From Basidiobolus meristosporus CBS 931.73 (lineage: Eukaryota; Basidiobolomycota; Basidiobolomycetes; Basidiobolales; Basidiobolaceae), in contig MCFE01000099.1 of assembly GCA_002104905.1 (NCBI GenBank), forward strand, positions 108,545 to 172,544: DNA of 64,000 nt, written 5' to 3'. Both the position numbers and the translations under genes were made by a program. A model generated the notes under the pieces. That model did no database searches, was not told where the DNA came from, and worked only from the letters and a program-made list of their open reading frames with translations. Below are positions 1-64,000 of the stretch, one piece after another. Within the stretch, counting starts at the first letter, position 1. The number at the start of each line of letters is the position of its first letter.

Positions 1-520
1 ATTGTACAAATGAAGAATATGAAGCAGACTTTTGGCCAGAGGATACACTCAAACAATAGGACCTGACCATACTGAGACCTTTGCACAGGCAGCCAAGGCT
101 AACTTCATCAGACTAATATTGGCTATTGCAGTCAAATATAAGTTTTTTGTACATCAAGTGGATGAAAAAGCTGCATTTTTCAATGGAGAGCTTGATGTGA
201 ATAGGTGTATCAACAAGCCTGATGGGTTTGGGGCATGAGATAACCCCCATTTGGTATGCAAGCTTAAAAGCTCTCTATATAGACTTGAATAATCACTAAC
301 AGCCTGAAATAGCAAGATAGATTCTTATTGGAATTTGTTGAGTTTCAAAAGGAATAATACTGACTATAGTACATGCTATAAGCCAGATTATGTAAGTCTG
401 GTTCTATTAGGTCTATATGGAGATGGTCTTATTAGAATAACCAATAATCTAAAAACAAAGGAAGAGATTAAATCCAACCTATCTGAAAGACTTGTTCTGC
501 TGGATAGTGCCATATAGTAC
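1..520 (+). pseudogene. Ty1/copia reverse transcriptase fragment
   Basis: The stretch matches, with many substitutions and several stops, the reverse transcriptase part of the better preserved copia copy at about 24,465-24,945. The readable peptide DHTETFAQAAKANFIRLILA corresponds to the family motif YTETFAPVAKFNSIRLILA, and a later frame reads KPDYVSLVLLGLYGDGL where a working element has the catalytic LYVDDL. One catalytic aspartate of the YVDD box is therefore lost. The left part of the element lies outside the window. It is a dead relic. Confidence 0.8.
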
Positions 521-599
521 CAGCCTGTTTATAGTGCAAGATTGATCTGGCACTCTAATTTCTACCATCACGCCAGTGGCAGGACACAGTTACTGGTAT

Positions 600-1560
600 T
601 TTTACTCAGTCTTTCATAAGTTGCTCCAAACAGCGCTTCTCTTGCTTTATTTACACTTTACAATGCTCCATACAGATTTCTCCCAGTGGAAGTCTTCCTG
701 TATGATTAAACTTTGAGTTAATAAGTATCTTGTCTATTTTACCTATTCTGATACTCTCTTCTGTATATGATTTTCCTCTGTATTTACCTTCTAATATGCT
801 GAATCTCTTTAGATGTCCAAATATATGCTCTACACTCACTCTGAAATGATTAAATATCTTATTGTAGAAGTTTTTGCTTCCTGCTTAGCACACCATTGCT
901 TGGCTTCCCATGAGCTGTAATACATCCTCATCTCTAACAATCCTCTCCTATATAAGCTAAGTTGACCATACATTTCTCCCCTCTACTGAATTTGGGATGA
1001 TTCTCTACCCAGAGTGCTTGGTCATGCCTACCTCCAGTAAATGGCCTACTAAACCAGATGACATTATCCTCAATGTTGATTAGTGCTTGAAACTTCAAAC
1101 AGTGTGCCTAGTATTTGCCAGAATAAAAGTTCCTCTGCTCTCTAGAAGGTCTGTTAACTCTGATTGGGAAGGTATCCAAATACTCTTGATATGGAACCTG
1201 TTGCTGAACACTCTGGGATATGGAAGCCAATTGGAGCTTCCAAACCTAGTAATTAAGCTTGCTCTAAGTCATCCATACCTTCTGCAAGGTGGTTCTCTAT
1301 TGCTTTCAGCTGGGAATGAAAGCTTTTAGGACTTCTATTGCCGTGAATGATGGGATGACCCTTGTAAGGTAGTAGTTCTTGTAGTAGCATACATGCTTAA
1401 CAAGGGATCTACTTGAGTAGACTGGGGTAGGCGGTCCACAGTACTGTGGAGAGGTCTTGTCTAATGTGTCAAAAGGAAATCCAGTGGTAGTGATGGGATT
1501 GATGAGAAAAGACCAGTCAGATGAGTAAGTCATATCAAATTGGTGTATGTTTCAATAGAG
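600..1560 (-). pseudogene. Possible IS5/Harbinger-type DDE transposase remnant
   Basis: On the minus strand, 651-839 reads EHIFGHLKRFSILEGKY, which resembles the C-terminal motif of DDE_Tnp_4 (HARBI1-like) transposases, where a glutamate sits in a helix of the form VExxFGxLKxRF. A second open stretch, at 1306-1533, ends in YLTRVIPSFTAIEVLKAF and could be an upstream part of the same protein. Stops and frame changes separate them. The assignment rests on one motif and general spacing, so it is tentative. Confidence 0.4.
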
Positions 1561-2918
1561 GTGTTATGAATTGATTTGGGACAATCAGCTTAATTTATCT
1601 GACTTTCCATGCATTACAATTAAGTTTCCGTTAATTGCCATCTATCCCATCATTATGTCACAAAAATCATCCTCAAACAATGACCTGGTCAATCTATTGA
1701 TGATTTCCTTCCAAGTCTATAGTCAAGTAGGAAATCTGCAATCAATGTGATCTGATCCATGTCAATGCAATCCAAGATGCATCATGCACAATATATGGAA
1801 GATTCAATAATTGCCTTAGTTTTCACATGTATTTCACATATGACCAGGTTGATGCCTGTATACAACTCTGTAAGTATCCAAACTGGTCACTATGGTGCCT
1901 ATACCAAGTCTTAACACATCTTTAGTGCAACCCAGACAAAACCCATCCCCCAGCTTACAATCATGGTCTGAAGCAGAAAATCATTGTCTGATCAGTTTGA
2001 GTTCTTGCCAAGTGATTTTTGTTTAGCCCAAGTGCCTATGATGAGCCTTCATACAGATATATGGGCACAACTCATTAATCTGGCAGAACTGGATACCTCA
2101 GAGAGTCCACAGAGATAGAAGAATCTGAGTAGAAAGCTGTGGCATGAGCTCTACATTAGGATGCCAGCCAATGTATGTAAAAAGATATATAACAAGACAA
2201 GCATTGGAATTAAGATTGAGCTTAAAATGAGGGGATTTGATGAGGAAGCCATGTGCGCACAATTCTGCAAGCAATTTGCACAGTATGGGGCAGATGCACC
2301 TGTTTGTGCCTCAACTGTGGGAACCAAAGAGATTTTGAATTAGTTCTTGCCTCAAACAACTAATGTACTATGTAATATAATAGTAGAGCTAGGGGCTTCC
2401 AGGAGTAATACACACAGTGCTCATCAAGGCAGTAGTTTCCAGGTATTAAGCAGAGGGTAAGTGAGTACCTTGAGGAATCAGGAGGTTACCATTGAGAGGA
2501 AGAATACAGACTGCAAGCAACTGTATCTAAATTGTGTCAGCATTCCATGCTGGATTTTTTACCATTTGCTGCAACATTGGCACACCAGCACATGTCAGTC
2601 CAATGTATTCTAACCCCCCTCACAAGAGTGCCCTGCATCAAGTCAACATACATCAGATCAGCATGTGCTCTTCAGAGCAAAATTATTGGAACTCACCAAA
2701 CTGCACATTTAGACACAAGTTCATTGGAGAGGGCCAAGTTGTGTCAATATGTAGCATCACAGCAAACTCAGCCAAGGGCTATACCAATGCATCAAGTTGT
2801 GCCTACATGTGCTAGTACACCTTAACTTCAGCAAGTTACTTCTGGTGAACTGACTGACTGTGACCCACATGAAGTGACTCCACTACTGGAGCCTTTGGCA
2901 AGTAAAACAACAATCAGT
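1561..2918. other. AT-rich decayed repeat sequence, no gene seen
   Basis: Stops are frequent in all frames and CpG is almost absent. The open stretches at 2161-2343 and 2532-2825 (two overlapping frames) have no motif I recognise and are probably relics of mobile DNA. The composition continues that of the flanking transposon relics. Confidence 0.5.
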
Positions 2919-3370
2919 GTGTAGCACTTCAGGCTGGTTCTGTTATATTGTCTGGAGCAATACAGCATGGCCAAGCTCCAGCATGCCACTCATCAACTAG
3001 GAGGCAAAATACTGACTACAAGTACACAAGTATCCAAGAAGACAGTCAACAAGGAAGTAGTTCAGGTGTGCAAATTGAATCACTACTAAATGCTTCAGTA
3101 ATAATCCCTGTAAGAAAAAAATTTAGGATAAGGTGGTGCAATGACATTGAAATGTTAAAATTTGTCATGATCCAAATAATGCATATTTGTTGCAATCCAA
3201 ATCAAGCCATTGCATACCTGTGATCACTAAATTTCTGTTATGCTTAATATCAAGGTGTTATACATTTGAGATAGAGCCCCTATAATAAGCACTCTGCATA
3301 TGTATACATCATCTGTTGCACCAGTGCAGCTATTTGATCTGATTTGCACCAACATAATTGGTTGCATTGT
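2919..3370 (+). repeat. Repeat family R1, old copy (5' part)
   Basis: This stretch aligns along its whole length with 8288-8755. Nearly every CpG of the other copy is TpG or CpA here; for example CAGCGCGGCC at 8350-8361 corresponds to CAGCATGGCC here. The encoded peptide STRRQNTDYKYTS is shared by both copies. I infer that it is the older, methylation-decayed copy of one element. The element class is unknown. Confidence 0.7.
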
Positions 3371-3439
3371 GGTAGGGTAAACATACCTCCCACAGACAAG
3401 TTTATTCATATAGCTTTTATGAAGCACTTGTTCATATCA

Positions 3440-4140
3440 TATCTTATCAATATTATCCCATTCTTCTTTTGCCCTTATTATCAGTATTATCCCCATATGA
3501 TGTTTACCATAATTAGTTATCAGCATTAGTTATCCCAGATGTTATTCAGCTTTGTGATCAGTATATTTATGCACAGTAGGCAGGTACCCACGTCAATACC
3601 CATGAGATATGACTTAAGTCTGTGTTAACATCCCTTCCATTTCAATACCATGTATGGTATCTCTATGTTTCACAGGTTTCAGGCTATTGATTCCTGTTTG
3701 TTGATGTGCTGTACCTTTTAGAACCTTCCAGGACCTTCTTGGAGTATTTTTAGCTCAAATTGATGTCATCAAGGATTCCACTGATGTCTGGAACTCTCCA
3801 GAACCTTGTCATTAGTAATCACTTGGCAATCAGGAAAAGTATTTTAGAGAAGTCAATTCCTGATCAATAAATTGTCCCTACTATCAGTAACACTTCTCCC
3901 TTATTGATTGGCAGTTGATCACTGCACCTGCCTTCAACATTTACATCTCAGACTTGCCATTCACAATGTTATCAGGGTAGTGCACAAGGCACACAGAGGC
4001 CTTTGGAGACACTTGGAGTGCCTAGGAAGCCAGAGAAGCAGGTGCTTTTACCATAGTGACATATTGACAAAGACACTAGCAGTCAAGGCCCAAAGGGTAA
4101 AGCATGCATCAGATACCTCACACACCATGTGCTGTGTACC
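3440..4140 (+). repeat. Diverged LTR related to the gypsy LTRs at 10.7 and 13.4 kb
   Basis: Several blocks are shared in order with the two long LTRs further right: the ACCATGTATGGTATC palindrome-like block near 3650, CACAGGTTTCAG near 3674, GATGTCATCAAG near 3760 and TAGTAATCACTTGGC near 3812. Overall similarity is clearly lower than between those two LTRs, so this is either an older copy or a sister family. It appears to interrupt the R1 repeat, whose 3' part resumes near 4150. Ends are approximate. Confidence 0.5.
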
Positions 4141-4149
4141 TTACAAGTT

Positions 4150-4335
4150 GGGGTAATCATTCATGCCAACTCCATTGTGTCAGATTGTGCCATAGTGTGC
4201 CAGATTGTCCTGCATAGTGCAAAATTTTCTAAGAGTAATTTTGCCTTCTGGTAGCAACAATACCATGCCAAGTTGTTGTTTGCAACTGCAGATTGCATCA
4301 TGCACTCTGGCACAGTACAATGGAACAAGTCCAAA
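4150..4335 (+). repeat. Repeat family R1, old copy (3' part)
   Basis: The sequence aligns with 9080-9268. The younger copy reads TTGCGCCGCGCGCCCTGG where this copy reads TTGCATCATGCACTCTGG, so most CpG sites have become TpG or CpA. Both end at the shared GATGGAACAAGTC / AATGGAACAAGTC block. Confidence 0.65.
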
Positions 4336-4445
4336 GAGTCCAAGATGTCCAACCAAGGAGAACTCAGTTACTACTTAGGAGTAAAATTTGCCATAAACAG
4401 AAGTGTGCTCAAGTTAGATTGTGTCTCAGGGCCTAATACTCCCCA
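4336..4445 (+). pseudogene. Short copia reverse transcriptase fragment
   Basis: The peptide MSNQGELSYYLGVKFAINRS corresponds to the copia family sequence MSNLGELSYYLGITFSIDRS, which lies just after the YVDD box. Only about 35 codons remain, and the fragment abuts an oppositely oriented copia fragment. Confidence 0.7.
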
Positions 4446-4469
4446 GTTAATGCAGATCTCCATAATTTG

Positions 4470-5480
4470 ACTGATGGCTATTTGGGGCCTCTTTTACAGT
4501 CTGCGGTTTATATACATGGACCAAATAGGCATAGGCAAAGTTTGTACCCTCATTGATATGGTAATTTGGGCTAAGTCTTGTCCAGTTGGACCTCATTATA
4601 TGTGCTACTGGAATAGTCAGTTCTGTATATTCCTGGGCACTGGTTCAGGCAGAACCATGGTTGTAGGGTCCTCAGGACTGAAAATGCTTTCATTTATTGC
4701 TCTGATTCCATTGTGACTAATGGTGGATTTGATATCAGATTTTGCCCTCATCTGATTTCATTTTTGTGCAAACTTTGAGTTTGCATCAGGCAATACATCT
4801 CTGGACTTGATCAGCTTCTTTGGTTTAATGTTGATGAGTCTGTTTGCCTTACCCTCATTGCAGTAGCCCAAAATATGCATTTTTCACTTTTGGCTCAAAC
4901 TTTGACTGATTTCCTGCCAGTTTCTTGGCATATGCTGTGCACGCAGGTATTCTTAGATGTTCTACACTTGGTATGTATCTAAACCATGCTTCAGATGGAG
5001 TAGATTCACAAAGAATTCTGTTATAACTCCAACTATTGATGTTTACAGCTATAGCATATTGTCTTGTTTTTTTCACCACTTTCTCTCCCCACTATAGCTT
5101 TAAACTCCCTGAACTTGGACAGAGCTTCTTCCTTTCTCTACATCAAGTTACCCCATATGTATCTTGTAGAATCACTAATAAAAGTGAATAAATACTTCAT
5201 CCTACCTTAGGATGAATTTGGCATAGGTTCACACAGATCTGAGCAAATTAGATCTAGTTTTTCAATAGTTTTGATTAACCCAGAGCTCTTGAGCAGTTGT
5301 CTGGCTGGTTTCTTATATATGCAGGCCTCACAGTGCTCCAATCTAGCTGGGGGATCAATTTTTACTTCAGGAACTAGCTGTTCTTACATCATTTTGTGCA
5401 AATACGTCAAGATCCCATTTAGGGACTGTCATAATAACTGTAGCTTGAAATTAGTGACCCTCCTGAAAATCTTATAACAA
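4470..5480 (-). pseudogene. Ty1/copia integrase-region fragment
   Basis: Read on the minus strand, this matches the stretch at 19,610-20,720 of the larger minus-strand copia element: the linker after integrase, the SYNRILCESTPSEAWF block, the lost catalytic region and part of the pre-integrase domain with CEACIY-like residues. There are many stops and small deletions, and the integrase core with its DDE residues is largely missing. It is a dead relic. Confidence 0.75.
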
Positions 5481-5599
5481 GATCATGACGGTGTTTTGCA
5501 AATTTTACAGCCAAATAAAGGGATAGAATTTGATAATTTTTGACTGGTGCTGTGACAATATTTGCATGGTATTGTTGCGGTCTTTTAGTGCTCTATTAC

Positions 5600-6340
5600 T
5601 ATTTTAAATGGATCCAGTTGGCCAGTACTTCCAATTGGCTTATATGGCAAGAAACTTGACAGTATTTTGATGGCCTCACTGCAAGACTCTGATGGCTTTT
5701 TCTTGGCAGTATGATGGCCTGCTGCTGGTTGTGTATAATGCTACTGTACCAATTTACCAAATGGTATTTCCTTTTTCTACCTCCCCTTGTGCACTTCATA
5801 TATTCCACTGTAGAATCATCTTTCTTTATTTGCTTACCAACTACTACCTTGGGTATTCCACATATAGTTTGAATCAAAAAAAACTATGGCCTCCTGCATA
5901 CTAACCACTACAATTGCTGACACCTGCCACAATTGACATACTTCTATCACCTCAACTTTAGGGCTTTTTAGTGTGATACTTGCAAAGTTGCCATATATGT
6001 TGTACTGCTGGTAGCATATACATCTTGTGAACATATGCTTCATTGTTGCCACTTCTGCCATGAATACCTCCTGAATATTGGCAAAGAGCTTCTTGGTATT
6101 TAGCCAATATATTCCTTCTACCTGCTGGATTCTAGTCCCCCTTTTAGGTGCCCTCTGGCTTTTATTTGTGTGAATTCCATATTGAATGGTGTAGAAGTTG
6201 GCTTATGACCACAAGAAATCCGGCATATCTTGGTGGAGTCTTCCTGATAAAAATTAGTTGCTTGTTGCACCCAACCCAACTTTGCATTACTTAACTGATT
6301 ACCCATGCATTGGGGCTGCTTAGCTTCTTAATTCCATAGG
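5600..6340 (-). pseudogene. Tnp2 (CACTA-type) transposase relic A, C-terminal part
   Basis: The minus-strand frames 5834-6061 and 6118-6306 match, base for base in long runs, the plus-strand relic B at 17,380-17,733 and 26,575-27,010. Examples are KHMFTRCICYQQYNIYG against KHMLARCICYQQYKIYG. The order of segments matches B once B's copia insertion is removed. I assign the segment to the Tnp2 family because it follows the recognisable Tnp2 core of both relics, not from its own motifs. Confidence 0.55.
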
Positions 6341-7539
6341 CATAGGTGTCTGTGGTAATGGAAAGTATTCCATTACTACAATATCTCTAAAACAATATTG
6401 CACTCATTTCTTTATTTTGCTTTTTTGCTATTGTAACACACAAGTGAAAGATCAAGAATTTCCAACTTTGAAGAATAAATGCTCCAGACCCTGGCAAGCA
6501 ATCCACCCAAGAATATTATATCATACAGAACACATAGTATCCAACACATGTTTCAAATTACAGCTCACTTGAAGCAGTACTTAAGGAGTTATGACCAAAA
6601 GAGTCCAATTATTATATATACTATGCCTTATTGCTAGGATTACTATGGTGACTTTGATTGCGTGTAACTTTTGAACCAGCCAATAAAATCACGTGAAACT
6701 TCCACAGGTTCTGCGCCTATGTCCGATCTGCCCACTGCAAAATTTTAGCTCTTTATCACGTGTATTGCTTGCGCAATTGCCCAAAAACTTTGATCCTTCA
6801 AAATTTTCATAGATATGACTTCCCCAGCTGAAAAATAAAGGGAGAGCCTCTCTTTCCAGAATCTCCACACTACAATTACAAGCTTAAAGGTTATAAGACT
6901 TCCCCTGCACCACTTGCACTGTTGAGTATTCTGACTTTGATCAGTACTACATCAGTAAAGAGACTGCAAATCTCACAAGAATCCAATCTAAGTTCTACAA
7001 GAAACTACCACTTTTCTGTTGGAAAAGTCCCCTCTAAGAAACCCCTTTACTCTAAAGACACCCCTTTAGTCTAAAGACCCCTTTAAGAAGCCCCTTTACT
7101 CTAAAGAAGCCCCTTTCGGCACCCCTTTAGTGTAAAGTCCACTTTAGAGACCACTACAAGAAGCCCCTTTATTCTAAAGACACCCCTTTAGGTCTAAAGA
7201 CCCCTTTAGAGACTTCTACAACACACCCCTTTAGGTTAAAGGGCAGTTCAGAATTTCCATATTAGTAAATATTTTCTCAGAAAGGAAAGCAACTTCCAAA
7301 TAAGGAAAAGTTACTATAAAAGTAAATAAGCCCATTAGTCAACAGAAGGCCAGAACACTGCTGTAGAAGTGATAAACACTGCCTACAGTATATTTTGAGC
7401 CTAAGATTGAGGAAATTAGTGAAAGTTATATCTTCTATTGGTATATCAAACTCCCAATAAACTATTTCAGTATTAGCATACTAGAAGTTGTTGTATATTG
7501 TTGATTAGCCTCTACATTGTAGAACAAGCCCCAAACTAA
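6341..7539. other. Non-coding spacer between two parts of Tnp2 relic A
   Basis: No reading frame of interest is seen. It contains the CCCCTTTA minisatellite described separately and otherwise AT-rich sequence. Because the two parts of the transposase relic flank it, it is probably either an insertion or an expanded linker of that relic. Confidence 0.4.
7022..7248. repeat. CCCCTTTA-type minisatellite with internal dyads
   Basis: About ten degenerate units of the form (A)CCCCTTTA-n-TCTAAAGA are arrayed here. Each unit holds CTTTA followed by TAAAG, an inverted pair, so single strands could fold into a row of small hairpins. Unit lengths vary from about 16 to 30 bases because of spacer differences. 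Confidence 0.7.
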
Positions 7540-8262
7540 TCATAATACAACACAACATGTCTCCATGTTAATATTGTCCTCAGTATATTCCAACTCTTTC
7601 TGGCTGTCCTCCTTGTGCCAACTCATCACATCCTTGGCAGACTTGAAGGTAATATTCTTGAGGAGATTGGGATATGGTAGTACCTGCAACTTAACTTGTC
7701 TTCCTATCTCCCCCCACATCCACTCCATAGAAAACTCCCAAAAGGTGAGGCAAGGCCCAATATTCCCCACACACCGTGCAAGATGGAGTAGAGAATGGAT
7801 ACAGTAGTGGCAGAGATCTACATGCTCAACTTTATGTTTGTAGTATAGCTGCTCAAATCCCATCACAAACTCCTCACACAACAGCTGTAGATGTGTCAAG
7901 TTGGCATTGGTGATCCGCTTCTGGATAAATATTCCTACAATGTCCACATATGACTCCCAATTCTTCCAATGTACTCTTGGTAGGAATGGCTTCAGAACAC
8001 CACTTGAATAAATACATATCCAGTTCATCCAGTCTTTGCATTTGTATTGTTGCATAGGCATATGAATATTAATTGGAGCCTGTGAGAAGTATTTAGGGTA
8101 GCAGATACTCTGTAATATCTTTCCAATTTTTTCAAATTTCTCTGGTATCTCAAAGGACTCATTTAGCTTGAAATGCTCCATGTACAACTTGGTCATCAGT
8201 ATATGGATAATGTTGAAAAGCAAATGCATTGCTCCCAGTGGAAAGCTTTTGCTCTAACAGAT
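7540..8262 (-). pseudogene. Tnp2 (CACTA-type) transposase relic A, central part
   Basis: A 229-codon minus-strand frame starts MHLLFNIIHILMTKLY and later reads HLARCVGNIGPCLTFWEFSM. These correspond to the MHLxxENxxxxL and GPxWxFWxFPMER blocks of Tnp2/DUF4218 transposases common in fungal and plant CACTA elements. The expected glutamate-arginine after FSM is replaced by EW. The upstream catalytic part is missing on this strand; relic B at 16.3-17.4 kb retains more of it. The frame is open but both ends are cut, so it is a fragment. Confidence 0.7.
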
Positions 8263-8285
8263 ACCCCCTATAAATAATAGTAAAT

Positions 8286-9268
8286 AAATGCGTCAGCGCG
8301 TGGCACTACAGGCCGGTTCAGTTGGTTCAGTTGGTTCAGTCGGAGCGATTCAGCGCGGCCAAGCTGCAGCATTGCACTCATCAACTAGGAGGCAAAATAC
8401 TGACTACAAATACACAAGTAGCCAAGATGATAGTCAGCCAGGAAGTAGTATAGGTGTGCAAAGTGAGTCACTACCAAATGCTTCAGTAGTAATCCCTGTG
8501 AGAAAAAAACCCAGGAGAAGATGATGCGATTGCTTTGAATCGCTCACATTTGTAATGATCCCAACAACCCTTTTTTTTGCGATCCGAATTGAGCCATTGC
8601 AAATCAGTGATCATCAAATTTTTGATATAAGTAATATCAAGGTCGTCTCATATTTGAGACAGAACCCCTATAAATAAACACCCTGCATATATATACGTCA
8701 TCTGTAATACCAGTGCAGCTATTGGATCTGTTTCGCACCTACACAATTGCTTGCGTGCTAGCTATGACACCTTGCCCAATCACTAGGATCAGGGATTTAC
8801 TTGCTCAATGGGCAAAATGGGATATTTGATGGCAAATCAGGTAGCTTTTTCAGTAGTCAATGAGCCAATTGGGGGCTGCCAGCTTCAGGATACTTTTGGA
8901 CCAATTAACCACTGAGATACCGTCCAATTGGAGTGAGGGTAACCAAAATGGTAAGTATCAGTGTAGTTTATAGTGTGATACACATTTATTTCCATTTACA
9001 TTAAAGAAACATATCCAAATACCGGGTTTTACCTGCCATTATAGCGGTATCCAATCGCGCACGTGATGCAAGCATTACAAGTTGGCGCGATCATCCGCGC
9101 CAACCTCATCGTGTCAGATTGTGGCATAGTGTGCAAGATTGTCCCGCATGGTGCGAAATCGTCCAAGAACAATCCTGCCTTCTGGTAGCTATAATATCGC
9201 ACCCAATCGTTCTTTGCAACCGCGGATTGCGCCGCGCGCCCTGGCACGGTACGATGGAACAAGTCTAC
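8286..9268 (+). repeat. Repeat family R1, young CpG-rich copy
   Basis: This copy holds most of the CpG dinucleotides found in the first 29 kb. It starts with a 78-codon frame whose N-terminal region encodes GSVGSVGSVG from three GGTTCAGTT units (8314-8340) and which ends KKPRRR. Downstream is a TATAAATAAA motif near 8671 and a TCCGCGCC-rich 3' part. An older decayed copy is split over 2919-3370 and 4150-4335. The class of element is not recognisable: it may be the end of a larger retroelement or a non-autonomous repeat. Confidence 0.6.
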
Positions 9269-9965
9269 TGCTTTCTCTACCTGGGATATTGATTACTCTA
9301 TACCTTTTGACTGCTCATCCTGTTTCTGGGCTATATCCTGATTTCTCTGTGCCATTGCACCTATCCAATCATCTACTGCACCTAATTGCCTCATTAATGC
9401 TTTGGTGTGAGCCCACAAAATACTTGCTAATATATGTAGTGGTGATGTTATGACTACCACTTGCACCTCTTTAACTGAATATACTGCTTTTGCTACATTC
9501 TCATCTGCCTCAGCAATATGTATAGCTTGCAGCTCTACAGAGATTTCCATTACCTACTTGACTGAGAGCCTGAGGAGTTGGCATTATTCCCTTCTGTGGG
9601 CACACTGTCCGCAGGGCCTTTTTTGGTTGTTGCCTCACTTGTAGCACTGAATGTAAAGCAAGCTGTTGTCTAACTGTTCTTTGGCTGCTGTCAGTGGTGG
9701 GGTTTGGGTAACCAGACAACTTTTCTTAACTTTTTGGTGGCATACATTTGAAAGTGAGTCAAACCAAATGGGAAATAGTGCTGAATATATATGTGTATGT
9801 GGTGCCACAACTTTATTTATAATGCTTACTATGTTAGGTCATCATTGAATCTTACACTCATATAGGTTCAATGTCTAAGATACAAGACTGTCTTAAATTC
9901 ATATGAGTATTGACAAAAAAGTAGTATAATAGTGTTGCATTGTTGAGTGTCAAGCTGTTTGCCCC
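9269..9965. other. AT-rich relic sequence, no certain gene
   Basis: Overlapping open stretches occur on both strands (9139-9453 plus, 9293-9550 minus, 9510-9719 minus), none with a recognisable motif. The minus-strand 9293-9550 frame is glutamine/alanine-rich and helix-like and could be a gag remnant, but nothing confirms that. Confidence 0.35.
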
Positions 9966-10412
9966 ATGGACAAGATTACTCTGATTCAATGCTGTAAGAG
10001 AAGAGAAAAAAGACCAAATGGCTATTCTAGCAAGCCTCTCAGCAATGAAGCACACAGAGAGTATAGAAGGTATCACAAGGATTGCAACCAGTGTTTTGCC
10101 ACACAAGTCATATTTGACCATTCACCAGTCACTACTCTACCAATAAATTCTTGCCTGCCACTTGATACTTCTATAACAGCATCTGGCTGTACTTGTTACC
10201 TTGCGCAAACTGAGTCAGGAGAGTTTGTGGAACCTTTAGACTCAACCCAGCCTTCTGAATATGATATGCAGAGTGATAGCTCTGAAGAAGCAGCCTCACT
10301 GATGCATTGTGAGTCTATCTTCCCTAACAACAGTACCCTGCATGAGCTTGGCAAAATCCTATCATGCAATGAGCCAACACCCATAGAAAAAAATGCTAAG
10401 GATACATTATAA
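9966..10412 (+). CDS. Unrecognised 148-codon frame, probably mobile-element derived
   Basis: The frame opens with ATG, is rich in Ser, Thr, Cys and acidic residues in its second half (DSSEEAASL), and ends just upstream of a gypsy LTR. It has no domain I recognise. Composition and the TE surroundings suggest that it belonged to a retroelement, for example a gag or spacer product. It may not be expressed. Confidence 0.35.
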   Translation: MDKITLIQCCKRREKRPNGYSSKPLSNEAHREYRRYHKDCNQCFATQVIFDHSPVTTLPINSCLPLDTSITASGCTCYLAQTESGEFVEPLDSTQPSEYDMQSDSSEEAASLMHCESIFPNNSTLHELGKILSCNEPTPIEKNAKDTL

Positions 10413-10682
10413 GATCAGATGAGCCCAGTAATACATCTACTGGTGGATGATGTGATGTTGTGGCTAGAGAAGGGGCGCATTTCCACTAATATCAGTAATG
10501 GGGGCTATGCGGATTTTCTACTACTGCTTGCCAAAATCATCCTGCAATGCAACTTACCATGTATATAGTTTAAATGAAGAACTATCATGCAGCTGGCAAC
10601 ATATGACCCAGTTACCATCCTGATACCAGCATGTGTTAAAAGTTTCACGGCATTCAAATTAGAAAATGACACCATTGTATAG

Positions 10683-11743
10683 TGTAGTGGGGTCATAGTG
10701 ACACCCAAAGACAAATGTGTACATTCCCATATTTCCTACTTCCATATTTATCTACTAATTTTATTTTAGTTTTATCCCATTTGTCTTTCCTAATCAGTAC
10801 TTTCCCATAAGCTGGTTGATTATCACACCTGCTTACCTTATTGCATAAGTTATCCCCTACTTTATGTAATATTACTAGCAATAAGTGTTTCTATATTAGG
10901 CAAGGACCCGTGCCACTACCCACAAAACATGATCAACCTGTGTCACCATTCCTACCATTTCCATACCAAATATGGTATCCCTAAGTTACACAGGTTTCAG
11001 AGTACTGATTACTGATTGATTGGATGTGCTGCGCCTCTTAGTACCTGCCAGCACCTACTTAGAACATTCTTAGGTCAATCTGATGTCATTAAGATTTCTA
11101 TCAATATCTGGAACCTTCTGGAATACAATGTTTAGTAATCACTTAGCCAGTAAGAAAAGTATATAAGGGAGGCTATCCCATAACAATAAATCATCATCCC
11201 TTTCATCAAAATACCAACTTGTTGATTAGTGTGATCACTGCTACCTGAACTTTGAACTGTATACCACAGGGCACTCCCAGGAAACCACGCTGACAGCCAA
11301 CTGACCTTGGAGGCACTACTTGTGAGGAATACTCAGAGTAGGTATCTTTTATGATATTTGATTCTTTCCCAAGTTTGTTCTTCTACAGGCAAAGATACTT
11401 TTCTGTCTTTGTAACTATTCGCCACAGCTGCATTCTTATCAAGTCCCTGCTGGTGGAGTTTACAGTTGTTTTGACTTTGGAAGCTTTAGTACATTGTCAT
11501 CTCAAAGGATGCTGAACCCAGCATATACTTTTGTTAGGATGCCAACTAAGTTGGGGATTGTAGCTCAATAATTTTCCCTTGACAAGCTTGTGGCTTTATT
11601 CCCCATCACATTAGATTAGAGACAGAACCCAAGTATTCCTAGCAAGCTTTTGCCAGAGGTTATTGCACCCAGCAAACACCCTACGCACAACACACCTGAG
11701 AAATGTTGGACATATCTCTCCCTTGGACTTATACACCACCACA
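10683..11743 (+). repeat. Ty3/gypsy long terminal repeat, 5' LTR
   Basis: The repeat begins TGTAGTGGGG and ends CACCACCACA, so it has the usual TG...CA ends. It aligns from end to end with 13,428-14,539. It is followed four bases later by a primer-binding-site-like TGGCACCTAAC and then by a gag frame, which identifies it as the 5' LTR of the element to its right. A TATATAAGGG motif near 11,160 is the likely LTR promoter, followed by AATAAAT near 11,185. Confidence 0.8.
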
Positions 11744-11747
11744 TATT

Positions 11748-11765
11748 TGGCACCTAACATGGGGG
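11748..11765 (+). promoter_or_regulatory. Retroelement primer binding site
   Basis: TGGCACCTAACATGGGG follows the LTR directly. It reads as TGGCGCCTAACGTGGGG after two CpG-to-CpA/TpG changes. TGGCGCC is the tRNA-complementary core seen at the primer binding sites of many gypsy and retroviral elements. The exact tRNA cannot be fixed from this. Confidence 0.6.
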
Positions 11766-11885
11766 GGGCTCATACAAGCTCCCTAGGACCCAACAAGATT
11801 TACCTGCACATTTGAGCCATTATCCACTTATTGAAAAGTGACTACCAATATTATCAAGATTACAACACCAATCTACCTATCCAAA

Positions 11886-12660
11886 ATGAACTCTTTGCCA
11901 TTACCACTCTCACTTGGAGCCCCACAGTTTGATGGAACAAATGTGGAAAGCTTCATATTTAAATAGGAGAAGCTCTGCAAGATGTGCAGCCTATCTGAAC
12001 AATAAATGGCTCAAGGCTTCCCCTACTACTGCACCAATAATAATACCACTAAGCTTCTCAGACAAGGAGATATTTGGACTAACTGTGCCTTAATGAAGAC
12101 CTACCTACAGACCAAGTATGGTAGACCCCAGATATACTATGGAATTGAAGACCTCAGAAACTTTGGAAGGATTGGACTTTCCAAGCTACCACTGGAAGAG
12201 TTCATTCAAAAGTATGAAGATATGGCCAAGCCACTCCTAGAGTCCCAGGCTATAACTGAGTTTACCATGACACTTTACCTTGCACAAGGGCTTCCCCGGG
12301 ACTTGGCAAGGAAAGTTGACTTACATGCAGGCAAGGATGACAAGTCTGGCATTCCATGCTTTGCAGAGATAAAATGAGTTCTCCTAGAGACAATGCAGAC
12401 TTCCACCCTCATGAAACTTCTGAAGCCTAATCTACCAGACCAGTCAACCAAGGAACCAAAGAGTGCTGTTGCTGACAATCAGACTTACACTACCAACGGA
12501 ATTGATCAACTTGCTGAACAGCCACAAAAGCTAGCCCTCAAGATTAATGAGTCAGCTGAAGTAGCTACTGAGAGCCACAGACCTTAGCCCAGACACTGCA
12601 TCTGGTGTGACTCTACTCAGCATGCAACAAGAGAATGCTCAGAGCTTAGTCAGCTACCTA
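11886..12660 (+). pseudogene. Ty3/gypsy gag relic with CCHC zinc knuckle
   Basis: The frame starts at ATG 11,886 (MNSLPLPLSLGAPQFDGTN), then reads FIFK, a stop (TAG where a Trp TGG is expected), EKLCKMCSLSEQ, another stop, and MAQGFPYYC. This is a gypsy gag N-terminus with two nonsense changes. It continues through YLAQGLPRDLARK and, after further stops, to a complete CX2CX4HX4C knuckle (CIWCDSTQHATREC) near 12,597-12,640. Gag packages the element RNA; this copy cannot make it intact. Confidence 0.8.
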
Positions 12661-13239
12661 GAGAAGGAGGTGTGCAGTTTGTTGCTGATGGAATGCTTGC
12701 TGACAGGGAAGGAAGAAGGATCCCCTTCAATTTCCAAGGAGGAGGGATGAGAGCTCTTTTCCATAAATCTGACTCAGCAACCAGAAAGTTCACTGTTGAT
12801 GCCCCTATTGGGACTCATACAGTGAATCCAAGCAGCCCTGACAACAGAAAATATAAAGTTGATGCCATAGCTACCAAAAGACACCTCCCTGAAGAACCTG
12901 CCAAACTCATGCTTAGAAGACCACAATTTGAAGAGCCTGAGGTTATCATTGACAAGAGGGCTGGTGTACTGCCCACCCAAGATCTGTTGCCTCACTTTTG
13001 GATGACCTCAAAGATAGCAAGCTAGTCAAGCCCTCAAATGACTTCTCAGAAGCTGCTGAAGCAGAACCTCACTTTGTTGGTTGGAGAAATCATGAGTGTA
13101 TCCCCATCTGTTAGGAACACCTTTGATGAGCAGCTTAGAGCAAGACAATAGGCTGTTGAACATATGGACACCTATATAATTCAGACAAGCCATGAAGACC
13201 ACCAAAAGGATGACAACACTACTGAATATAAGACCTTTA

Positions 13240-13427
13240 CTCAGTTGCAACTGCTGTGGTGAAAGGATATATATATAATGACCTTGTTGACTGCCATATT
13301 AACAGTCGCTCAGATATTTGTGTTATGCCACTAGACTTTTGGAAAACACTTAGAAGCAAGGAGCTACTGCCTGTTGATAGAGATATTGGATGGAACATGA
13401 CTATTGCAAACACAGGATCTAGTCCAC
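13240..13427 (+). pseudogene. Gypsy aspartic protease, N-terminal half
   Basis: DLVDCHINSRSDICVMPLDF corresponds to the retropepsin region of gypsy pol, with the D-S/T-G catalytic triplet degraded to DCH. The frame stops exactly where the long LTR at 13,428 begins. The second half of the protease resumes on the other side of that LTR at 14,540, so the domain was split by an insertion. Confidence 0.65.
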
Positions 13428-14539
13428 TGTAATGGAGTGACAGTGACACCCACTGACAGATGTGCTCATTCCCATTTTTTCTACTTCCCTATATCTTGAC
13501 CACACTTATTTTAGTTTTATCCCATTTATCTTACCTGATCAGTACTATCCCATAAGCCGGTTGACTATCACACCTGCTTACCTTATTGAATAAGTTATTC
13601 CTCACTTTATATAAATTACTAGCTATAAGTGCTTTTATATTAGGCAAGTACCGCTGCCAGTACCTGTGACACATGATCAACCTGTATCACCATCCCTACC
13701 ATTTCCATACCATATATGGTATCCCTATATTACACAGGTTTCAGAGTCCTGATTCCTGACTGGTTGGATGTGCTATGCCTCTTAGAACCCTCCGTCACCT
13801 ACTTAGAGCATTCTTAGGTCATTCTGATGTCATTAAGATTTCTATTGATATCTAGAACCTTCTGGAACACCATGATTAGTTTTCTATCAATATCTGGAAC
13901 CTTCTGGAATACAATGTTTAGTAATCACTTAGCCAGTAAGAGAAGTATATAAGGGAGGTATCCCTCAACAATAAAATCATCATCCCTTTTATCAATATAC
14001 CAACTTGTTGATTAGTGTGATCACCGCTACCTGCTGCTACCTGAACTTCCAACCCCAGACCACAGGACACTCCCCAGAAACTGCGCTGACAGCCAACTGA
14101 CCTTGGAGGCACTACTTGTGAGGAATACTCAGAGTAGGTATCTTTTATTATATTAGACTCTTTCCCAAGTTTGTTCTTGTACAGGCAAAGATATTTCTCT
14201 ATCTTTGTAGCTATTGGCCACAGCTGCATTCTTATCTAGTCCCTGCTGGTGGAGTTTACAGTTGTTTTGACTTTGGAAGCTTTAGTACATTGTCATCTCA
14301 AAGGATGCTGAACCCAGCACATACTTTTGTTAAGATGCCAACTAAGTTGGGGATTGTAGCTCAATAATTTTCCCTTGACAAGCTTGTGGCTTTATTCCCC
14401 TTCACATTAGATTAGAGACAGGGCCCAAGTATTCCTAGCAAGCTTTTACCGGAGGTTATTGCACCCAGTGAACACCCCACACACAAAACACTTGAGAAGT
14501 ATTGGACATATCTCTCCCTTGGACCTATACACCACCACA
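13428..14539 (+). repeat. Solo gypsy LTR inserted inside the protease gene
   Basis: It aligns along its full length with the LTR at 10,683-11,743 and is about 50 bases longer because of a duplicated block near 13,880 (TCAATATCTGGAACC region). Protease coding sequence lies directly on both sides, so this is a second insertion reduced to a solo LTR, not the 3' LTR of the host element. No clear target duplication is visible. Confidence 0.7.
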
Positions 14540-14830
14540 CCGCTCTATGGTGTAGTCACAGGTTCCTTATTGAGCTACAAGGAATCAAGGTCTGGCTTCC
14601 CCTCTTTATCTGCCAGAAGGCAAACCTTGACCTTCTGCTAGGCAGACCATGGGAGACCAGAACCAAGGCTAGAACTACCAATTATTCTGAAGGATCAGTG
14701 TGGTACACTATAGAACATTCAAACCCTGGGCTACAGTCAATGTTCCATGGTGTAACAGCCAACAATAAGAGGACACATACTGCTTGCCAGAAGACACATC
14801 TTGTTATAGAAGAAGATGAGGATCCTTAAA
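14540..14830 (+). pseudogene. Gypsy aspartic protease, C-terminal half
   Basis: The frame reads HRFLIELQGIKVWLPLF followed by ANLDLLLGRPWETR. DLLLGRPWE is the characteristic end of fungal gypsy retropepsin-like domains. It continues the fragment at 13,240-13,427 in order and orientation. The stretch to 14,960 is the degraded linker to reverse transcriptase. Confidence 0.7.
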
Positions 14831-14959
14831 ATACACACCCAAACATTTGGAGCTGCTCATTAGGTATACAGGAGCAGACAGCCATAGTTCAAACAAAATA
14901 AAAGACAGTTGAACAGATGATTAGACCATCACCTACACCTTTGACTGATGGATCTTGAC

Positions 14960-15780
14960 CTGCTGATTACATTAGACCACCAGAAGAAACACCAGAAGAT
15001 ATACAACTTACACCTGAGAGACTTAAGCAACTTATCATTGGTGATGGAAACCTAACATCAGATGAGATCCTATTATTTGAAGAAACCTTGAAAAGGCATG
15101 ATAAGGTCTTCTCATATAATGACAAGGAGATGAGACTCCTAAAGACATTGGTTGAAAAACCTATCAAGATCCATACAGTGCCCCACACACCCTGTTCATT
15201 TAAGCCTTACCCACTACCCAGAGGACTCCAAGCTGATGTGCATGATGTACTTAAGAAGAGGATTGATGCTGGTATCCTAGAGCCTTGCCATGGACCTTAT
15301 GCTAACAGATGGTTTGTGACTAAAAAGAAGAATGGAAAGCTCCAATTTGTTCAAGACATGCAACCTGCCAATGCTGTCACTATCAGAGATGCTGCTATAC
15401 CTCCATCTAGTGATGACTTTGCAGAAAGCTTTAGTGGGCACTCCATCTACTCAACATGCAATCTCTACTCAGGATATGACCAGATCCCCTTGATGAGACA
15501 TCAAGAGATATGTTTGCACTCCAGACACCATTTGGACTGTTGAGAATGACAAGACTCAGCCAAGGGGCTACAAACTCTGTGGCTCAGCTCCTGCAATGCA
15601 TGGTGAATGTGCTGTACCAGTTTATACCTGAGAGACTTGCTGTTGTTGTTGATGATATATGCATTAAAGGCCCAAAAATCCAGGACACCACTGAAGTTAT
15701 GCCTGGAGAGAGAAAGTTTGTCTATGACCATATTTTACACTTTGTTGAGTCATGTGTGGCCTGCTAGAAGAGTTGCTGTA
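14960..15780 (+). pseudogene. Ty3/gypsy reverse transcriptase relic
   Basis: An open stretch at 15,088-15,543 contains YANRWFVTKKKNGKLQFVQD and STCNLYSGYDQIPL. After a frameshift at about 15,500 it continues as FALQTPFGLLRMTRLSQGAT and LAVVVDDICIKGPK. These are reverse transcriptase blocks in order, with VVDD at the catalytic FxDD position. The RNase H and most of the region after it are absent, because integrase sequence begins only about 60 bases later. The copy is internally deleted and frameshifted. Confidence 0.85.
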
Positions 15781-15829
15781 AGTATTATGAAGAACACTGC
15801 ATCCTACTTACACAATCTGTATATGGCAA

Positions 15830-15965
15830 AAGGTTGGTATTGATCTTGTCCAAATGCCAACTGCTGGATCAAAGAGATACCCAATTGTTGCTAGAGATTA
15901 CCTTTGTGGATGGGCAGAGGCTCAAGCCTTGCCCAACTACCAGAGCCATACCATATGGAGATTTT
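15830..15965 (+). pseudogene. Gypsy integrase core fragment
   Basis: The frame near 15,837 reads IDLVQMPTAGSKRYPIVARD followed by YLCGWAEAQAL. This is the first-aspartate region of the gypsy integrase core (GxDLVxMP...VARDDLSGWxEA). The second aspartate and the glutamate are gone. It shows that the sequence between reverse transcriptase and integrase was deleted. Confidence 0.7.
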
Positions 15966-16319
15966 CCACAATAGTGTCCAACTTGCCAGGAATCCTCCAC
16001 CATTGGGGGGAAATATTGCTTGCCCTCCAGATATACTCCTGTAATACCCTGTATAAAGAAGCTCATGCAGTCCAACAAATATTGTGAAGCTATAAAGTAC
16101 CACACTCAGTAATTATCAAGTGCAAACATATCAGTTATATTTGATTGCAAACATTACAAAAAGCTAGGAAGCAATGGCTACTTGGAAGGTCTGTATGACC
16201 ATACCATTGCCTCAGCACTTGATGGATCCTCAATAAACTAGTTCTCTACCAGCAAATCCTGCTGGCCACTGATTCTGATAAACCTGAATTTACCACCTAT
16301 CTTATGGTATCAGAGACAA
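15966..16319. other. Decayed sequence between gypsy and Tnp2 relics
   Basis: No frame or repeat is recognisable. CpG is absent and stops occur in all frames. Confidence 0.4.
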
Positions 16320-17733
16320 AATCTGATTGTAGTCTCACTGGTATCTGGGCCTAAATCACCACCCAACCTGAATAGCTACCTGAATCCATTGCTGGATGAA
16401 TTTGCATCCTTTCCAGTAGGATAGCAGTAAATGGCTGTCATGTAAAAGTACATATTATTACCTGCATTGGAGATACCCCAGCCATCAGCAATATGGCCAG
16501 CTTTCCTGGGCACAATGGACAGTATTGCTGTCAAATATGTGAGATCTAGGTGACTTACTCCAAAACTCACACACATTATTATTTCTTAAACACCAACACT
16601 AAGAACATCATCTTTCCACAGAAAGATTGTACAGAAGTCAGCATGGAATTGCTGCAAAGTTGGCAAGCTGTAAGCAATTGGCCAGAATATCAAGTTAATT
16701 GCAAACCAGGGATACTTAAGATAAAAGGTATTTGTTGGAGCAAAAGCTTTCCACTGGGAGCAATGCATTTGCTTTTCAACAATATCCCTATACTGATGGC
16801 CAAGTTGTACATGGGGCATTTCAGCTAAATGAATCCTTTGAGATACTAGAGAAACTTGAAAAATTGGCAAGATATTAAAGAGTATCTGATACCCTAAGTA
16901 CTTCTCACATGCTCCAATCAATATTGATATGCATATGCAACAATAGTAGTACAAGGTTTGGATGAACTGGATATGTATTTATTCAAGTGGCCTTCTGAAG
17001 TCATTCCTACCAAGAATACATTGAAAGCATTGGGAGTTATATGTGGACATTGAAGGAATATTTATCCAGAAGCAGATCACCAATGCCAACTTAATACATC
17101 TACCACTTCTGTGTGAAGAGTTTGTGACCAGATTTGAGTGGCTATACTACAAACATAAAGCTGAACACATAGTCCTCTGCTGCTACTGTATCTCTTTGTA
17201 CTCCATCATGCTTGGTGTGCTGGGAATATTGAACCTTGCTTCACCTTTTGGGAGTCTCCTATGGAGCAGATGTGTGGGGAGATAGGAAGACAAGTCAAGT
17301 TGCAGGTACTACCATATCCAAATCTCATCAAGAATATTACCTTCATGTTTGTCATGGATGTGATGAGTTAGCACATGGAGGGCAGCCAGGAAGAGTTGGA
17401 AAATATTGCGGACAGATGTGCACATGGAGACACCTATGCCATTGGCATCAAAACAATAAGCAGCCCCAATGTGTGGGTAATCCGTTAAGTAATGCAAAGT
17501 TGGGCTGGGTGTAATAAGCAACTAACTTTTATTAGGAAAACTCTACCAAGGTGTGCCAGATTTCTCTTGGTCACAAACCAATTTCTACAACATTCAATAA
17601 AAAATCACACAAAGAAGAGCCAGGATGCACCTATGAGGGGGGCTAGAATCCAGCAGGGAGAAGGAATATATTGGATATATATCAAAAGGTTCTTTGCAAA
17701 TATATAGGAGGCACTCATGGCAGAAGTGGTAGC
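16320..17733 (+). pseudogene. Tnp2 (CACTA-type) transposase relic B, left part
   Basis: In plus-strand frames one reads CIGDTPAISNMASFPGHNGQ followed by YCCQIC, then ILKIKGICWSKSFPLGAMHL followed by LFNNIPIL. These match the Tnp2 blocks GDLPAxxKxxGxxGxNGxxxCRxC and KGxSxLxxxxSxxFPxxxMHLxxENxxPxL. The later part aligns with relic A at 7,540-8,229 and 6,060-6,340. Many stops and frameshifts are present. The relic is broken at 17,733 by a copia insertion and resumes at 26,575. Confidence 0.7.
17729..17733. repeat. Target-site duplication, left copy (GTAGC)
   Basis: GTAGC directly precedes the TGTTGTAAGAG start of the outer copia LTR. The same five bases follow the other LTR at 26,575-26,579, which is the 5-bp duplication typical of copia integration. 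Confidence 0.8.
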
Positions 17734-18082
17734 TGTTGTAAGAGTCTTGGGGATATCGGAAGTGACTTGGAGAACAAGTAGATTATGTGGTTTTTACTTA
17801 ATGATTGATTGAATGTAAAAGTAGTATTTATACTTTTACATGGTCATGGCATAAAAAACACATAGAATAGGTTAAGGAAGGTCCAATGAGCATGTGTGCA
17901 AAGTTCGGGGCTGTTTGGACAACTTTGATAATATTCATGTTCTGAGTACCTGGTATTTTGGTGAAAATATTCAAGGTAAACCCCAACAAGGAATTTGGTC
18001 AGTATTCTCTAGGATTTGAAGGTAATGATCTAAGTGACTAAGCTAGGTGAATATTTAGGTGGAATTCCGAATCTTTACAACA
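17734..18082 (-). repeat. Outer copia element, 3' LTR
   Basis: This 349-bp repeat begins TGTTGTAAGAGTC and ends TTTACAACA on the plus strand. It aligns with 26,230-26,574 but is clearly diverged. On the minus strand it follows the purine-rich GAGTGGGAG polypurine tract (18,083-18,091), so it is the 3' LTR of a minus-strand element. Confidence 0.85.
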
Positions 18083-21000
18083 CTCCCACTCAGCTAAATG
18101 CTCATACTGATTAGTCCTAATTTTGACCTAAGATATTCAAACTTGTCTCTAACTAATGGTTTGGTGAATATGTCTGCAATCATTTCATCTGTAGGACTGT
18201 AAACTAAGCTAACTCAGTTACTCTCTATAGCTTCACATATGAAATTATGTCTAATATCTATGTGCTTGGCTCTAGCATGATAGGTTGGATTTCTACCTAA
18301 TAGTATATATCCTTGATTATCTTCAAATAAAGCAATAGACATTTTTTGACATAGGCCTAAATCTGTAAAAAGCTTTCTTAACCGCATTGCTTCTTTTGTA
18401 GCTTCACAGGCTGCCATATACTCTGCCACTGTGGTAGAAAGTGCTACAGTTACTTGCTTTCTTGAATTCTATGAAATTACTCCTTGACAATAAAGAAAGG
18501 TGTATCCTGTGGTGGATCTTCTGTCTTCCAATTTTGTCCCCAATCAGCATCAGAGTATCTCACATGGTCCTGTTCTGAATCCTTATAAGTGTATCTTAAG
18601 CAGATATCAGCAGTTTCTTTTAGGTATCTAAAAATCTGCTTAACTGCTGCAATATGATCAGATCCATAGTACTGATTATGTTGGCTGACAACTCCCACTG
18701 AATATGAGATATCTGCACATTTTCCAAGCATGATATACATCAGACTGCCAACCATAGACTGATAAGGGAAGTCATGGCTTTCAGATGGCACCAAGCTCTC
18801 TTGATTTGGCTGAGTTTTGACCAAGTTAAGGTTTGTCTCCATTGGGGTAGCTGCCGGTTTACAGTCTTCCATTTTGTACTTCTTTAGTATATCTTGAATA
18901 TACCTGGATTGGCTTAGGGTAATAGTCTGGGTACTTCTGTCTATTGGGAACGTAATCCCTTAGTAGTAACTGAGTTCTCCTAGATTGGACATCTTGAACT
19001 CCTTAGATAGGCTTGATTTAGTCACTTCCAATATTTCTGGGTTATTGGTGGCTGTAATAAGATCATCTGCATATAGAGCTAATAGAACTGGATTTGCTCT
19101 ATCTGGCTTAAAGTATATACTATAGTCAGCATTACTCCTTCTGAAATGCAAAGATTCCAAATAAGATTCTATCTTGCAATTCCAGGCTCTTGGTGATTGT
19201 TTAAGACCATGTAGAGGCTTTTTAAGCTTGCAGATCAAATGGGGTTATCTTGGTCAACACAACTATCAGGCTGGTCTATATACTCATCCTCATCAAGTCC
19301 TCCATTCAAAAATGCAGCTCTTACATCCATTTGATGCATAAAACCATATATTTGGCTGCAATATTAATCTAATGGAATTTTACTTGGCTACCAGTGCAAA
19401 GGTCTCAGTATAGTCAAGTCCTTTTCTTTCAGAGTATCCTTTGGCCGCAAGTCTTGCTTTGTATATTTCAATTGTTCCATCAGCTTTGTATTTTGTCTTG
19501 AAGACCCATCTGCATCCAATTGATTTTGGGTTGATTGGCAATTTGACTAAGTCCCAAGTTTGATTTTCCATTAGAGCCTGATATTCCTCAGTCATTGCAG
19601 ATCTCCAAAACCTTGTCTGAGGGCTATTTAGGGCCTCTTTTACAGTCTGGGGCTCATCAATATGGACTGAATAGGCACAGGATAAGTTTGTACCCTCATT
19701 GATATAGTAATTTGGGCTATTTCTTGTCCAATTGGATCTCTGGGCATTTGATACTGGAATGATCACTTCTGGGATATTCCTGGGCACTGATTCTGGCTGA
19801 ACCATGGTTGTAGAGTCCTCTGGAGTGTAAAAATCCTCATTGTTTTGCTCTGACTCAACCCTGACAATTGGTGGACTTGAGATCAGATTTTTGTCATCAT
19901 TTGATGTCATTTTTTGTGAGAATTTTGAATTTTCATCAAACAGCACATCCCTGGACTTGATTAGCTTCTTTGCTTTGGTATTGTAGAGTCTGTATGCTTT
20001 ACCCTCATTGCAGTAGCCCAAAAATATGCATTTTACACTTTTTGGCTCAAATAATGACTGATATCCAGTGAGTTTCTCAGCATATGCTGTACACCAAAAT
20101 ATTCTTAGATGTTCTGCACTTGGTCTGTAGCCATACCAAGCTTCAAATGGAGTAGAACCACCAAGTATACTGTTATAACTCTAATTTTTAAGATATATAG
20201 CATTGGCAACTGATTCTGCCTGAAAATCAAAGGATAATTTTTGATCATGGATCATAGATGTTGCCTTATCCATTATTGACCTATTAGCACATTCTGCTAC
20301 TCCATTTTGCTGTGGGGAGTATGGTACAGTAGTCTGTTGCTTTATCCCATGAATTTTGCAGAAGTGGATGAAGAGCTTTGAGGTATATTCTCCACCATTG
20401 TCAGACTGAATTTTCTTGATTTTTTCACCAGTTTCTCTCTCCACCATGGCTTTAAACTCTCTGAGCTTAGACAGAGCTTCTTCCTTTCTCTCCATGAAGT
20501 AGGCACATGTGTATCTTGTATAATTATCAATAAAAGTGATTAAATACTTCATCCCGCCTAAAGATAAATTTTGCATAGGTCCCCACAGATCTGAGTGAAT
20601 TTGATCTAATTTTTTCTTAGTTTTGATCAACCCAGAGCTCCTGAGCAATTGTCTGGCTAGTTTTCCATATATGCAGGCTTGATAGTGCTCCAAATTAGTT
20701 GGGGGATCAATTTTTACTCCAGAAATTAGCTGATCTTTGAGCATTTTGCACAAATAATCAAAATTGAGGTGTCCAAGTCCCCTGTGCCAAAGCATTGGTG
20801 TTTCTTCATCTAAGTTACTTATATTGGCTTCCAGATATGTTGGAATTCAAGTCAACTTGTATAAATTCTGATCTCTGATGCCCAAAGCAATATGAGCACC
20901 ATTTTGATCAGTGATCCTGCATCCAGATTTGTCAAAGATGAAACTGGGTCCTTCTGCAGTGGCCTTGCTTACAGATAGTAGGTACTTGGCTATTTCTGGT

Positions 21001-21485
21001 ACATAGAGTACTTCTTTAAAGGTCAGTGCATGGCTTCCTTCACTGCTTCTTAGGTTTACTTGGATAGTTCCTTCTCCCACTGCATCAAGTGTTCAATTGT
21101 CACCCATGAAAACCTTCTTAATTGGAATTTCTTGATATTGGGTAAAAAGTTATTTGTGGTGTGTTAAGTGTTGAGATGCTCCAGAGTCAATATGCCACGT
21201 CCAAGAATCCTTGTTTGTGGTCATATTTAGTACAGATATGAAAAGTCTATCTTCAGTTGTTGCAGCATTTTCATATTCAGGCTTTTTCTGCTGACTATCT
21301 TTCTTTTTGAAGCACTGGTGTGATGTGTGTTCCTTCCTTTTGCAGTAGTTACAAAACAGATTGCTGTTGCCATTGTAGGGTCTTGGGTACCTCCTTTGTT
21401 TGTTATAACTGGTTATTAAAGCATTTGCTTCTTCCTTCTTATTGGCATTTGATTTTCCTAATTCTTCATCCGGGAGCCTTCCATA
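18083..21485 (-). pseudogene. Outer Ty1/copia element, gag C-terminus and pol (minus strand)
   Basis: Reading leftward from 21,533: a gag end with a CX2CX4HX4C knuckle (CNYCKRKEHTSHQC); the protease start WHIDSGASQH; the pre-integrase segment; an integrase core with HSDLWGP, IQSDNGGEYTS and SPQQNGVAECA (the D, D and E positions); reverse transcriptase with LYADDLITA; and RNase H with YSDADWGQNWKTED. Stops and frameshifts at about 20,840, 20,180, 19,380, 18,960 and 18,477 break the polyprotein. It is a typical copia order (integrase before reverse transcriptase). The gag N-terminus lies beyond the nested insertion at 25,904-26,229. Confidence 0.85.
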
Positions 21486-21830
21486 TGTTGTAAAGTTTGT
21501 ATTTCCACCTAAATATTCACCTAACTTAGTCACTTAGATCATTACCTTCAAATCCTAGAAAATACTGACCAAATTCCTTGTCAGGATTTGCTTAGAATAT
21601 TTTCACCAAAATACCAGGTACCCAGAACATGAAAATTCTCAAAGTTGTCCAAACAGCCCCAAACTTTCCATATATGTTCTTGGGACCTTCCTTAACCTAT
21701 TCTGCATGCTTGTTATGCCAAGACCATGTAAAAGTATAAATACTACTGTTACATTCAATAAATCTTTAAGTGAAAACCACAAAATCTACCTGTCCTCCCA
21801 ATCACCTCCAATATCTCCAAGACTCTTACA
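21486..21830 (+). repeat. Inner copia element, 5' LTR
   Basis: The repeat begins TGTTGTAAAGTTTG and ends near CTCTTACAA, in plus orientation, and matches the outer LTRs in reverse complement. It interrupts the outer element's gag frame. A TATAAATAC motif near 21,736 is the probable LTR promoter. Confidence 0.8.
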
Positions 21831-24800
21831 ATAGGTGATGAGCCCCAAGCTGTCACTCTCTGCAATGTCTACCACTGCTATTACTGGAGTTTTCCCTCTG
21901 CTGAAAAGTTGGATGGATCTAACTACCAATTGTGGAAGGTGAAGATGAAGATGCTGCTACAAGCAAGAGGCCTTTGGGATATTGTCATGAGAGAAGAATG
22001 CCCTCCTATAAATGTGGGAGAGGAAGCCTTAAATTACCAGAAGAAAGAACAAAGTGCCTTTAACTGCATTTGCTCTAATGTTAAGGACAAACTACTAATT
22101 CAATGCTCAAGAGCAAAAATGGCAAAGAATGCCTGGAGGGCAATAGAAGACACCTACCAGTAATGCTCAGCTGCTAAGAGAATGTATCTGAGACAAAAAT
22201 TCTTTATTACAAAGATGCTGCCAGGAGAAGAAATAAAAAAATCTAATTAACAGCATTACCCTGCTGGTAGATGAGATGGAATCTGTGGGTGTACCAACTA
22301 CTGATGAGGATGTGATAGTTACCATCCTGAATAGCCTGAGAGATGAGTTTCAGGGCCTTGTATCAGCCCTATAGTCCAGAACTGACAATTTGACCTTATA
22401 TTATATATATGAAAGGCTCCTGGATGAAGAATTAAGAATATCAAGCATCAATAAGAAGGAAGAAGAAAATGCTTTAATAAGCAATGATAACCAACAAAGG
22501 AGGTACCCAAGACCCTACAAAGGCAACAGCAACCTGTTTTGTAACTACTGCAAAAGGAAAGGACACACATCAGACTGGTGTCTCAAAAAGAAAGATAGTC
22601 AGCAGAAACAGCCTGAATATGGAAATGCTGCAACAACTTAAGATAGACTATTCATATCTGTACTAAGTATGACCACAAACAAGGATTCTTAGACGTGGTA
22701 TATTGACTCTGGAGCTTTTCAACACTTTACACACCAAAAAGAACTTTTTACCCAATATCAAGAAATTCCAATTAAGAAGGTTTTCATGGGTGACAATTGA
22801 ACACTTGATGCAGTGGGAGAAGGAACTATCCAAGTAAACCTTAGATGCAGTGAAGGAAGCCATACAATGGCCTTTAAAGAAGTACTCTATGTACCAGAAA
22901 TAGCCAAGAACCTACTCTCTGTAAGCAAGGCCACAGCAGAAGGACTCAGTTTCAGCTTTGACAATTCTGGATGCAAGATCACTGATCAAAATGGTGCTCA
23001 TATTGAGTTGGGCATCAGAGATCAGAATCTGTACAAGTTGACTTGAATTCCAACATATCTGGAAGCCAATATAAGTAACTTAAATGAAGAAACCCCAATG
23101 CTTTGGCACAGGGGATTTGGACACCTCAATTTTGATTATTTGTGCAAAATGATCAAAGATCAGCTAATTTCTGGAGTAAAAATTGATCCCCCAGCTAATT
23201 TGGAGCACTGTGAAGCCTGCATATATGGGGAACAAGCCAGACAACTGTTCAAGAGCTCTGGGTTAATCAAAACTAAGAAAAAATTAGATCTAATTCACTC
23301 AGATCTGTGTGGACCTATGCAAAATATATCTTTAGGCAGGATGAAGTATTTAATCACTTCTATTGATGATTATACAAGATACACATGGGTCTACTTCATG
23401 GAGAGAAAGAAAGAAGCTCTGTCTAAGCTCAGGGAGTTTAAAGCCATGGTGGAGAGAGAAACTGGTGAAAAAATCAAGAAAATTCAGTCTGACAATGGTG
23501 GAGAATATACCTCAAAGCTCTTCATCCACTTCTGCAAAATTCATGGGATAAAGCAACAGACTACTGTACCATACTCCCCACAGCAAAATGGAGTAGCAGA
23601 ATGTGCTAATAGGTCAATAATGGATATGGCAACATCTATGATCCATGATCAAAAGTTATCCTATGATTTTTGGGCGGAATCAGTTGCCACTGCTGTATAC
23701 CTTAAAAATAGGAGCTATAACAGAATACTTTGTGATTCTACTCCATTTGGAGTATGGTATGGATACAGACCAAGTGCAGAGCATCTAAGAATACTTGCTT
23801 GTACAGCATATGCCAAAAAACTGGCCGGAAATCAGTCAAAATTTGAGCCAAAAAGTGTAAAATGCATATTTTTGGGCTACTGCAATGAGAGCAAGGCATG
23901 TAGACTCCACAATACCAAAGCAAAGAAGCTAATCAAGTCCAGGGATGTGTTGTTTGATGAAAATTCACAATATTTACAAACAATGACATCAGATGATGTC
24001 TAAAATTTGATCTCAAGTCCACTAATTGTCAGGATTGAGTCAGAGCAAAACAATGAGTATTTTTCACCCCAGAGGCCTCTACAACCATGGTTCAGCAAGA
24101 ATCAGTGCCCAGGAATATCCCAGAAGTGATCATTTCATTATCAAATGCCCAGAGATCCAATTGGACAAGAAATAGCCCAAGTTACTATATCAATGAGGGT
24201 ACAAACTTATCCTGTGCCTATTCAGTCCATATTGATGAACCCCAGACTGTAAAAGAGGCCCTAAATAACCCTCAGACAAGGTTTTGGAGATCTGCAATGA
24301 CTGAGGAATATCAGGCCCTGATGGAAAATCAAACTTGGGACTTAGTCAAATTACCAATCAACCAAAAGTCAATTGGATGCAGTTGGGTCTTCAAGACAAA
24401 ATACAAGGCTGATGGTACAATTGAAAGATACAAAGCAAGACTTGTAGCCAAAGCACACTCTCAGACAAAAGGATCTGACTATACTGAGACCTTTGCACCG
24501 GTAGCCAAGTTTAATTCCATCAGATTAATATTGGCTATTGCGGCCAAATATAAGTTTTTTATTCATCAAATGGATGTAAAAACTGCATTTTTGAATGGGG
24601 AACTTGATAAGGATGTGTATATGGACCAGCCTGATGGGTTTGTTGACCAAGATAAACCCCATTTAGTCTGCAAGCTTACAAAGTCACTATATGGTCTCAA
24701 GCAATTACCAAGAGCCTGGAATTGCAAGATAGAATCTTATTTGGAATCTTTGAGTTCAAAAGGAGTAATGCTGACTATAGTATATACTATAAGCCAGATA

Positions 24801-25817
24801 GAGCAAATCCAGCTCTATTAGCTCTATATGTGGATGATCTTATTATAGCCGCCAATAACCTAGAAACATTAGAACAGAGTAAATCCAGCCTATCTAAGGA
24901 GTTCAAGATGTCCAATCTAGGAGAACTTAATTACTACTTAGGGATTACGTTCTCCATAGACAGAAGTACCCAGACTATCACCCAAAGCCAATCCAATATA
25001 TTCAAGATATACTAAAGAAGTACCAAATGGAAGACTGTAAACCGGCAGCTACCCCAATGGAGACAAACCTTAACTTGGTCAAAACTCAGCCAAATCAAGA
25101 GAGCTTGGTGCCATCTGAAAGCCATGACTTCCCTTATCAATCTATGATTGGCAGTCTGATGTATATCATGCTTGGAAAATGTGCAGATATCTCATATTCA
25201 ATGGGAGTTGTCAGCCAACATAATCAGAACTATGGATTGGATCATATTGCAGTAGTTAAGTGGATTTTTAGATACCTAAAAGGAACTGCTGATATCTGCT
25301 TAAGATACAATTGTAAGGATTCAGAACAGGATCTTGTGGGATACTCTGATGCTCATTGGGGACAAAATTTAGAAGACAGAAGATCTACCACAGGATACAC
25401 CTTTCTTTACTGTAAGGGAGCAATTTCATGGAATTCAAGAAAGCAACCAACCATAGCACATTCTACCACAGAGGCAGAGAACATGGCAGCCTCTGAAGCT
25501 ACAAAAGAAGCAATGTGGTTAAGAAATCTGTTTACAGATTTAGGCCAATATCAAAAAATGCCTATTACTTTATTTCAAGATAATCAAGGATGTATACAAT
25601 TAGGTAGAAATCCAACTTTTCATGCTAGAAACAAGCACATAGATATTAGACATCATTTCATACATGAAGCAATAAAGAACAACTTAGTTAGCTTAGTTTA
25701 CTGTCCTGCAGATGAAATGATTGCAGACATACTTACCAAACCACTAGCTAGAGGCAAGTTTGAATATCTTAGGTCAAAATTAAGACTAGTCAGTATGAAT
25801 ATTTAGCTGAGTGGGAG
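21831..25817 (+). pseudogene. Inner Ty1/copia element, gag-pol (plus strand)
   Basis: Gag begins near 21,838 and includes MDGSNYQLWKVKMKMLLQAR and a zinc knuckle CNYCKRKGHTSDWC. Then come a protease remnant YIDSGAFQHF, a pre-integrase domain, an integrase core (HSDLCGP, SDNGGEY, QQNGVAE in a 301-codon frame at 23,098-24,003), reverse transcriptase (YTETFAPVAKFNSIRLILA, then LYVDDLIIAANN after a frameshift near 24,750) and RNase H (GYSDAHWGQNLEDRRSTTGY, 25,027-25,806). Long frames survive but there are several stops, so it is younger than the outer element yet dead. Polypurine tract GAGTGGGAG precedes the 3' LTR. Confidence 0.9.
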
Positions 25818-25903
25818 TGTTGTAAAATTTGTATTTCCACCTAAATATTCACCTAACTTAGTCACTTAGATCATTACCTTCAAACCCTAGAGAATACATG
25901 ACT
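25818..25903 (+). repeat. Inner copia element, truncated 3' LTR
   Basis: TGTTGTAAAATTTG matches the start of the 5' LTR at 21,486, but similarity ends after about 86 bases at AGAGAATAC. The adjoining sequence is minus-strand gag of the outer element. A deletion removed the remainder of this LTR and part of the outer gag. Confidence 0.8.
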
Positions 25904-26229
25904 GGTAGGTGTCTTCTAATGCCTTCCAGGCATTCTTTGCCGTTTTTGCTCTTGAGCATTGAATTAGCAATTTGTCTTTAACATTAAGGCAAATGCAGCT
26001 AAAGGCACTTTGTTCTTTCTTCTGGTACTTTAAGGCTTCCTCTCCCATGTTTTTAGGAGGGCATTCTTCTCCCATGACAATATCCGAAAGGCCTCTTGCT
26101 TGTAGCAGCATCTTCATCTTCACATTCCACACTTGGTAGTTAGATCCATTCAACTTTTCAGCAGAGGGAAAAATTCCAGTAATAGCAGTAGTGGACATTG
26201 CAGCAAGTGAAAGCTTGGGGCTCATAACC
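25904..26229 (-). pseudogene. Outer copia element, gag N-terminus
   Basis: The minus-strand frame reads LNGSNYQVWNVKMKMLLQAR and continues to NAWKALEDTYQ, matching the gag start of the inner element. It completes the outer element on the far side of the nested insertion. The next gag segment expected (about 80 codons) is missing because of the deletion at 25,903/25,904. Confidence 0.85.
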
Positions 26230-26574
26230 TGTTGTAAGAGTCTTGGAGATATTGGAAGTGATTGGGAGGACAAGTAGATTATGTGGTTTTCACTTAATGA
26301 TTTATTGAATGTAAAAGTAGTATTTATACTTTTACATGGTCCTAGCATAGCAAACACACAAAATAGGCTAAGGAAGGTCCCAAGAGCATGTATGCAAAGT
26401 TTGGGGCTGTTTGGACAACTTTGACAATATTCATTTTCTGGGTACCTGGTATTTTGGTGAAAATATTTTGAGTAATTCCCAACAAGGAATTTGGTTAGTA
26501 TTCTCTAGGATTTGAAGGTGATGATCTGACTAAGTTAGGTGAGTATTTAGGTGGAATTACAAACTTTTACAACA
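26230..26574 (-). repeat. Outer copia element, 5' LTR
   Basis: This 345-bp repeat begins TGTTGTAAGAGTCTTGG and ends CTTTTACAACA on the plus strand and pairs with 17,734-18,082. It is the 5' LTR relative to the minus-strand element because gag follows it in that direction. Confidence 0.85.
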
Positions 26575-27010
26575 GTAGCAACCAAACATATGCTTGCAAG
26601 ATGTATATGTTACCAGCAATACAAGATATATGGCTACTTTGCAAGCATCACACTAAAAAGCTGTAAAGTTGAGGTGATAGAAGTATGTCAATTGTGGCAG
26701 GTGTCAGCAATTGTAGAGGTTAGTAAGCAGGAGGCCATAGTTTTTTTTGATTCAAACTATATGTGGAATACCAACAATAATAGTGGGTAAGCAAACAAAG
26801 AGGGGTGATTCTACAGTGGAATATATGAATTGCTCAAGGGGAGGCAGAAAATGGAAATATCATTTGGTAAATTTGTATGGTAGCATTTTACTGAACTAGC
26901 TGTAGGCTGCCATACTGCAGTAATAATGCCATCAAAGGCTTGCAATGAGGCTGTCAAAACACTGTCAGGTTTTTTGCCTTATAAGGCAATTGGATGTACC
27001 AGCTGGTTAG
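26575..27010 (+). pseudogene. Tnp2 relic B, right part, with target duplication
   Basis: It starts with GTAGC (26,575-26,579), the second copy of the target duplication, and then continues the Tnp2 relic interrupted at 17,733: the frame ARCICYQQYKIYGYFASITL matches relic A's minus strand at 5,834-6,061. Similarity extends to about 27,010. Removing 17,734-26,579 restores alignment with relic A across the joint. Confidence 0.7.
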
Positions 27011-27251
27011 ATCCACTCAAATAGTTGTAAAGTGCACTATGACTGTACCAATGCCATGCCACCCTTGACAGAACATGGTATCAACACCATCATATTTTAT
27101 CAACTTTATTTGGCTGTAAAATTAGCAAAATGCTGATGTGATCCCATCACAAGATTGTGTAGTTGGTCATTAATTCCAAGCTGCAGGTATTATTGCGGTC
27201 TCCTGATGGGTTCTTGATGGCTGATCTGGACTGGGTCCACCTGCAGGACCA

Positions 27252-27572
27252 AATTATTTCTTGTAGGGAAGTGATTGGGTGAACAAGTGGATTAGGTAGC
27301 TTCACTTAATGATTTAATGAATGTAAAAGTGGTATTTGTGCTTTTACATGATCTTGGCATCATAAGTGCATAAGATAGGTTTAGGAAGGTCTTAAGAACA
27401 TGTGTGCAAAGTGTGGGGCTGTTTGGACAACTTTGAGAGCTTTCATGTTCTGGGTACCAGATATTTTGGCAAAAATATTCTAGGTAAATCCCTGCAAGAA
27501 GTTTGGTCAATATTCTCTAAAATTTGTAGATGGTGATCCTAGTGACTAAGTTGGGTGAAAATTAGGTGGAAC
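27252..27572 (-). repeat. Partial copia LTR (minus orientation)
   Basis: The sequence aligns with the LTR at 26,230-26,574 but lacks its first about 20 bases and is more diverged. It abuts a plus-strand copia relic, so it is a remnant of another insertion. Confidence 0.65.
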
Positions 27573-28743
27573 CATATACTTTTCAGCAAATTCCATCAGA
27601 CTAACATTGGCTACTGCAGTCAAAAATAGGTTTTTATACATCAAATGGGCATAAAACTGCATTTTTAAATGAAGAACTTGATGTAAACATGTATGTGGAC
27701 CAGCCTGATGGGTTTGTTGACCAGAATAATCCCATCTACTCTGAAAGCTTGAAAAAGTCTATATGGACTCAAGCAATTTCACAGAGCCTGGAACTGCAAT
27801 GTATACTATTATTTGGAATCTTTGAGTTTCAAAAGGAGTGATGCTGACTATAGTATATGCTGTAAGCCAAATAGATCAAGTCCAGTTCTATTAGCTCAAT
27901 ATGTGGATCATCTTATTATAGCCTCCAATAACCTAAAAACAATGGAATAGACTAAATCCAGCCTATCTGAAGAGTTGACAATGTCCAATATAGGAGAACT
28001 CAGTTACTACTTAAGGATTGAATTTGCCATAGGGTTAGGGTTATGGCTAGCTGACTTTCCTTATTGATTGACAGTCAGCAGTCTGCTGTATATCATGTGT
28101 GGAATACATCCAGATATCTCATATTCAATGGGATTTGTCAGCCAGCACAATTGGAACTATGCATTGGATCATATTGCAGCAATGAAGTTGAGTTTTGGAT
28201 ACTTGAAAGGAGCTGCTGATGTCTGTTTGTGTACATCTATAAGGTATCAGAATAAGATACTATGGGATGCTCCAATGCTGATTGAGGACAAAATCTAAAA
28301 AAAAATGGAAGATCCACTATAGGATACACTCTTTTGTACTGAAGCAGAGCAATTTCATGGAAATCAAGAAAGTGACCAACTATAGCACTTTTCACTGGCA
28401 AGGCAGAGCATTCTGCAACCTGTGAGGCTACAGAAGAAGCAATGTGGCTAAGGAAGCTTTCAAATATTAGGTTAGTGTCAAAAGCCCCAACTTCAGTGTT
28501 TCAGGACAATGAAGGATGATTGTTATTAGGTAAAAATTCAACTATTTATGCTGAAAATAAGCATGTAGCTATTGAGCATCATTTTGAGTGGGAAGTTTTA
28601 GAGAACAAATTATTTCACTGAGCTTAATGTCTTACAAATGATATAATTGCAGACACACTTGCTAAATCATTAGCTAGAGACAAGTTTGAGTATCTCAGAT
28701 TATAACTAAGACTAGTTAATATGGATATGTAGTTGAGTGGTTG
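27573..28743 (+). pseudogene. Copia pol relic, reverse transcriptase to RNase H
   Basis: It matches the inner copia element from the PVAKFNSIRL region through FLNEELDVNMYVDQPDGF, the YVDD region (here reading YVDHL), and RNase H to the polypurine tract TTGAGTGGTTG. Stops are numerous. About 150 bases between the reverse transcriptase end and RNase H are replaced by a short telomere-like sequence at 28,031-28,043. Confidence 0.75.
28031..28043 (+). repeat. Interstitial telomeric repeat at a deletion joint
   Basis: AGGGTTAGGGTTA lies exactly where copia sequence equivalent to about 24,955-25,115 is missing. Two telomere units therefore fill the joint. Confidence 0.7.
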
Positions 28744-29088
28744 TGTTGTATATGTTGCAATTACACTTAATTATTTACCTTACATGATCACTTAGAGTAT
28801 TCCCTGCAAATTTTAAAGAGGCCTGACTAAATTTCTGATTTGGATTTATTCAAAATATGTCCACCAAAATATCAGGTACCCAGTACTTGAAATATTTCTA
28901 AGAGGTCTAATTAGTCCCAAGTGTTACACACATATTCTTGAAACCTTCTTAAGCATATTCTACAAGATATTTTGCCACCATCATGGAAGAATTTATATAG
29001 CACTTTTACATTCAATATACCATAAAGTGAAGACCACATAATCACTTGTTCTTCCTATCACTTACAACATCTCCAAAACTCTTACAAC
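28744..29088 (+). repeat. Copia 3' LTR of the relic at 27.6-28.7 kb
   Basis: It begins TGTTGTATATG after a polypurine tract and ends AACTCTTACAAC, with blocks such as AATATCAGGTACCCAG in common with the other copia LTRs. It is the most diverged of them. Confidence 0.7.
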
Positions 29089-31714
29089 CCATTGTATAAT
29101 ATGGGCTTATCCTAGTATCTACTGTTACTTTCCATGGCTGGGATACTTAATTGCACATATGAGTGATTTGTTACAAGCAGGCATGCTTATATGTACCAGC
29201 ACCATTGTGACCAACAGTGCAAAAGTGTGTAAGTTTGTACAACACTGTTGACCACTGCAAATTGATTAGCTCACCCTAGTGTCAACTGATGGAGCAAGTG
29301 TACTAAGCTTGTGCACATACTTAGGCATGAATACACTCTTAGAAAAACAACAACTAAAGGTCTGCAGAGCACTGTAATGTATTAGCAGATTTCCAAGCTT
29401 CTCTAAACTTACAACCATTGATAAATGGGCTCTAGCTATTTTGCAGAAAGAAGACATATTTTCCAGGAGGTGGCTAGGCTAAATAACATTCATGCCAAGC
29501 TGGGTAATAAGTTGCTCACCACTTCCACAAAGATATTCAACTTAAAATTTGAAGGAACAAGACCAGCTAAATGCCAGCAAAATACCATTTGAGTACCAGC
29601 AGATTATTAGATGACTTCCAAGTATGCAATTTTTTATGGAGTATAACTTGACAGTAGTAAACACAAACATGGAGACTTTTACAAAGCTCATATCATTATC
29701 CCAGGTAGCCACCAGCTATAACACCTAGGTCGAACTATAGAATTAGATGGAATGGCCATCATTTCCCACCTTAATTGAATCACTGATTATGATGAAAGCC
29801 GTTGGTGGACAACCTCGAAGAGATGCACTTTCCAGCGGGAGGAATGCTAACTATTCAGACCAAGACCATATACTTTGACTGCAGCAAGTCATGTTGGTAT
29901 GCCTGATTTCACAATGCACTCAAATCCTCCACTATGAAAACCATCTGGGGAGTATCACTATTCAGTAATCTGGACCCAACAAATGTTCATGAGCTCTAAG
30001 CAAGCGGTATTTAGAGAACACTTGGGATATTCATGATGCATAGGAAAGGCATCGTGTGCATATCACCCAAGTGATAGGTGTAGCGCAAATATGAAGTAGT
30101 AGTGGACGGCCGTTTTCCATTGCACTCGTCGCATAGACACAAAGATCAGTTAAAACTGGTGTGAGTGAGGATCTTCTACAGTAGAACTAATGACGCAATA
30201 ACCCCTGCTTTTATAGGTGTGCGCTTTGAGAATGGTGCTAGTAAGGGCTGTGGACGAGGCACCGCATCAGCCGCATCAAACGCCATGCATTTGTCGTAAT
30301 GAAGCCCGCCTGAGACCAAGAGCCAGATGGCATATTTCAAGGCCGGGAATTCCCAGCTTGAGATAGAATGAGGTAAAGGAGCTTGCTCACAACCTGCCAC
30401 CCATCCCGGGGTACTATTCGAGCCCTCGATGTTCGAAACTTAGGATCGTTGGCCTATCTTTCATCCAGCACCGTCATCAGGTGCCGGCGCCCCGTTGAAG
30501 AAACCGATTAGTTTGATTTATCGATCATGCCGCACTTTTCTCGTGGTTTAGTTAACACACACACACGCCGATTCCCCCGGGCCCAGATAGTCATGGAACC
30601 GATTAGGGGATGTGACAAGTTGCAGGTATATATTTAGGGTTAGAGTGGTGGGGACCTATATTTGGTAAGCTTTTTTATGTACAGCACCCGAGCTTTGGAT
30701 TCACTCATTTTAATCATGGCGAAGCGGAAATGAGGTGATTCGGTTGCAGCATGGGACTATCCATCCTATTTGGCAATCAGCGGGTGTTGGCGAGTGTTCT
30801 CTTTCACTGCATGGCGTCAGGCCATTTGCGGACTTTTGCAAGACAAGCCAGCCAAACCAAGCAGCTTCAATAGCATAGGGCGCTTGCAGAACAGCGCATA
30901 GTGAGTGATATGTACGGGTCACCACCGTTGCTGATAGTATCCTCGAGCATAGGGGGTCTGTGTCGCTTCGGAGATGTCGCGTATATGGCCCCATCTGGAT
31001 CGCGCCTCTGGCTACTTACTGCTTTTTGCATAGCAGAGCCCCCGGTCTTCTGAGGTCTGGGCATAAGCTGCTGACTCCGTGCCTGGTGGTTCCGCGGAAA
31101 CTGCTCCATGCAATCCTCCAACGGATGTTAGTCACTATGGGACCTTGACTTATGAATTGTGTGACATTCCCTCAGCCCTGACACACACTTCAACAACATA
31201 TTACTACTTATTTCTGCGTGGAGCAATTTCCCCAATTGTTTTCTATCGTATTTATGTTGTGTGGGTCCTCAAATACCATCCCATCTCTGCAAACTAACCA
31301 TCCTGATGCGACCGAGCCTATATTTGGTGTTATTTATCCAGTGACTGGTATACATATATATATATATGCATAAATGCTATAGTTAACATTGCGTGCATTG
31401 ACTGAAATGGTCATAATTTGACCTTCGAATCACTCTCAATAGGTCTGTTTCATTAACTAGCCAATTCCAGTACTAAATGGAGAAATCAGCTATTTATCGT
31501 TGCCAAAACTAAGGGAGGTTACAAGTTGATGGCAAAATAGGCAGTGCTGCTTCATTATACCATAAACTAGGCATTATCCAAATAATATGTCAACCGCTAC
31601 TTTACATTCATAGCCCTTCCAAAGCGTATTCCTCACCAACTCATTTTCCCTTGCCCATCCAGATCTCTCTACAGGCTACACAATACATCCGGTTGCTACT
31701 CTACTTTTGTCCCG
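29089..31714. other. Boundary zone, no gene seen
   Basis: The first 650 bases are AT-rich and CpG-free like the transposon region. From about 29,730 CpG appears at normal frequency and the sequence no longer resembles mobile elements. Short overlapping open stretches at 30,176-31,300 occur on both strands without motifs or codon bias I would trust. A TA-rich microsatellite sits at 31,349-31,368. Confidence 0.5.
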
Positions 31715-32805
31715 ATGAACTTTGGGGATCAACAGCCTGAGTCGCTCGTTGGGGACCCCTCCCTAACGGGTACTGTGGGGCATTACTTCGACATGCGAAC
31801 TGGAGACTTGGTGGACACGCAGTTTCATTTACGGCAGTATTTCGAGGATTTCCAAACTGCTACGCTATCACAAATTGCTATAGAATTTCGGGGACTTCAC
31901 GAACGTCTTGATGGAGTGGAGGAGAGACTTGAAACTGCTCGAATAATGTCTCCGGCCAATGTCCTATCCTCCAAATTGACCACGATCGAAAGCAAGCTGA
32001 ATGACATTTTGAGTCCCTTTCAGAAGGAGCATCAGAACTTGCCAGCTAGCTGCCTCCAAGCCTATGAGACACTAACGCACACACCCACCAGACAACCATT
32101 TAACGGGAATCCCGCCAAGCCCACTTCTGGGCGTAACCCCACCTCAAACACCCTATCAGCCGCTACCCCTGGTATGGTCCTGCTCTGCATGAACTTTGTC
32201 TAGCACGCAGACTCACTGTTTTGCAAATCTTAGTTTCCCAGCTTCCCTCCGAAGAAAGTGCCAAAGTCAAGGTGCTACTGAGGCAATTTGCCGCAAATGC
32301 AATGAATAGTATCGAGAAAAATGCGTTTTCCTTCGCCAATGTCAACAACCATGTCGGAGGTATGCTCCAAATCGGCTTATCTATGGCCATAATCTCATGT
32401 TGATTCCTTGAGAGAAAGCAAAGAAAGTCATTTGTTTCATTTCTTGGTTGATTAAAAACTGACATCTAACACCCGTACTCTCTATCTCTCGTCGCCACTC
32501 CATGTCCCTCAGCTGTGTCCACAATGAAACAATTCGGCATCTATGATTCACCAACTTGGGATAATTTTGTGCAACTCCACTTCCCCCATGTCCTCAAAAG
32601 CGATTTGCGAGATGAATTGGTCAAGATCGTGAGCGTCAAAGTCAAGAACACCAAAGCTAGATACAAAAAGGTAATGTCCGACTGGAATGCGACACTGCAC
32701 GACCATTTGCTTGTGATATTTACCGGACCATCCCAGCGGTTATTAGCCTCGAGGAGCCCGACTGAGCGGCAGGATTCTGAATCGATAGCTGGACTTGATT
32801 CCTAG
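31715..32805 (+). CDS. Hypothetical three-exon protein, about 291 aa
   Basis: Exons are inferred at 31,715-32,171, 32,234-32,359 and 32,513-32,805; both introns have GT...AG ends and keep phase 1. The first exon has a leucine/glutamate-rich stretch (residues about 55-110) likely to form a coiled coil, then a Thr/Pro/Asn-rich linker. Exons 2 and 3 encode VSQLPSEESAKVKVLLRQF and a basic region with KVKNTKARYKK. No family is recognised. A further possible intron begins at GTAATG 32,671, which would change the C-terminus. Start is the first ATG of the frame. Confidence 0.55.
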
Positions 32806-34760
32806 TTGCAATGCTGATAGTAAGCGAGAGGTCTTTGAAGGCTTTGTGTCGAGCACCAAGTGGACCTCTATCCTTGGATCTAGTATGCCACTCTACTGTA
32901 CCTATCTACCCGCGAATAGCTTTCAACTCGCTCGTCGCGTTTTAAGTGTTTTTAGCTGTCATCACCAATTGGACTTGGTCTAGTTTTTATATCGATATTT
33001 ATAGGGTCTATACTACTATTATCTTTATCGCCCACTTAGCGTTTACCAACCGAAGGTCGCCCCTGGCTTTGGCATAGGTGTAGACTCTATCTACGCACAT
33101 TGATACTTCGCAAGAGCCTCCTTCTCGAAAGCAAACCATGTCTCCCCCAGAATTACGTAATTATGTATATTGAAGAAACTTCCACCATGTGGCAACGGTG
33201 AGATCTTTTCTCAAGCAAGCTCTTCAAATTCAAGGCTCAAGCACCACCGTCCTCGCTTGTCAACACTGATATCCAAGTCAGCTCAAATAAAACATACATT
33301 AAGGCTGTTGTTGTGAATCACCCTCCGTGGATACAATACCCAGTGTCGTTCAACTTGAACTCAACAGATGTGAATACGCGAACGGTGTGAACAGTCTGCG
33401 CGTCTTTTGGCATTTCCTCCGAGTTGCAAACTGGGCCTGCGCTCGGCCGCTAGCCAACAGTGCGCGACCCAAGAGTCAATTCGACTGAATTTTCTCTTCT
33501 CTGCTACTTGGACACCACCACCGTTTGGAAAGCAACCGGGTATTTCGCATGCCAGGACATCATTATGGGATCAGCCACTGTAGTGATCTCATCAGCAATA
33601 ACGTGTCAGGGGAAATGACCGAATGAATATCATCGTATCCCTCCATATAGGATGGCGGAAGCTTGGGAGGATTACCTGCACCAATCAATCCCATCGAATA
33701 TTCTCGAAATTTAATGGCTCCTCACATAGAGATAAATACGTGGCGAGGTACAGCGGAATTCTTCATATTCTCCAAACATATCTTTCTGGCATGAAGATAC
33801 TCACCACGTCAGGAAGATTTGTAGGGAAGATTTCCTGGACATGCTTTATAAGCATCGTCTTAAGAGCTCTCAAAGTTAATAAGATGCTGTAATCTCTTTA
33901 TATAGTAATCTTGGTAGGATTTGAGAACAGTTATTCTCTATAATGTGAATATATTCATGAACGATGCTTGAGGGAGTAATGGTATTCACTTCAGGAAACA
34001 CGGTGGTGCCTGAAGCGCAAGTAGTTCGGGTACTCCAGCCAACTTGTCTAGTCACCTGGACTTGCTGAGACAACGGCCTAATGATTCCCATGGGGATGTG
34101 GATGGAGACCCTCTTGAGGCATATCCCCATACCAGCCATGCAACTTGGTATCTGCCAATCCTTGCTGGGCGCAATCTTCGTAACGTCGAGCTTTGCATGT
34201 CTGGATGCACCAACTGGTCAGGAAGCCAAGGAAGGCATATCAATCCTGAATGCCAGTTAATTCCATAGGAAAAACCCATTCCCGAAGGCCCAATAAAGAG
34301 AATTCAGGGAATGCATCCCGCTCGCTTTATCTCAGATCAAACATGTCGCTCACCCTGAATTCGCTTAATTGACCGTGTCGCAATATGAATGTAATCTAGG
34401 AAGGCATAGATTAATTTCGTCTGGACCATCGCGCGACGAGGGTGCTCGCCAGTTAACAAACAATTGTTTGTCCCTACCAACACGGCAATGCCTGGTCATC
34501 TCGACAGGAAGCGGGGCTTGCAGCAGGAAACCCATTTAGGTCGGTGGTCTTCTCTCCTAGTCACCTGGTTAATTGTTTTCCTTTTGTTTGTCAGGCTTTG
34601 TGACAACATTTGGAACAAAACCACCGATCTAACGATTGAGCGGTCTCCTGCATAGAGTACGCAAGTCAATCGGGCCGGTGCAGACACTACGGTTACTACT
34701 GTACTCCTACCAGGCATGGCAACTTGGTCGGAGATTTCCAGACATCCACCGCGGTTAGCC
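32806..34760. other. Intergenic, no gene seen
   Basis: The stretch has normal CpG content. Open stretches (33,623-33,892; 33,876-34,139; 34,044-34,268; 34,464-34,655) overlap on opposite strands and lack splice-supported extension or motifs. It precedes the Nramp promoter. Confidence 0.5.
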
Positions 34761-34768
34761 TATATAAG
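34761..34768 (+). promoter_or_regulatory. TATA box of the Nramp gene
   Basis: TATATAAG lies about 110 bases before the ATG at 34,878, a usual distance for a fungal TATA element with a short leader. Confidence 0.5.
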
Positions 34769-34877
34769 CCCACTGCTGATGCTGAACTTGCTTGAAAATA
34801 CCTGTAGTTGGTTGACTGGCTATTTTCAACCCTTCCGTGCATCCAGCGTAGAAGCTTCGACCTGAGCCACGAGCAAT

Positions 34878-36566
34878 ATGAAACTCAATTTATCAAAGGG
34901 CGCGAAAAGCGATGACACCCGCATCGAGATCACCCAACTCTCGGTCACCAAGACCAGGGCGGAAAAGGTGAAATCGTTCATCAAGACATTGCTCTCTTTT
35001 CTGGGGCCAGGATATAGTGAGTTCGATACCTGAGTAATATGTCGTGCCCTGAGATTAGCGCTAACCTTGGTGGTGTTTAGTGGTGGCGGTAGGATACATG
35101 GATCCAGGCAATTGGGCCACCGATTTGTCAGGTAACGGAGGATGTATACTGATGGTTGTCTGATGTCAGAGTCTAAACAGTTGCCATTCAAGGCGGCTCG
35201 CAATTCGGCTACTCTCTGCTCTTTGTCATTTTGGTGTCCAACGTCATGGCGGTGGTTCTCCAATCCTTAGCGGTACGCCTTGGGGTTGTAACGGGCTGCG
35301 GTAGGCCATTGAGCTTTTGTTCATAGATCCCATGGGTCCTAAACCATCCTTCCCACAGATCTCGCCCAGGCCTGCAAAAAGTACTATCCGAAGTGGGTCA
35401 ACGTTTGCCTTTACTTCCTCTGTGAGATTGCCATCATCGCATGTGATCTGGCCGAGGTGATCGGCTCGGCCATCGCCTTGCAGATGCTGTTTGGTTTGCC
35501 GTTGCCTTGGGGAGTGGTGATCACCACGTTCGATGTATTTTTAATCCTCCTGGCCAACCGAAGCGACTCGAAGCTTGCTACGCGTTTCTTCGAAGGATTC
35601 ATCTTTCTGCTGGTGATGGGGGTGGGCATTTGTTTCATCATCCAGCTGGTCTACGTCAAACCAGTTCTTTCCCAAGTGATGATGGGATTCCTTCCAACGG
35701 CTGAGATACTTACCAACAGCAAGGAACTGTACGTGGCGATAGGGATCGTGGGGGCTACCGTGATGCCACATAACCTATATCTTCATTCCCATATTGTCAA
35801 GCTGCGCTCCCCCAACTCCAACACTGTCGAACCAGTTAGCAGCCAGAAGGAGTTGAACGAATCTGTCCAGAGTTCACTCATGTTTTCCATAGTTGATTGC
35901 GTCCTCGCGCTCACTTTTGCCTTGTTTGTCAACTCGGCGATTCTGGTGGTGGCTAGCGGGGCGTTCCATTATGGCGCTGGTGAGTCCAAGGTGGAAGTGG
36001 CCGATTTGTTCGATGCCCACCAGCTGCTAACCAAATCCTTGGGGTCGGTGGCTGGTGTGGCCTTCGCCTTGGCGCTGCTACTATCTGGCCAGAGCTCCAC
36101 GATCACCGGGACCATGGCCGGCCAAATCATTATGGAGGGCTTCCTTGGCTTGACTATGCGCCCTTGGTTACGTCGCATCATCACCCGTGGCTTAGCCATT
36201 GTTCCAGCCATGGCAGTGGCGGTATTATTTGGTTCTAAAGGAATGAACCAAGTGCTTATCGGATCGCAAGTGATCCTTAGCCTCCAGCTTCCCTTTGCGG
36301 TCATACCCCTGGTGATGTTTACAAGTAGCAAAAGGGTGATGCGAGTGCCGTATATTGAGAAAAACGAGGAGTTCGAGATCACCACCATCAACAGCGAGGA
36401 GCCTTCCGCATCAACAGCCTTTGACCACGAGCAGATGTTCGACGCAAGTGAAAAGCACTTCGCAAGTAACCTTTTCATGAAGGTCGTCACCTGGCTGATC
36501 GCCTTGATAATCGTGGGGCTAAACGGATTTCTACTTCTTGAAACCGCTAGGGGAGCAACACTATAA
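34878..36566 (+). CDS. Nramp-family divalent metal transporter
   Basis: Nramp proteins move Mn2+, Fe2+ and similar ions with protons across plasma or endomembranes. Four exons are inferred: 34,878-35,016; 35,081-35,131; 35,193-35,300; about 35,358-36,566. All three introns (57-64 bp, GT-AG) are in phase 1, giving about 501 aa, a usual length. Signature residues are present: [12 protein letters not shown] in the first membrane helix (metal-binding Asp and Asn), [13 protein letters not shown] in helix 6 (metal-binding Met), and [20 protein letters not shown], the conserved transport motif. The C-terminal part has a charged, Ser/Glu-rich loop before a final hydrophobic helix. It converges with the gamma-glutamyltranspeptidase gene, with 332 bases between stops. 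Fungal relatives are the Smf proteins. The ion preference cannot be read from sequence. Confidence 0.92.
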
Positions 36567-36898
36567 ACCACCCCTCCTTAACTAAACCAGCCAAAGATTC
36601 GGTCAACCTGGCCGGGACTTTACCGTTGACTTCATGAACTTGACTACACCCAGGTGGTGGTGGACATTTGATGGTTAACTAGCAGCAATGCACAATCTTC
36701 ACTCCAAATGACCAAATAAACTAATATCCTGCACCTATCCGCATTGCTGGAAAATCCATCCAAATCGGCCCATTTATTTCTCGTGGATCTGGAAAGCAAC
36801 ATCGAACTTGGTACATACACCTATGCAAATGAGATGGAGAAGCGTGCGGCTAAGATGGCGTAGCACATTACTGAGTGCTCAAGCCGATGCGTTTGGAA
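36567..36898. other. Convergent 3' spacer
   Basis: It lies between the stop codons of two convergent genes. AAATAAACTAATA near 36,714 could serve as a polyadenylation signal for the Nramp transcript. Nothing else is seen. Confidence 0.5.
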
Positions 36899-38667
36899 CT
36901 AATACGCTGCAGCAACTCCCCGCTTCCTGGAATCCGACGCGGCGTTGTAGTAGCCACTCGGCAATTTGGTCACGGCTTGCACAACACACTGAGTAGTGGC
37001 CAATCTGGTCACGTTATGACCTCGAGATTCCAGGGCTTTGACGTATCTTTCATCGTATTGAGGCTCGACGGTAACCACGTCCGGCATCAACTGGTGGTGA
37101 ACACGGGGTGCAGCCACCGCCTGGTCCACCGATTTGCCGAAATCGTAGATGTTGAGAATCATTTGAACGGTGGCGGTGGTGATGTAACTGCCGCCGCTTG
37201 CGCCGACGGCCAGCGACGGGTATCCATCGGTTTCCACGATGGTGGGCGACATCGAAGAGAGTGGACGCTTGCCAGGTTTGATGAAGTTGGCGGGGGATGG
37301 GAGGTATCCGAATGCGTTGACCAACCCGGGGGTGGAGAAATCGTCCATCTCGTTGTTGAATATGATCCCGGTGTCAGCATCCAGCACCTTCGCGCCAAAT
37401 TCCAGGTTGATGGTGCTGGTCAGGGCGACCGCGCCGCCTTCTTTGTCCATGGCCGACAGGTGGGTGGTACCGGGGGTGTTTTTCTGCTGGTAGCTTGGCT
37501 GGTAGTACTCGACAGGGAATGTCTTGTAGCTGGAAATGTTGCGCCGTCTGAGCGCCCCCTGATCCTTGGACAGCATTTCGGCGATTTTCGCGGTGGTATT
37601 GACGAAAGCCGGATCCCCAAGGTAGGTCCGCTGCGCGTAACCGTACTTGAATGACTCTATGACTCTATGAAGATTCAAGTAATTCAGCTTATCAAGGGCA
37701 AGGTTGTATCCTTCTAGGGTGTTCAATGCTGAAATGACAACCGCCCCGCTTGCTGGGGGAGGGGCGGAGATCACTTTGTGGCCGTGGTAGTAGCCCACTA
37801 GGGGAGGTGTGGACACTGCGCTGTATGCGGCAAGATCCTCCAGCGTGATGATCCCCCCGGCCTTCTGAATGGCGTTCACTATGGTGTTGGCGAGACCTCC
37901 TTTGTAGAATTCATCTGGGCCACGCGTGGCGATAGCTTCTAGTGTGTTTGCATAACGCAGTCTCCTGACCACCTCGCCCGCCTTCAGGACCTTTCCGCGA
38001 GGTGCGTAGATTTCCCGGAAGGAGGTGTTGTTCAGGATCAGCTCCGAATAAGCCTGCAACTTGATGGCAAGCTGCTCCGTAACGGGGAACCCGTTACGCG
38101 ATAGACGGATGGATGGCTCGAACAATTCCTTCCATGCGATGCGGCCATGCTTCTTGTGGGCCAACTCAAACCCTCGGATCTCACCTGGAGTGGCTATGGC
38201 GAGACCTCCCTGCTTGGAGGCCTCGGGCTTGCCTTTGAACATCTCCTCCGCAGAACCAGCCGGCGCGGTCTCTCTGAAATTGATGAAATCTACCGTTCCG
38301 TTGCTAGTACGAATCGTCATGAAGCCGCCACCCCCAATACCCGAAGAAAAGCTATTCACTGTGCCTATGCATAGTGCGGTGGCGATGGCAGCATCCACCG
38401 CATTTCCCTGACTCTTGAGGATCCCCACGCCCACTTCGGAGCATATCTGGGCATCGGCAGCAACTGCGCCATTCTCGCCGGAGGCCAGCTGCACCTTGCC
38501 TATCGTAGGGGCTTCTTTGACTGTAGATGGATGGGTCCACCAAGGAGAGGGCGGTTAGTACGATCATGCATTCATAGGGTGTCAGAAAAGATGCACTTGC
38601 TTGGAGCGGCGGTGGCAGCATGGACCAAGGCGCATGCGACAAGCAACCAGGAGCTGTTGGTATGCAT
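36899..38667 (-). CDS. Gamma-glutamyltranspeptidase (glutathione hydrolase), secreted
   Basis: The enzyme cleaves gamma-glutamyl bonds, chiefly of glutathione, outside the cytosol. Exon 1 (38,667-38,601) encodes a signal peptide, MHTNSSWLLVACALVHAATA. Exon 2 (38,520-36,899) encodes the rest, giving about 562 aa in total, as usual for the family. The only frame-consistent intron, 38,600-38,521 (80 bp), is GC-AG: donor GCAAGT, branch-like CTAAC, acceptor CTACAG. Family residues: INFRETAPAG binds the glutamate moiety; the autoprocessing nucleophile is the first Thr of TTHLS (about residue 374); RPLSSMSP supplies the oxyanion serines; and the protein ends in the ASDSRKRG block. No transmembrane anchor follows the signal, so secretion or vacuolar delivery is likely. 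Confidence 0.93.
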
Positions 38668-38719
38668 AACAGAGGCTAGAAAGACTGAATGATAGTAAAC
38701 GGAGGCCGGTGGCGGTCGA

Positions 38720-38726
38720 TTTATAT
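38720..38726 (-). promoter_or_regulatory. TATA box of the gamma-glutamyltranspeptidase gene
   Basis: On the minus strand ATATAAATC lies about 55 bases before the inferred ATG at 38,667. Position and sequence fit a TATA element, which also supports the two-exon model and its start. Confidence 0.45.
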
Positions 38727-38727
38727 G

Positions 38728-39721
38728 TGAATGGGCTAGGTGTAACGATGATATGGGTTGGATGACTCAAGCCGATACCACCAACCACTTCCTCAGCATT
38801 ATGCTCCCGCCGCCATTGGCTTACCAGGGAATAAATCAACTTGAAACCTTGGAAATGCAGCACCTAATTGATCATCATTGGAAAGGATTGCGATAGTGGC
38901 CGAGAAAATGGCGAGGACTCGATGTAAACATAAGACCAAACGGTGGTGCGGCATGGTCGCACAGTTGGAAGCGTACAAACACAGCAAATAAGCTTCTACT
39001 TGATAGTTTACCAGCCACAGCCTGGATATTGATGCGAAACTTCTGAGTATTGGGGCAGATCTGCATCCGGGGCGTCATGTGAACCGGATAGAGCAGCAGG
39101 AAATCGATGCTCGACTTGGTCGACAAGAAGGTAGCATGCGCAACCTTTCGGCTCGTGGCACCATGCAACTTAATGCAGGAAAGTTGTCATTTGAGCTTCG
39201 GTTTGGGTGGAGCAGAACGTCCAGCTAAGCAGCTGGTTTTCCTTAGACAGTAGCCCTTAATCTAAGTCGTCATCCGAAAAGCTTACCCGGTCCTCCAATC
39301 GATTGGCACGAATCCTTTTTGTACTCTTAACTAGATGGAACTGAGACATTCAGGTGCCCATCCATTTGGCTCTTAGCAGGGTGATCAACTGATCACTAAT
39401 TATCCTTCCACACAATCATTCGTTTTACCTTGTCATAATCCTGGGTTGTGGGAATCTGAATACGCCCTCACTGCCAGCAATCCCCCACATCTGAATCACG
39501 CATTGAAGAGTTCACATTAACCACCAACCCGAACCCGCTCGTGATTATTTCATCAGATCTGGTTCCTAGCCGGAGTCCTGGGGGAGGCCCTGGCCCTGAC
39601 CCTGGGCCTGACCCGAACCCACGATCCGCTCTGCCCCGCCTCACCAACCATTTCACTAGACCAAGACGGCTCGTCGACAATCTACTCAAGTTTATTCGGC
39701 TATGATAGGTGGTGGAGAGAA
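38728..39721. other. Intergenic, no gene seen
   Basis: Short overlapping open stretches occur on both strands. A C/G-rich imperfect repeat of GGCCCTGACCCTG type lies near 39,585-39,612. No splice-supported gene is seen. Confidence 0.45.
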
Positions 39722-40093
39722 CTACAAAGAGCCTTGCATGTTTTGTGACTCGCGTTGGACACGAGAGATATAGGCGCGGGACACGGTATTCCACGCCTCC
39801 ATGTAGCGGTCCATGCACTTGGAGATGCAGGCTTGCTCCCCGCTATCGAGACGAGAGCCAGGCTTGGGGACGCACTTGGCGAAGCATTTGTCGTTCATTT
39901 TCTATCGAGTAAAAGGGTGGTGAGTGACCAGAGAAGTGGAAAGAAACAACCTCCCGAGGTTCGAGGGCCTCCTTACGTTGATGAGCTCTTGTGCGTTGGC
40001 CAAGGCCAGCTCGCTTCTGACCTGGTCAATGACCTGTTGCTTCTTTCCCGAGCCGCTGGAAGGGATGGAAAAATCGTTCGCGTATTCGCTCAT
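39722..40093 (-). CDS. TIM13: Mitochondrial import chaperone Tim13
   Basis: Small Tim proteins form hexamers in the intermembrane space that escort hydrophobic precursors. Exon 1 (40,093-39,977) encodes 39 residues ending [15 protein letters not shown]; a 75-bp GT-AG intron in phase 0 follows; exon 2 (39,901-39,722) completes 98 aa. The twin CX3C motif is intact: C45-x3-C49 and C64-x3-C68, 14 residues apart. The region KPGSRLD and [16 protein letters not shown] match the Tim13 group rather than Tim8, Tim9 or Tim10. Import through Mia40-driven oxidation is expected, with no cleavable presequence. The upstream in-frame extension lacks family similarity, so the MSEYANDF start is chosen. Confidence 0.93.
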
Positions 40094-41011
40094 GTCGTGG
40101 TTATGTGTGCGTGGGTGGGTGGGCGGTCGGGTTTGGAGGATGTAAACCTTGATCGTACGGAGGCGCAATTTTCTGGGACCATTTATAACAGCCACGTACC
40201 TACCCCGATTTTACAGCGCCCATCCTCACCCTCACCCTCACCCTCCCCCATTTAATGGAATAACTTGACTGACAAGCAAAAATTTTCCTTGATTCAATCG
40301 TGGATTGTAGGGTAGATCTTTAAGATGAGGAAAATCAAGCTAATGACGTCGAATCCGTGTCTTTTCGTAGGCTCATGTCCATTGGCAAGTGGTGGAAAAG
40401 TATCCCCGGTTTCAGCGTGGCACATTTGCCGAGGAAAACTCGAGACTCCGTATGCGGTGATGATGATTGAGGCCGAGTGAGGTTGGCAAGATGCAGTGAC
40501 ATGGAGGTATATCACGAAACAAGTAACCATTCGACCTCACCACACCATCGGCCCCGACCTCTTGGCCGGCAGTGTCCTCACCCACGCAGAGCGCAAGGTT
40601 TTTTTTTTGGAATTCCCCTCTGGGCTCGTACACAGGATGGACAGGTGCTGGCCGCTCGAGGAGCATGCTGATTAGAGAATAATGCGGGGGATAGAACCAA
40701 ACGGGAAACTCCCTGGATGTAACCAATCACCGAGAGTCTGGCCAGCATATGAGGCGTATCCAGTGGAGAACAAAATGAAGATAGCCTTGGCCTATGGCGA
40801 CAAAGGGATGGGAATGGGAATGGACCGAGAGGTTCAGATCGCATTGGCTGTCACAAATCAACACTTTCGGGGGACATCCACAAATATGAATGCCAGGGAT
40901 TTTTATCATGGTTCTCTGGGTTTCACATAAATATCGATTGAACATACACAGGTGTCTCTTACAGGGATTCCATCGAATTCTATTCTCCCCCGGGGTCCAC
41001 TCCGTTACATC
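40094..41011. other. Intergenic with CCCTCA microsatellite
   Basis: A (CTCACC)n microsatellite lies at about 40,224-40,248, some 130 bases upstream of TIM13's start. Several overlapping open stretches (40,412-40,844 minus; 40,682-40,930 plus) have no recognisable content. A run of nine or ten T lies near 40,600. Confidence 0.45.
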
Positions 41012-41176
41012 CTACCTGTTCAGGACCATCTTGTTCGCCCTTCGTCGGGTAAGGAAGTGTCCGGATAAGATACGGTGGATCCGTTCCTCGAAGCCGAAGC
41101 CACCCTTCAGCTTGTCTCTGGCGAGGGTGACCGATGTGAAGGCGAGTAAAGTCAGTCCAACAGAGTTGAGGTGCAT
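41012..41176 (-). CDS. Possible small protein of 54 aa
   Basis: The ATG at 41,176 opens a 54-codon frame: a short hydrophobic N-terminus (SVGLTLLAFTSVTLA) followed by a charged segment with GGFGFEERIHRILSGHF and a basic end. It ends at TAG within AACAGGTAGGAT, where a GT donor could instead splice to a further exon. The composition looks protein-like, with one membrane-interacting helix, but no family is recognised and expression is unproven. Confidence 0.3.
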   Translation of the reverse strand: MHLNSVGLTLLAFTSVTLARDKLKGGFGFEERIHRILSGHFLTRRRANKMVLNR

Positions 41177-41958
41177 GGCCTAATGAAGACACTGGTAAGC
41201 GTGGAGGTGCGAAATGGGTTGGGTGGCGGAGATCCCAGTCTGGCATCAAGTGCGGGCCATTGTCAAATTTATTGCTTCACTTCGGCATGCACAACAAACA
41301 CCGCCTCACGGGGAAACGCAGTCCAATGCGCCTTCGGGCTTGCTTGGGAAGAATCAAGGGATGAGGTGCAGGTGGGTTTGCTGGTGCGTATGCCAACTGC
41401 TGCACAGAAGAGTGGACTTCCATCAGTCATTTCCTTGGGTGCAAATACAGCTGGCACCGGATGGCCGACGCAAGCCATCCACCATGATTCATGGGAATCA
41501 AGATATTCCCAAGCTCCTCAATTGGTGATTTGCCTCTGCATGGTTACACCCTTGGTAATCGTACTGCACCGCCCAAACATGCCACATGTATCGGCATCGC
41601 ACAGCGCTAATCTGTGGTCCACCGAAGCTCGGGAAGAACCTAGCAGACGCCCCAAACACGGATCATCCATCTTGTTATCTATCTAAAAGCACCTGCTCGG
41701 CCATTGAGGCGTTCGCTGGCTCGTAGAGGTGTCTCTGTGGCAGACCACTTATGCTACCAAGGAAATTGGCGATTAATGCTGATGGATACCTAGGATCCAG
41801 TGGAGTTCCAATCCCGAAAAGCTGGGGAAGATCGGGCATCCTTGGTGGTTTTCAAGATGCTAAGCCTGAGTGCAGACTGAGTAGGGATTTATTGAGATGT
41901 TACAACCAAATTAAGCTAGTGTTAGTGTTTGGTGGGGTGGGGTGGGAACGGTTGATGC
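41177..41958. other. Intergenic, no certain gene
   Basis: A 171-codon plus-strand frame (41,171-41,686) overlaps another open frame and shows no motif; I do not trust it as a gene. Otherwise nothing is seen. Confidence 0.4.
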
Positions 41959-42357
41959 TTAGAGAGGCTTTCTGTTGACGAACTGGCCACCAGTCGTCCC
42001 CTCTCTTACGAAGGTCGCGTCGTTTTTGGCCAGCCAGTTCTCAAGCAGTTGAAGGTTATAGACGTTAGCTTTGTAGACCACATCGAGGAAGTCCCCGACC
42101 GCCGGGATCATCCCGATCAAGGCATCTATGAAGATGTTGAGCAACATCATACCGATCAGCGTTATAGGGATGCCAAAACGAGTCGACAGGTAGACCTGAT
42201 AGAGGGATATCAGTACACCGGCAAAGTCGCCGATTCCGGGGATCAACCCAATCAGAGGGTCCAACCCTATGCCGAACGGCAATCCTGGAATGGCGTCCAT
42301 GTAGGAAGCGAATCTCCGGATGTTGTTTAATAGACGCTGCTTACTGTTGGAGTCCAT
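41959..42357 (-). CDS. DUF4112 membrane protein, 132 aa
   Basis: The frame from ATG 42,357 reads MDSNSKQRLLNNIRRF and then GIGLDPLIGLIPGIGDFAGV, the glycine/proline-rich signature of DUF4112, followed by a second similar block IDALIGMIPAVGDFLDVVYK. Two hydrophobic segments (about residues 38-60 and 68-92) are likely membrane helices arranged as a duplicated hairpin. The C-terminus ends with a polar tail. No function is established for the family. An in-frame upstream ATG at 42,471 would add 38 residues without similarity; a TATATA motif at 42,464-42,469 on the same strand lies inside that extension and favours the later start. Confidence 0.85.
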   Translation of the reverse strand: MDSNSKQRLLNNIRRFASYMDAIPGLPFGIGLDPLIGLIPGIGDFAGVLISLYQVYLSTRFGIPITLIGMMLLNIFIDALIGMIPAVGDFLDVVYKANVYNLQLLENWLAKNDATFVREGTTGGQFVNRKPL

Positions 42358-43102
42358 GTTCACAGTGGAGTAAGGTATGCGTGGGAGGGGGGTGCGCTGG
42401 GGTGTATTAGGGCAAGGATAATCCAAGTTACTGGAGGGCACCCACCCGCCAGGAAATCCACTATATATCATTTGCGAATGGCATTCGTCACCATCAAGAA
42501 ATTAACACATGATTTCATCATGTTCCCTCCCTTTCGCTCGTCTCATTCAAGCCTTGGCTTGCATGAATTCCCCAATTACAAAGTAGTGACGAAAGTGCGA
42601 CCTTCCGATGGGTCTGATTTGGCTCTGAGCACCCTCAAGCAGCGATCATGCACGGGCGTCTGATTGCGGCAGTGACGTGGAGAGGATTCGAAACGGCCTC
42701 AAGACGCAGAGCAAGTAATCCTTGGCAGAGCTATCGACGTGAGGACGCTGGTGCCGAAGGAGTGTGTCCACGGGGGGTGCGAAGGGTTGAAGACCGAATC
42801 GAAAAGTTCTTTCTCAGCCGAAGTCGAGTATACGACCCCAATGAATCCCATTTATTTGTCCTGTGGTTAGAATGATGGGTGCGAGTCGAGTATTTGGGAA
42901 CATATCCGGGGTGTGGAGGGAGGGGGTAGGGTTTGCCGAAGCTGTTACATTAAGTTGCTAAATAGGACCAAGGCGGGGATATATATACTCTGTATGTACA
43001 GAGTGATAAACACTCTTTGGCTAAATTTTGATGTGGTGCTGGGGGGAGAGGCAGACATGGGAGATACTTGGTCTCCAGGGTTACACTGAGACCTCGACTT
43101 GA
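42358..43102. other. Intergenic with a hyphenated palindrome
   Basis: At 42,987-43,004 ACTCTGTA and TACAGAGT form an 8-bp inverted repeat around TG, next to a TATATATA run. It lies 3' of the hypothetical gene to its right and 5' of the DUF4112 gene. No coding frame is convincing. Confidence 0.4.
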
Positions 43103-44014
43103 TCAACATGATCGTTTGTAGCCCAACTGTAATACGCCTAGAGGGACATCATCCTCATCGCATGGTTGATAGGGGGGTGGTGGCAATGGTGATGATGCTG
43201 GGATGAAACGTTTCGTACAATGCGATCCACCAGTGGCGAGCAATGGTAGGCTTGGGTTTGGGTTGGATGAAAGGGTTGATGAGGTGGTTTTTGTGACGCG
43301 AGAGTTTCTGCGTTCGTGTATAGACTCTGGATGCAGTCCCTCCGTGATCAGTGCGTGGTGGGCTCGGGTGATGGTTTGATGTATGAGCAGAATGTCCCGG
43401 AGACCACGGTGCTCGCAGCTCTTCAGTTTGTGTAATCCTTGGAAGTAGGCGATTGTAGAGGGGCTAGCCCGTGACCTGGCCACGTTGTCCGAGAGCTGAT
43501 CCGGATAGCTGAGCAGCCTGGGTACTTGTGGCTGATGTGGTTGAGCGTCCACTCTGGGCATGGTGATATTATTGCTCTGGCCCGCCACTGCGGCGGGGAT
43601 TCCTTTGGGATCCGGTCTTTCGAGGCCGTCGGTATTTCTCTCAAGCTGGAACAACTCCTCGTCATTAGGAGGGACAATGCCATCGCGTGCGCGCCCGTGA
43701 CCGGGTTTCAATCTCAGGAAGCGACTCAACGAAAATGATTGAAGCAACAGAGCGGTAACATTCTCGAAGTTTAGCCGGGGACTGGTGATTGGCCGAGTGG
43801 CGGCAACGGCCAAGGAGGCCGAGGCTCGTTTTGAAGCTGGTACGGATGCGACATGACAACCGGGGGAGTCCTTCTTCTTCTTGTCCGAGCGCTCAAACAG
43901 CTTCCTGAAGCGACTTTGCAGCTTTGCCGATCGTTCGTAAGTCTTCGCCGGCTGGCTGGAATGATACAGATGTGGTCGGTCCGATGGGGCATTCTGGACA
44001 CTTACGCCAGACAT
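43103..44014 (-). CDS. Hypothetical Ser/Pro-rich protein with PPxY motif, 303 aa
   Basis: A single open frame from ATG 44,014 (MSGVSVQNAPSDRPHLYHSS) to the stop at 43,103. It contains a basic segment (RFRKLFERSDKKKKDSP), regions of low complexity, a helical stretch around residue 215-245 (LRDILLIHQTITRAHHALI), and near the C-terminus PLPPPPYQP, a PPPY motif that commonly binds WW domains of Nedd4/Rsp5-type ubiquitin ligases. No conserved domain is recognised. The sequence GTAAGT nine bases into the frame could be a splice donor, so the N-terminus is uncertain. Confidence 0.6.
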   Translation of the reverse strand: MSGVSVQNAPSDRPHLYHSSQPAKTYERSAKLQSRFRKLFERSDKKKKDSPGCHVASVPASKRASASLAVAATRPITSPRLNFENVTALLLQSFSLSRFLRLKPGHGRARDGIVPPNDEELFQLERNTDGLERPDPKGIPAAVAGQSNNITMPRVDAQPHQPQVPRLLSYPDQLSDNVARSRASPSTIAYFQGLHKLKSCEHRGLRDILLIHQTITRAHHALITEGLHPESIHERRNSRVTKTTSSTLSSNPNPSLPLLATGGSHCTKRFIPASSPLPPPPYQPCDEDDVPLGVLQLGYKRSC

Positions 44015-44198
44015 GATGGGATGTGGGTGCCGTCGAAACACCTACTCAAGGCACTTCAATTACAGGAACTAGATGACTGGTGCGATGCAGCAGTTGAAAT
44101 TATGATGCAACCGAACGCTTGCCAGTGGATCACACAAGGGTGCTGAAGGGAAGTAATGGTGTGGTGGTTTGAAAAATGGGATCAGCACGCGGGCCGCT

Positions 44199-44207
44199 CA
44201 ATTTATA
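44199..44207 (-). promoter_or_regulatory. TATA box upstream of the PPxY-protein gene
   Basis: TATAAATTG on the minus strand lies about 185 bases before the ATG at 44,014. This fits a leader of moderate length or an intron in the leader. Confidence 0.4.
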
Positions 44208-46072
44208 GGGCAGTCCAGGTCGAGGTAACACTGGTGTTAACCCGTATCGACCATGAAACACAGATCTGGTTGATACTATCCTTTGTGGCTGGGTCATCCG
44301 TTCTCTGACGAGAAATCATTCGGCCAATTCCTAAATGAAAACTAATGTAAAAGTTACAACTCGAGCGACGCTAACCAGTGTCCTTGATGCGTGTGTCAAG
44401 GGGACCTTAGACGGGCCAAGGGCATTGAGCGTGAATATGTTGAAGAGATCTGGAACGAGTGACGAGTTGTTTCGGGCGATGCACAATGGCATTGGTTTAG
44501 CTCGATTGCTTCACAGTTACCTACTGGCCGCACCTGATTGGCAAGCAGGAATATTAAAAAGTAATGGAGCGAAACCAAGCTGCGAACCACTCTTCCCTGA
44601 TAAATTCGGGCCAATCGCCTGACCGTCTCTGGAATTGCCCATCATCACAAACCTCTCCCCCACCAAGCTCATACGGTAAATGTTCGATGGTAAAATCCGT
44701 TTCAATTTAACTTAGCAGTCGAGTCCGCCTAACGAATCGCAGAGAATCCGCGAATTCCCTGAGTCATGCAGTGCCCCTCGGATTGGAAACGGAAAATTGC
44801 CAGCATTTAATTTAATATCCATGATTGTTCCAATGGGTGGGCATTCCGTAATGGATGCCAATGATGCCTGCCAGAGACAGGGAGATGGAGGAGTGCGGCT
44901 CACCCGGTGTTTGTCCAGCGCTATCGGACGCTTATCAGCTACACCGAACCTTCCATAAGCGTACATGAGCACATATCGCAGTGATACGTTTCTAATCATG
45001 TGTCATGCTCAGGTCTAGTTGACATGCAATGTGCTACAGTGACTTGATATCTTTGTAATCTTTGCCACCAGTGGCTATCAGCTACGACCGCAAGTGGACG
45101 CTGCAGGTCCAAGTCGTCCTTTCGTAAGGGAATCGATGAGGCAACGATTACTGACCCTGCAGACTACTGATGGCCCCTCTGAGACTAGCAAACTGTGGCA
45201 TCCGAAAATCCGCCCTTATTTGTCACGTCAGTAGGCGAAATGTATTGGCTCTGCCCTATCTGACAAGTCTATCCAATGTCATCATGCCATAATCCCCCGT
45301 TCAAAACCTCAGTTACGTATCACGGGTCAGGCTCTGTTCTCGAGCAGTGCTCATCATACACAACTGGAGCAGCAATATCCCACGCAAGAAGTGTGAGCGT
45401 GCTCGGTGCTATCATCATGGCGCTGTCGTCAGACGCACCCATAGTGTGCAATAAGGGGTTACGACACGACGCCAAGCCTCCGATCAGTCGGTGCGTCAAT
45501 GGAGAGCGAACGATTCTCGTACGTCGAAGGCTCCTTCTGGGTTGATACACATCAGTGAGCCAAGCTATTTCGTGGCGTCGGGGGTGAAGTAGAGGCATTG
45601 GAGCACGGCTCGCAAGCCATATTAGTACTAGTTTTGCGATGCCGGTAGGTTCGCGCACAACCCCAGGCCTAACAGGTCGTCCCATCCGACATACGGACGC
45701 AGCAGCCTTCAGTCTCAGATGATCAGCGGGTCTTATGCTTGCTCCAGCATGAGCCAACTGCATTTGGGAGAGAGCAAAAAAGCCGTAGAGTGCAAATCTG
45801 ACGCTTGTGCCCAAACAGCCAGTGAGCCTACCTGATGAACGGATGGTTGGCCATGCCTCACAAGAATAATCTCCCTAATCCCCAGCTTGATAGATGATCC
45901 AACTAATCAGTTTATTCGTTCTAAAACAATGGTGGACGCAAATCAGCTCAATCCTTGCCTCATTCTTCCCTGAGCCCGACTGATAGGCACTTTTGTAGTG
46001 GCGTAACAAGGGCCAGGGAGATATGATGATATTCAATACAGGCCCAGTTCGACCTCGATCCACCAAAGCTGC
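44208..46072. other. Intergenic, no certain gene
   Basis: A 164-codon minus-strand frame at 45,320-45,814 is long for chance but lacks motifs, has unusual Arg/Pro content and no splice support. It overlaps a 89-codon frame on the other strand. I do not call it a gene. The rest holds nothing recognisable. Confidence 0.4.
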
Positions 46073-46807
46073 TCAAACAGGCATCTTCCAATCCAAAATC
46101 TCGGTTAGGCTTTGGATTGCCTCGGTATTGTTGGCCAGCGCTTTGGCGTACTTCACTGGGTCTCTCTCCAAATACAATGCGTGGAGCCCAGCACGCTTGG
46201 CTGCCTCGAAATCCTTGGCATAGTCGTCCCCTACGTGGAGAGTCTCCGTTGGCTTGACCTTGGCGACGTCCACTGCGTGGTGGAAAATCCCAGGCGCCGG
46301 TTTCTCCTCCCCATACCCGGAGCTGGTGATGACGAATTCGAAATCTTCCAATATCCCCAGGGAGTCCATGACCTCGGTGACCCGTTGGTCGCAATTCGTG
46401 ATGACGGCCAGCTGGACCTTGGTTTTCCGCAACTCTTTCAATAAAGACTTCGTGTCGCTGTAAAGCTCGTATCCTTCGGAGGAGTTGAAGCCATCGTATA
46501 TCAGCTTGAAAGTATCCTCGAACACAGGATGCAGAGCTTCTTTCGATACGCCTGCGCCGAGGAAGGTGTTGTTAACCACGGACTTCCACCACTCCCTACT
46601 TTCCAGGCCGTGCAATTTCCCGTAATTAGGGAAGCTCTCCGCTTGCTTCATAAACGCTTGTTTGAAACTGTGTGCTATTTGCTGCTCTTCGATATGAACA
46701 CCGCACTTTCCCAAGGCCCTGGCATATTGGGCGGCTACGGTTCCCTTGGGGGTGAACAGGGTCCCGTAAGCGTCGAAAGTGATTAGACGTAAAAGTGGAT
46801 GCGCCAT
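46073..46807 (-). CDS. HAD-superfamily hydrolase (L-2-haloacid dehalogenase / HDHD3-like)
   Basis: A single-exon 244-aa protein from ATG 46,807. Motif I is LITFDAYGTLF, with nucleophile D12; the second acidic residue of phosphatases is Tyr here, as in L-2-haloacid dehalogenases and relatives. Motif II is VITNCD, motif III the lysine in EEKPAPGIF, and motif IV HVGDDYAKDF. A helical cap lies between motifs I and II (residues about 20-105). Fungal members of this group are mostly uncharacterised, so the substrate is unknown; hydrolysis through an aspartyl intermediate is expected. ATATATA at 46,857-46,863 is a probable TATA element 50 bases upstream. Confidence 0.88.
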   Translation of the reverse strand: MAHPLLRLITFDAYGTLFTPKGTVAAQYARALGKCGVHIEEQQIAHSFKQAFMKQAESFPNYGKLHGLESREWWKSVVNNTFLGAGVSKEALHPVFEDTFKLIYDGFNSSEGYELYSDTKSLLKELRKTKVQLAVITNCDQRVTEVMDSLGILEDFEFVITSSGYGEEKPAPGIFHHAVDVAKVKPTETLHVGDDYAKDFEAAKRAGLHALYLERDPVKYAKALANNTEAIQSLTEILDWKMPV

Positions 46808-46863
46808 AAAGTCAACGTGGCCTCTCTTGGGGTAGTGACGAGCCCAAATCGACTGGATATATA

Positions 46864-47456
46864 GAGAAAGGATGGTTGAATTCTGGATAGAATCCTTGCT
46901 CAAGATCGATTATCAAGCATATGGGATCTAATCAAACTGTAAACAAGATTGGAATCAAATAGCCAGACAACGCACCTACCCGGAACGGTGTAGCAAAACC
47001 ACATTTACCCATGGGTGCCCAATCACACCGGTAAGATTTGCCGTCGTGACAATGATATGGATGTAGTAATATAAACAGTTTATGAACAGAAAAGGGTCAC
47101 GGCGTTAAGTTTACATTCACACCAATCGAACGTGGCGATAAAAATCAAATGGGCCACTGGGAAGTAATCTGTGGGGGATCGATCAGCTAAGAGACGGCCG
47201 GGAGAATTATTGGTATGCTGTACTGATTGAAGAATGGTATTCAGAATTCTTTACAGGGTTTACACGCTACGATCAACATAGCAGCAATGGGACTTTCGGT
47301 TTGGACAAAATTAGATACAAAGAGAAGCACGAAAGTCGGGTTGCTTACAGGATGCCTGATCACTGAGGTGAAAGAACGGACCATATTGGCTGATTACTGC
47401 TCGGTCCTTTCTTGGCTCGGCTCCTCTTCGATTAAATCTAGCATTCCTTGTCGCAC
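46864..47456. other. Intergenic spacer
   Basis: It lies between the HAD gene's promoter and the 3' end of the RasGEF gene. An open plus-strand stretch at 47,227-47,613 overlaps the RasGEF 3' end and has no motif. Confidence 0.45.
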
Positions 47457-49666
47457 TTATTCGCATTTTAAACTTAGCTCTCGTATGTCAGCTTCTTCTG
47501 CATATCGCAGGAATAAGCACTTTGGGAATACAGTGACATCTGGTCGAAAGGGATATCGTCTGGACAAGGTCTGGAACGAGAGTAGCCGTTTGATGACGGA
47601 GGCAGTGATGTGATGTTTGTGAAAATTAATTAGCGCGGGCAAACCATCTGAGGGTGGAGGCAAGTAGGATGGCTGTTCGGAGTTGTACGTCAGGTCTGAC
47701 AAGAATAACCCAAAGAAAGGAATACATGCTTCCCCAACCATCTTGCAGTCCTCCCGCTCTGGGTTGCTCCACATCAGATGGCGGTAGTCCTCACTAGCCT
47801 TGCGCATGGCGCTGCGTATATTTCCCCAATTCTTACAGGGGCTGGTGAATTCCTTAAGCTCCTCAAACGTGCGTTTCTCCTGTACCCCCACTCTCTCCCA
47901 AGTTCGTGAAAGCCGCGAGACATTCGAGGACTGCAGCCCCAGGAGGATCTGCAGTAGCGTACTATAGTTTCGATGCTGGTAACAGCGCTACGAACAATCA
48001 ATTAACGATCCAGCTACGAAGACAGTTAGGACTTAGATGCACAGCAATTACCATGGCGATGCGAATCAGCTTCTCAACAATGCATGTGCGCTCTTCTACG
48101 GTATCTGAAGTTACTACCTCTGTAGCCACCCACTGGCACATCTAAACGAATTTGGTAAGCATCGAGCTGTACAACATCCAAATGAATCCACTCACGATAT
48201 TGAATCGCTCGATCTGTGCTAGAACTTCGTTACATTTGTCGTGGCCATCCTTGGCTGCACTATCTTTCCACTGCACCCCAATCAACTCGTGCCATTGAAC
48301 GGCACACAAATAGTGCTGCTCAATGATGCAGAATTGCTGCGCTATCGTTTCCGTGGGGTACGAGAGAAGAAAGGAGCGTTTTTGTCGAGGGTTAGCGGGG
48401 GAGCAGGGGATAGAGTTGGCCGGGCTACTGGAGAGTTCAACATCTACGGTATATTCGTCGCTAACGGCAGAGAGCTGCGAAGATCTGGCAGAACTTTCTG
48501 AAAGGGAAGGCATCTGCGTTTGTGCCGCATACATGTCGAAGCTCAGAAGCGATCTGTGCTGGTGCCTCATGGACGAATTGAAGAGTGCCACATTGCTTCG
48601 GTACTCCTCGAATTTTCTGGAGCATCCGGAGAAGGAGCTATCGAAAGACTCAAAGGAGCACTTGTTCACAAGCCTTCGATCGCGGTTACCATCCAGCGGC
48701 ATTGGTGACTCTGTGAGCTTCTTAGTGTGCTCTTTGGCGGCTTTCTTCTTCCTTTTGTATAGCTCATATAGATCAGTGACAAGCACTGACTCTTCCGCGA
48801 GAGTGCTGATCTGGGGATACGAGTGGACAGATTTTAGGAAATTGACCAACGTAAAGCTCAGTGTTGCCGAGGAGGCGAAATCATGCTCGAAATATTCCTT
48901 GAGCCAATATTTAATGACCAAATGGATGTTGACCCGCGTCCTGCGGCTGCCCCGTAAACTTGAATCCATAGAGCTAAGGAACTTGGAGATCAGCAACTTG
49001 CAGAGCTGGACTGGGGATACAAAGAGGCGATACGTCATAAAAAAGTCCGAAATAAACGTATAGTCTATGACACGATGTTTAGCGAGAAGCATTTGCTGGA
49101 GCCGAAAATAGATAGGTACCTGCTGCGCTTACAAGCGTATCCAGTAAAGTCCCTAACGTCGCCACTGAAAGGCGTTTTCCCCTTCGCACATCCGGTTCTC
49201 GAGTCGTGCTGGTCGTCTCTGGTTGAATTCTGGGTTCCTCAAGTCCTGAGGGCTGCGTTTGTTTCAAGTCCGTGCAGGCAACCTCTGATGTCCGGGCACA
49301 GTTGCCCTTCTCTTGTGAAGCAGAAGAGCGTGTTCTGGCGCGTTTGCTAGCCTCGGCGCTTCTTATCATTTGCAGCTTGGAAATACCATCTTTGTCTTCA
49401 GTCAAATCAAAGACGTGTGATATCTCGATCATGGGACGCTGCTCTTTAGGCACGAGGTGTGGGCCAGCTGCAACCTTCATATCCAAAGTTCCGTCATGAG
49501 ATACTCGAGCTGCCTTTGAGAAAGAGGCTGCTGCGTAATTGGTCTTCTCCATCTCTCTTTTGAGAATTGGCAAAAATAGATTATGGGCAGGCTTGCGTGG
49601 TTTAAACTGGTCGGGATTGAGTGGTTCCATATTATCAGAAAGACTTTTCCAAGTACTTGGCCACAT
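47457..49666 (-). CDS. Ras guanine nucleotide exchange factor (RasGEFN + RasGEF)
   Basis: It should activate a Ras-type GTPase by releasing GDP. Exons inferred: 49,666-49,133; 49,095-48,196; 48,141-48,052; 47,987-47,457. Introns of 37, 54 and 64 bp are all phase 0, giving about 684 aa. The N-terminal 170 residues are polar and unstructured. RasGEFN follows (TLLDTLQMLLAKHRVIDYTF, then FFMTYRLFVSPVQLCKLLI, to about residue 270). A Ser-rich linker precedes the catalytic domain: ETIAQQFCIIEQHYLCAVQW, then HELIGVQW, IERFN, QWVATEVV, RNYSTLLQILLGLQSS, SRLSRTWERV, ACIPFFGLFLSDLTY and LINFHK. All main catalytic helices including the hairpin region are represented. No SH3 domain is seen upstream. It resembles Cdc25/Ste6-type factors but is shorter than Cdc25. 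Confidence 0.9.
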
Positions 49667-51969
49667 AGTAGTGGTTTACAACAGCAAAATAGCAAGTAGC
49701 TGGAGGAGGGAAGTGAGTAGTGGGCTCGGCTTGGAGAGGATCGGAAAACTTCGAAAGTAATTACGGCACAACCTGCCTCTCCTTTTCATATCCAAGGTGA
49801 AACCTTTAGACTCAGGAGGAGTAGTTTACTACTGAAGGCCTAAAACCAAATGAGAAACCAAGTCGAAGTCGAAGATTTCACCTGTACATCAAAAACCTGT
49901 AATAACCGCCCAGTCTTGGAGCAAGGCGCCCTTCAATTGCATCTAACTGGTTTGATCAACTTGGTAGTTCAATGCTAGACATCACAAGAGTGAAATGAAG
50001 GAGGACAAGCGCATAGCATATGGGCTACACGGGCCTGCGATTGGCTGTCTCCTAACGGCAGGCGGATCAAAGTTGTTGATCTTCGCGAGCAACTACCCGC
50101 GATCTGATCAAACAAACTAGCCGGGGCCTGCCGACAGTGACGTGAGTTGGTGGGAGTTGTAACCTACCCTGCGTATTTGCCATTAGGGAGGTGCGTAGTA
50201 TCGGGATCAACACTGGCGGACATCTGATCGAAATCTGCGCCCATCTGGCATACATTGTTCAGGTGATGTTTTCCTGGCAACCGAAAGCCGCTGCTTATCC
50301 AGAGGCTCTCATTGCATGTCGGAGACCGGCTGGCTAGGCACACGCAAGAGGGAGCTGTGGAGGTCTTGGCGCGATTGCCATAGGCTCCAGGTATCATCAA
50401 GGCTGCATCCTCATCACAAGATCCAATCAGTGCTATATACCGCAATCATTGTAGATAAAATGGTGTGGTTGAGCTTTTTGCAGTGGAGTGAACCAGGGTG
50501 ATTGGCGAAATAAGGATAAATCCATTCCGGTATTTGCATAGCGCAAGTCAGTGGTGCCTCAATCCTGGGAAATGCCAAGAAACAAATATGCCCAGGAAAC
50601 TGCATTGCCCAAACTTCCATACATATATGTTCCCCAAATTGAATCCGGCCAGGCGCCCACTTCCAGTACGGCTGTCGAACTAATCACGATATACTCATAA
50701 CCCCTTCTGGATTGCCCCGTCACACCACCCCTTGTTCCCTTGAAATCCGGCTACACATAAAGATAAACGAGAGTCAGGCTCTGTTATTAGCAATGGCGCA
50801 GACGTTGGGCACCGGACTTTCTGAACCTGCGGTGATACTTTGGCTTTGCTAGCCAGGTTGTTCGCTCTTCTTTACTGTAGGTGGCAGTGAGCTCGAATTT
50901 GGCCGCGGCCATGACAAGTGACTGCTCACGCAAATAGCATGGCTTGATCAAATACCAAGGGGAGGGGTAACGGAAATGCTATAGTTGGCTACCAAGGCCA
51001 CCAGCCACTAGGTGCATCATCGACATCAGCACTCTACCATTTTCCAATTGCATCTTGCTCAAGTTTGTTGGCCGAAACATACGCACCCAATTTCTATGGA
51101 AGTAGATCAGAGTTGCCCGCGAGGTTACCGCTGCTAGTAAGCATGGGCCCAACATTCGTTGGCCATATTTCCTGCGGGTAGGTCGGTTAGATCCAAATCG
51201 TTGTCCGTGCCTTCCACAAGCCCTCGGGCGGTTGCAGATCCTGGCAAGATGCCATCACTCAACGTGAAATCACGATCAGCATGTTACACTAGGCTAGGCC
51301 AGAGGTTACAATAGGACGAGATGTAATCCATACTAAGGATGGCAGTATCAGAAAATTTGGGATATGTTGCATAGGATTCAATAGCGGAATATGTCAGCCG
51401 GTCTTGTACTTGCAGCACCTACAGAGTCTTTCCTTTCATTGTTAATGCCTTGCATCTGAGCCAACATTGGAGCGGAGACCTGGTTTTTTCCGAGGTTTGT
51501 GTCGCACATGGAAACAGTATGTATGTGGTGAGCTCCATGAAGGCAGAAGCCAATGGCATCAGAGCCTGATGGGGATTCGATAAGGTCTGCTCACCTACCA
51601 TCCAAGATTAGGCTTAGTCCCCTGCTAAGAAAGCAGAGGCGTCACCTGACCGTACTAGTAGCAGTTATGAGCTGCAGAGGAGTTGCCATGCAATGGATGT
51701 TCATGTGTTACGCCAATCCGTCCTAAATGAACCACCTAGAACATGTGCTGATAAATGCTACTTCAAGATCCGTAGCTCACGCGTTGAGTAACGGTTATGC
51801 TCGAGCCTTGAGAGGAACGACATATAGAGGAATCAGAGATTGGCGCAAGAATCTGTGGGATACAGTTGCCGCAGTGATTAATAATCAATTTTGGCTATGG
51901 AAATAAGCTGATTAAACGCCACAATGATCGCAGCCACCATCCTACCATACGCCTCAAAGCAGAGAGCAA
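49667..51969. other. Long intergenic stretch, no gene seen
   Basis: About 2.3 kb with normal CpG but only short overlapping open stretches on both strands. No tRNA-like boxes, repeats or splice-supported frames were noticed. It separates the divergent RasGEF (-) and NmrA-like (+) genes. Confidence 0.5.
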
Positions 51970-51978
51970 TATAAAAGG
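51970..51978 (+). promoter_or_regulatory. TATA box of the NmrA-like gene
   Basis: TATAAAAGG is close to the ideal TATA consensus and lies about 100 bases before the ATG at 52,074. Confidence 0.55.
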
Positions 51979-52059
51979 TTAGCTATTCAAGAGCAAGTAT
52001 CACAAATCCAAAGTTCAATAGTCAACTTAGCCAAGGCTGATCTTTACGCAGCTTCGTGG

Positions 52060-52071
52060 ATGTACTATTAA
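52060..52071 (+). promoter_or_regulatory. Minimal upstream ORF (Met-Tyr-Tyr-stop)
   Basis: ATG TAC TAT TAA ends two bases before the main start codon at 52,074 and is in another frame. It is the nearest upstream ATG in the probable leader and could reduce or condition translation of the downstream gene. Confidence 0.5.
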
Positions 52072-52073
52072 CC

Positions 52074-52922
52074 ATGTCATCGACTCCCGCACTTGTTCTC
52101 GGGGCCAATGGTCACCTGGGAAAAATCGTTGCTGCTGACCTTGCCGCTCGTAATGTTCCACTTGTTCTTTTTGGCCATAGTAGCCTGCCTGCCTCTTCTG
52201 ATGGTGTAAAGGCGGTTCAGGGCAGCCTTGTTGCTGATGATCCCGGTCTAGCTGAAGCGTTGAAAGATGTTGCTACGGTCGTACATTGCGTGTCTAACCC
52301 CCTTCGTACCCAAGAAATCGATGTCGGTGGTACACAGGCCCTCGTGGATACCATAAAAAAACTCTATCCTTCCGCTGAAAGCCAGCCTCGTATCATCTAC
52401 ATCTCCATTGTTGGTATCGAAGAACATTCCGATTACTTCTACTATAAGGCCAAAGTTGATGCGGAACGAATCATCATTAGCTCAGGAGTCCCTCACACAA
52501 TTCTTCGCACAGCTCAATGGCATCCGTTTATTAAAGTTATCGCAGACCAGTTTCTTGGATTAAAAGATCCTTCCGCAGATTGCTATACTGTTCCCACTGG
52601 TGTTGATTTGCGCCCGGTATCTATTGAAGAAGTTGGTGGTAAGGTAGTAGAGCTAGTTCTCAGCGGGAAGGCTGAAGGATGTCTGCCAGATATGGTTGGG
52701 CCTGAGTTTCTTTCCTTGGAGCAAGCTGTAACTATCTACCTTAAATCACGTCAAAGTCATGCCCAACTGAAGCTCTATGACCCAGTGTCACCTGACTACC
52801 CGGACTCCATGTTCCGTGCCTTCAATGGTAATGCTCGTGATCCTATTGATCCAAAATTCTTTATTTTGGGTAAGCAAACGTGGGAAGAGTTTCTCAATGA
52901 TCCCAACAGTAGGTTTTGGTGA
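52074..52922 (+). CDS. NmrA-like NAD(P)-binding (atypical SDR) protein, 282 aa
   Basis: An intronless frame from ATG 52,074 reads MSSTPALVLGANGHLGKIVA, with the glycine motif GxNGxxG of a Rossmann fold. It continues with VVHCVSNPLRTQEIDV and IIYISIVGIEEHSDYFYYKA, where YYKAK replaces the classical YxxxK, then GVPHTILRTAQWH, typical of NmrA-like and complex-I-subunit-like atypical reductases. The C-terminal part (FRAFNGNARDPIDPKFF) gives a small substrate lobe. The substrate is unknown; a redox sensor or an oxidoreductase are both possible. It is the last gene before the subtelomeric array. The lack of introns and T-ending codon preference differ from its neighbours, which might reflect transfer or high expression. 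Confidence 0.87.
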   Translation: MSSTPALVLGANGHLGKIVAADLAARNVPLVLFGHSSLPASSDGVKAVQGSLVADDPGLAEALKDVATVVHCVSNPLRTQEIDVGGTQALVDTIKKLYPSAESQPRIIYISIVGIEEHSDYFYYKAKVDAERIIISSGVPHTILRTAQWHPFIKVIADQFLGLKDPSADCYTVPTGVDLRPVSIEEVGGKVVELVLSGKAEGCLPDMVGPEFLSLEQAVTIYLKSRQSHAQLKLYDPVSPDYPDSMFRAFNGNARDPIDPKFFILGKQTWEEFLNDPNSRFW

Positions 52923-53937
52923 GCAGATTAGCTTTGTATAATAAATTTCATGTTTGGCTGCCCCAAGGAAATAAAGTCGCTACAAACCAATCAAGGTTTG
53001 AGTAGTGGGCGCTCCGTTCGGCTACGAGAGTAGCCAGATAGGCTTTGATTTGCAATCGATTCGCTTTTTGAGTTGATTGTATGACAAGGCACGATTTCAT
53101 AGCAAATTCGCGGCTCTGATCAATATTAGGCCATATGCTATGGTTGATAAGAGATTTTACTCACATTGAGAGGTCTATTACACAAACGCAGGAGAGGCTT
53201 TGAAGCAAGTTCTCTGCTTTAGCCTTAGAGAACTGAGGTCACAAAGCTGCCAAAAGATTGATAGCTGTAAAGAAAACTAAACTGATATTGCTACTAGTCT
53301 GATATTGTTCCAAATTTGATACCATGTCCTGATTGTTGTATCCAAGAGAAAAGTGTAATAACACTCTTGAATAGTTTAACTGAACCTAAGTGACAACTAA
53401 GTGCAGAATCTTAGAATTGTCAGAGAGTGGTAGAAATCTTAGCCGAGAGGTTCTGGTCTAGTATTGGCCTTGTATATAGCTGGGTTTGGCTATCAAGGCA
53501 ACAGAGTTGCTTTGCCATGCAGGCTAGGCTTGGGTAGAAACTAGAATGTAATTGTTGAGTTCATAACTGTGTTGAGACACAATCTTAATTTTGTTGAGAC
53601 ACGCACTAAACCAAAAGGTTCAGTGAACTTTATTTATACTTTTTTGATTGAGTTGAATTGGTTAGTGCCATGAGACTGGATTAATTGAAATCAGTTTGGG
53701 TGTTGATAGGGGCATAAGATAAATGAAAATTGTATCATCAATCAGCTGATGTCTTGGCAACAGATAAGTGGTTGGATAGATCTCAGATGACTAAACACCT
53801 GGGAAGGCTTGGCAGATAAGTTGATAACAAAATGATGCCATAAAAGTTAATCAGGTATGACAGCTAAAAATAGATTCTGAGAAGTGATAATATAAACAAT
53901 ATCTGGGATGAGTTATGTTTAGGTTAGGAAAAATCAG
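52923..53937. other. Transition to the subtelomeric array, no gene seen
   Basis: CpG frequency drops after about 53,100 and the sequence becomes AT-rich and repetitive in texture. No open frame of interest is present. It ends at the first TTAGGG remnant. Confidence 0.5.
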
Positions 53938-53949
53938 TTAGGGTTAGGG
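53938..53949 (+). repeat. Telomeric remnant at 3' end of LINE copy A1
   Basis: Two TTAGGG units are followed directly by GGGAGACAGTCACC, the reverse complement of a LINE family A 3' end. It is the most centromere-proximal such joint in the window. Confidence 0.75.
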
Positions 53950-54598
53950 GGGAGACAGTCACCAATAGGCAAAATCTTTATTTCAGTTGAAACAAAGAAG
54001 CCAGCACTACTGTTGTAGCTTTGATACAAGAGTGTGTAGCTGAGGGGAATTAGTAGGTAAGTTAATAAGAAGTGATGATAGTTCTTCAGTGCTCAAGACA
54101 CTGTTCAGTGGGAAGGGGGGTAGCAAGGAGGGTAAGAATGATTTGTGAACAACATTAATGAGGGGAATATGATAAGGATTGATATTCATCATAAAGGGAG
54201 TGCACTATTTCAGATATTGCTGCCAAAGGTCTGTCAAGTACTTCAGGTAGGCCAGCTTGGGTTTTTCTGACTGCAGAATATAGTGAGCAAGCTTCTTGAC
54301 TTCAGGATCTTCAAGTATAGTTCTCCAGCAGGAGCCAGGTGTGGTGTGGTGTGTTCTCTTCCGGGCCTTGATCAGTGGGTTGTTGCAGTAGTGAAGTCCA
54401 AAATATAATCTGGTTCTGAGGTAGGGAAGTCTGATCTTACAAGGCATAAACCCAAAAGCTCCAAGAATTGCATGTCTGTAGGGGCATTCACGCAGATGAG
54501 GAACCAAGGTGGTAATGCACCAGACTGCAAACTTGTCAAGTTTAGTGCAGTCTCTAGAAGTAAGAGAGAGAAGTGGTAAGCCAAATTCCTGGACAGGG
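53950..54598 (-). pseudogene. LINE family A, copy A1 (3' fragment, old)
   Basis: About 650 bases of the element's 3' end on the minus strand. The frames 54,007-54,192 and 54,205-54,677 match the C-terminal part of the intact copy at 60.7-63.8 kb (for example LHTLVSKLQQ, VPHLRECPYRHAILGAFGFM, TTPGSCWRTILEDPEVKKLA). It is frameshifted and retains some CpG where the younger copies have none. It is truncated on the telomere side by the next insertion. Confidence 0.8.
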
Positions 54599-54756
54599 AA
54601 GGGGGAGGGAAAGTCACCAAGTTGGTGATGTCTTTATTTGAGACAAGAACTAATCTAAGTACAAATAAAGAAGTCAATTAAGAAGTCTAGAACCTCTCTA
54701 AAAAGTAATCTAATTTAGAGTGTAGGTGTTATAGTAAGGGCTAGGAAATGGTTAGA
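54599..54756 (-). repeat. Diverged 3' end of a LINE/SINE family
   Basis: It starts GGGGGAGGGAAAGTCACC and carries a perfect 7-bp hairpin TCACCAAGTTGGTGA (54,614-54,628) followed by TCTTTATTTG, the layout of all the other element 3' ends in this array. The body does not match family A or the SINE closely. It ends near GTGTAGGTGTTATAG (54,720-54,734). Confidence 0.6.
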
Positions 54757-54830
54757 AGAGCAGGGGGTCTGGGGGACGCAGTCCCCTAGAGAATAAAAAA
54801 GCAGGGGGTTTGGGGGATGCAATCCCCCAT
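54757..54830. repeat. Pair of G/C hairpin repeats
   Basis: Two direct copies of GCAGGGGGTxTGGGGGAxGCA-TCCCC lie 41 bases apart. Each folds into a G5/C4-5 hairpin (54,771-54,786 and 54,812-54,828). They differ by ACGCAGT against ATGCAAT, again a CpG-to-TpG type change with pairing retained. Confidence 0.6.
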
Positions 54831-55361
54831 ACTGCTCCCATACTCTTTAAATTCCCTTTGGATTACTTTTCTCTCATTCTTGGTTCTGGTCCCTTAGGGT
54901 TAAAATTCCTCCTCCTAACCCTTATCACCCTAACCATAAATATTTTTACCCTACAATTGGCACATTGTCTGCTCATATAGTGGGCATGTCTGGGCCAATA
55001 TTTGTCTCCCTATACTGTCCATATGCTCTGTATAAGTCTTGATGACTATTTAACTAACAAGTAGAGATTAGCCCAATTGGACCAAATGATCCAATTGTAT
55101 TTAAATTATTTTGACCTCATAGCAAGGATATATGAAGTCTAAATGAAGTTTATGAAATATCTCTGGTATGCACTTTGTGCTGGTATTTTGATTTTTTCAA
55201 AATGGTTGCAAATACTTTGTCTTATATTGCCTTTACTGAAGCAACTTTTGGCAAATTTTAATTGGACCAAATGGTCTAACACTTCATTGATGAATAATGG
55301 GTATGGCTTTAAGCAATTATATTTCAACCATTTAATAGCCAATCCTACTAACTGCAAAGAA
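54831..55361. other. AT-rich spacer with degenerate C-strand telomere motifs
   Basis: CCTAACCCTTATCACCCTAACC at 54,913-54,935 resembles reverse-orientation telomere units. A minus-strand open stretch at 55,139-55,387 has no motif and may be the degraded continuation of the piggyBac relic to its right. Confidence 0.4.
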
Positions 55362-55838
55362 TTATTGAGCATTATTTGTTTTTTCATATACCAACTTCAA
55401 GTGCCTGGTATAGCAGTCTTTACACATTGGGTAGCCAGGGTTGCAACTGCATGAAAACTCAACCTTAGTGCCTGTAACATGAGCGGCAGTACAAGTTTTG
55501 CAAGCTAATCTACGGCGCTTTGAGCCATAACCTTTACTCATCAACAGGTAAGTGTGATTTTCATCACTTCTGAGTTACCTCTGACTACCCAAGGGCCCCT
55601 TGATGTCTGAACCGGCCAAATTCTTACAATATTGCAAGAAATTGTATGCTAAAATATCCTTGAAAGAGAAATGAGATACACCACACTTTTGGTAAGAAAA
55701 TGTACAATAAGAGCTATAGGCATTGGCTTTGCAGATACCCAGGATGAAGCCGTAGAAACGCATCTCCCATCTTTCTGTAGATATAACATCATGATAAGAT
55801 GTCAAATTATCTTGAAGGTTATTGGCAGCATCAATCAA
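55362..55838 (-). pseudogene. piggyBac-type transposase, C-terminal relic
   Basis: The frame 55,575-55,838 reads YHDVISTERWEMRFYGFILG followed by ICKANAYSSY, like the end of the DDE_Tnp_1_7 domain (RRW...N-A-Y). The frame 55,362-55,544 reads RRRLACKTCTAAHVTGTKVE and then CSCNPGYPMCKDCY, a C-terminal cysteine-rich zinc-binding tail typical of piggyBac proteins (CxxC...C...PxCxxC). A frame break near 55,560 separates them and the catalytic aspartates lie further upstream and are absent. It is a broken copy. Confidence 0.65.
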
Positions 55839-56190
55839 ACCTACAAATATAGTAAATGGAGCACATGTTGTTTCTTCAAGACAGGATTCTACTTACTTTT
55901 ATGGGTCTCATATTCTTCAACCGCTTCCGGTCACTGAATGGTTATCACCTCACCGCAACGCAACGCAACGCAACGCAGCGGGAACGGTAGCAGCACTGCA
56001 TCTAGGAAGCAGACCTTTTGCACCAGACGGGGGCCAAGCTACAGACAGCGCAGCAAAAAGCACCCGCCACAACATGACACAACACAACACAACACACCAA
56101 AGGCAGCAGTGGCAAAAAAAGAGCAGACACACACACATATACACACAGGCAGAAGCAAAAAGGGTTGTGGAATGGAGCAATAAGGAAGAA
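55839..56190. other. CpG-bearing spacer with microsatellites
   Basis: (GCAAC)n at 55,955-55,976, (ACACA/CAACA)n at about 56,071-56,098 and a CA-rich run at 56,127-56,148. The CpG-containing repeat survives, which indicates recent origin or lack of methylation next to the 5S gene. Open stretches here are products of the repeats. Confidence 0.55.
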
Positions 56191-56308
56191 AACATCAGCA
56201 CCTAGTATTCCCACATGGTCCCCCACCATAGTACTGACTAGGCCATTACCAGTTTGACTTTGGAGATCGGACAGGATCCGGTATTTTCTGGTATGTATGG
56301 CCAATGCT
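56191..56308 (-). rRNA. 5S ribosomal RNA gene (118 nt)
   Basis: On the minus strand the sequence contains GGCCATACATACC near the 5' end, CCGATCTCCAAAGTCAAAC (internal control region), TAGTCAGTACTATGGTGGGG and ACCATGTGGGAATACTAGG before GTGCTG at the 3' end. All are in the order and spacing of eukaryotic 5S rRNA. Helix I can be formed over nine positions between AGCATTGGC (56,308-56,300) and GCTGATGTT (56,199-56,191) with Watson-Crick or G-U pairs, giving exactly 118 nt. A T-run at the 3' end can stop RNA polymerase III. One control-region CpG appears changed (CTCCA for CTCCG), so activity is likely but not certain. Confidence 0.85.
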
Positions 56309-56596
56309 CAAGAGTAACATCCTTTGATGAGTACTTATGGAGCAGTGGGCGCACAGTTTTTTGCAAATATCTCACCAACATGGTTGGGTATCCCAGAGTT
56401 TCTTTGACCAGAAGATGCACAACAATGAGGGCTATGTGTGTGTACCATCTCAGCCAGATTGGAGATTTTTTTGATTTTTAGTAGAATTAATGGTGCAAAA
56501 TCAAGGAGAAAACAGGCTTAAAAAGAGGAAGAGTTGAGAAACAACCTAGTTGATATGGCTATTTTCTGCTGGGTGTAGCATCACAATGGCATTGCT
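56309..56596. other. Spacer between 5S rRNA and LINE C
   Basis: It includes the 5S upstream region. A minus-strand frame overlapping the 5S has no meaning. Nothing else is recognised. Confidence 0.45.
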
Positions 56597-58326
56597 TAGG
56601 GGGGGGGAAACCACCGGTTGGTGTAATCTTTATTGTCAATCATTGTGAAAATAAAGAAGTCAGGGATTGATTATGGAGTCTTGTAACATATTTGTACAGA
56701 CACTTTGGGTTAATATGTAGATAGGTTGCTATTTCTTGTAGTTCCTCTGCATTGAACAGAGTGTTGAGAGGGAGTGGCGGTAGCACTAGCAATAATAACT
56801 TATGATCTATGTATCATGATGTGCTTTTGCCAATTGGTGATATAAAGCAAAGAAATGGGGTTTGCTGAGTTACATACTCTTGCCATAGTTGATTAAGATA
56901 CTTGCTATATGCTTCTTTGGGGTTTTTACTCCCCTCTATTGCTTTGGCAAATTGCTGGACTTTTGGGCACCCGATGATAGTTGCCCAACAGGAGTTATTT
57001 TGCGGCATCTTGTGAGAAATCCATGCTTGTATCAACTCATTTGCTGATTTTTGGAGTTGAATACGCAGTCTTGTACGGAGGTACAAAATTCCAATTGAAT
57101 ACGGGAGTAGTCTAAAAGTTGCCAGGACTGCGTGGTGATACTGTGTTGGTGGGAGCCATGGTAATAAAGTATAAATGCTGTGAGAAACAAACTTATCCAG
57201 TTTTGCCAGGTATCTTGTTGGAATAGGCATTATTGCCAATCCAAACTCTAGTACTGGGAGCACAAACTGCTTGAGTAACAAGTGACATTGGCTCAAAGGT
57301 ATATCTGGTGGTGTAACAGAGACTAACTTGTGTAAAGCATGCCGTGCAAGTGCAATTTGCCTCCACACATGTGCTTTTACATCTAGACCAGATGCAGTAA
57401 ACGGAAGCCCTAGATAGCTGACAGTTTCTGCTGGGTGTAGAGTTTGAGAGTTTAGCATGATACTGCATCCAACTGGCTTGGTTTTTGCCATTGAGAGACT
57501 AAGATTGTTTTGTGTAAGGTAGCTGACAATCAGGTTAGAGTCTTTTTCCAAATTACTGGAAGAGATATGTATATCATCTGTGTATAAAGTTGTAAGCGCA
57601 GAGGCTTCCAAGGCCAGAAAGTTGTAAGCACAGAGGCTTTCAAGGCCGGAAAGTTGTTCATAAAGATGGCAAATAGTAGAGGGCCTAGTATGGATCCCTG
57701 CACTACCCCATTTGGAAAATCATAAGCGGTAGATTGCATATTTGGATGCAAAATGTAGGCCTTTGAGTCCTGATATAAAGCCATCATAAGAGCCGTAATT
57801 GAAGGTCCAGCAAATACTTCAAGTTTTCTCCAAAGTTGGTTACGGTCAACTGCATCAAATGCACGGGTAATATCCAAGAGTACTGCTGAAATTTGTTACA
57901 GAGTGTGTGGTCATGGCTTAGCATGACAGCCATTTCTATCAAGACTTTAGGTATAAAGCCAAACTGATTTGCTACAAACAAGCCACTAGATGAGAGTTGC
58001 AAAGCAATCAACAGTTCCAAACCTTTCTGCAAGCTGGTAAGAGGGAAACAGGGCAATAGGATTCTGCCAGTTTGGCTGAGCCCCTACCTTTGTATAGAGG
58101 AATCACCTTTGCAGCCAGCCATTCCAACAGCATTTGCACATGTGAAATACACTGCAAATAGAATGGGAGCAATATATGTGCCATGGCAGCAGGTGCCAGC
58201 TTCAAGATTTCATATGTTATATTGTCATGACCTGGTGCGGTATAGTTGGGTAGCTTACAAAGAGTTGCCTCTAAAGTAGCTGCATCCAGGTTAATTGCGT
58301 GAGAGCAATCTCTTGAAGTAGCTGTA
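56597..58326 (-). pseudogene. LINE family C, 5'-truncated copy with broken reverse transcriptase
   Basis: Joined at its 3' end to TTAGGGGGGGG (56,596-56,607). Minus-strand frames in order read KVIPLYKGRGSAKLAESY, LDITRAFDAVDRNQLW, NGVVQGSILGPLLFAIFM and LYTDDIHISSSN: the reverse transcriptase blocks of a non-LTR element with YTDD or FxDD type active site. Frameshifts occur near 58,020, 57,860 and 57,600; the last coincides with a 30-base internal tandem duplication (about 57,587-57,646). The C-terminal domain (56,814-57,611) is open. It is related to family A at roughly half of residues. It has no endonuclease because the 5' part is missing. Confidence 0.85.
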
Positions 58327-58341
58327 TTAGGGTTAGGGGGG
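58327..58341 (+). repeat. Telomeric remnant between LINE C and SINE copy B1
   Basis: TTAGGGTTAGGG followed by GGG leads directly into the reverse complement of the SINE 3' end. Confidence 0.85.
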
Positions 58342-58539
58342 AGGAAAGTCACCAAGTGGTGAAATCTTTATTTACTTATGACAAGTATCTAAAGAAGCCA
58401 AGTTAATCTGAAGTTATTCCTAGAAAGCTAGGTCTGAGAGATATCTTCCTGGTAAGCCAGGTCTGAGAGTTGAGAAGCTGAGTGGTACTACATTTCCTAG
58501 TTAGCTAGGTCTGAGAGAGGTTTCCTGGAAAGCCAGGCC
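58342..58539 (-). repeat. SINE copy B1 (3' fragment)
   Basis: About 200 bases nearly identical to 60,191-60,390. It contains the terminal hairpin TCACCAAGTGGTGA (58,349-58,362) and the four CCTRG...CYAGG hairpin units at 58,419-58,432, 58,448-58,461, 58,496-58,509 and 58,524-58,537. The 5' remainder including the tRNA-like head is lost; the cut falls directly against telomeric repeats. Confidence 0.85.
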
Positions 58540-58557
58540 TTAGGGTTAGGGTTAGGG
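58540..58557 (+). repeat. Three TTAGGG units between B1 and LINE A2
   Basis: Exactly three perfect TTAGGG repeats precede the G-run and the reverse-complemented LINE 3' end. Confidence 0.9.
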
Positions 58558-58806
58558 GGGAGAGAGTCACCAACAGGTGAAATCTTTATTTCAGTTGAAA
58601 CAAAGAAGCCACCGCTACTGTTGTAGCTTTGATACAAGAGTGTGTAGCTGAGGGGAATTAGTAGGTAAGTTAATAAGAAGTGATGATAGTTCTTCAGTGC
58701 TCAAGACACTGTTCAGTGGGAAGGGGGGTAGCAAGAGAGGTAAGAATGACTTGTGAACAACATTAATGAGGGGATTGTGATAAGGATTGATATTGATCAT
58801 AAAGGG
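58558..58806 (-). pseudogene. LINE family A, copy A2 (about 250-bp 3' fragment)
   Basis: It encodes only the last 61 codons (MININPYHNPLINVVHKSF ... LVSKLQQ) plus the 3' untranslated region with the hairpin TCACCAACAGGTGA (58,567-58,580). It is a severely 5'-truncated insertion. Confidence 0.85.
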
Positions 58807-58833
58807 TGGGTTAGGGTGTAGGTGTTATAGGGG
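58807..58833 (+). repeat. Irregular telomere-like joint between A2 and A3
   Basis: TGGGTTAGGG is followed by GTGTAGGTGTTATAG and a G-run. The 15 bases GTGTAGGTGTTATAG also occur at 54,720-54,734, so they may be a scrap of another element. Confidence 0.65.
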
Positions 58834-60181
58834 GGGGAGACAGTCACCAACAGGTGAAATCTTTATTTCAGTTGAAACAAAGAAGCCAGCGCTACTGTTG
58901 TAGCTTTGATACAAGAGTGTGTAGCTGAGGGGAATTTGTAGGTAAGTTAATAAGAAGTGATGATAGTTCTTCAGTGCTCAAGACACTGTTCAGTGGGAAG
59001 GGGGGTAGCAAGAGAGGTAAGAATGACTTGTGAACAACATTAATGAGGGGAATGTGATAAGGATTGATATTCATCATAAAGGGAGTGTGCTGCTGCAGAT
59101 ATTGCTGCCAAAGGTCTGTCAAGTACTTCAGATAGGCCAGCTTGGGTTTTTCTGACTGCAGAATATAGTGAGCAAACATCTTGACTTCAGGATCTCCAAG
59201 TATAGTTCTCCAGCAGGAGCCAGGTGTTGTGTGGTGTGTTCTCTTCCAGGCCTTAATCAGTGGGTTGTTGCAGTTGTGAAGTCTGAGGTATAATCTGGTT
59301 CTAAGGTAGAGAAGTCTGATCTTATAGGGCATAAACCCAAAAGCACCAAGAATAGCATGTCTGTAGGGGCATTCAGGCAAATGAGGCACCAAGGAGGTAA
59401 TGCACCATACTGCAAACTTGTCAAGCTTAGTGCAGTCTCTAGAAGTAAGAGAGAGAAGTGGTAAGCCAAATTCCAGGACAGGGAAGACAAACTGCTTGAG
59501 TAGAAGGAGGCAGCTGGGAGCTGAAGTTGTAGGAGGAGTAACAGCCAGTAGCTTGTGGAGTGCCTGTCTTGCCAGGATAATTCTCTTCTTCAGGTGTGCT
59601 CCAGAGTCTAGTCCAGTAGGAAGGAAAGGAAAGCCAAGATATGTAGCAGAAACCTGAGCAGGTAGAGTGGAGTTCTCCAAGTTGATGGGAGAGCCCAAAG
59701 GTACAGTCTTTGCAATGGAAAGCTGGAGATTATTCTTCTGCAGATAGTGGTGGATGGTCTGGGAGTCTTGTTGCACATTGGAGGAGGATATTCTGATGTC
59801 ATCAGCAAAGAGAGTAACCAGGCAGTCAGCTGAGAGTCTTGGGAAATCATTCAGGAAGATGGCAAACAGTATAGGACCAAGCACAGAGCCTTGAACCACT
59901 CCATTAGGAACTGAGAACACAGCTGATTGCTCACTTGGGTGCAGAATTCTTGCTTGTGGATCCAGAAACAGAGATCTGACAAGGAGGGTGAGAGAGGTAC
60001 TGGAGAAGCATTGCAACTTGGACCAAAGCAGATTTCTGTCAACTGAATCAAAGGCCTTAGTAATATCAAACAGAACAGAGGGATACTTGCACTGGAGAGA
60101 GTGATCTTGGCTAAGTATGACTGCATATTCCAAGGAGAGGCCAGGAACAAAGCCAAACTGTGCAGGATGAAACTTGAGGGA
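58834..60181 (-). pseudogene. LINE family A, copy A3 (5'-truncated)
   Basis: A 413-codon open frame (58,892-60,133) begins at the reverse transcriptase A block SVLFDITKAFDSVDRNLLW, includes NGVVQGSVLGPILFAIFLND and TLFADDIRIS, and ends LVSKLQQ. It is almost identical to the matching part of A4, with single changes such as Gln for His before ARILHP. It lacks the endonuclease and the first reverse transcriptase blocks. The near-identity with A4 shows recent insertion or copying within the array. Confidence 0.9.
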
Positions 60182-60192
60182 GGGTTAGGGGG
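60182..60192 (+). repeat. Telomeric remnant before SINE copy B2
   Basis: GGGTTAGGGGG links the truncated 5' side of A3 to the 3' end of the SINE. Confidence 0.8.
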
Positions 60193-60705
60193 GAGGAAAG
60201 TCACCAAGTGGTGAAATCTTTATTTACTTATGACAAGTATCTAAAGAAGCCAAGTTAATCTGAAGTTATTCCTAGAAAGCTAGGTCTGAGAGATATCTTC
60301 CTGGTAAGCCAGGTCTGAGAGTTGAGAAGCTGAGTGGTACTATATTTCCTAGTTAGCTAGGTCTGAGAGAGGTTTCCTGGAAAGCCAGGCCTGAGAAGTG
60401 AGAATCTGAATATATCTGAGCTAAGTTATACTGGTTTGCGGTAGCTGAATTGTGGCCGGAATGGCCAGTAGACTGGGGGAACTGAGATGAATTTCTGGGC
60501 GATCACTGGCCATATTTTCTAGGCAAATCTGGCCAATTAGCATTTCAAGGATTTCAGCCAATCAGAGCCTTTACTTTGCCCGATGGTTGATCAAGCCATC
60601 TCCCAATGAGCACACATCAATTTATTAATCAAATTTTGCTGGATCCAGGATTTGAACCCACAACCATGGGTATGGAAGGGTTAGGGATAACCACAAGGCT
60701 AAGTG
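60193..60705 (-). repeat. Full-length tRNA-derived SINE (copy B2)
   Basis: Reading on the minus strand, the head has an A-box-like TAGCCTTGTGG (60,701-60,691) and a perfect B box GGTTCAAATCC (60,658-60,648), 43 bases apart as in tRNA genes, so RNA polymerase III transcription is expected. A unique body of about 250 bases follows, then four covarying hairpins (60,376-60,389; 60,348-60,361; 60,300-60,313; 60,271-60,284). The tail with TCTTTATTT..., hairpin TCACCAAGTGGTGA (60,201-60,214) and C-run is shared with the LINE family A 3' end. No protein is encoded. The shared tail suggests mobilisation by the LINE machinery. Confidence 0.8.
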
Positions 60706-60714
60706 TTAGGGGGG
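60706..60714 (+). repeat. Telomeric remnant before LINE copy A4
   Basis: TTAGGGGGG separates the SINE head from the reverse-complemented 3' end of A4. Confidence 0.7.
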
Positions 60715-60768
60715 AGACATTCACCAACAGGTGAAATCTTTATTTCAGTTGAAACAAAGAAGCCAGCG

Positions 60769-63537
60769 CTACTGTTGTAGCTTTGATACAAGAGTGTGTA
60801 GCTGAGGGGAATTTGTAGGTAAGTTAATAAGAAGTGATGATAGCTCTTCAGTGCTCAAGACACTGTTCAGTGGGAAGGGGGGTAGCAAGAGAGGTAAGAA
60901 TGACTTGTGAACAACATTAATGAGGGGAATGTGATAAGGATTGATATTCATCATAAAGGGAGTGTGCTGCTGCAGATATTGCTGCCAAAGGTCTGTCAGG
61001 TACTTCAGGTAGGCCAGCTTGGGTTTTTCTGACTGCAGAATATATTCAGCAAACTTCTTGACTTCAGGATCTCCAAGTATAGTTCTCCAGCAGGAGCCAG
61101 GTGTTGTGTGGTGTGTTCTCTTCCAGGCCTTAATCAGTGGGTTGTTGCAGTTGTGAAGTCTGAGGTATAATCTGGTTCTAAGGTAGAGAAGTCTGATCTT
61201 ATAGGGCATAAACCCAAAAGCACCAAGAATAGCATGTCTATAGGGGCATTCAGGCAAATGAGGCACCAAGGAGGTAATGCACCATACTGCAAACTTGTCA
61301 AGCTTAGTGCAGTCTCTAGAAGTAAGAGAGAGAAGTGGTAAGCCAAATTCCAGGACAGGGAAGACAAACTGCTTGAGTAGAAGGAGGCAGCTGGGAGCTG
61401 AAGTTGTAGGAGGAGTAACAGCCAGTAGCTTGTGGAGTGCCTGTCTTGCCAGGATAATTCTCTTCTTCAGGTGTGCTCCAGAGTCTAGTCCAGTAGGAAG
61501 GAAAGGAAAGCCAAGATATGTAGCAGAAACCTGAGCAGGTAGAGTGGAGTTCTCCAAGTTGATGGGAGAGCCCAAAGGTACTGTCTTTGCAATGGAAAGC
61601 TGGAGATTATTCTTCTGCAGATACTGGTGGATGGTCTGGGAGTCTTGTTGCACATTGGAGGAGGATATTCTGATGTCATCAGCAAAGAGAGTAACCAGGC
61701 AGTCAGCTGAGAGTCTTGGGAAATCATTCAGGAAGATGGCAAACAGTATAGGACCAAGCACAGAGCCTTGAACCACTCCATTAGGAACTGAGAACACAGC
61801 TGATTGCTCACTTGGGTGCAGAATTCTTGCATGTGGATCCAGAAACAGAGATCTGACAAGGAGGGTGAGAGAGGTACTGGAGAAGCATTGCAACTTGGAC
61901 CAAAGCAGATTTCTGTCAACTGAATCAAAGGCCTTAGTAATATCAAACAGAACAGAGGGATACTTGCACTGGAGAGAGTGATCTTGGCTAAGTATGACTG
62001 CATATTCCAAGGAGAGGCCAGGAACAAAGCCAAACTGTGCAGGATGAAACTTGAGGGAGTCAGAGTAGAGCTCCTGAGCAAGCAGAAGCTCAAACACCTT
62101 TCTGCAGGTGGGCAGCAGAGATATTGGCCTGTAGGAGCTAGGATCCAGGTGCTTTCCTTTACCCTTGTACAGTGGCAGAACATTTGCAAAGGACCATTCC
62201 TCAGGAGTAGAAAGCTGGGCTGAGCATTGCTGAAACAGTGGAAGCAGAAGTGCAGACATGGCCTTGGTACTAGTCTTCAGAAGCTCATAGGAGATTGTGT
62301 CCACACCTGGAGCAGTAGAGTTGGGAAGCCTCTTGAGCACATTATGGATTCTCCTTTGATCAAGTGCAAGTGGGATGGGCAGAGTCTTGAAGTCAGGATG
62401 AAAGCCAGGAGTTGAGTACTGCTTTGTAGAGAAGAAGATGTTAGCCAGCTGTTCTGTTGAAGGTAACTTCCTGGAAGAGGGCCTCATTGCCCTGTAGAGT
62501 CTTGATACTGTTCTTGTTATAGAGTTGGAAGATTGCAGAGGCAAGGAACTCATAATATGATCCCAGAGCTGAGTATGCAGAGTGTGGTGAATTGCCTTGG
62601 AGTGGTGTATTGCTGTCAGGAGGAGTTTCTCTGTTTTTGGGTTAGGAAAGCTCAGGTAGCTTTGTTGCAGGGCTGAAACAATGGATTCCCATTTTCTTGA
62701 GGTAACAGCAGTAGTCTTGCATGGCAGTGAGAGGGAGGCAGACACCAGAATCAGATGCTTCACAAAGAGCCAGGCAAAGTTGAGATCATCTGGCAGGGAA
62801 AGTAGCAAACTGGCAAGCTTCAAGTAGTTCCCAAAGTCTTTCTTCTGATTCTTGGTAGCTTTGTGGGTGAGCACAGTAAGTTTTGGCAGCTTCTTCTTCA
62901 CAACTGGTTGCATAGAAAGGGACCAGGCTGGGTGGTCAGAGGCTCTCAAGGATCCTAGCTCAGCTCCAGAGAATTGCTTAACTTCATTCACAAAGTAGAG
63001 GGCAGCAGCAGAAGGGCAGATCCAGTCAACACATCTTTTCTCAGATTGAGCACCTAGTGCTAGCAGGTGGCTTTCTCTCAGGAAGTTCAGTAGGAATGTA
63101 GACCTTGGCTTCATTCTTGCAGTCAGAGTAGTCTTGTTCTCAGGATGGGGAATGTTGAGATCTCCAAGCAAGATAACAGGTGTTGATATAGATTGTTGGT
63201 ATTGCTGAACCTTCTGGCATATAACTTGCACTTCCTGAAGGGCTAGACTTGGAGGCAGATAGCAGAGCACCAGACTGATAGTTGGCAACTGGAGAGCAGC
63301 ACAGTAAGGGGAGTAAAGAGGAACACAGAGCTGAGGAGTATTGATGATAGAAGAGATGAAGCAGATAGAGGAGGTATTCTTTGTTCTAGGAGTAGAAAAG
63401 CAATATAGATTAGTCAAAAGTATAGAGGGTAGCTGGACATCAATCAAACACAGGAGGGAAAATCTTGAAAGAAGTCTCTCTAGAGTTGGTCTTGATGGCT
63501 GTATGCTGTTGCAGTTAAGCAACAGAACTTCAGGTAG
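60769..63537 (-). CDS. LINE endonuclease-reverse transcriptase polyprotein, about 917 codons
   Basis: An AP-type endonuclease domain comes first: LLLNCNSIQPS at the start, VILLGDLNIPH (residues about 116-126), CVDWICPS (164-171) and ASDHPAWSL (194-202). Reverse transcriptase follows: LYKGKGK (451-457), SYRPISLLPTCRKVFELL (463-480), VLFDITKAFDSVDRNLLW (524-541), NGVVQGSVLGPILFAIF (581-597) and TLFADDIRIS (611-620), with FADD as catalytic box. A 280-residue C-terminal domain of unknown fold has CPYRHAILGAFGFMPYKIR. No CCHC knuckle is evident. All expected catalytic residues appear present. There is no ATG near the endonuclease start; the frame is continuous with the upstream one except for a single TGA at 63,540-63,538. 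This suggests readthrough, a non-ATG start, or a nonsense mutation. Confidence 0.9.
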   Translation of the reverse strand, partial: LPEVLLLNCNSIQPSRPTLERLLSRFSLLCLIDVQLPSILLTNLYCFSTPRTKNTSSICFISSIINTPQLCVPLYSPYCAALQLPTISLVLCYLPPSLALQEVQVICQKVQQYQQSISTPVILLGDLNIPHPENKTTLTARMKPRSTFLLNFLRESHLLALGAQSEKRCVDWICPSAAALYFVNEVKQFSGAELGSLRASDHPAWSLSMQPVVKKKLPKLTVLTHKATKNQKKDFGNYLKLASLLLSLPDDLNFAWLFVKHLILVSASLSLPCKTTAVTSRKWESIVSALQQSYLSFPNPKTEKLLLTAIHHSKAIHHTLHTQLWDHIMSSLPLQSSNSITRTVSRLYRAMRPSSRKLPSTEQLANIFFSTKQYSTPGFHPDFKTLPIPLALDQRRIHNVLKRLPNSTAPGVDTISYELLKTSTKAMSALLLPLFQQCSAQLSTPEEWSFANVLPLYKGKGKHLDPSSYRPISLLPTCRKVFELLLAQELYSDSLKFHPAQFGFVPGLSLEYAVILSQDHSLQCKYPSVLFDITKAFDSVDRNLLWSKLQCFSSTSLTLLVRSLFLDPHARILHPSEQSAVFSVPNGVVQGSVLGPILFAIFLNDFPRLSADCLVTLFADDIRISSSNVQQDSQTIHQYLQKNNLQLSIAKTVPLGSPINLENSTLPAQVSATYLGFPFLPTGLDSGAHLKKRIILARQALHKLLAVTPPTTSAPSCLLLLKQFVFPVLEFGLPLLSLTSRDCTKLDKFAVWCITSLVPHLPECPYRHAILGAFGFMPYKIRLLYLRTRLYLRLHNCNNPLIKAWKRTHHTTPGSCWRTILGDPEVKKFAEYILQSEKPKLAYLKYLTDLWQQYLQQHTPFMMNINPYHIPLINVVHKSFLPLLLPPFPLNSVLSTEELSSLLINLPTNSPQLHTLVSKLQQ

Positions 63538-63794
63538 TCAGGCAGAGGTTGTAGCTTCTTCAGAGGCAGCATTAACAATGTGACCTGCAGAGTCCCAGAG
63601 CTCTTCAAATGGTGCATCACTTAAGTCAGCAAGGAGGGAAATGGCATGGTTCTTGAGGAAGTATGCCACATCATAGGAGGGGGCTTGTCTCTTGATGGCA
63701 GCAAAGAAAGACAGAATGGCAACATGGGCTGGAGGCTTGTTGAACAGTAGAGAGTCAGAGGATTCAGATTCTTCAGGCACTATCTTGAAGTCAG
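63538..63794 (-). CDS. Upstream LINE frame, partial (ORF1-like C-terminus)
   Basis: An in-frame open stretch of about 85 codons reads PEESESSDSLLFNKPPAHVA, then ILSFFAAIKRQ and SEEATTSA, ending in TGA CTA. It has no family I recognise; position suggests the end of an ORF1/gag-like protein or the N-terminal part of a single long polyprotein. On its 5' side the frame enters the telomere complement, which reads (Leu-Thr)n without stops, so the real start is missing. Confidence 0.6.
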
Positions 63795-64000
63795 TTAGGG
63801 TTAGGGTTAGGGTTAGGGTTAGGGTTAGGGTTAGGGTTAGGGTTAGGGTTAGGGTTAGGGTTAGGGTTAGGGTTAGGGTTAGGGTTAGGGTTAGGGTTAG
63901 GGTTAGGGTTAGGGTTAGGGTTAGGGTTAGGGTTAGGGTTAGGGTTAGGGTTAGGGTTAGGGTTAGGGTTAGGGTTAGGGTTAGGGTTAGGGTTAGGGTT
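63795..64000 (+). repeat. Telomere, (TTAGGG)34 plus TT
   Basis: An uninterrupted array of 34 perfect TTAGGG units plus two bases runs to the window edge. The G-rich strand is 5' to 3' toward the end, as required for a right chromosome end. Confidence 0.98.

What the first reader, a model, noticed from the sequence alone, without database searches (positions are those of the whole stretch)
53938..63794. Telomere-repeat-targeted LINE/SINE array, all copies in one orientation
Seen: six LINE/SINE copies (C, B1, A2, A3, B2, A4) and the older A1 are all on the minus strand, and their 3' ends join TTAGGG-type sequence on the centromere side (53,938; 56,596; 58,327; 58,540; 58,810; 60,182; 60,706). 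Most are cut short at the 5' side. Known: telomere-specific non-LTR elements exist (TRAS/SART in silkworm, MoTeR in Magnaporthe, Zepp in Chlorella, HeT-A in flies). Inferred: the TTAGGG strand, either at a nick or at an open chromosome end, primes reverse transcription, giving exactly this polarity, and telomerase or recombination then re-caps the end. This may be an undescribed fungal family.
Basis: partly seen in the sequence, partly recalled or inferred. Interest (0 to 1): 0.92.

Follow-up and report, generated by a model that had tools for sequence, protein, structure and literature searches.

The report
Telomere-building LINE/SINE arrays in Basidiobolus
In the fungus Basidiobolus meristosporus the chromosome ends are stacked with jumping elements, all pointing the same way and mostly joined to the next by about one telomere repeat, so the ends seem to grow outward by repeated addition of these elements, with ordinary telomere repeats as the cap.

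Summary
The window is one end of a contig of Basidiobolus meristosporus CBS 931.73. A strict pattern for the shared 3' tail occurs 1,588 times in the genome and never in the reversed-pattern control. In the 28 contigs listed first, all 100 tails share one strand within each contig. TTAGGG lies within 26 bp in 80 of 92 tails checked. In 102 parsed junctions the telomeric patch is short: 97 have 12 nt or less, and the mode is one unit. Eighteen contig-end tracts are 157-297 bp long. Outer copies look younger than inner ones (24 of 27 groups), so arrays grow outward. The LINE has an APE-fold endonuclease plus a reverse transcriptase. The only close relatives found are five unnamed proteins. A SINE with pol III boxes shares the tail. 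ORF2 is probably made by UGA-CUA readthrough. A telomerase gene is present. It works like MoTeR, FoTeR, SART or HeT-A, but fails at least one defining feature of each. Whether the primer is an eroded end or a nick inside a longer telomere is unresolved.

The parts
53938..54600 (-). LINE family A copy, oldest A copy in the window, 5'-truncated; 3' end joined to TTAGGGTTAGGG
   Evidence: 93.8% identical to reference copy L007 positions 1-650; junction read directly
54601..54690 (-). 3' tail of another family (GAGGGAAAGTCACCAAGTTGGTG type), joined to the truncated end of the A copy without TTAGGG; distal limit not determined
   Evidence: sequence; same tail type in other loci
56596..58326 (-). 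LINE family C copy, RT fragment with broken frames; 3' end joined to GCTTAGGGGGGGGG
   Evidence: tblastn 46-57% to family A ORF2 in four pieces; tail
58327..58539 (-). SINE (S) copy, 5'-truncated (203 of 520 nt)
   Evidence: 98.5% to reference S from L004
58540..58809 (-). LINE A copy, 247 nt, on three TTAGGG units
   Evidence: 98.0%
58810..60181 (-). LINE A copy, 1,346 nt
   Evidence: 99.2%
60182..60705 (-). SINE (S) copy, almost full length (515 of 520 nt)
   Evidence: 99.2%; A box and B box found in the reference copy of S
60706..63793 (-). LINE A copy, outermost in the window, 3,083 of 4,559 nt, cut inside ORF1 and capped by the terminal telomere
   Evidence: 99.4% to L007
60769..63537 (-). 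ORF2, 922 aa plus stop: APE-type endonuclease and reverse transcriptase
63538..63540 (-). TGA followed by CTA, the only stop between ORF1 and ORF2 (same frame): putative leaky stop
63541..63793 (-). 3' part of ORF1 (540-codon open frame in the full copy L007)
63794..64000 (+). terminal TTAGGG tract, 34 units, end of contig

Best explanation
This is a telomere-targeted LINE/SINE system that builds the chromosome ends outward, one element at a time. A LINE RNA (or a SINE RNA that carries the same kind of 3' tail) ends in a hairpin-like motif plus a run of C that can pair with the telomeric G-strand. The 3'-OH of a telomeric G-strand end, usually carrying only about one TTAGGG left on a truncated older copy, primes reverse transcription, so every copy has its 3' end towards the centromere. 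The enzyme often stops early, which leaves a new truncated 3' DNA end. Telomerase caps that end with about 26-49 TTAGGG units, favouring ends that already match the repeat. When the cap is reduced to about one unit the cycle repeats. Shown: polarity, join to TTAGGG, short spacing, long terminal caps on truncated copies, outward age gradient, excess microhomology, APE and RT folds (predicted model), a telomerase gene. Inferred: priming by the telomeric 3' end, use of short ends, mobilisation of the SINE by the LINE enzyme, capping by telomerase. Likely: ORF2 is made as an ORF1-ORF2 readthrough product through UGA-CUA.
Against: Short spacing could be survivorship. In Pyricularia, tracts of three or more TTAGGG tend to break, and stable ones run from AGGG to two units (PMC7367193, passages). 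Internal tracts of 5 and 7 units exist, within 814 and 257 bp of a contig end (C337, C95), which fits insertion inside a longer telomere followed by loss of long tracts; 4-unit tracts occur too. 12 of 92 tails had no TTAGGG within 26 bp. 13 of 34 truncated junctions could not be given any overlap with the repeat. An array near the left end of C291 is followed outward by non-telomeric DNA: a relic or an assembly error. 3 of 27 groups go against the age gradient. No transcript, protein or insertion event was observed.
Confidence: 0.8

Rival explanations
1. MoTeR-like insertion: the endonuclease nicks the TTAGGG strand anywhere in a normal-length telomere, the element inserts there, and long internal TTAGGG tracts later break and are healed, so only copies on short tracts survive.
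For: The range seen here (94 of 102 junctions with 4-12 nt) matches the stable range AGGG to (TTAGGG)2 reported for MoTeR arrays (PMC7367193, passages). The endonuclease keeps N, Y, GDxN and SDH motifs and an APE fold in the model, so it is not simply decayed. Internal 7- and 5-unit tracts lie near contig ends.
Against: Unit count does not change with distance from the contig end (rho 0.02, p 0.85, n = 102). Of 15 tails in loci L060-L085, mostly close to terminal tracts, 11 have one unit or none. Loss would have to be very fast and almost complete.
Confidence: 0.35
2. Template jumping: one round of reverse transcription copies several RNAs in a row, and the one-repeat spacer is copied from a CCCUAA at the 3' end of each RNA, not from the chromosome.
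For: One-unit mode; microhomology between the truncated end and the repeat; LINE and SINE copies are intermingled; ultra-short copies.
Against: Age differs along arrays (24 of 27). Long terminal caps sit directly on truncated copies. Spacer length is spread over 4-12 nt and not fixed.
Confidence: 0.15
3. Arrays spread mainly by recombination or break-induced replication between chromosome ends, with little new transposition.
For: Known for MoTeR arrays and TERT-deficient Pyricularia (PMC7367193, PMC8381367, passages). A repeated stretch of the A 5' end at C29. Truncation at 246-247 of A recurs in three contigs.
Against: 30 of 30 A truncation points are distinct; ages differ within arrays. The recurrent 246-247 point lies at a native AAAGGG that matches the repeat, so it can arise more than once.
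Confidence: 0.1
4. Assembly artefact (collapsed or mis-joined repeats).
For: Very uneven strand count (1455 to 133), an odd left end of C291.
Against: Distinct flanks at the junctions read; the window runs from ordinary genes through the array to a terminal tract.
Confidence: 0.03

Closest known systems
MoTeR1/MoTeR2 of Pyricularia (Magnaporthe) oryzae and FoTeR of Fusarium oxysporum
   Same: Fungal telomere elements; MoTeRs form head-to-tail arrays, 5' end outward, separated by TTAGGG tracts of half a unit to over 20, with a partner lacking RT (MoTeR2), in a host with telomerase (PMC7367193, PMC12857005, PMC8381367: passages and sections read)
   Different: The FoTeR paper puts FoTeR and MoTeR1 in a clade with CRE1/2, SLACS and CZAR, with a restriction-like endonuclease; here the endonuclease is APE-type, the lineage stands alone in our tree, the partner has pol III boxes, and 5' truncation is the rule for the LINE
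TRAS and SART of Bombyx mori
   Same: LINEs that target telomeric repeats (R1 clade per PMC10088271, passages); APE endonuclease recalled
   Different: SART1 needs at least three TTAGG repeats and a long poly(A) tail (PMC7265360, abstract); here most copies sit on one repeat and end in a C-run with no poly(A)
HeT-A/TART/TAHRE of Drosophila
   Same: Telomere growth by element addition; strand-biased G content of the element (PMC10088271, passages); 3'-end-first addition and 5' truncation recalled
   Different: Drosophila lacks telomerase (PMC5009743, passage); here a telomerase gene and terminal TTAGGG tracts are present
Zepp (Chlorella), GilM/GilT (Giardia), Athena (rotifers)
   Same: Retroelements at telomeres (listed in PMC10088271, passages)
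   Different: GilM/GilT are CRE clade and Athena is Penelope-like (same paper); Zepp's poly(A) is recalled. Not compared by sequence here

Membership tests
LINE (non-LTR retrotransposon) with APE endonuclease | RT of LINE type | tested here: met
LINE (non-LTR retrotransposon) with APE endonuclease | N-terminal APE fold with catalytic motifs | tested here: met
MoTeR/FoTeR (CRE-type clade) | Restriction-like endonuclease instead of APE | tested here: not met
   APE domain at the N terminus; no separate search for a restriction-like domain was made
MoTeR/FoTeR (CRE-type clade) | Head-to-tail telomeric arrays with short TTAGGG tracts | tested here: met
TRAS/SART (R1 clade) | Poly(A) tail at the 3' end | tested here: not met
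   A C-run (3-10 G on the other strand) and no poly(A) in 102 of 103 junctions parsed
TRAS/SART (R1 clade) | RT in the R1 clade | not tested
HeT-A/TART/TAHRE | Host without telomerase | tested here: not met
   Telomerase_RBD at C880, pieces of 40.5 and 34.7 bits, cut-off 25; long TTAGGG ends
HeT-A/TART/TAHRE | Sequential addition at the terminus | tested here: met
   age gradient 24 of 27; indirect, no event observed
tRNA-type SINE | Internal pol III A and B boxes | tested here: met
   B box GGTTCAAATCC and A-box-like TAGCCTTGTGG starting 43 nt apart in the reference copy; box consensus recalled
tRNA-type SINE | Recognisable tRNA head | tested here: not met
   ARAGORN on L004 and Rfam on L004, L018, L058 found no tRNA
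tRNA-type SINE | 3' tail shared with a partner LINE | tested here: met
   CACC-loop-GGTG and AATAAAG motif in A, S and other tails

The most novel reading that the evidence does not exclude
Chromosome ends of this fungus are kept by two reverse transcriptases taking turns. Telomerase makes the cap; when a cap falls to about one or two repeats, too short to be protected, the LINE enzyme uses that naked 3' end directly, without needing its endonuclease, and adds a LINE or SINE that telomerase then caps again. The elements would be a back-up telomere repair system with an endonuclease changed at its metal-binding Glu, and with ORF2 made only by UGA-CUA readthrough.
Probability: 0.35. Interest if true: 0.88.

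Novelty: new variant of a known kind. Interest (0 to 1): 0.7.

Why it matters
It would put telomere-building LINEs in an early-diverging fungal lineage, with an APE-type enzyme where MoTeR and FoTeR use a restriction-like one, and with SINEs that share the habit. Over 1,500 tails in one public assembly make the old question 'nick in the telomere or naked end?' directly measurable. The coexistence with a telomerase gene gives a natural middle state between ordinary telomeres and the Drosophila system. The UGA-CUA boundary suggests programmed readthrough to make a LINE ORF2, which can be tested with a simple reporter.

Tried and rejected
The strand bias (1455 to 133) looked at first like a biological asymmetry; I take it as a matter of how contigs are turned, since in the contigs of known length the 3' end points away from the nearest end. 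A tRNA search of the SINE found nothing. The first structure model (6 sequences, pLDDT 43) was discarded; the second (54 sequences, pLDDT 82.7) was used. A first RT tree was wrong because my script cut the wrong region from several proteins; it was replaced, whose bootstrap had not settled. The 3' hairpin was not tested for covariation, because the stem hardly varies among the tails seen. Genome-wide counts of tails next to two or more, or four or more, repeats were tried and never answered (below). Absence in print: the listings showed no paper on telomeric LINEs of Basidiobolus, a telomere-targeted SINE, or UGA readthrough in a LINE; one search was a narrow phrase search, the listings are capped, and the library lacks most subscription papers. 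Papers: PMC12857005 (abstract and sections 3, 18, 19), PMC7367193, PMC8381367, PMC4700185, PMC10088271, PMC4207609, PMC5009743 and PMC10515909 (passages), PMC7265360 (abstract and outline); the others only in search listings.
Full report
Setting. The window lies at G000:C1301:108545-172544, the right end of a 172,544-bp contig in an 89.0-Mb assembly of 1,311 contigs. A gamma-glutamyltransferase frame in the window is 100% identical, over the 98% of it that aligns, to a Basidiobolus meristosporus CBS 931.73 protein whose contig is also 172,544 bp long. Basidiobolus is an early-diverging fungus (recalled). A telomerase RNA-binding domain is encoded at C880 in two pieces, both over the Pfam cut-off; one piece holds a TAG, which I read as an intron (inference).

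The array. From 53,938 to 63,793 the window holds at least eight 3' ends, all on the minus strand. Family A is a LINE of about 4.56 kb in its full form (L007) with ORF1 (540-codon open frame, with a cysteine cluster) and ORF2 (922 aa). S is a 520-bp SINE with a perfect B box and an A-box-like motif. Further LINE lineages are present: C in the window and D in other contigs. Nearly all tail types found share AATAAAG, a CACC-loop-GGTG motif and a final C-run when read as RNA.

Whole genome. The strict tail pattern occurs 1,455 times on one strand and 133 on the other; the reversed control gives none. Exact A tails number 551 and exact S tails 357. In the 28 contigs that hold the 100 places listed, every contig has its tails on one strand. 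In the 100 places listed only C291 shows both strands, near its opposite ends (2.1 kb and 156.6 kb of 160,813 bp). C361 has an inverted S tail at 982 and a normally turned A copy at 156,127. The left array of C291 is followed outward by gene-like DNA in the first 600 bases, not by a telomere, so it is a relic or a mis-join. In the 15 sampled contigs over 100 kb all 49 junctions lie within 22.2 kb of one end; several of these contigs were fetched because they carry the element, so the figure describes position, not frequency.

Junctions. Of the 92 tails that both lists cover (100 were listed), 80 have TTAGGG within 26 bp. I could read 103 junctions in the held sequence and parse 102: 18 have no perfect unit, 70 one, 10 two, 3 three and 1 four; 97 have at most 12 nt of telomeric sequence (3 of these have none) and 5 have 17-28 nt. 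The G-run varies from 3 to 10, which suggests slippage at the C-rich RNA end (inference). In contrast, 18 contig ends that I read to the last base carry 157-297 bp of TTAGGG repeat. Ten of these abut a recognisable A or S copy, nine of them truncated and one (C402) full-length; the other eight abut other DNA. In the same fetch C95 proved to hold an internal tract of 7 units, and C337 one of 5; these two were found because I searched for tracts of five or more, so they must not be pooled with the other counts. Of the 15 tails in loci L060-L085, 11 have one unit or none (one of the 15 repeats a junction counted before, and two are from C337).

Age. Using single copies as references and hits of at least 100 bp and 90% identity, the outermost copy is closer to the reference than the innermost in 24 of 27 contig-by-family groups (p = 5e-5), and in 21 of 24 when the two reference contigs are left out (p = 3e-4). 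Of all pairs, 55 agree and 13 disagree. In the window family A goes from 93.8% through 98.0% and 99.2% to 99.4% outward. Unit count does not change with distance from the end (rho 0.02, p 0.85).

Truncation. Of 33 uncensored A copies two are full length, against 19 of 23 S copies, as expected if the enzyme falls off along the way. Copies as short as 27, 60 and 63 nt stand between neighbours. The 30 A truncation points are all different, though a point at 246-247 recurs in three contigs when one search is added. Where a truncated end meets the telomeric patch, 10 of 34 junctions share 3 nt or more with the repeat, against 6.3% for random breakpoints; 13 of the 34 show no overlap at all, some with extra bases between. 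Telomerase healing and reverse-transcriptase annealing both predict such matches.

ORF1-ORF2 boundary. The two frames are in phase and separated by one TGA. The TGA is followed by CTA in 10 of 10 distinct A copies and 2 of 2 D copies held, and a 13-nt block TCTGCCTGACTAC is identical between an A and a D copy, the only such ungapped block within 60 nt. The first Met of ORF2 is at residue 142, inside the endonuclease. An exact 32-mer starting at this TGA occurs 141 times. UGA CUA is a known leaky stop in fungi and animals (PMC4207609, passages). Readthrough is therefore likely; reinitiation at a non-AUG codon is not excluded.

Judgement. Works like: outward, 3'-end-first addition at telomeres, as in MoTeR, FoTeR and HeT-A. 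Member of: LINEs with APE endonuclease, of a lineage for which I found no name. CRE-type membership fails on the endonuclease, SART/TRAS on the tail, HeT-A on telomerase. The short spacing favours priming at very short ends, but breakage of longer internal tracts, as reported for Pyricularia, would leave the same picture, and the data here do not settle it.

Noticed in passing
window 56,190-56,308 (-): A 5S rRNA gene (98 bits) lies between two telomeric elements in the subtelomere.
   Followed up: no
window 63,538-63,540 (-) and L007, L008, L073: Conserved TGA-CTA between ORF1 and ORF2 in two LINE families: putative stop-codon readthrough.
   Followed up: partly
window 53,001-64,000: Positive GC skew (0.13 to 0.43) on the TTAGGG strand in 10 of 11 one-kb windows; single copies A 0.24 and S 0.17, a bias also reported for other telomeric retrotransposons (PMC10088271, passages).
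   Followed up: partly
whole assembly: Nearly all clean five-unit TTAGGG tracts are on one strand (108 to 3), as are the tails: contig ends seem to be turned one way, probably a habit of the assembler.
   Followed up: no
C291:1-2400 (L105, L109): Array near a contig end followed outward by non-telomeric, gene-like DNA.
   Followed up: partly
C35:17741-17771 (L061): Five TTAGGG units in DNA where neither A nor S was recognised.
   Followed up: no
window 19,380-25,806: Ty1/copia-like reading frames in pieces on both strands (likeness judged by eye).
   Followed up: no
SINE S between A and B boxes; LINE A 5' leader (L006, L007): The SINE carries CCCTAACCC inside its promoter region, and the full LINE A carries CCCTAACCCTAA in its 5' leader.
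   Followed up: no
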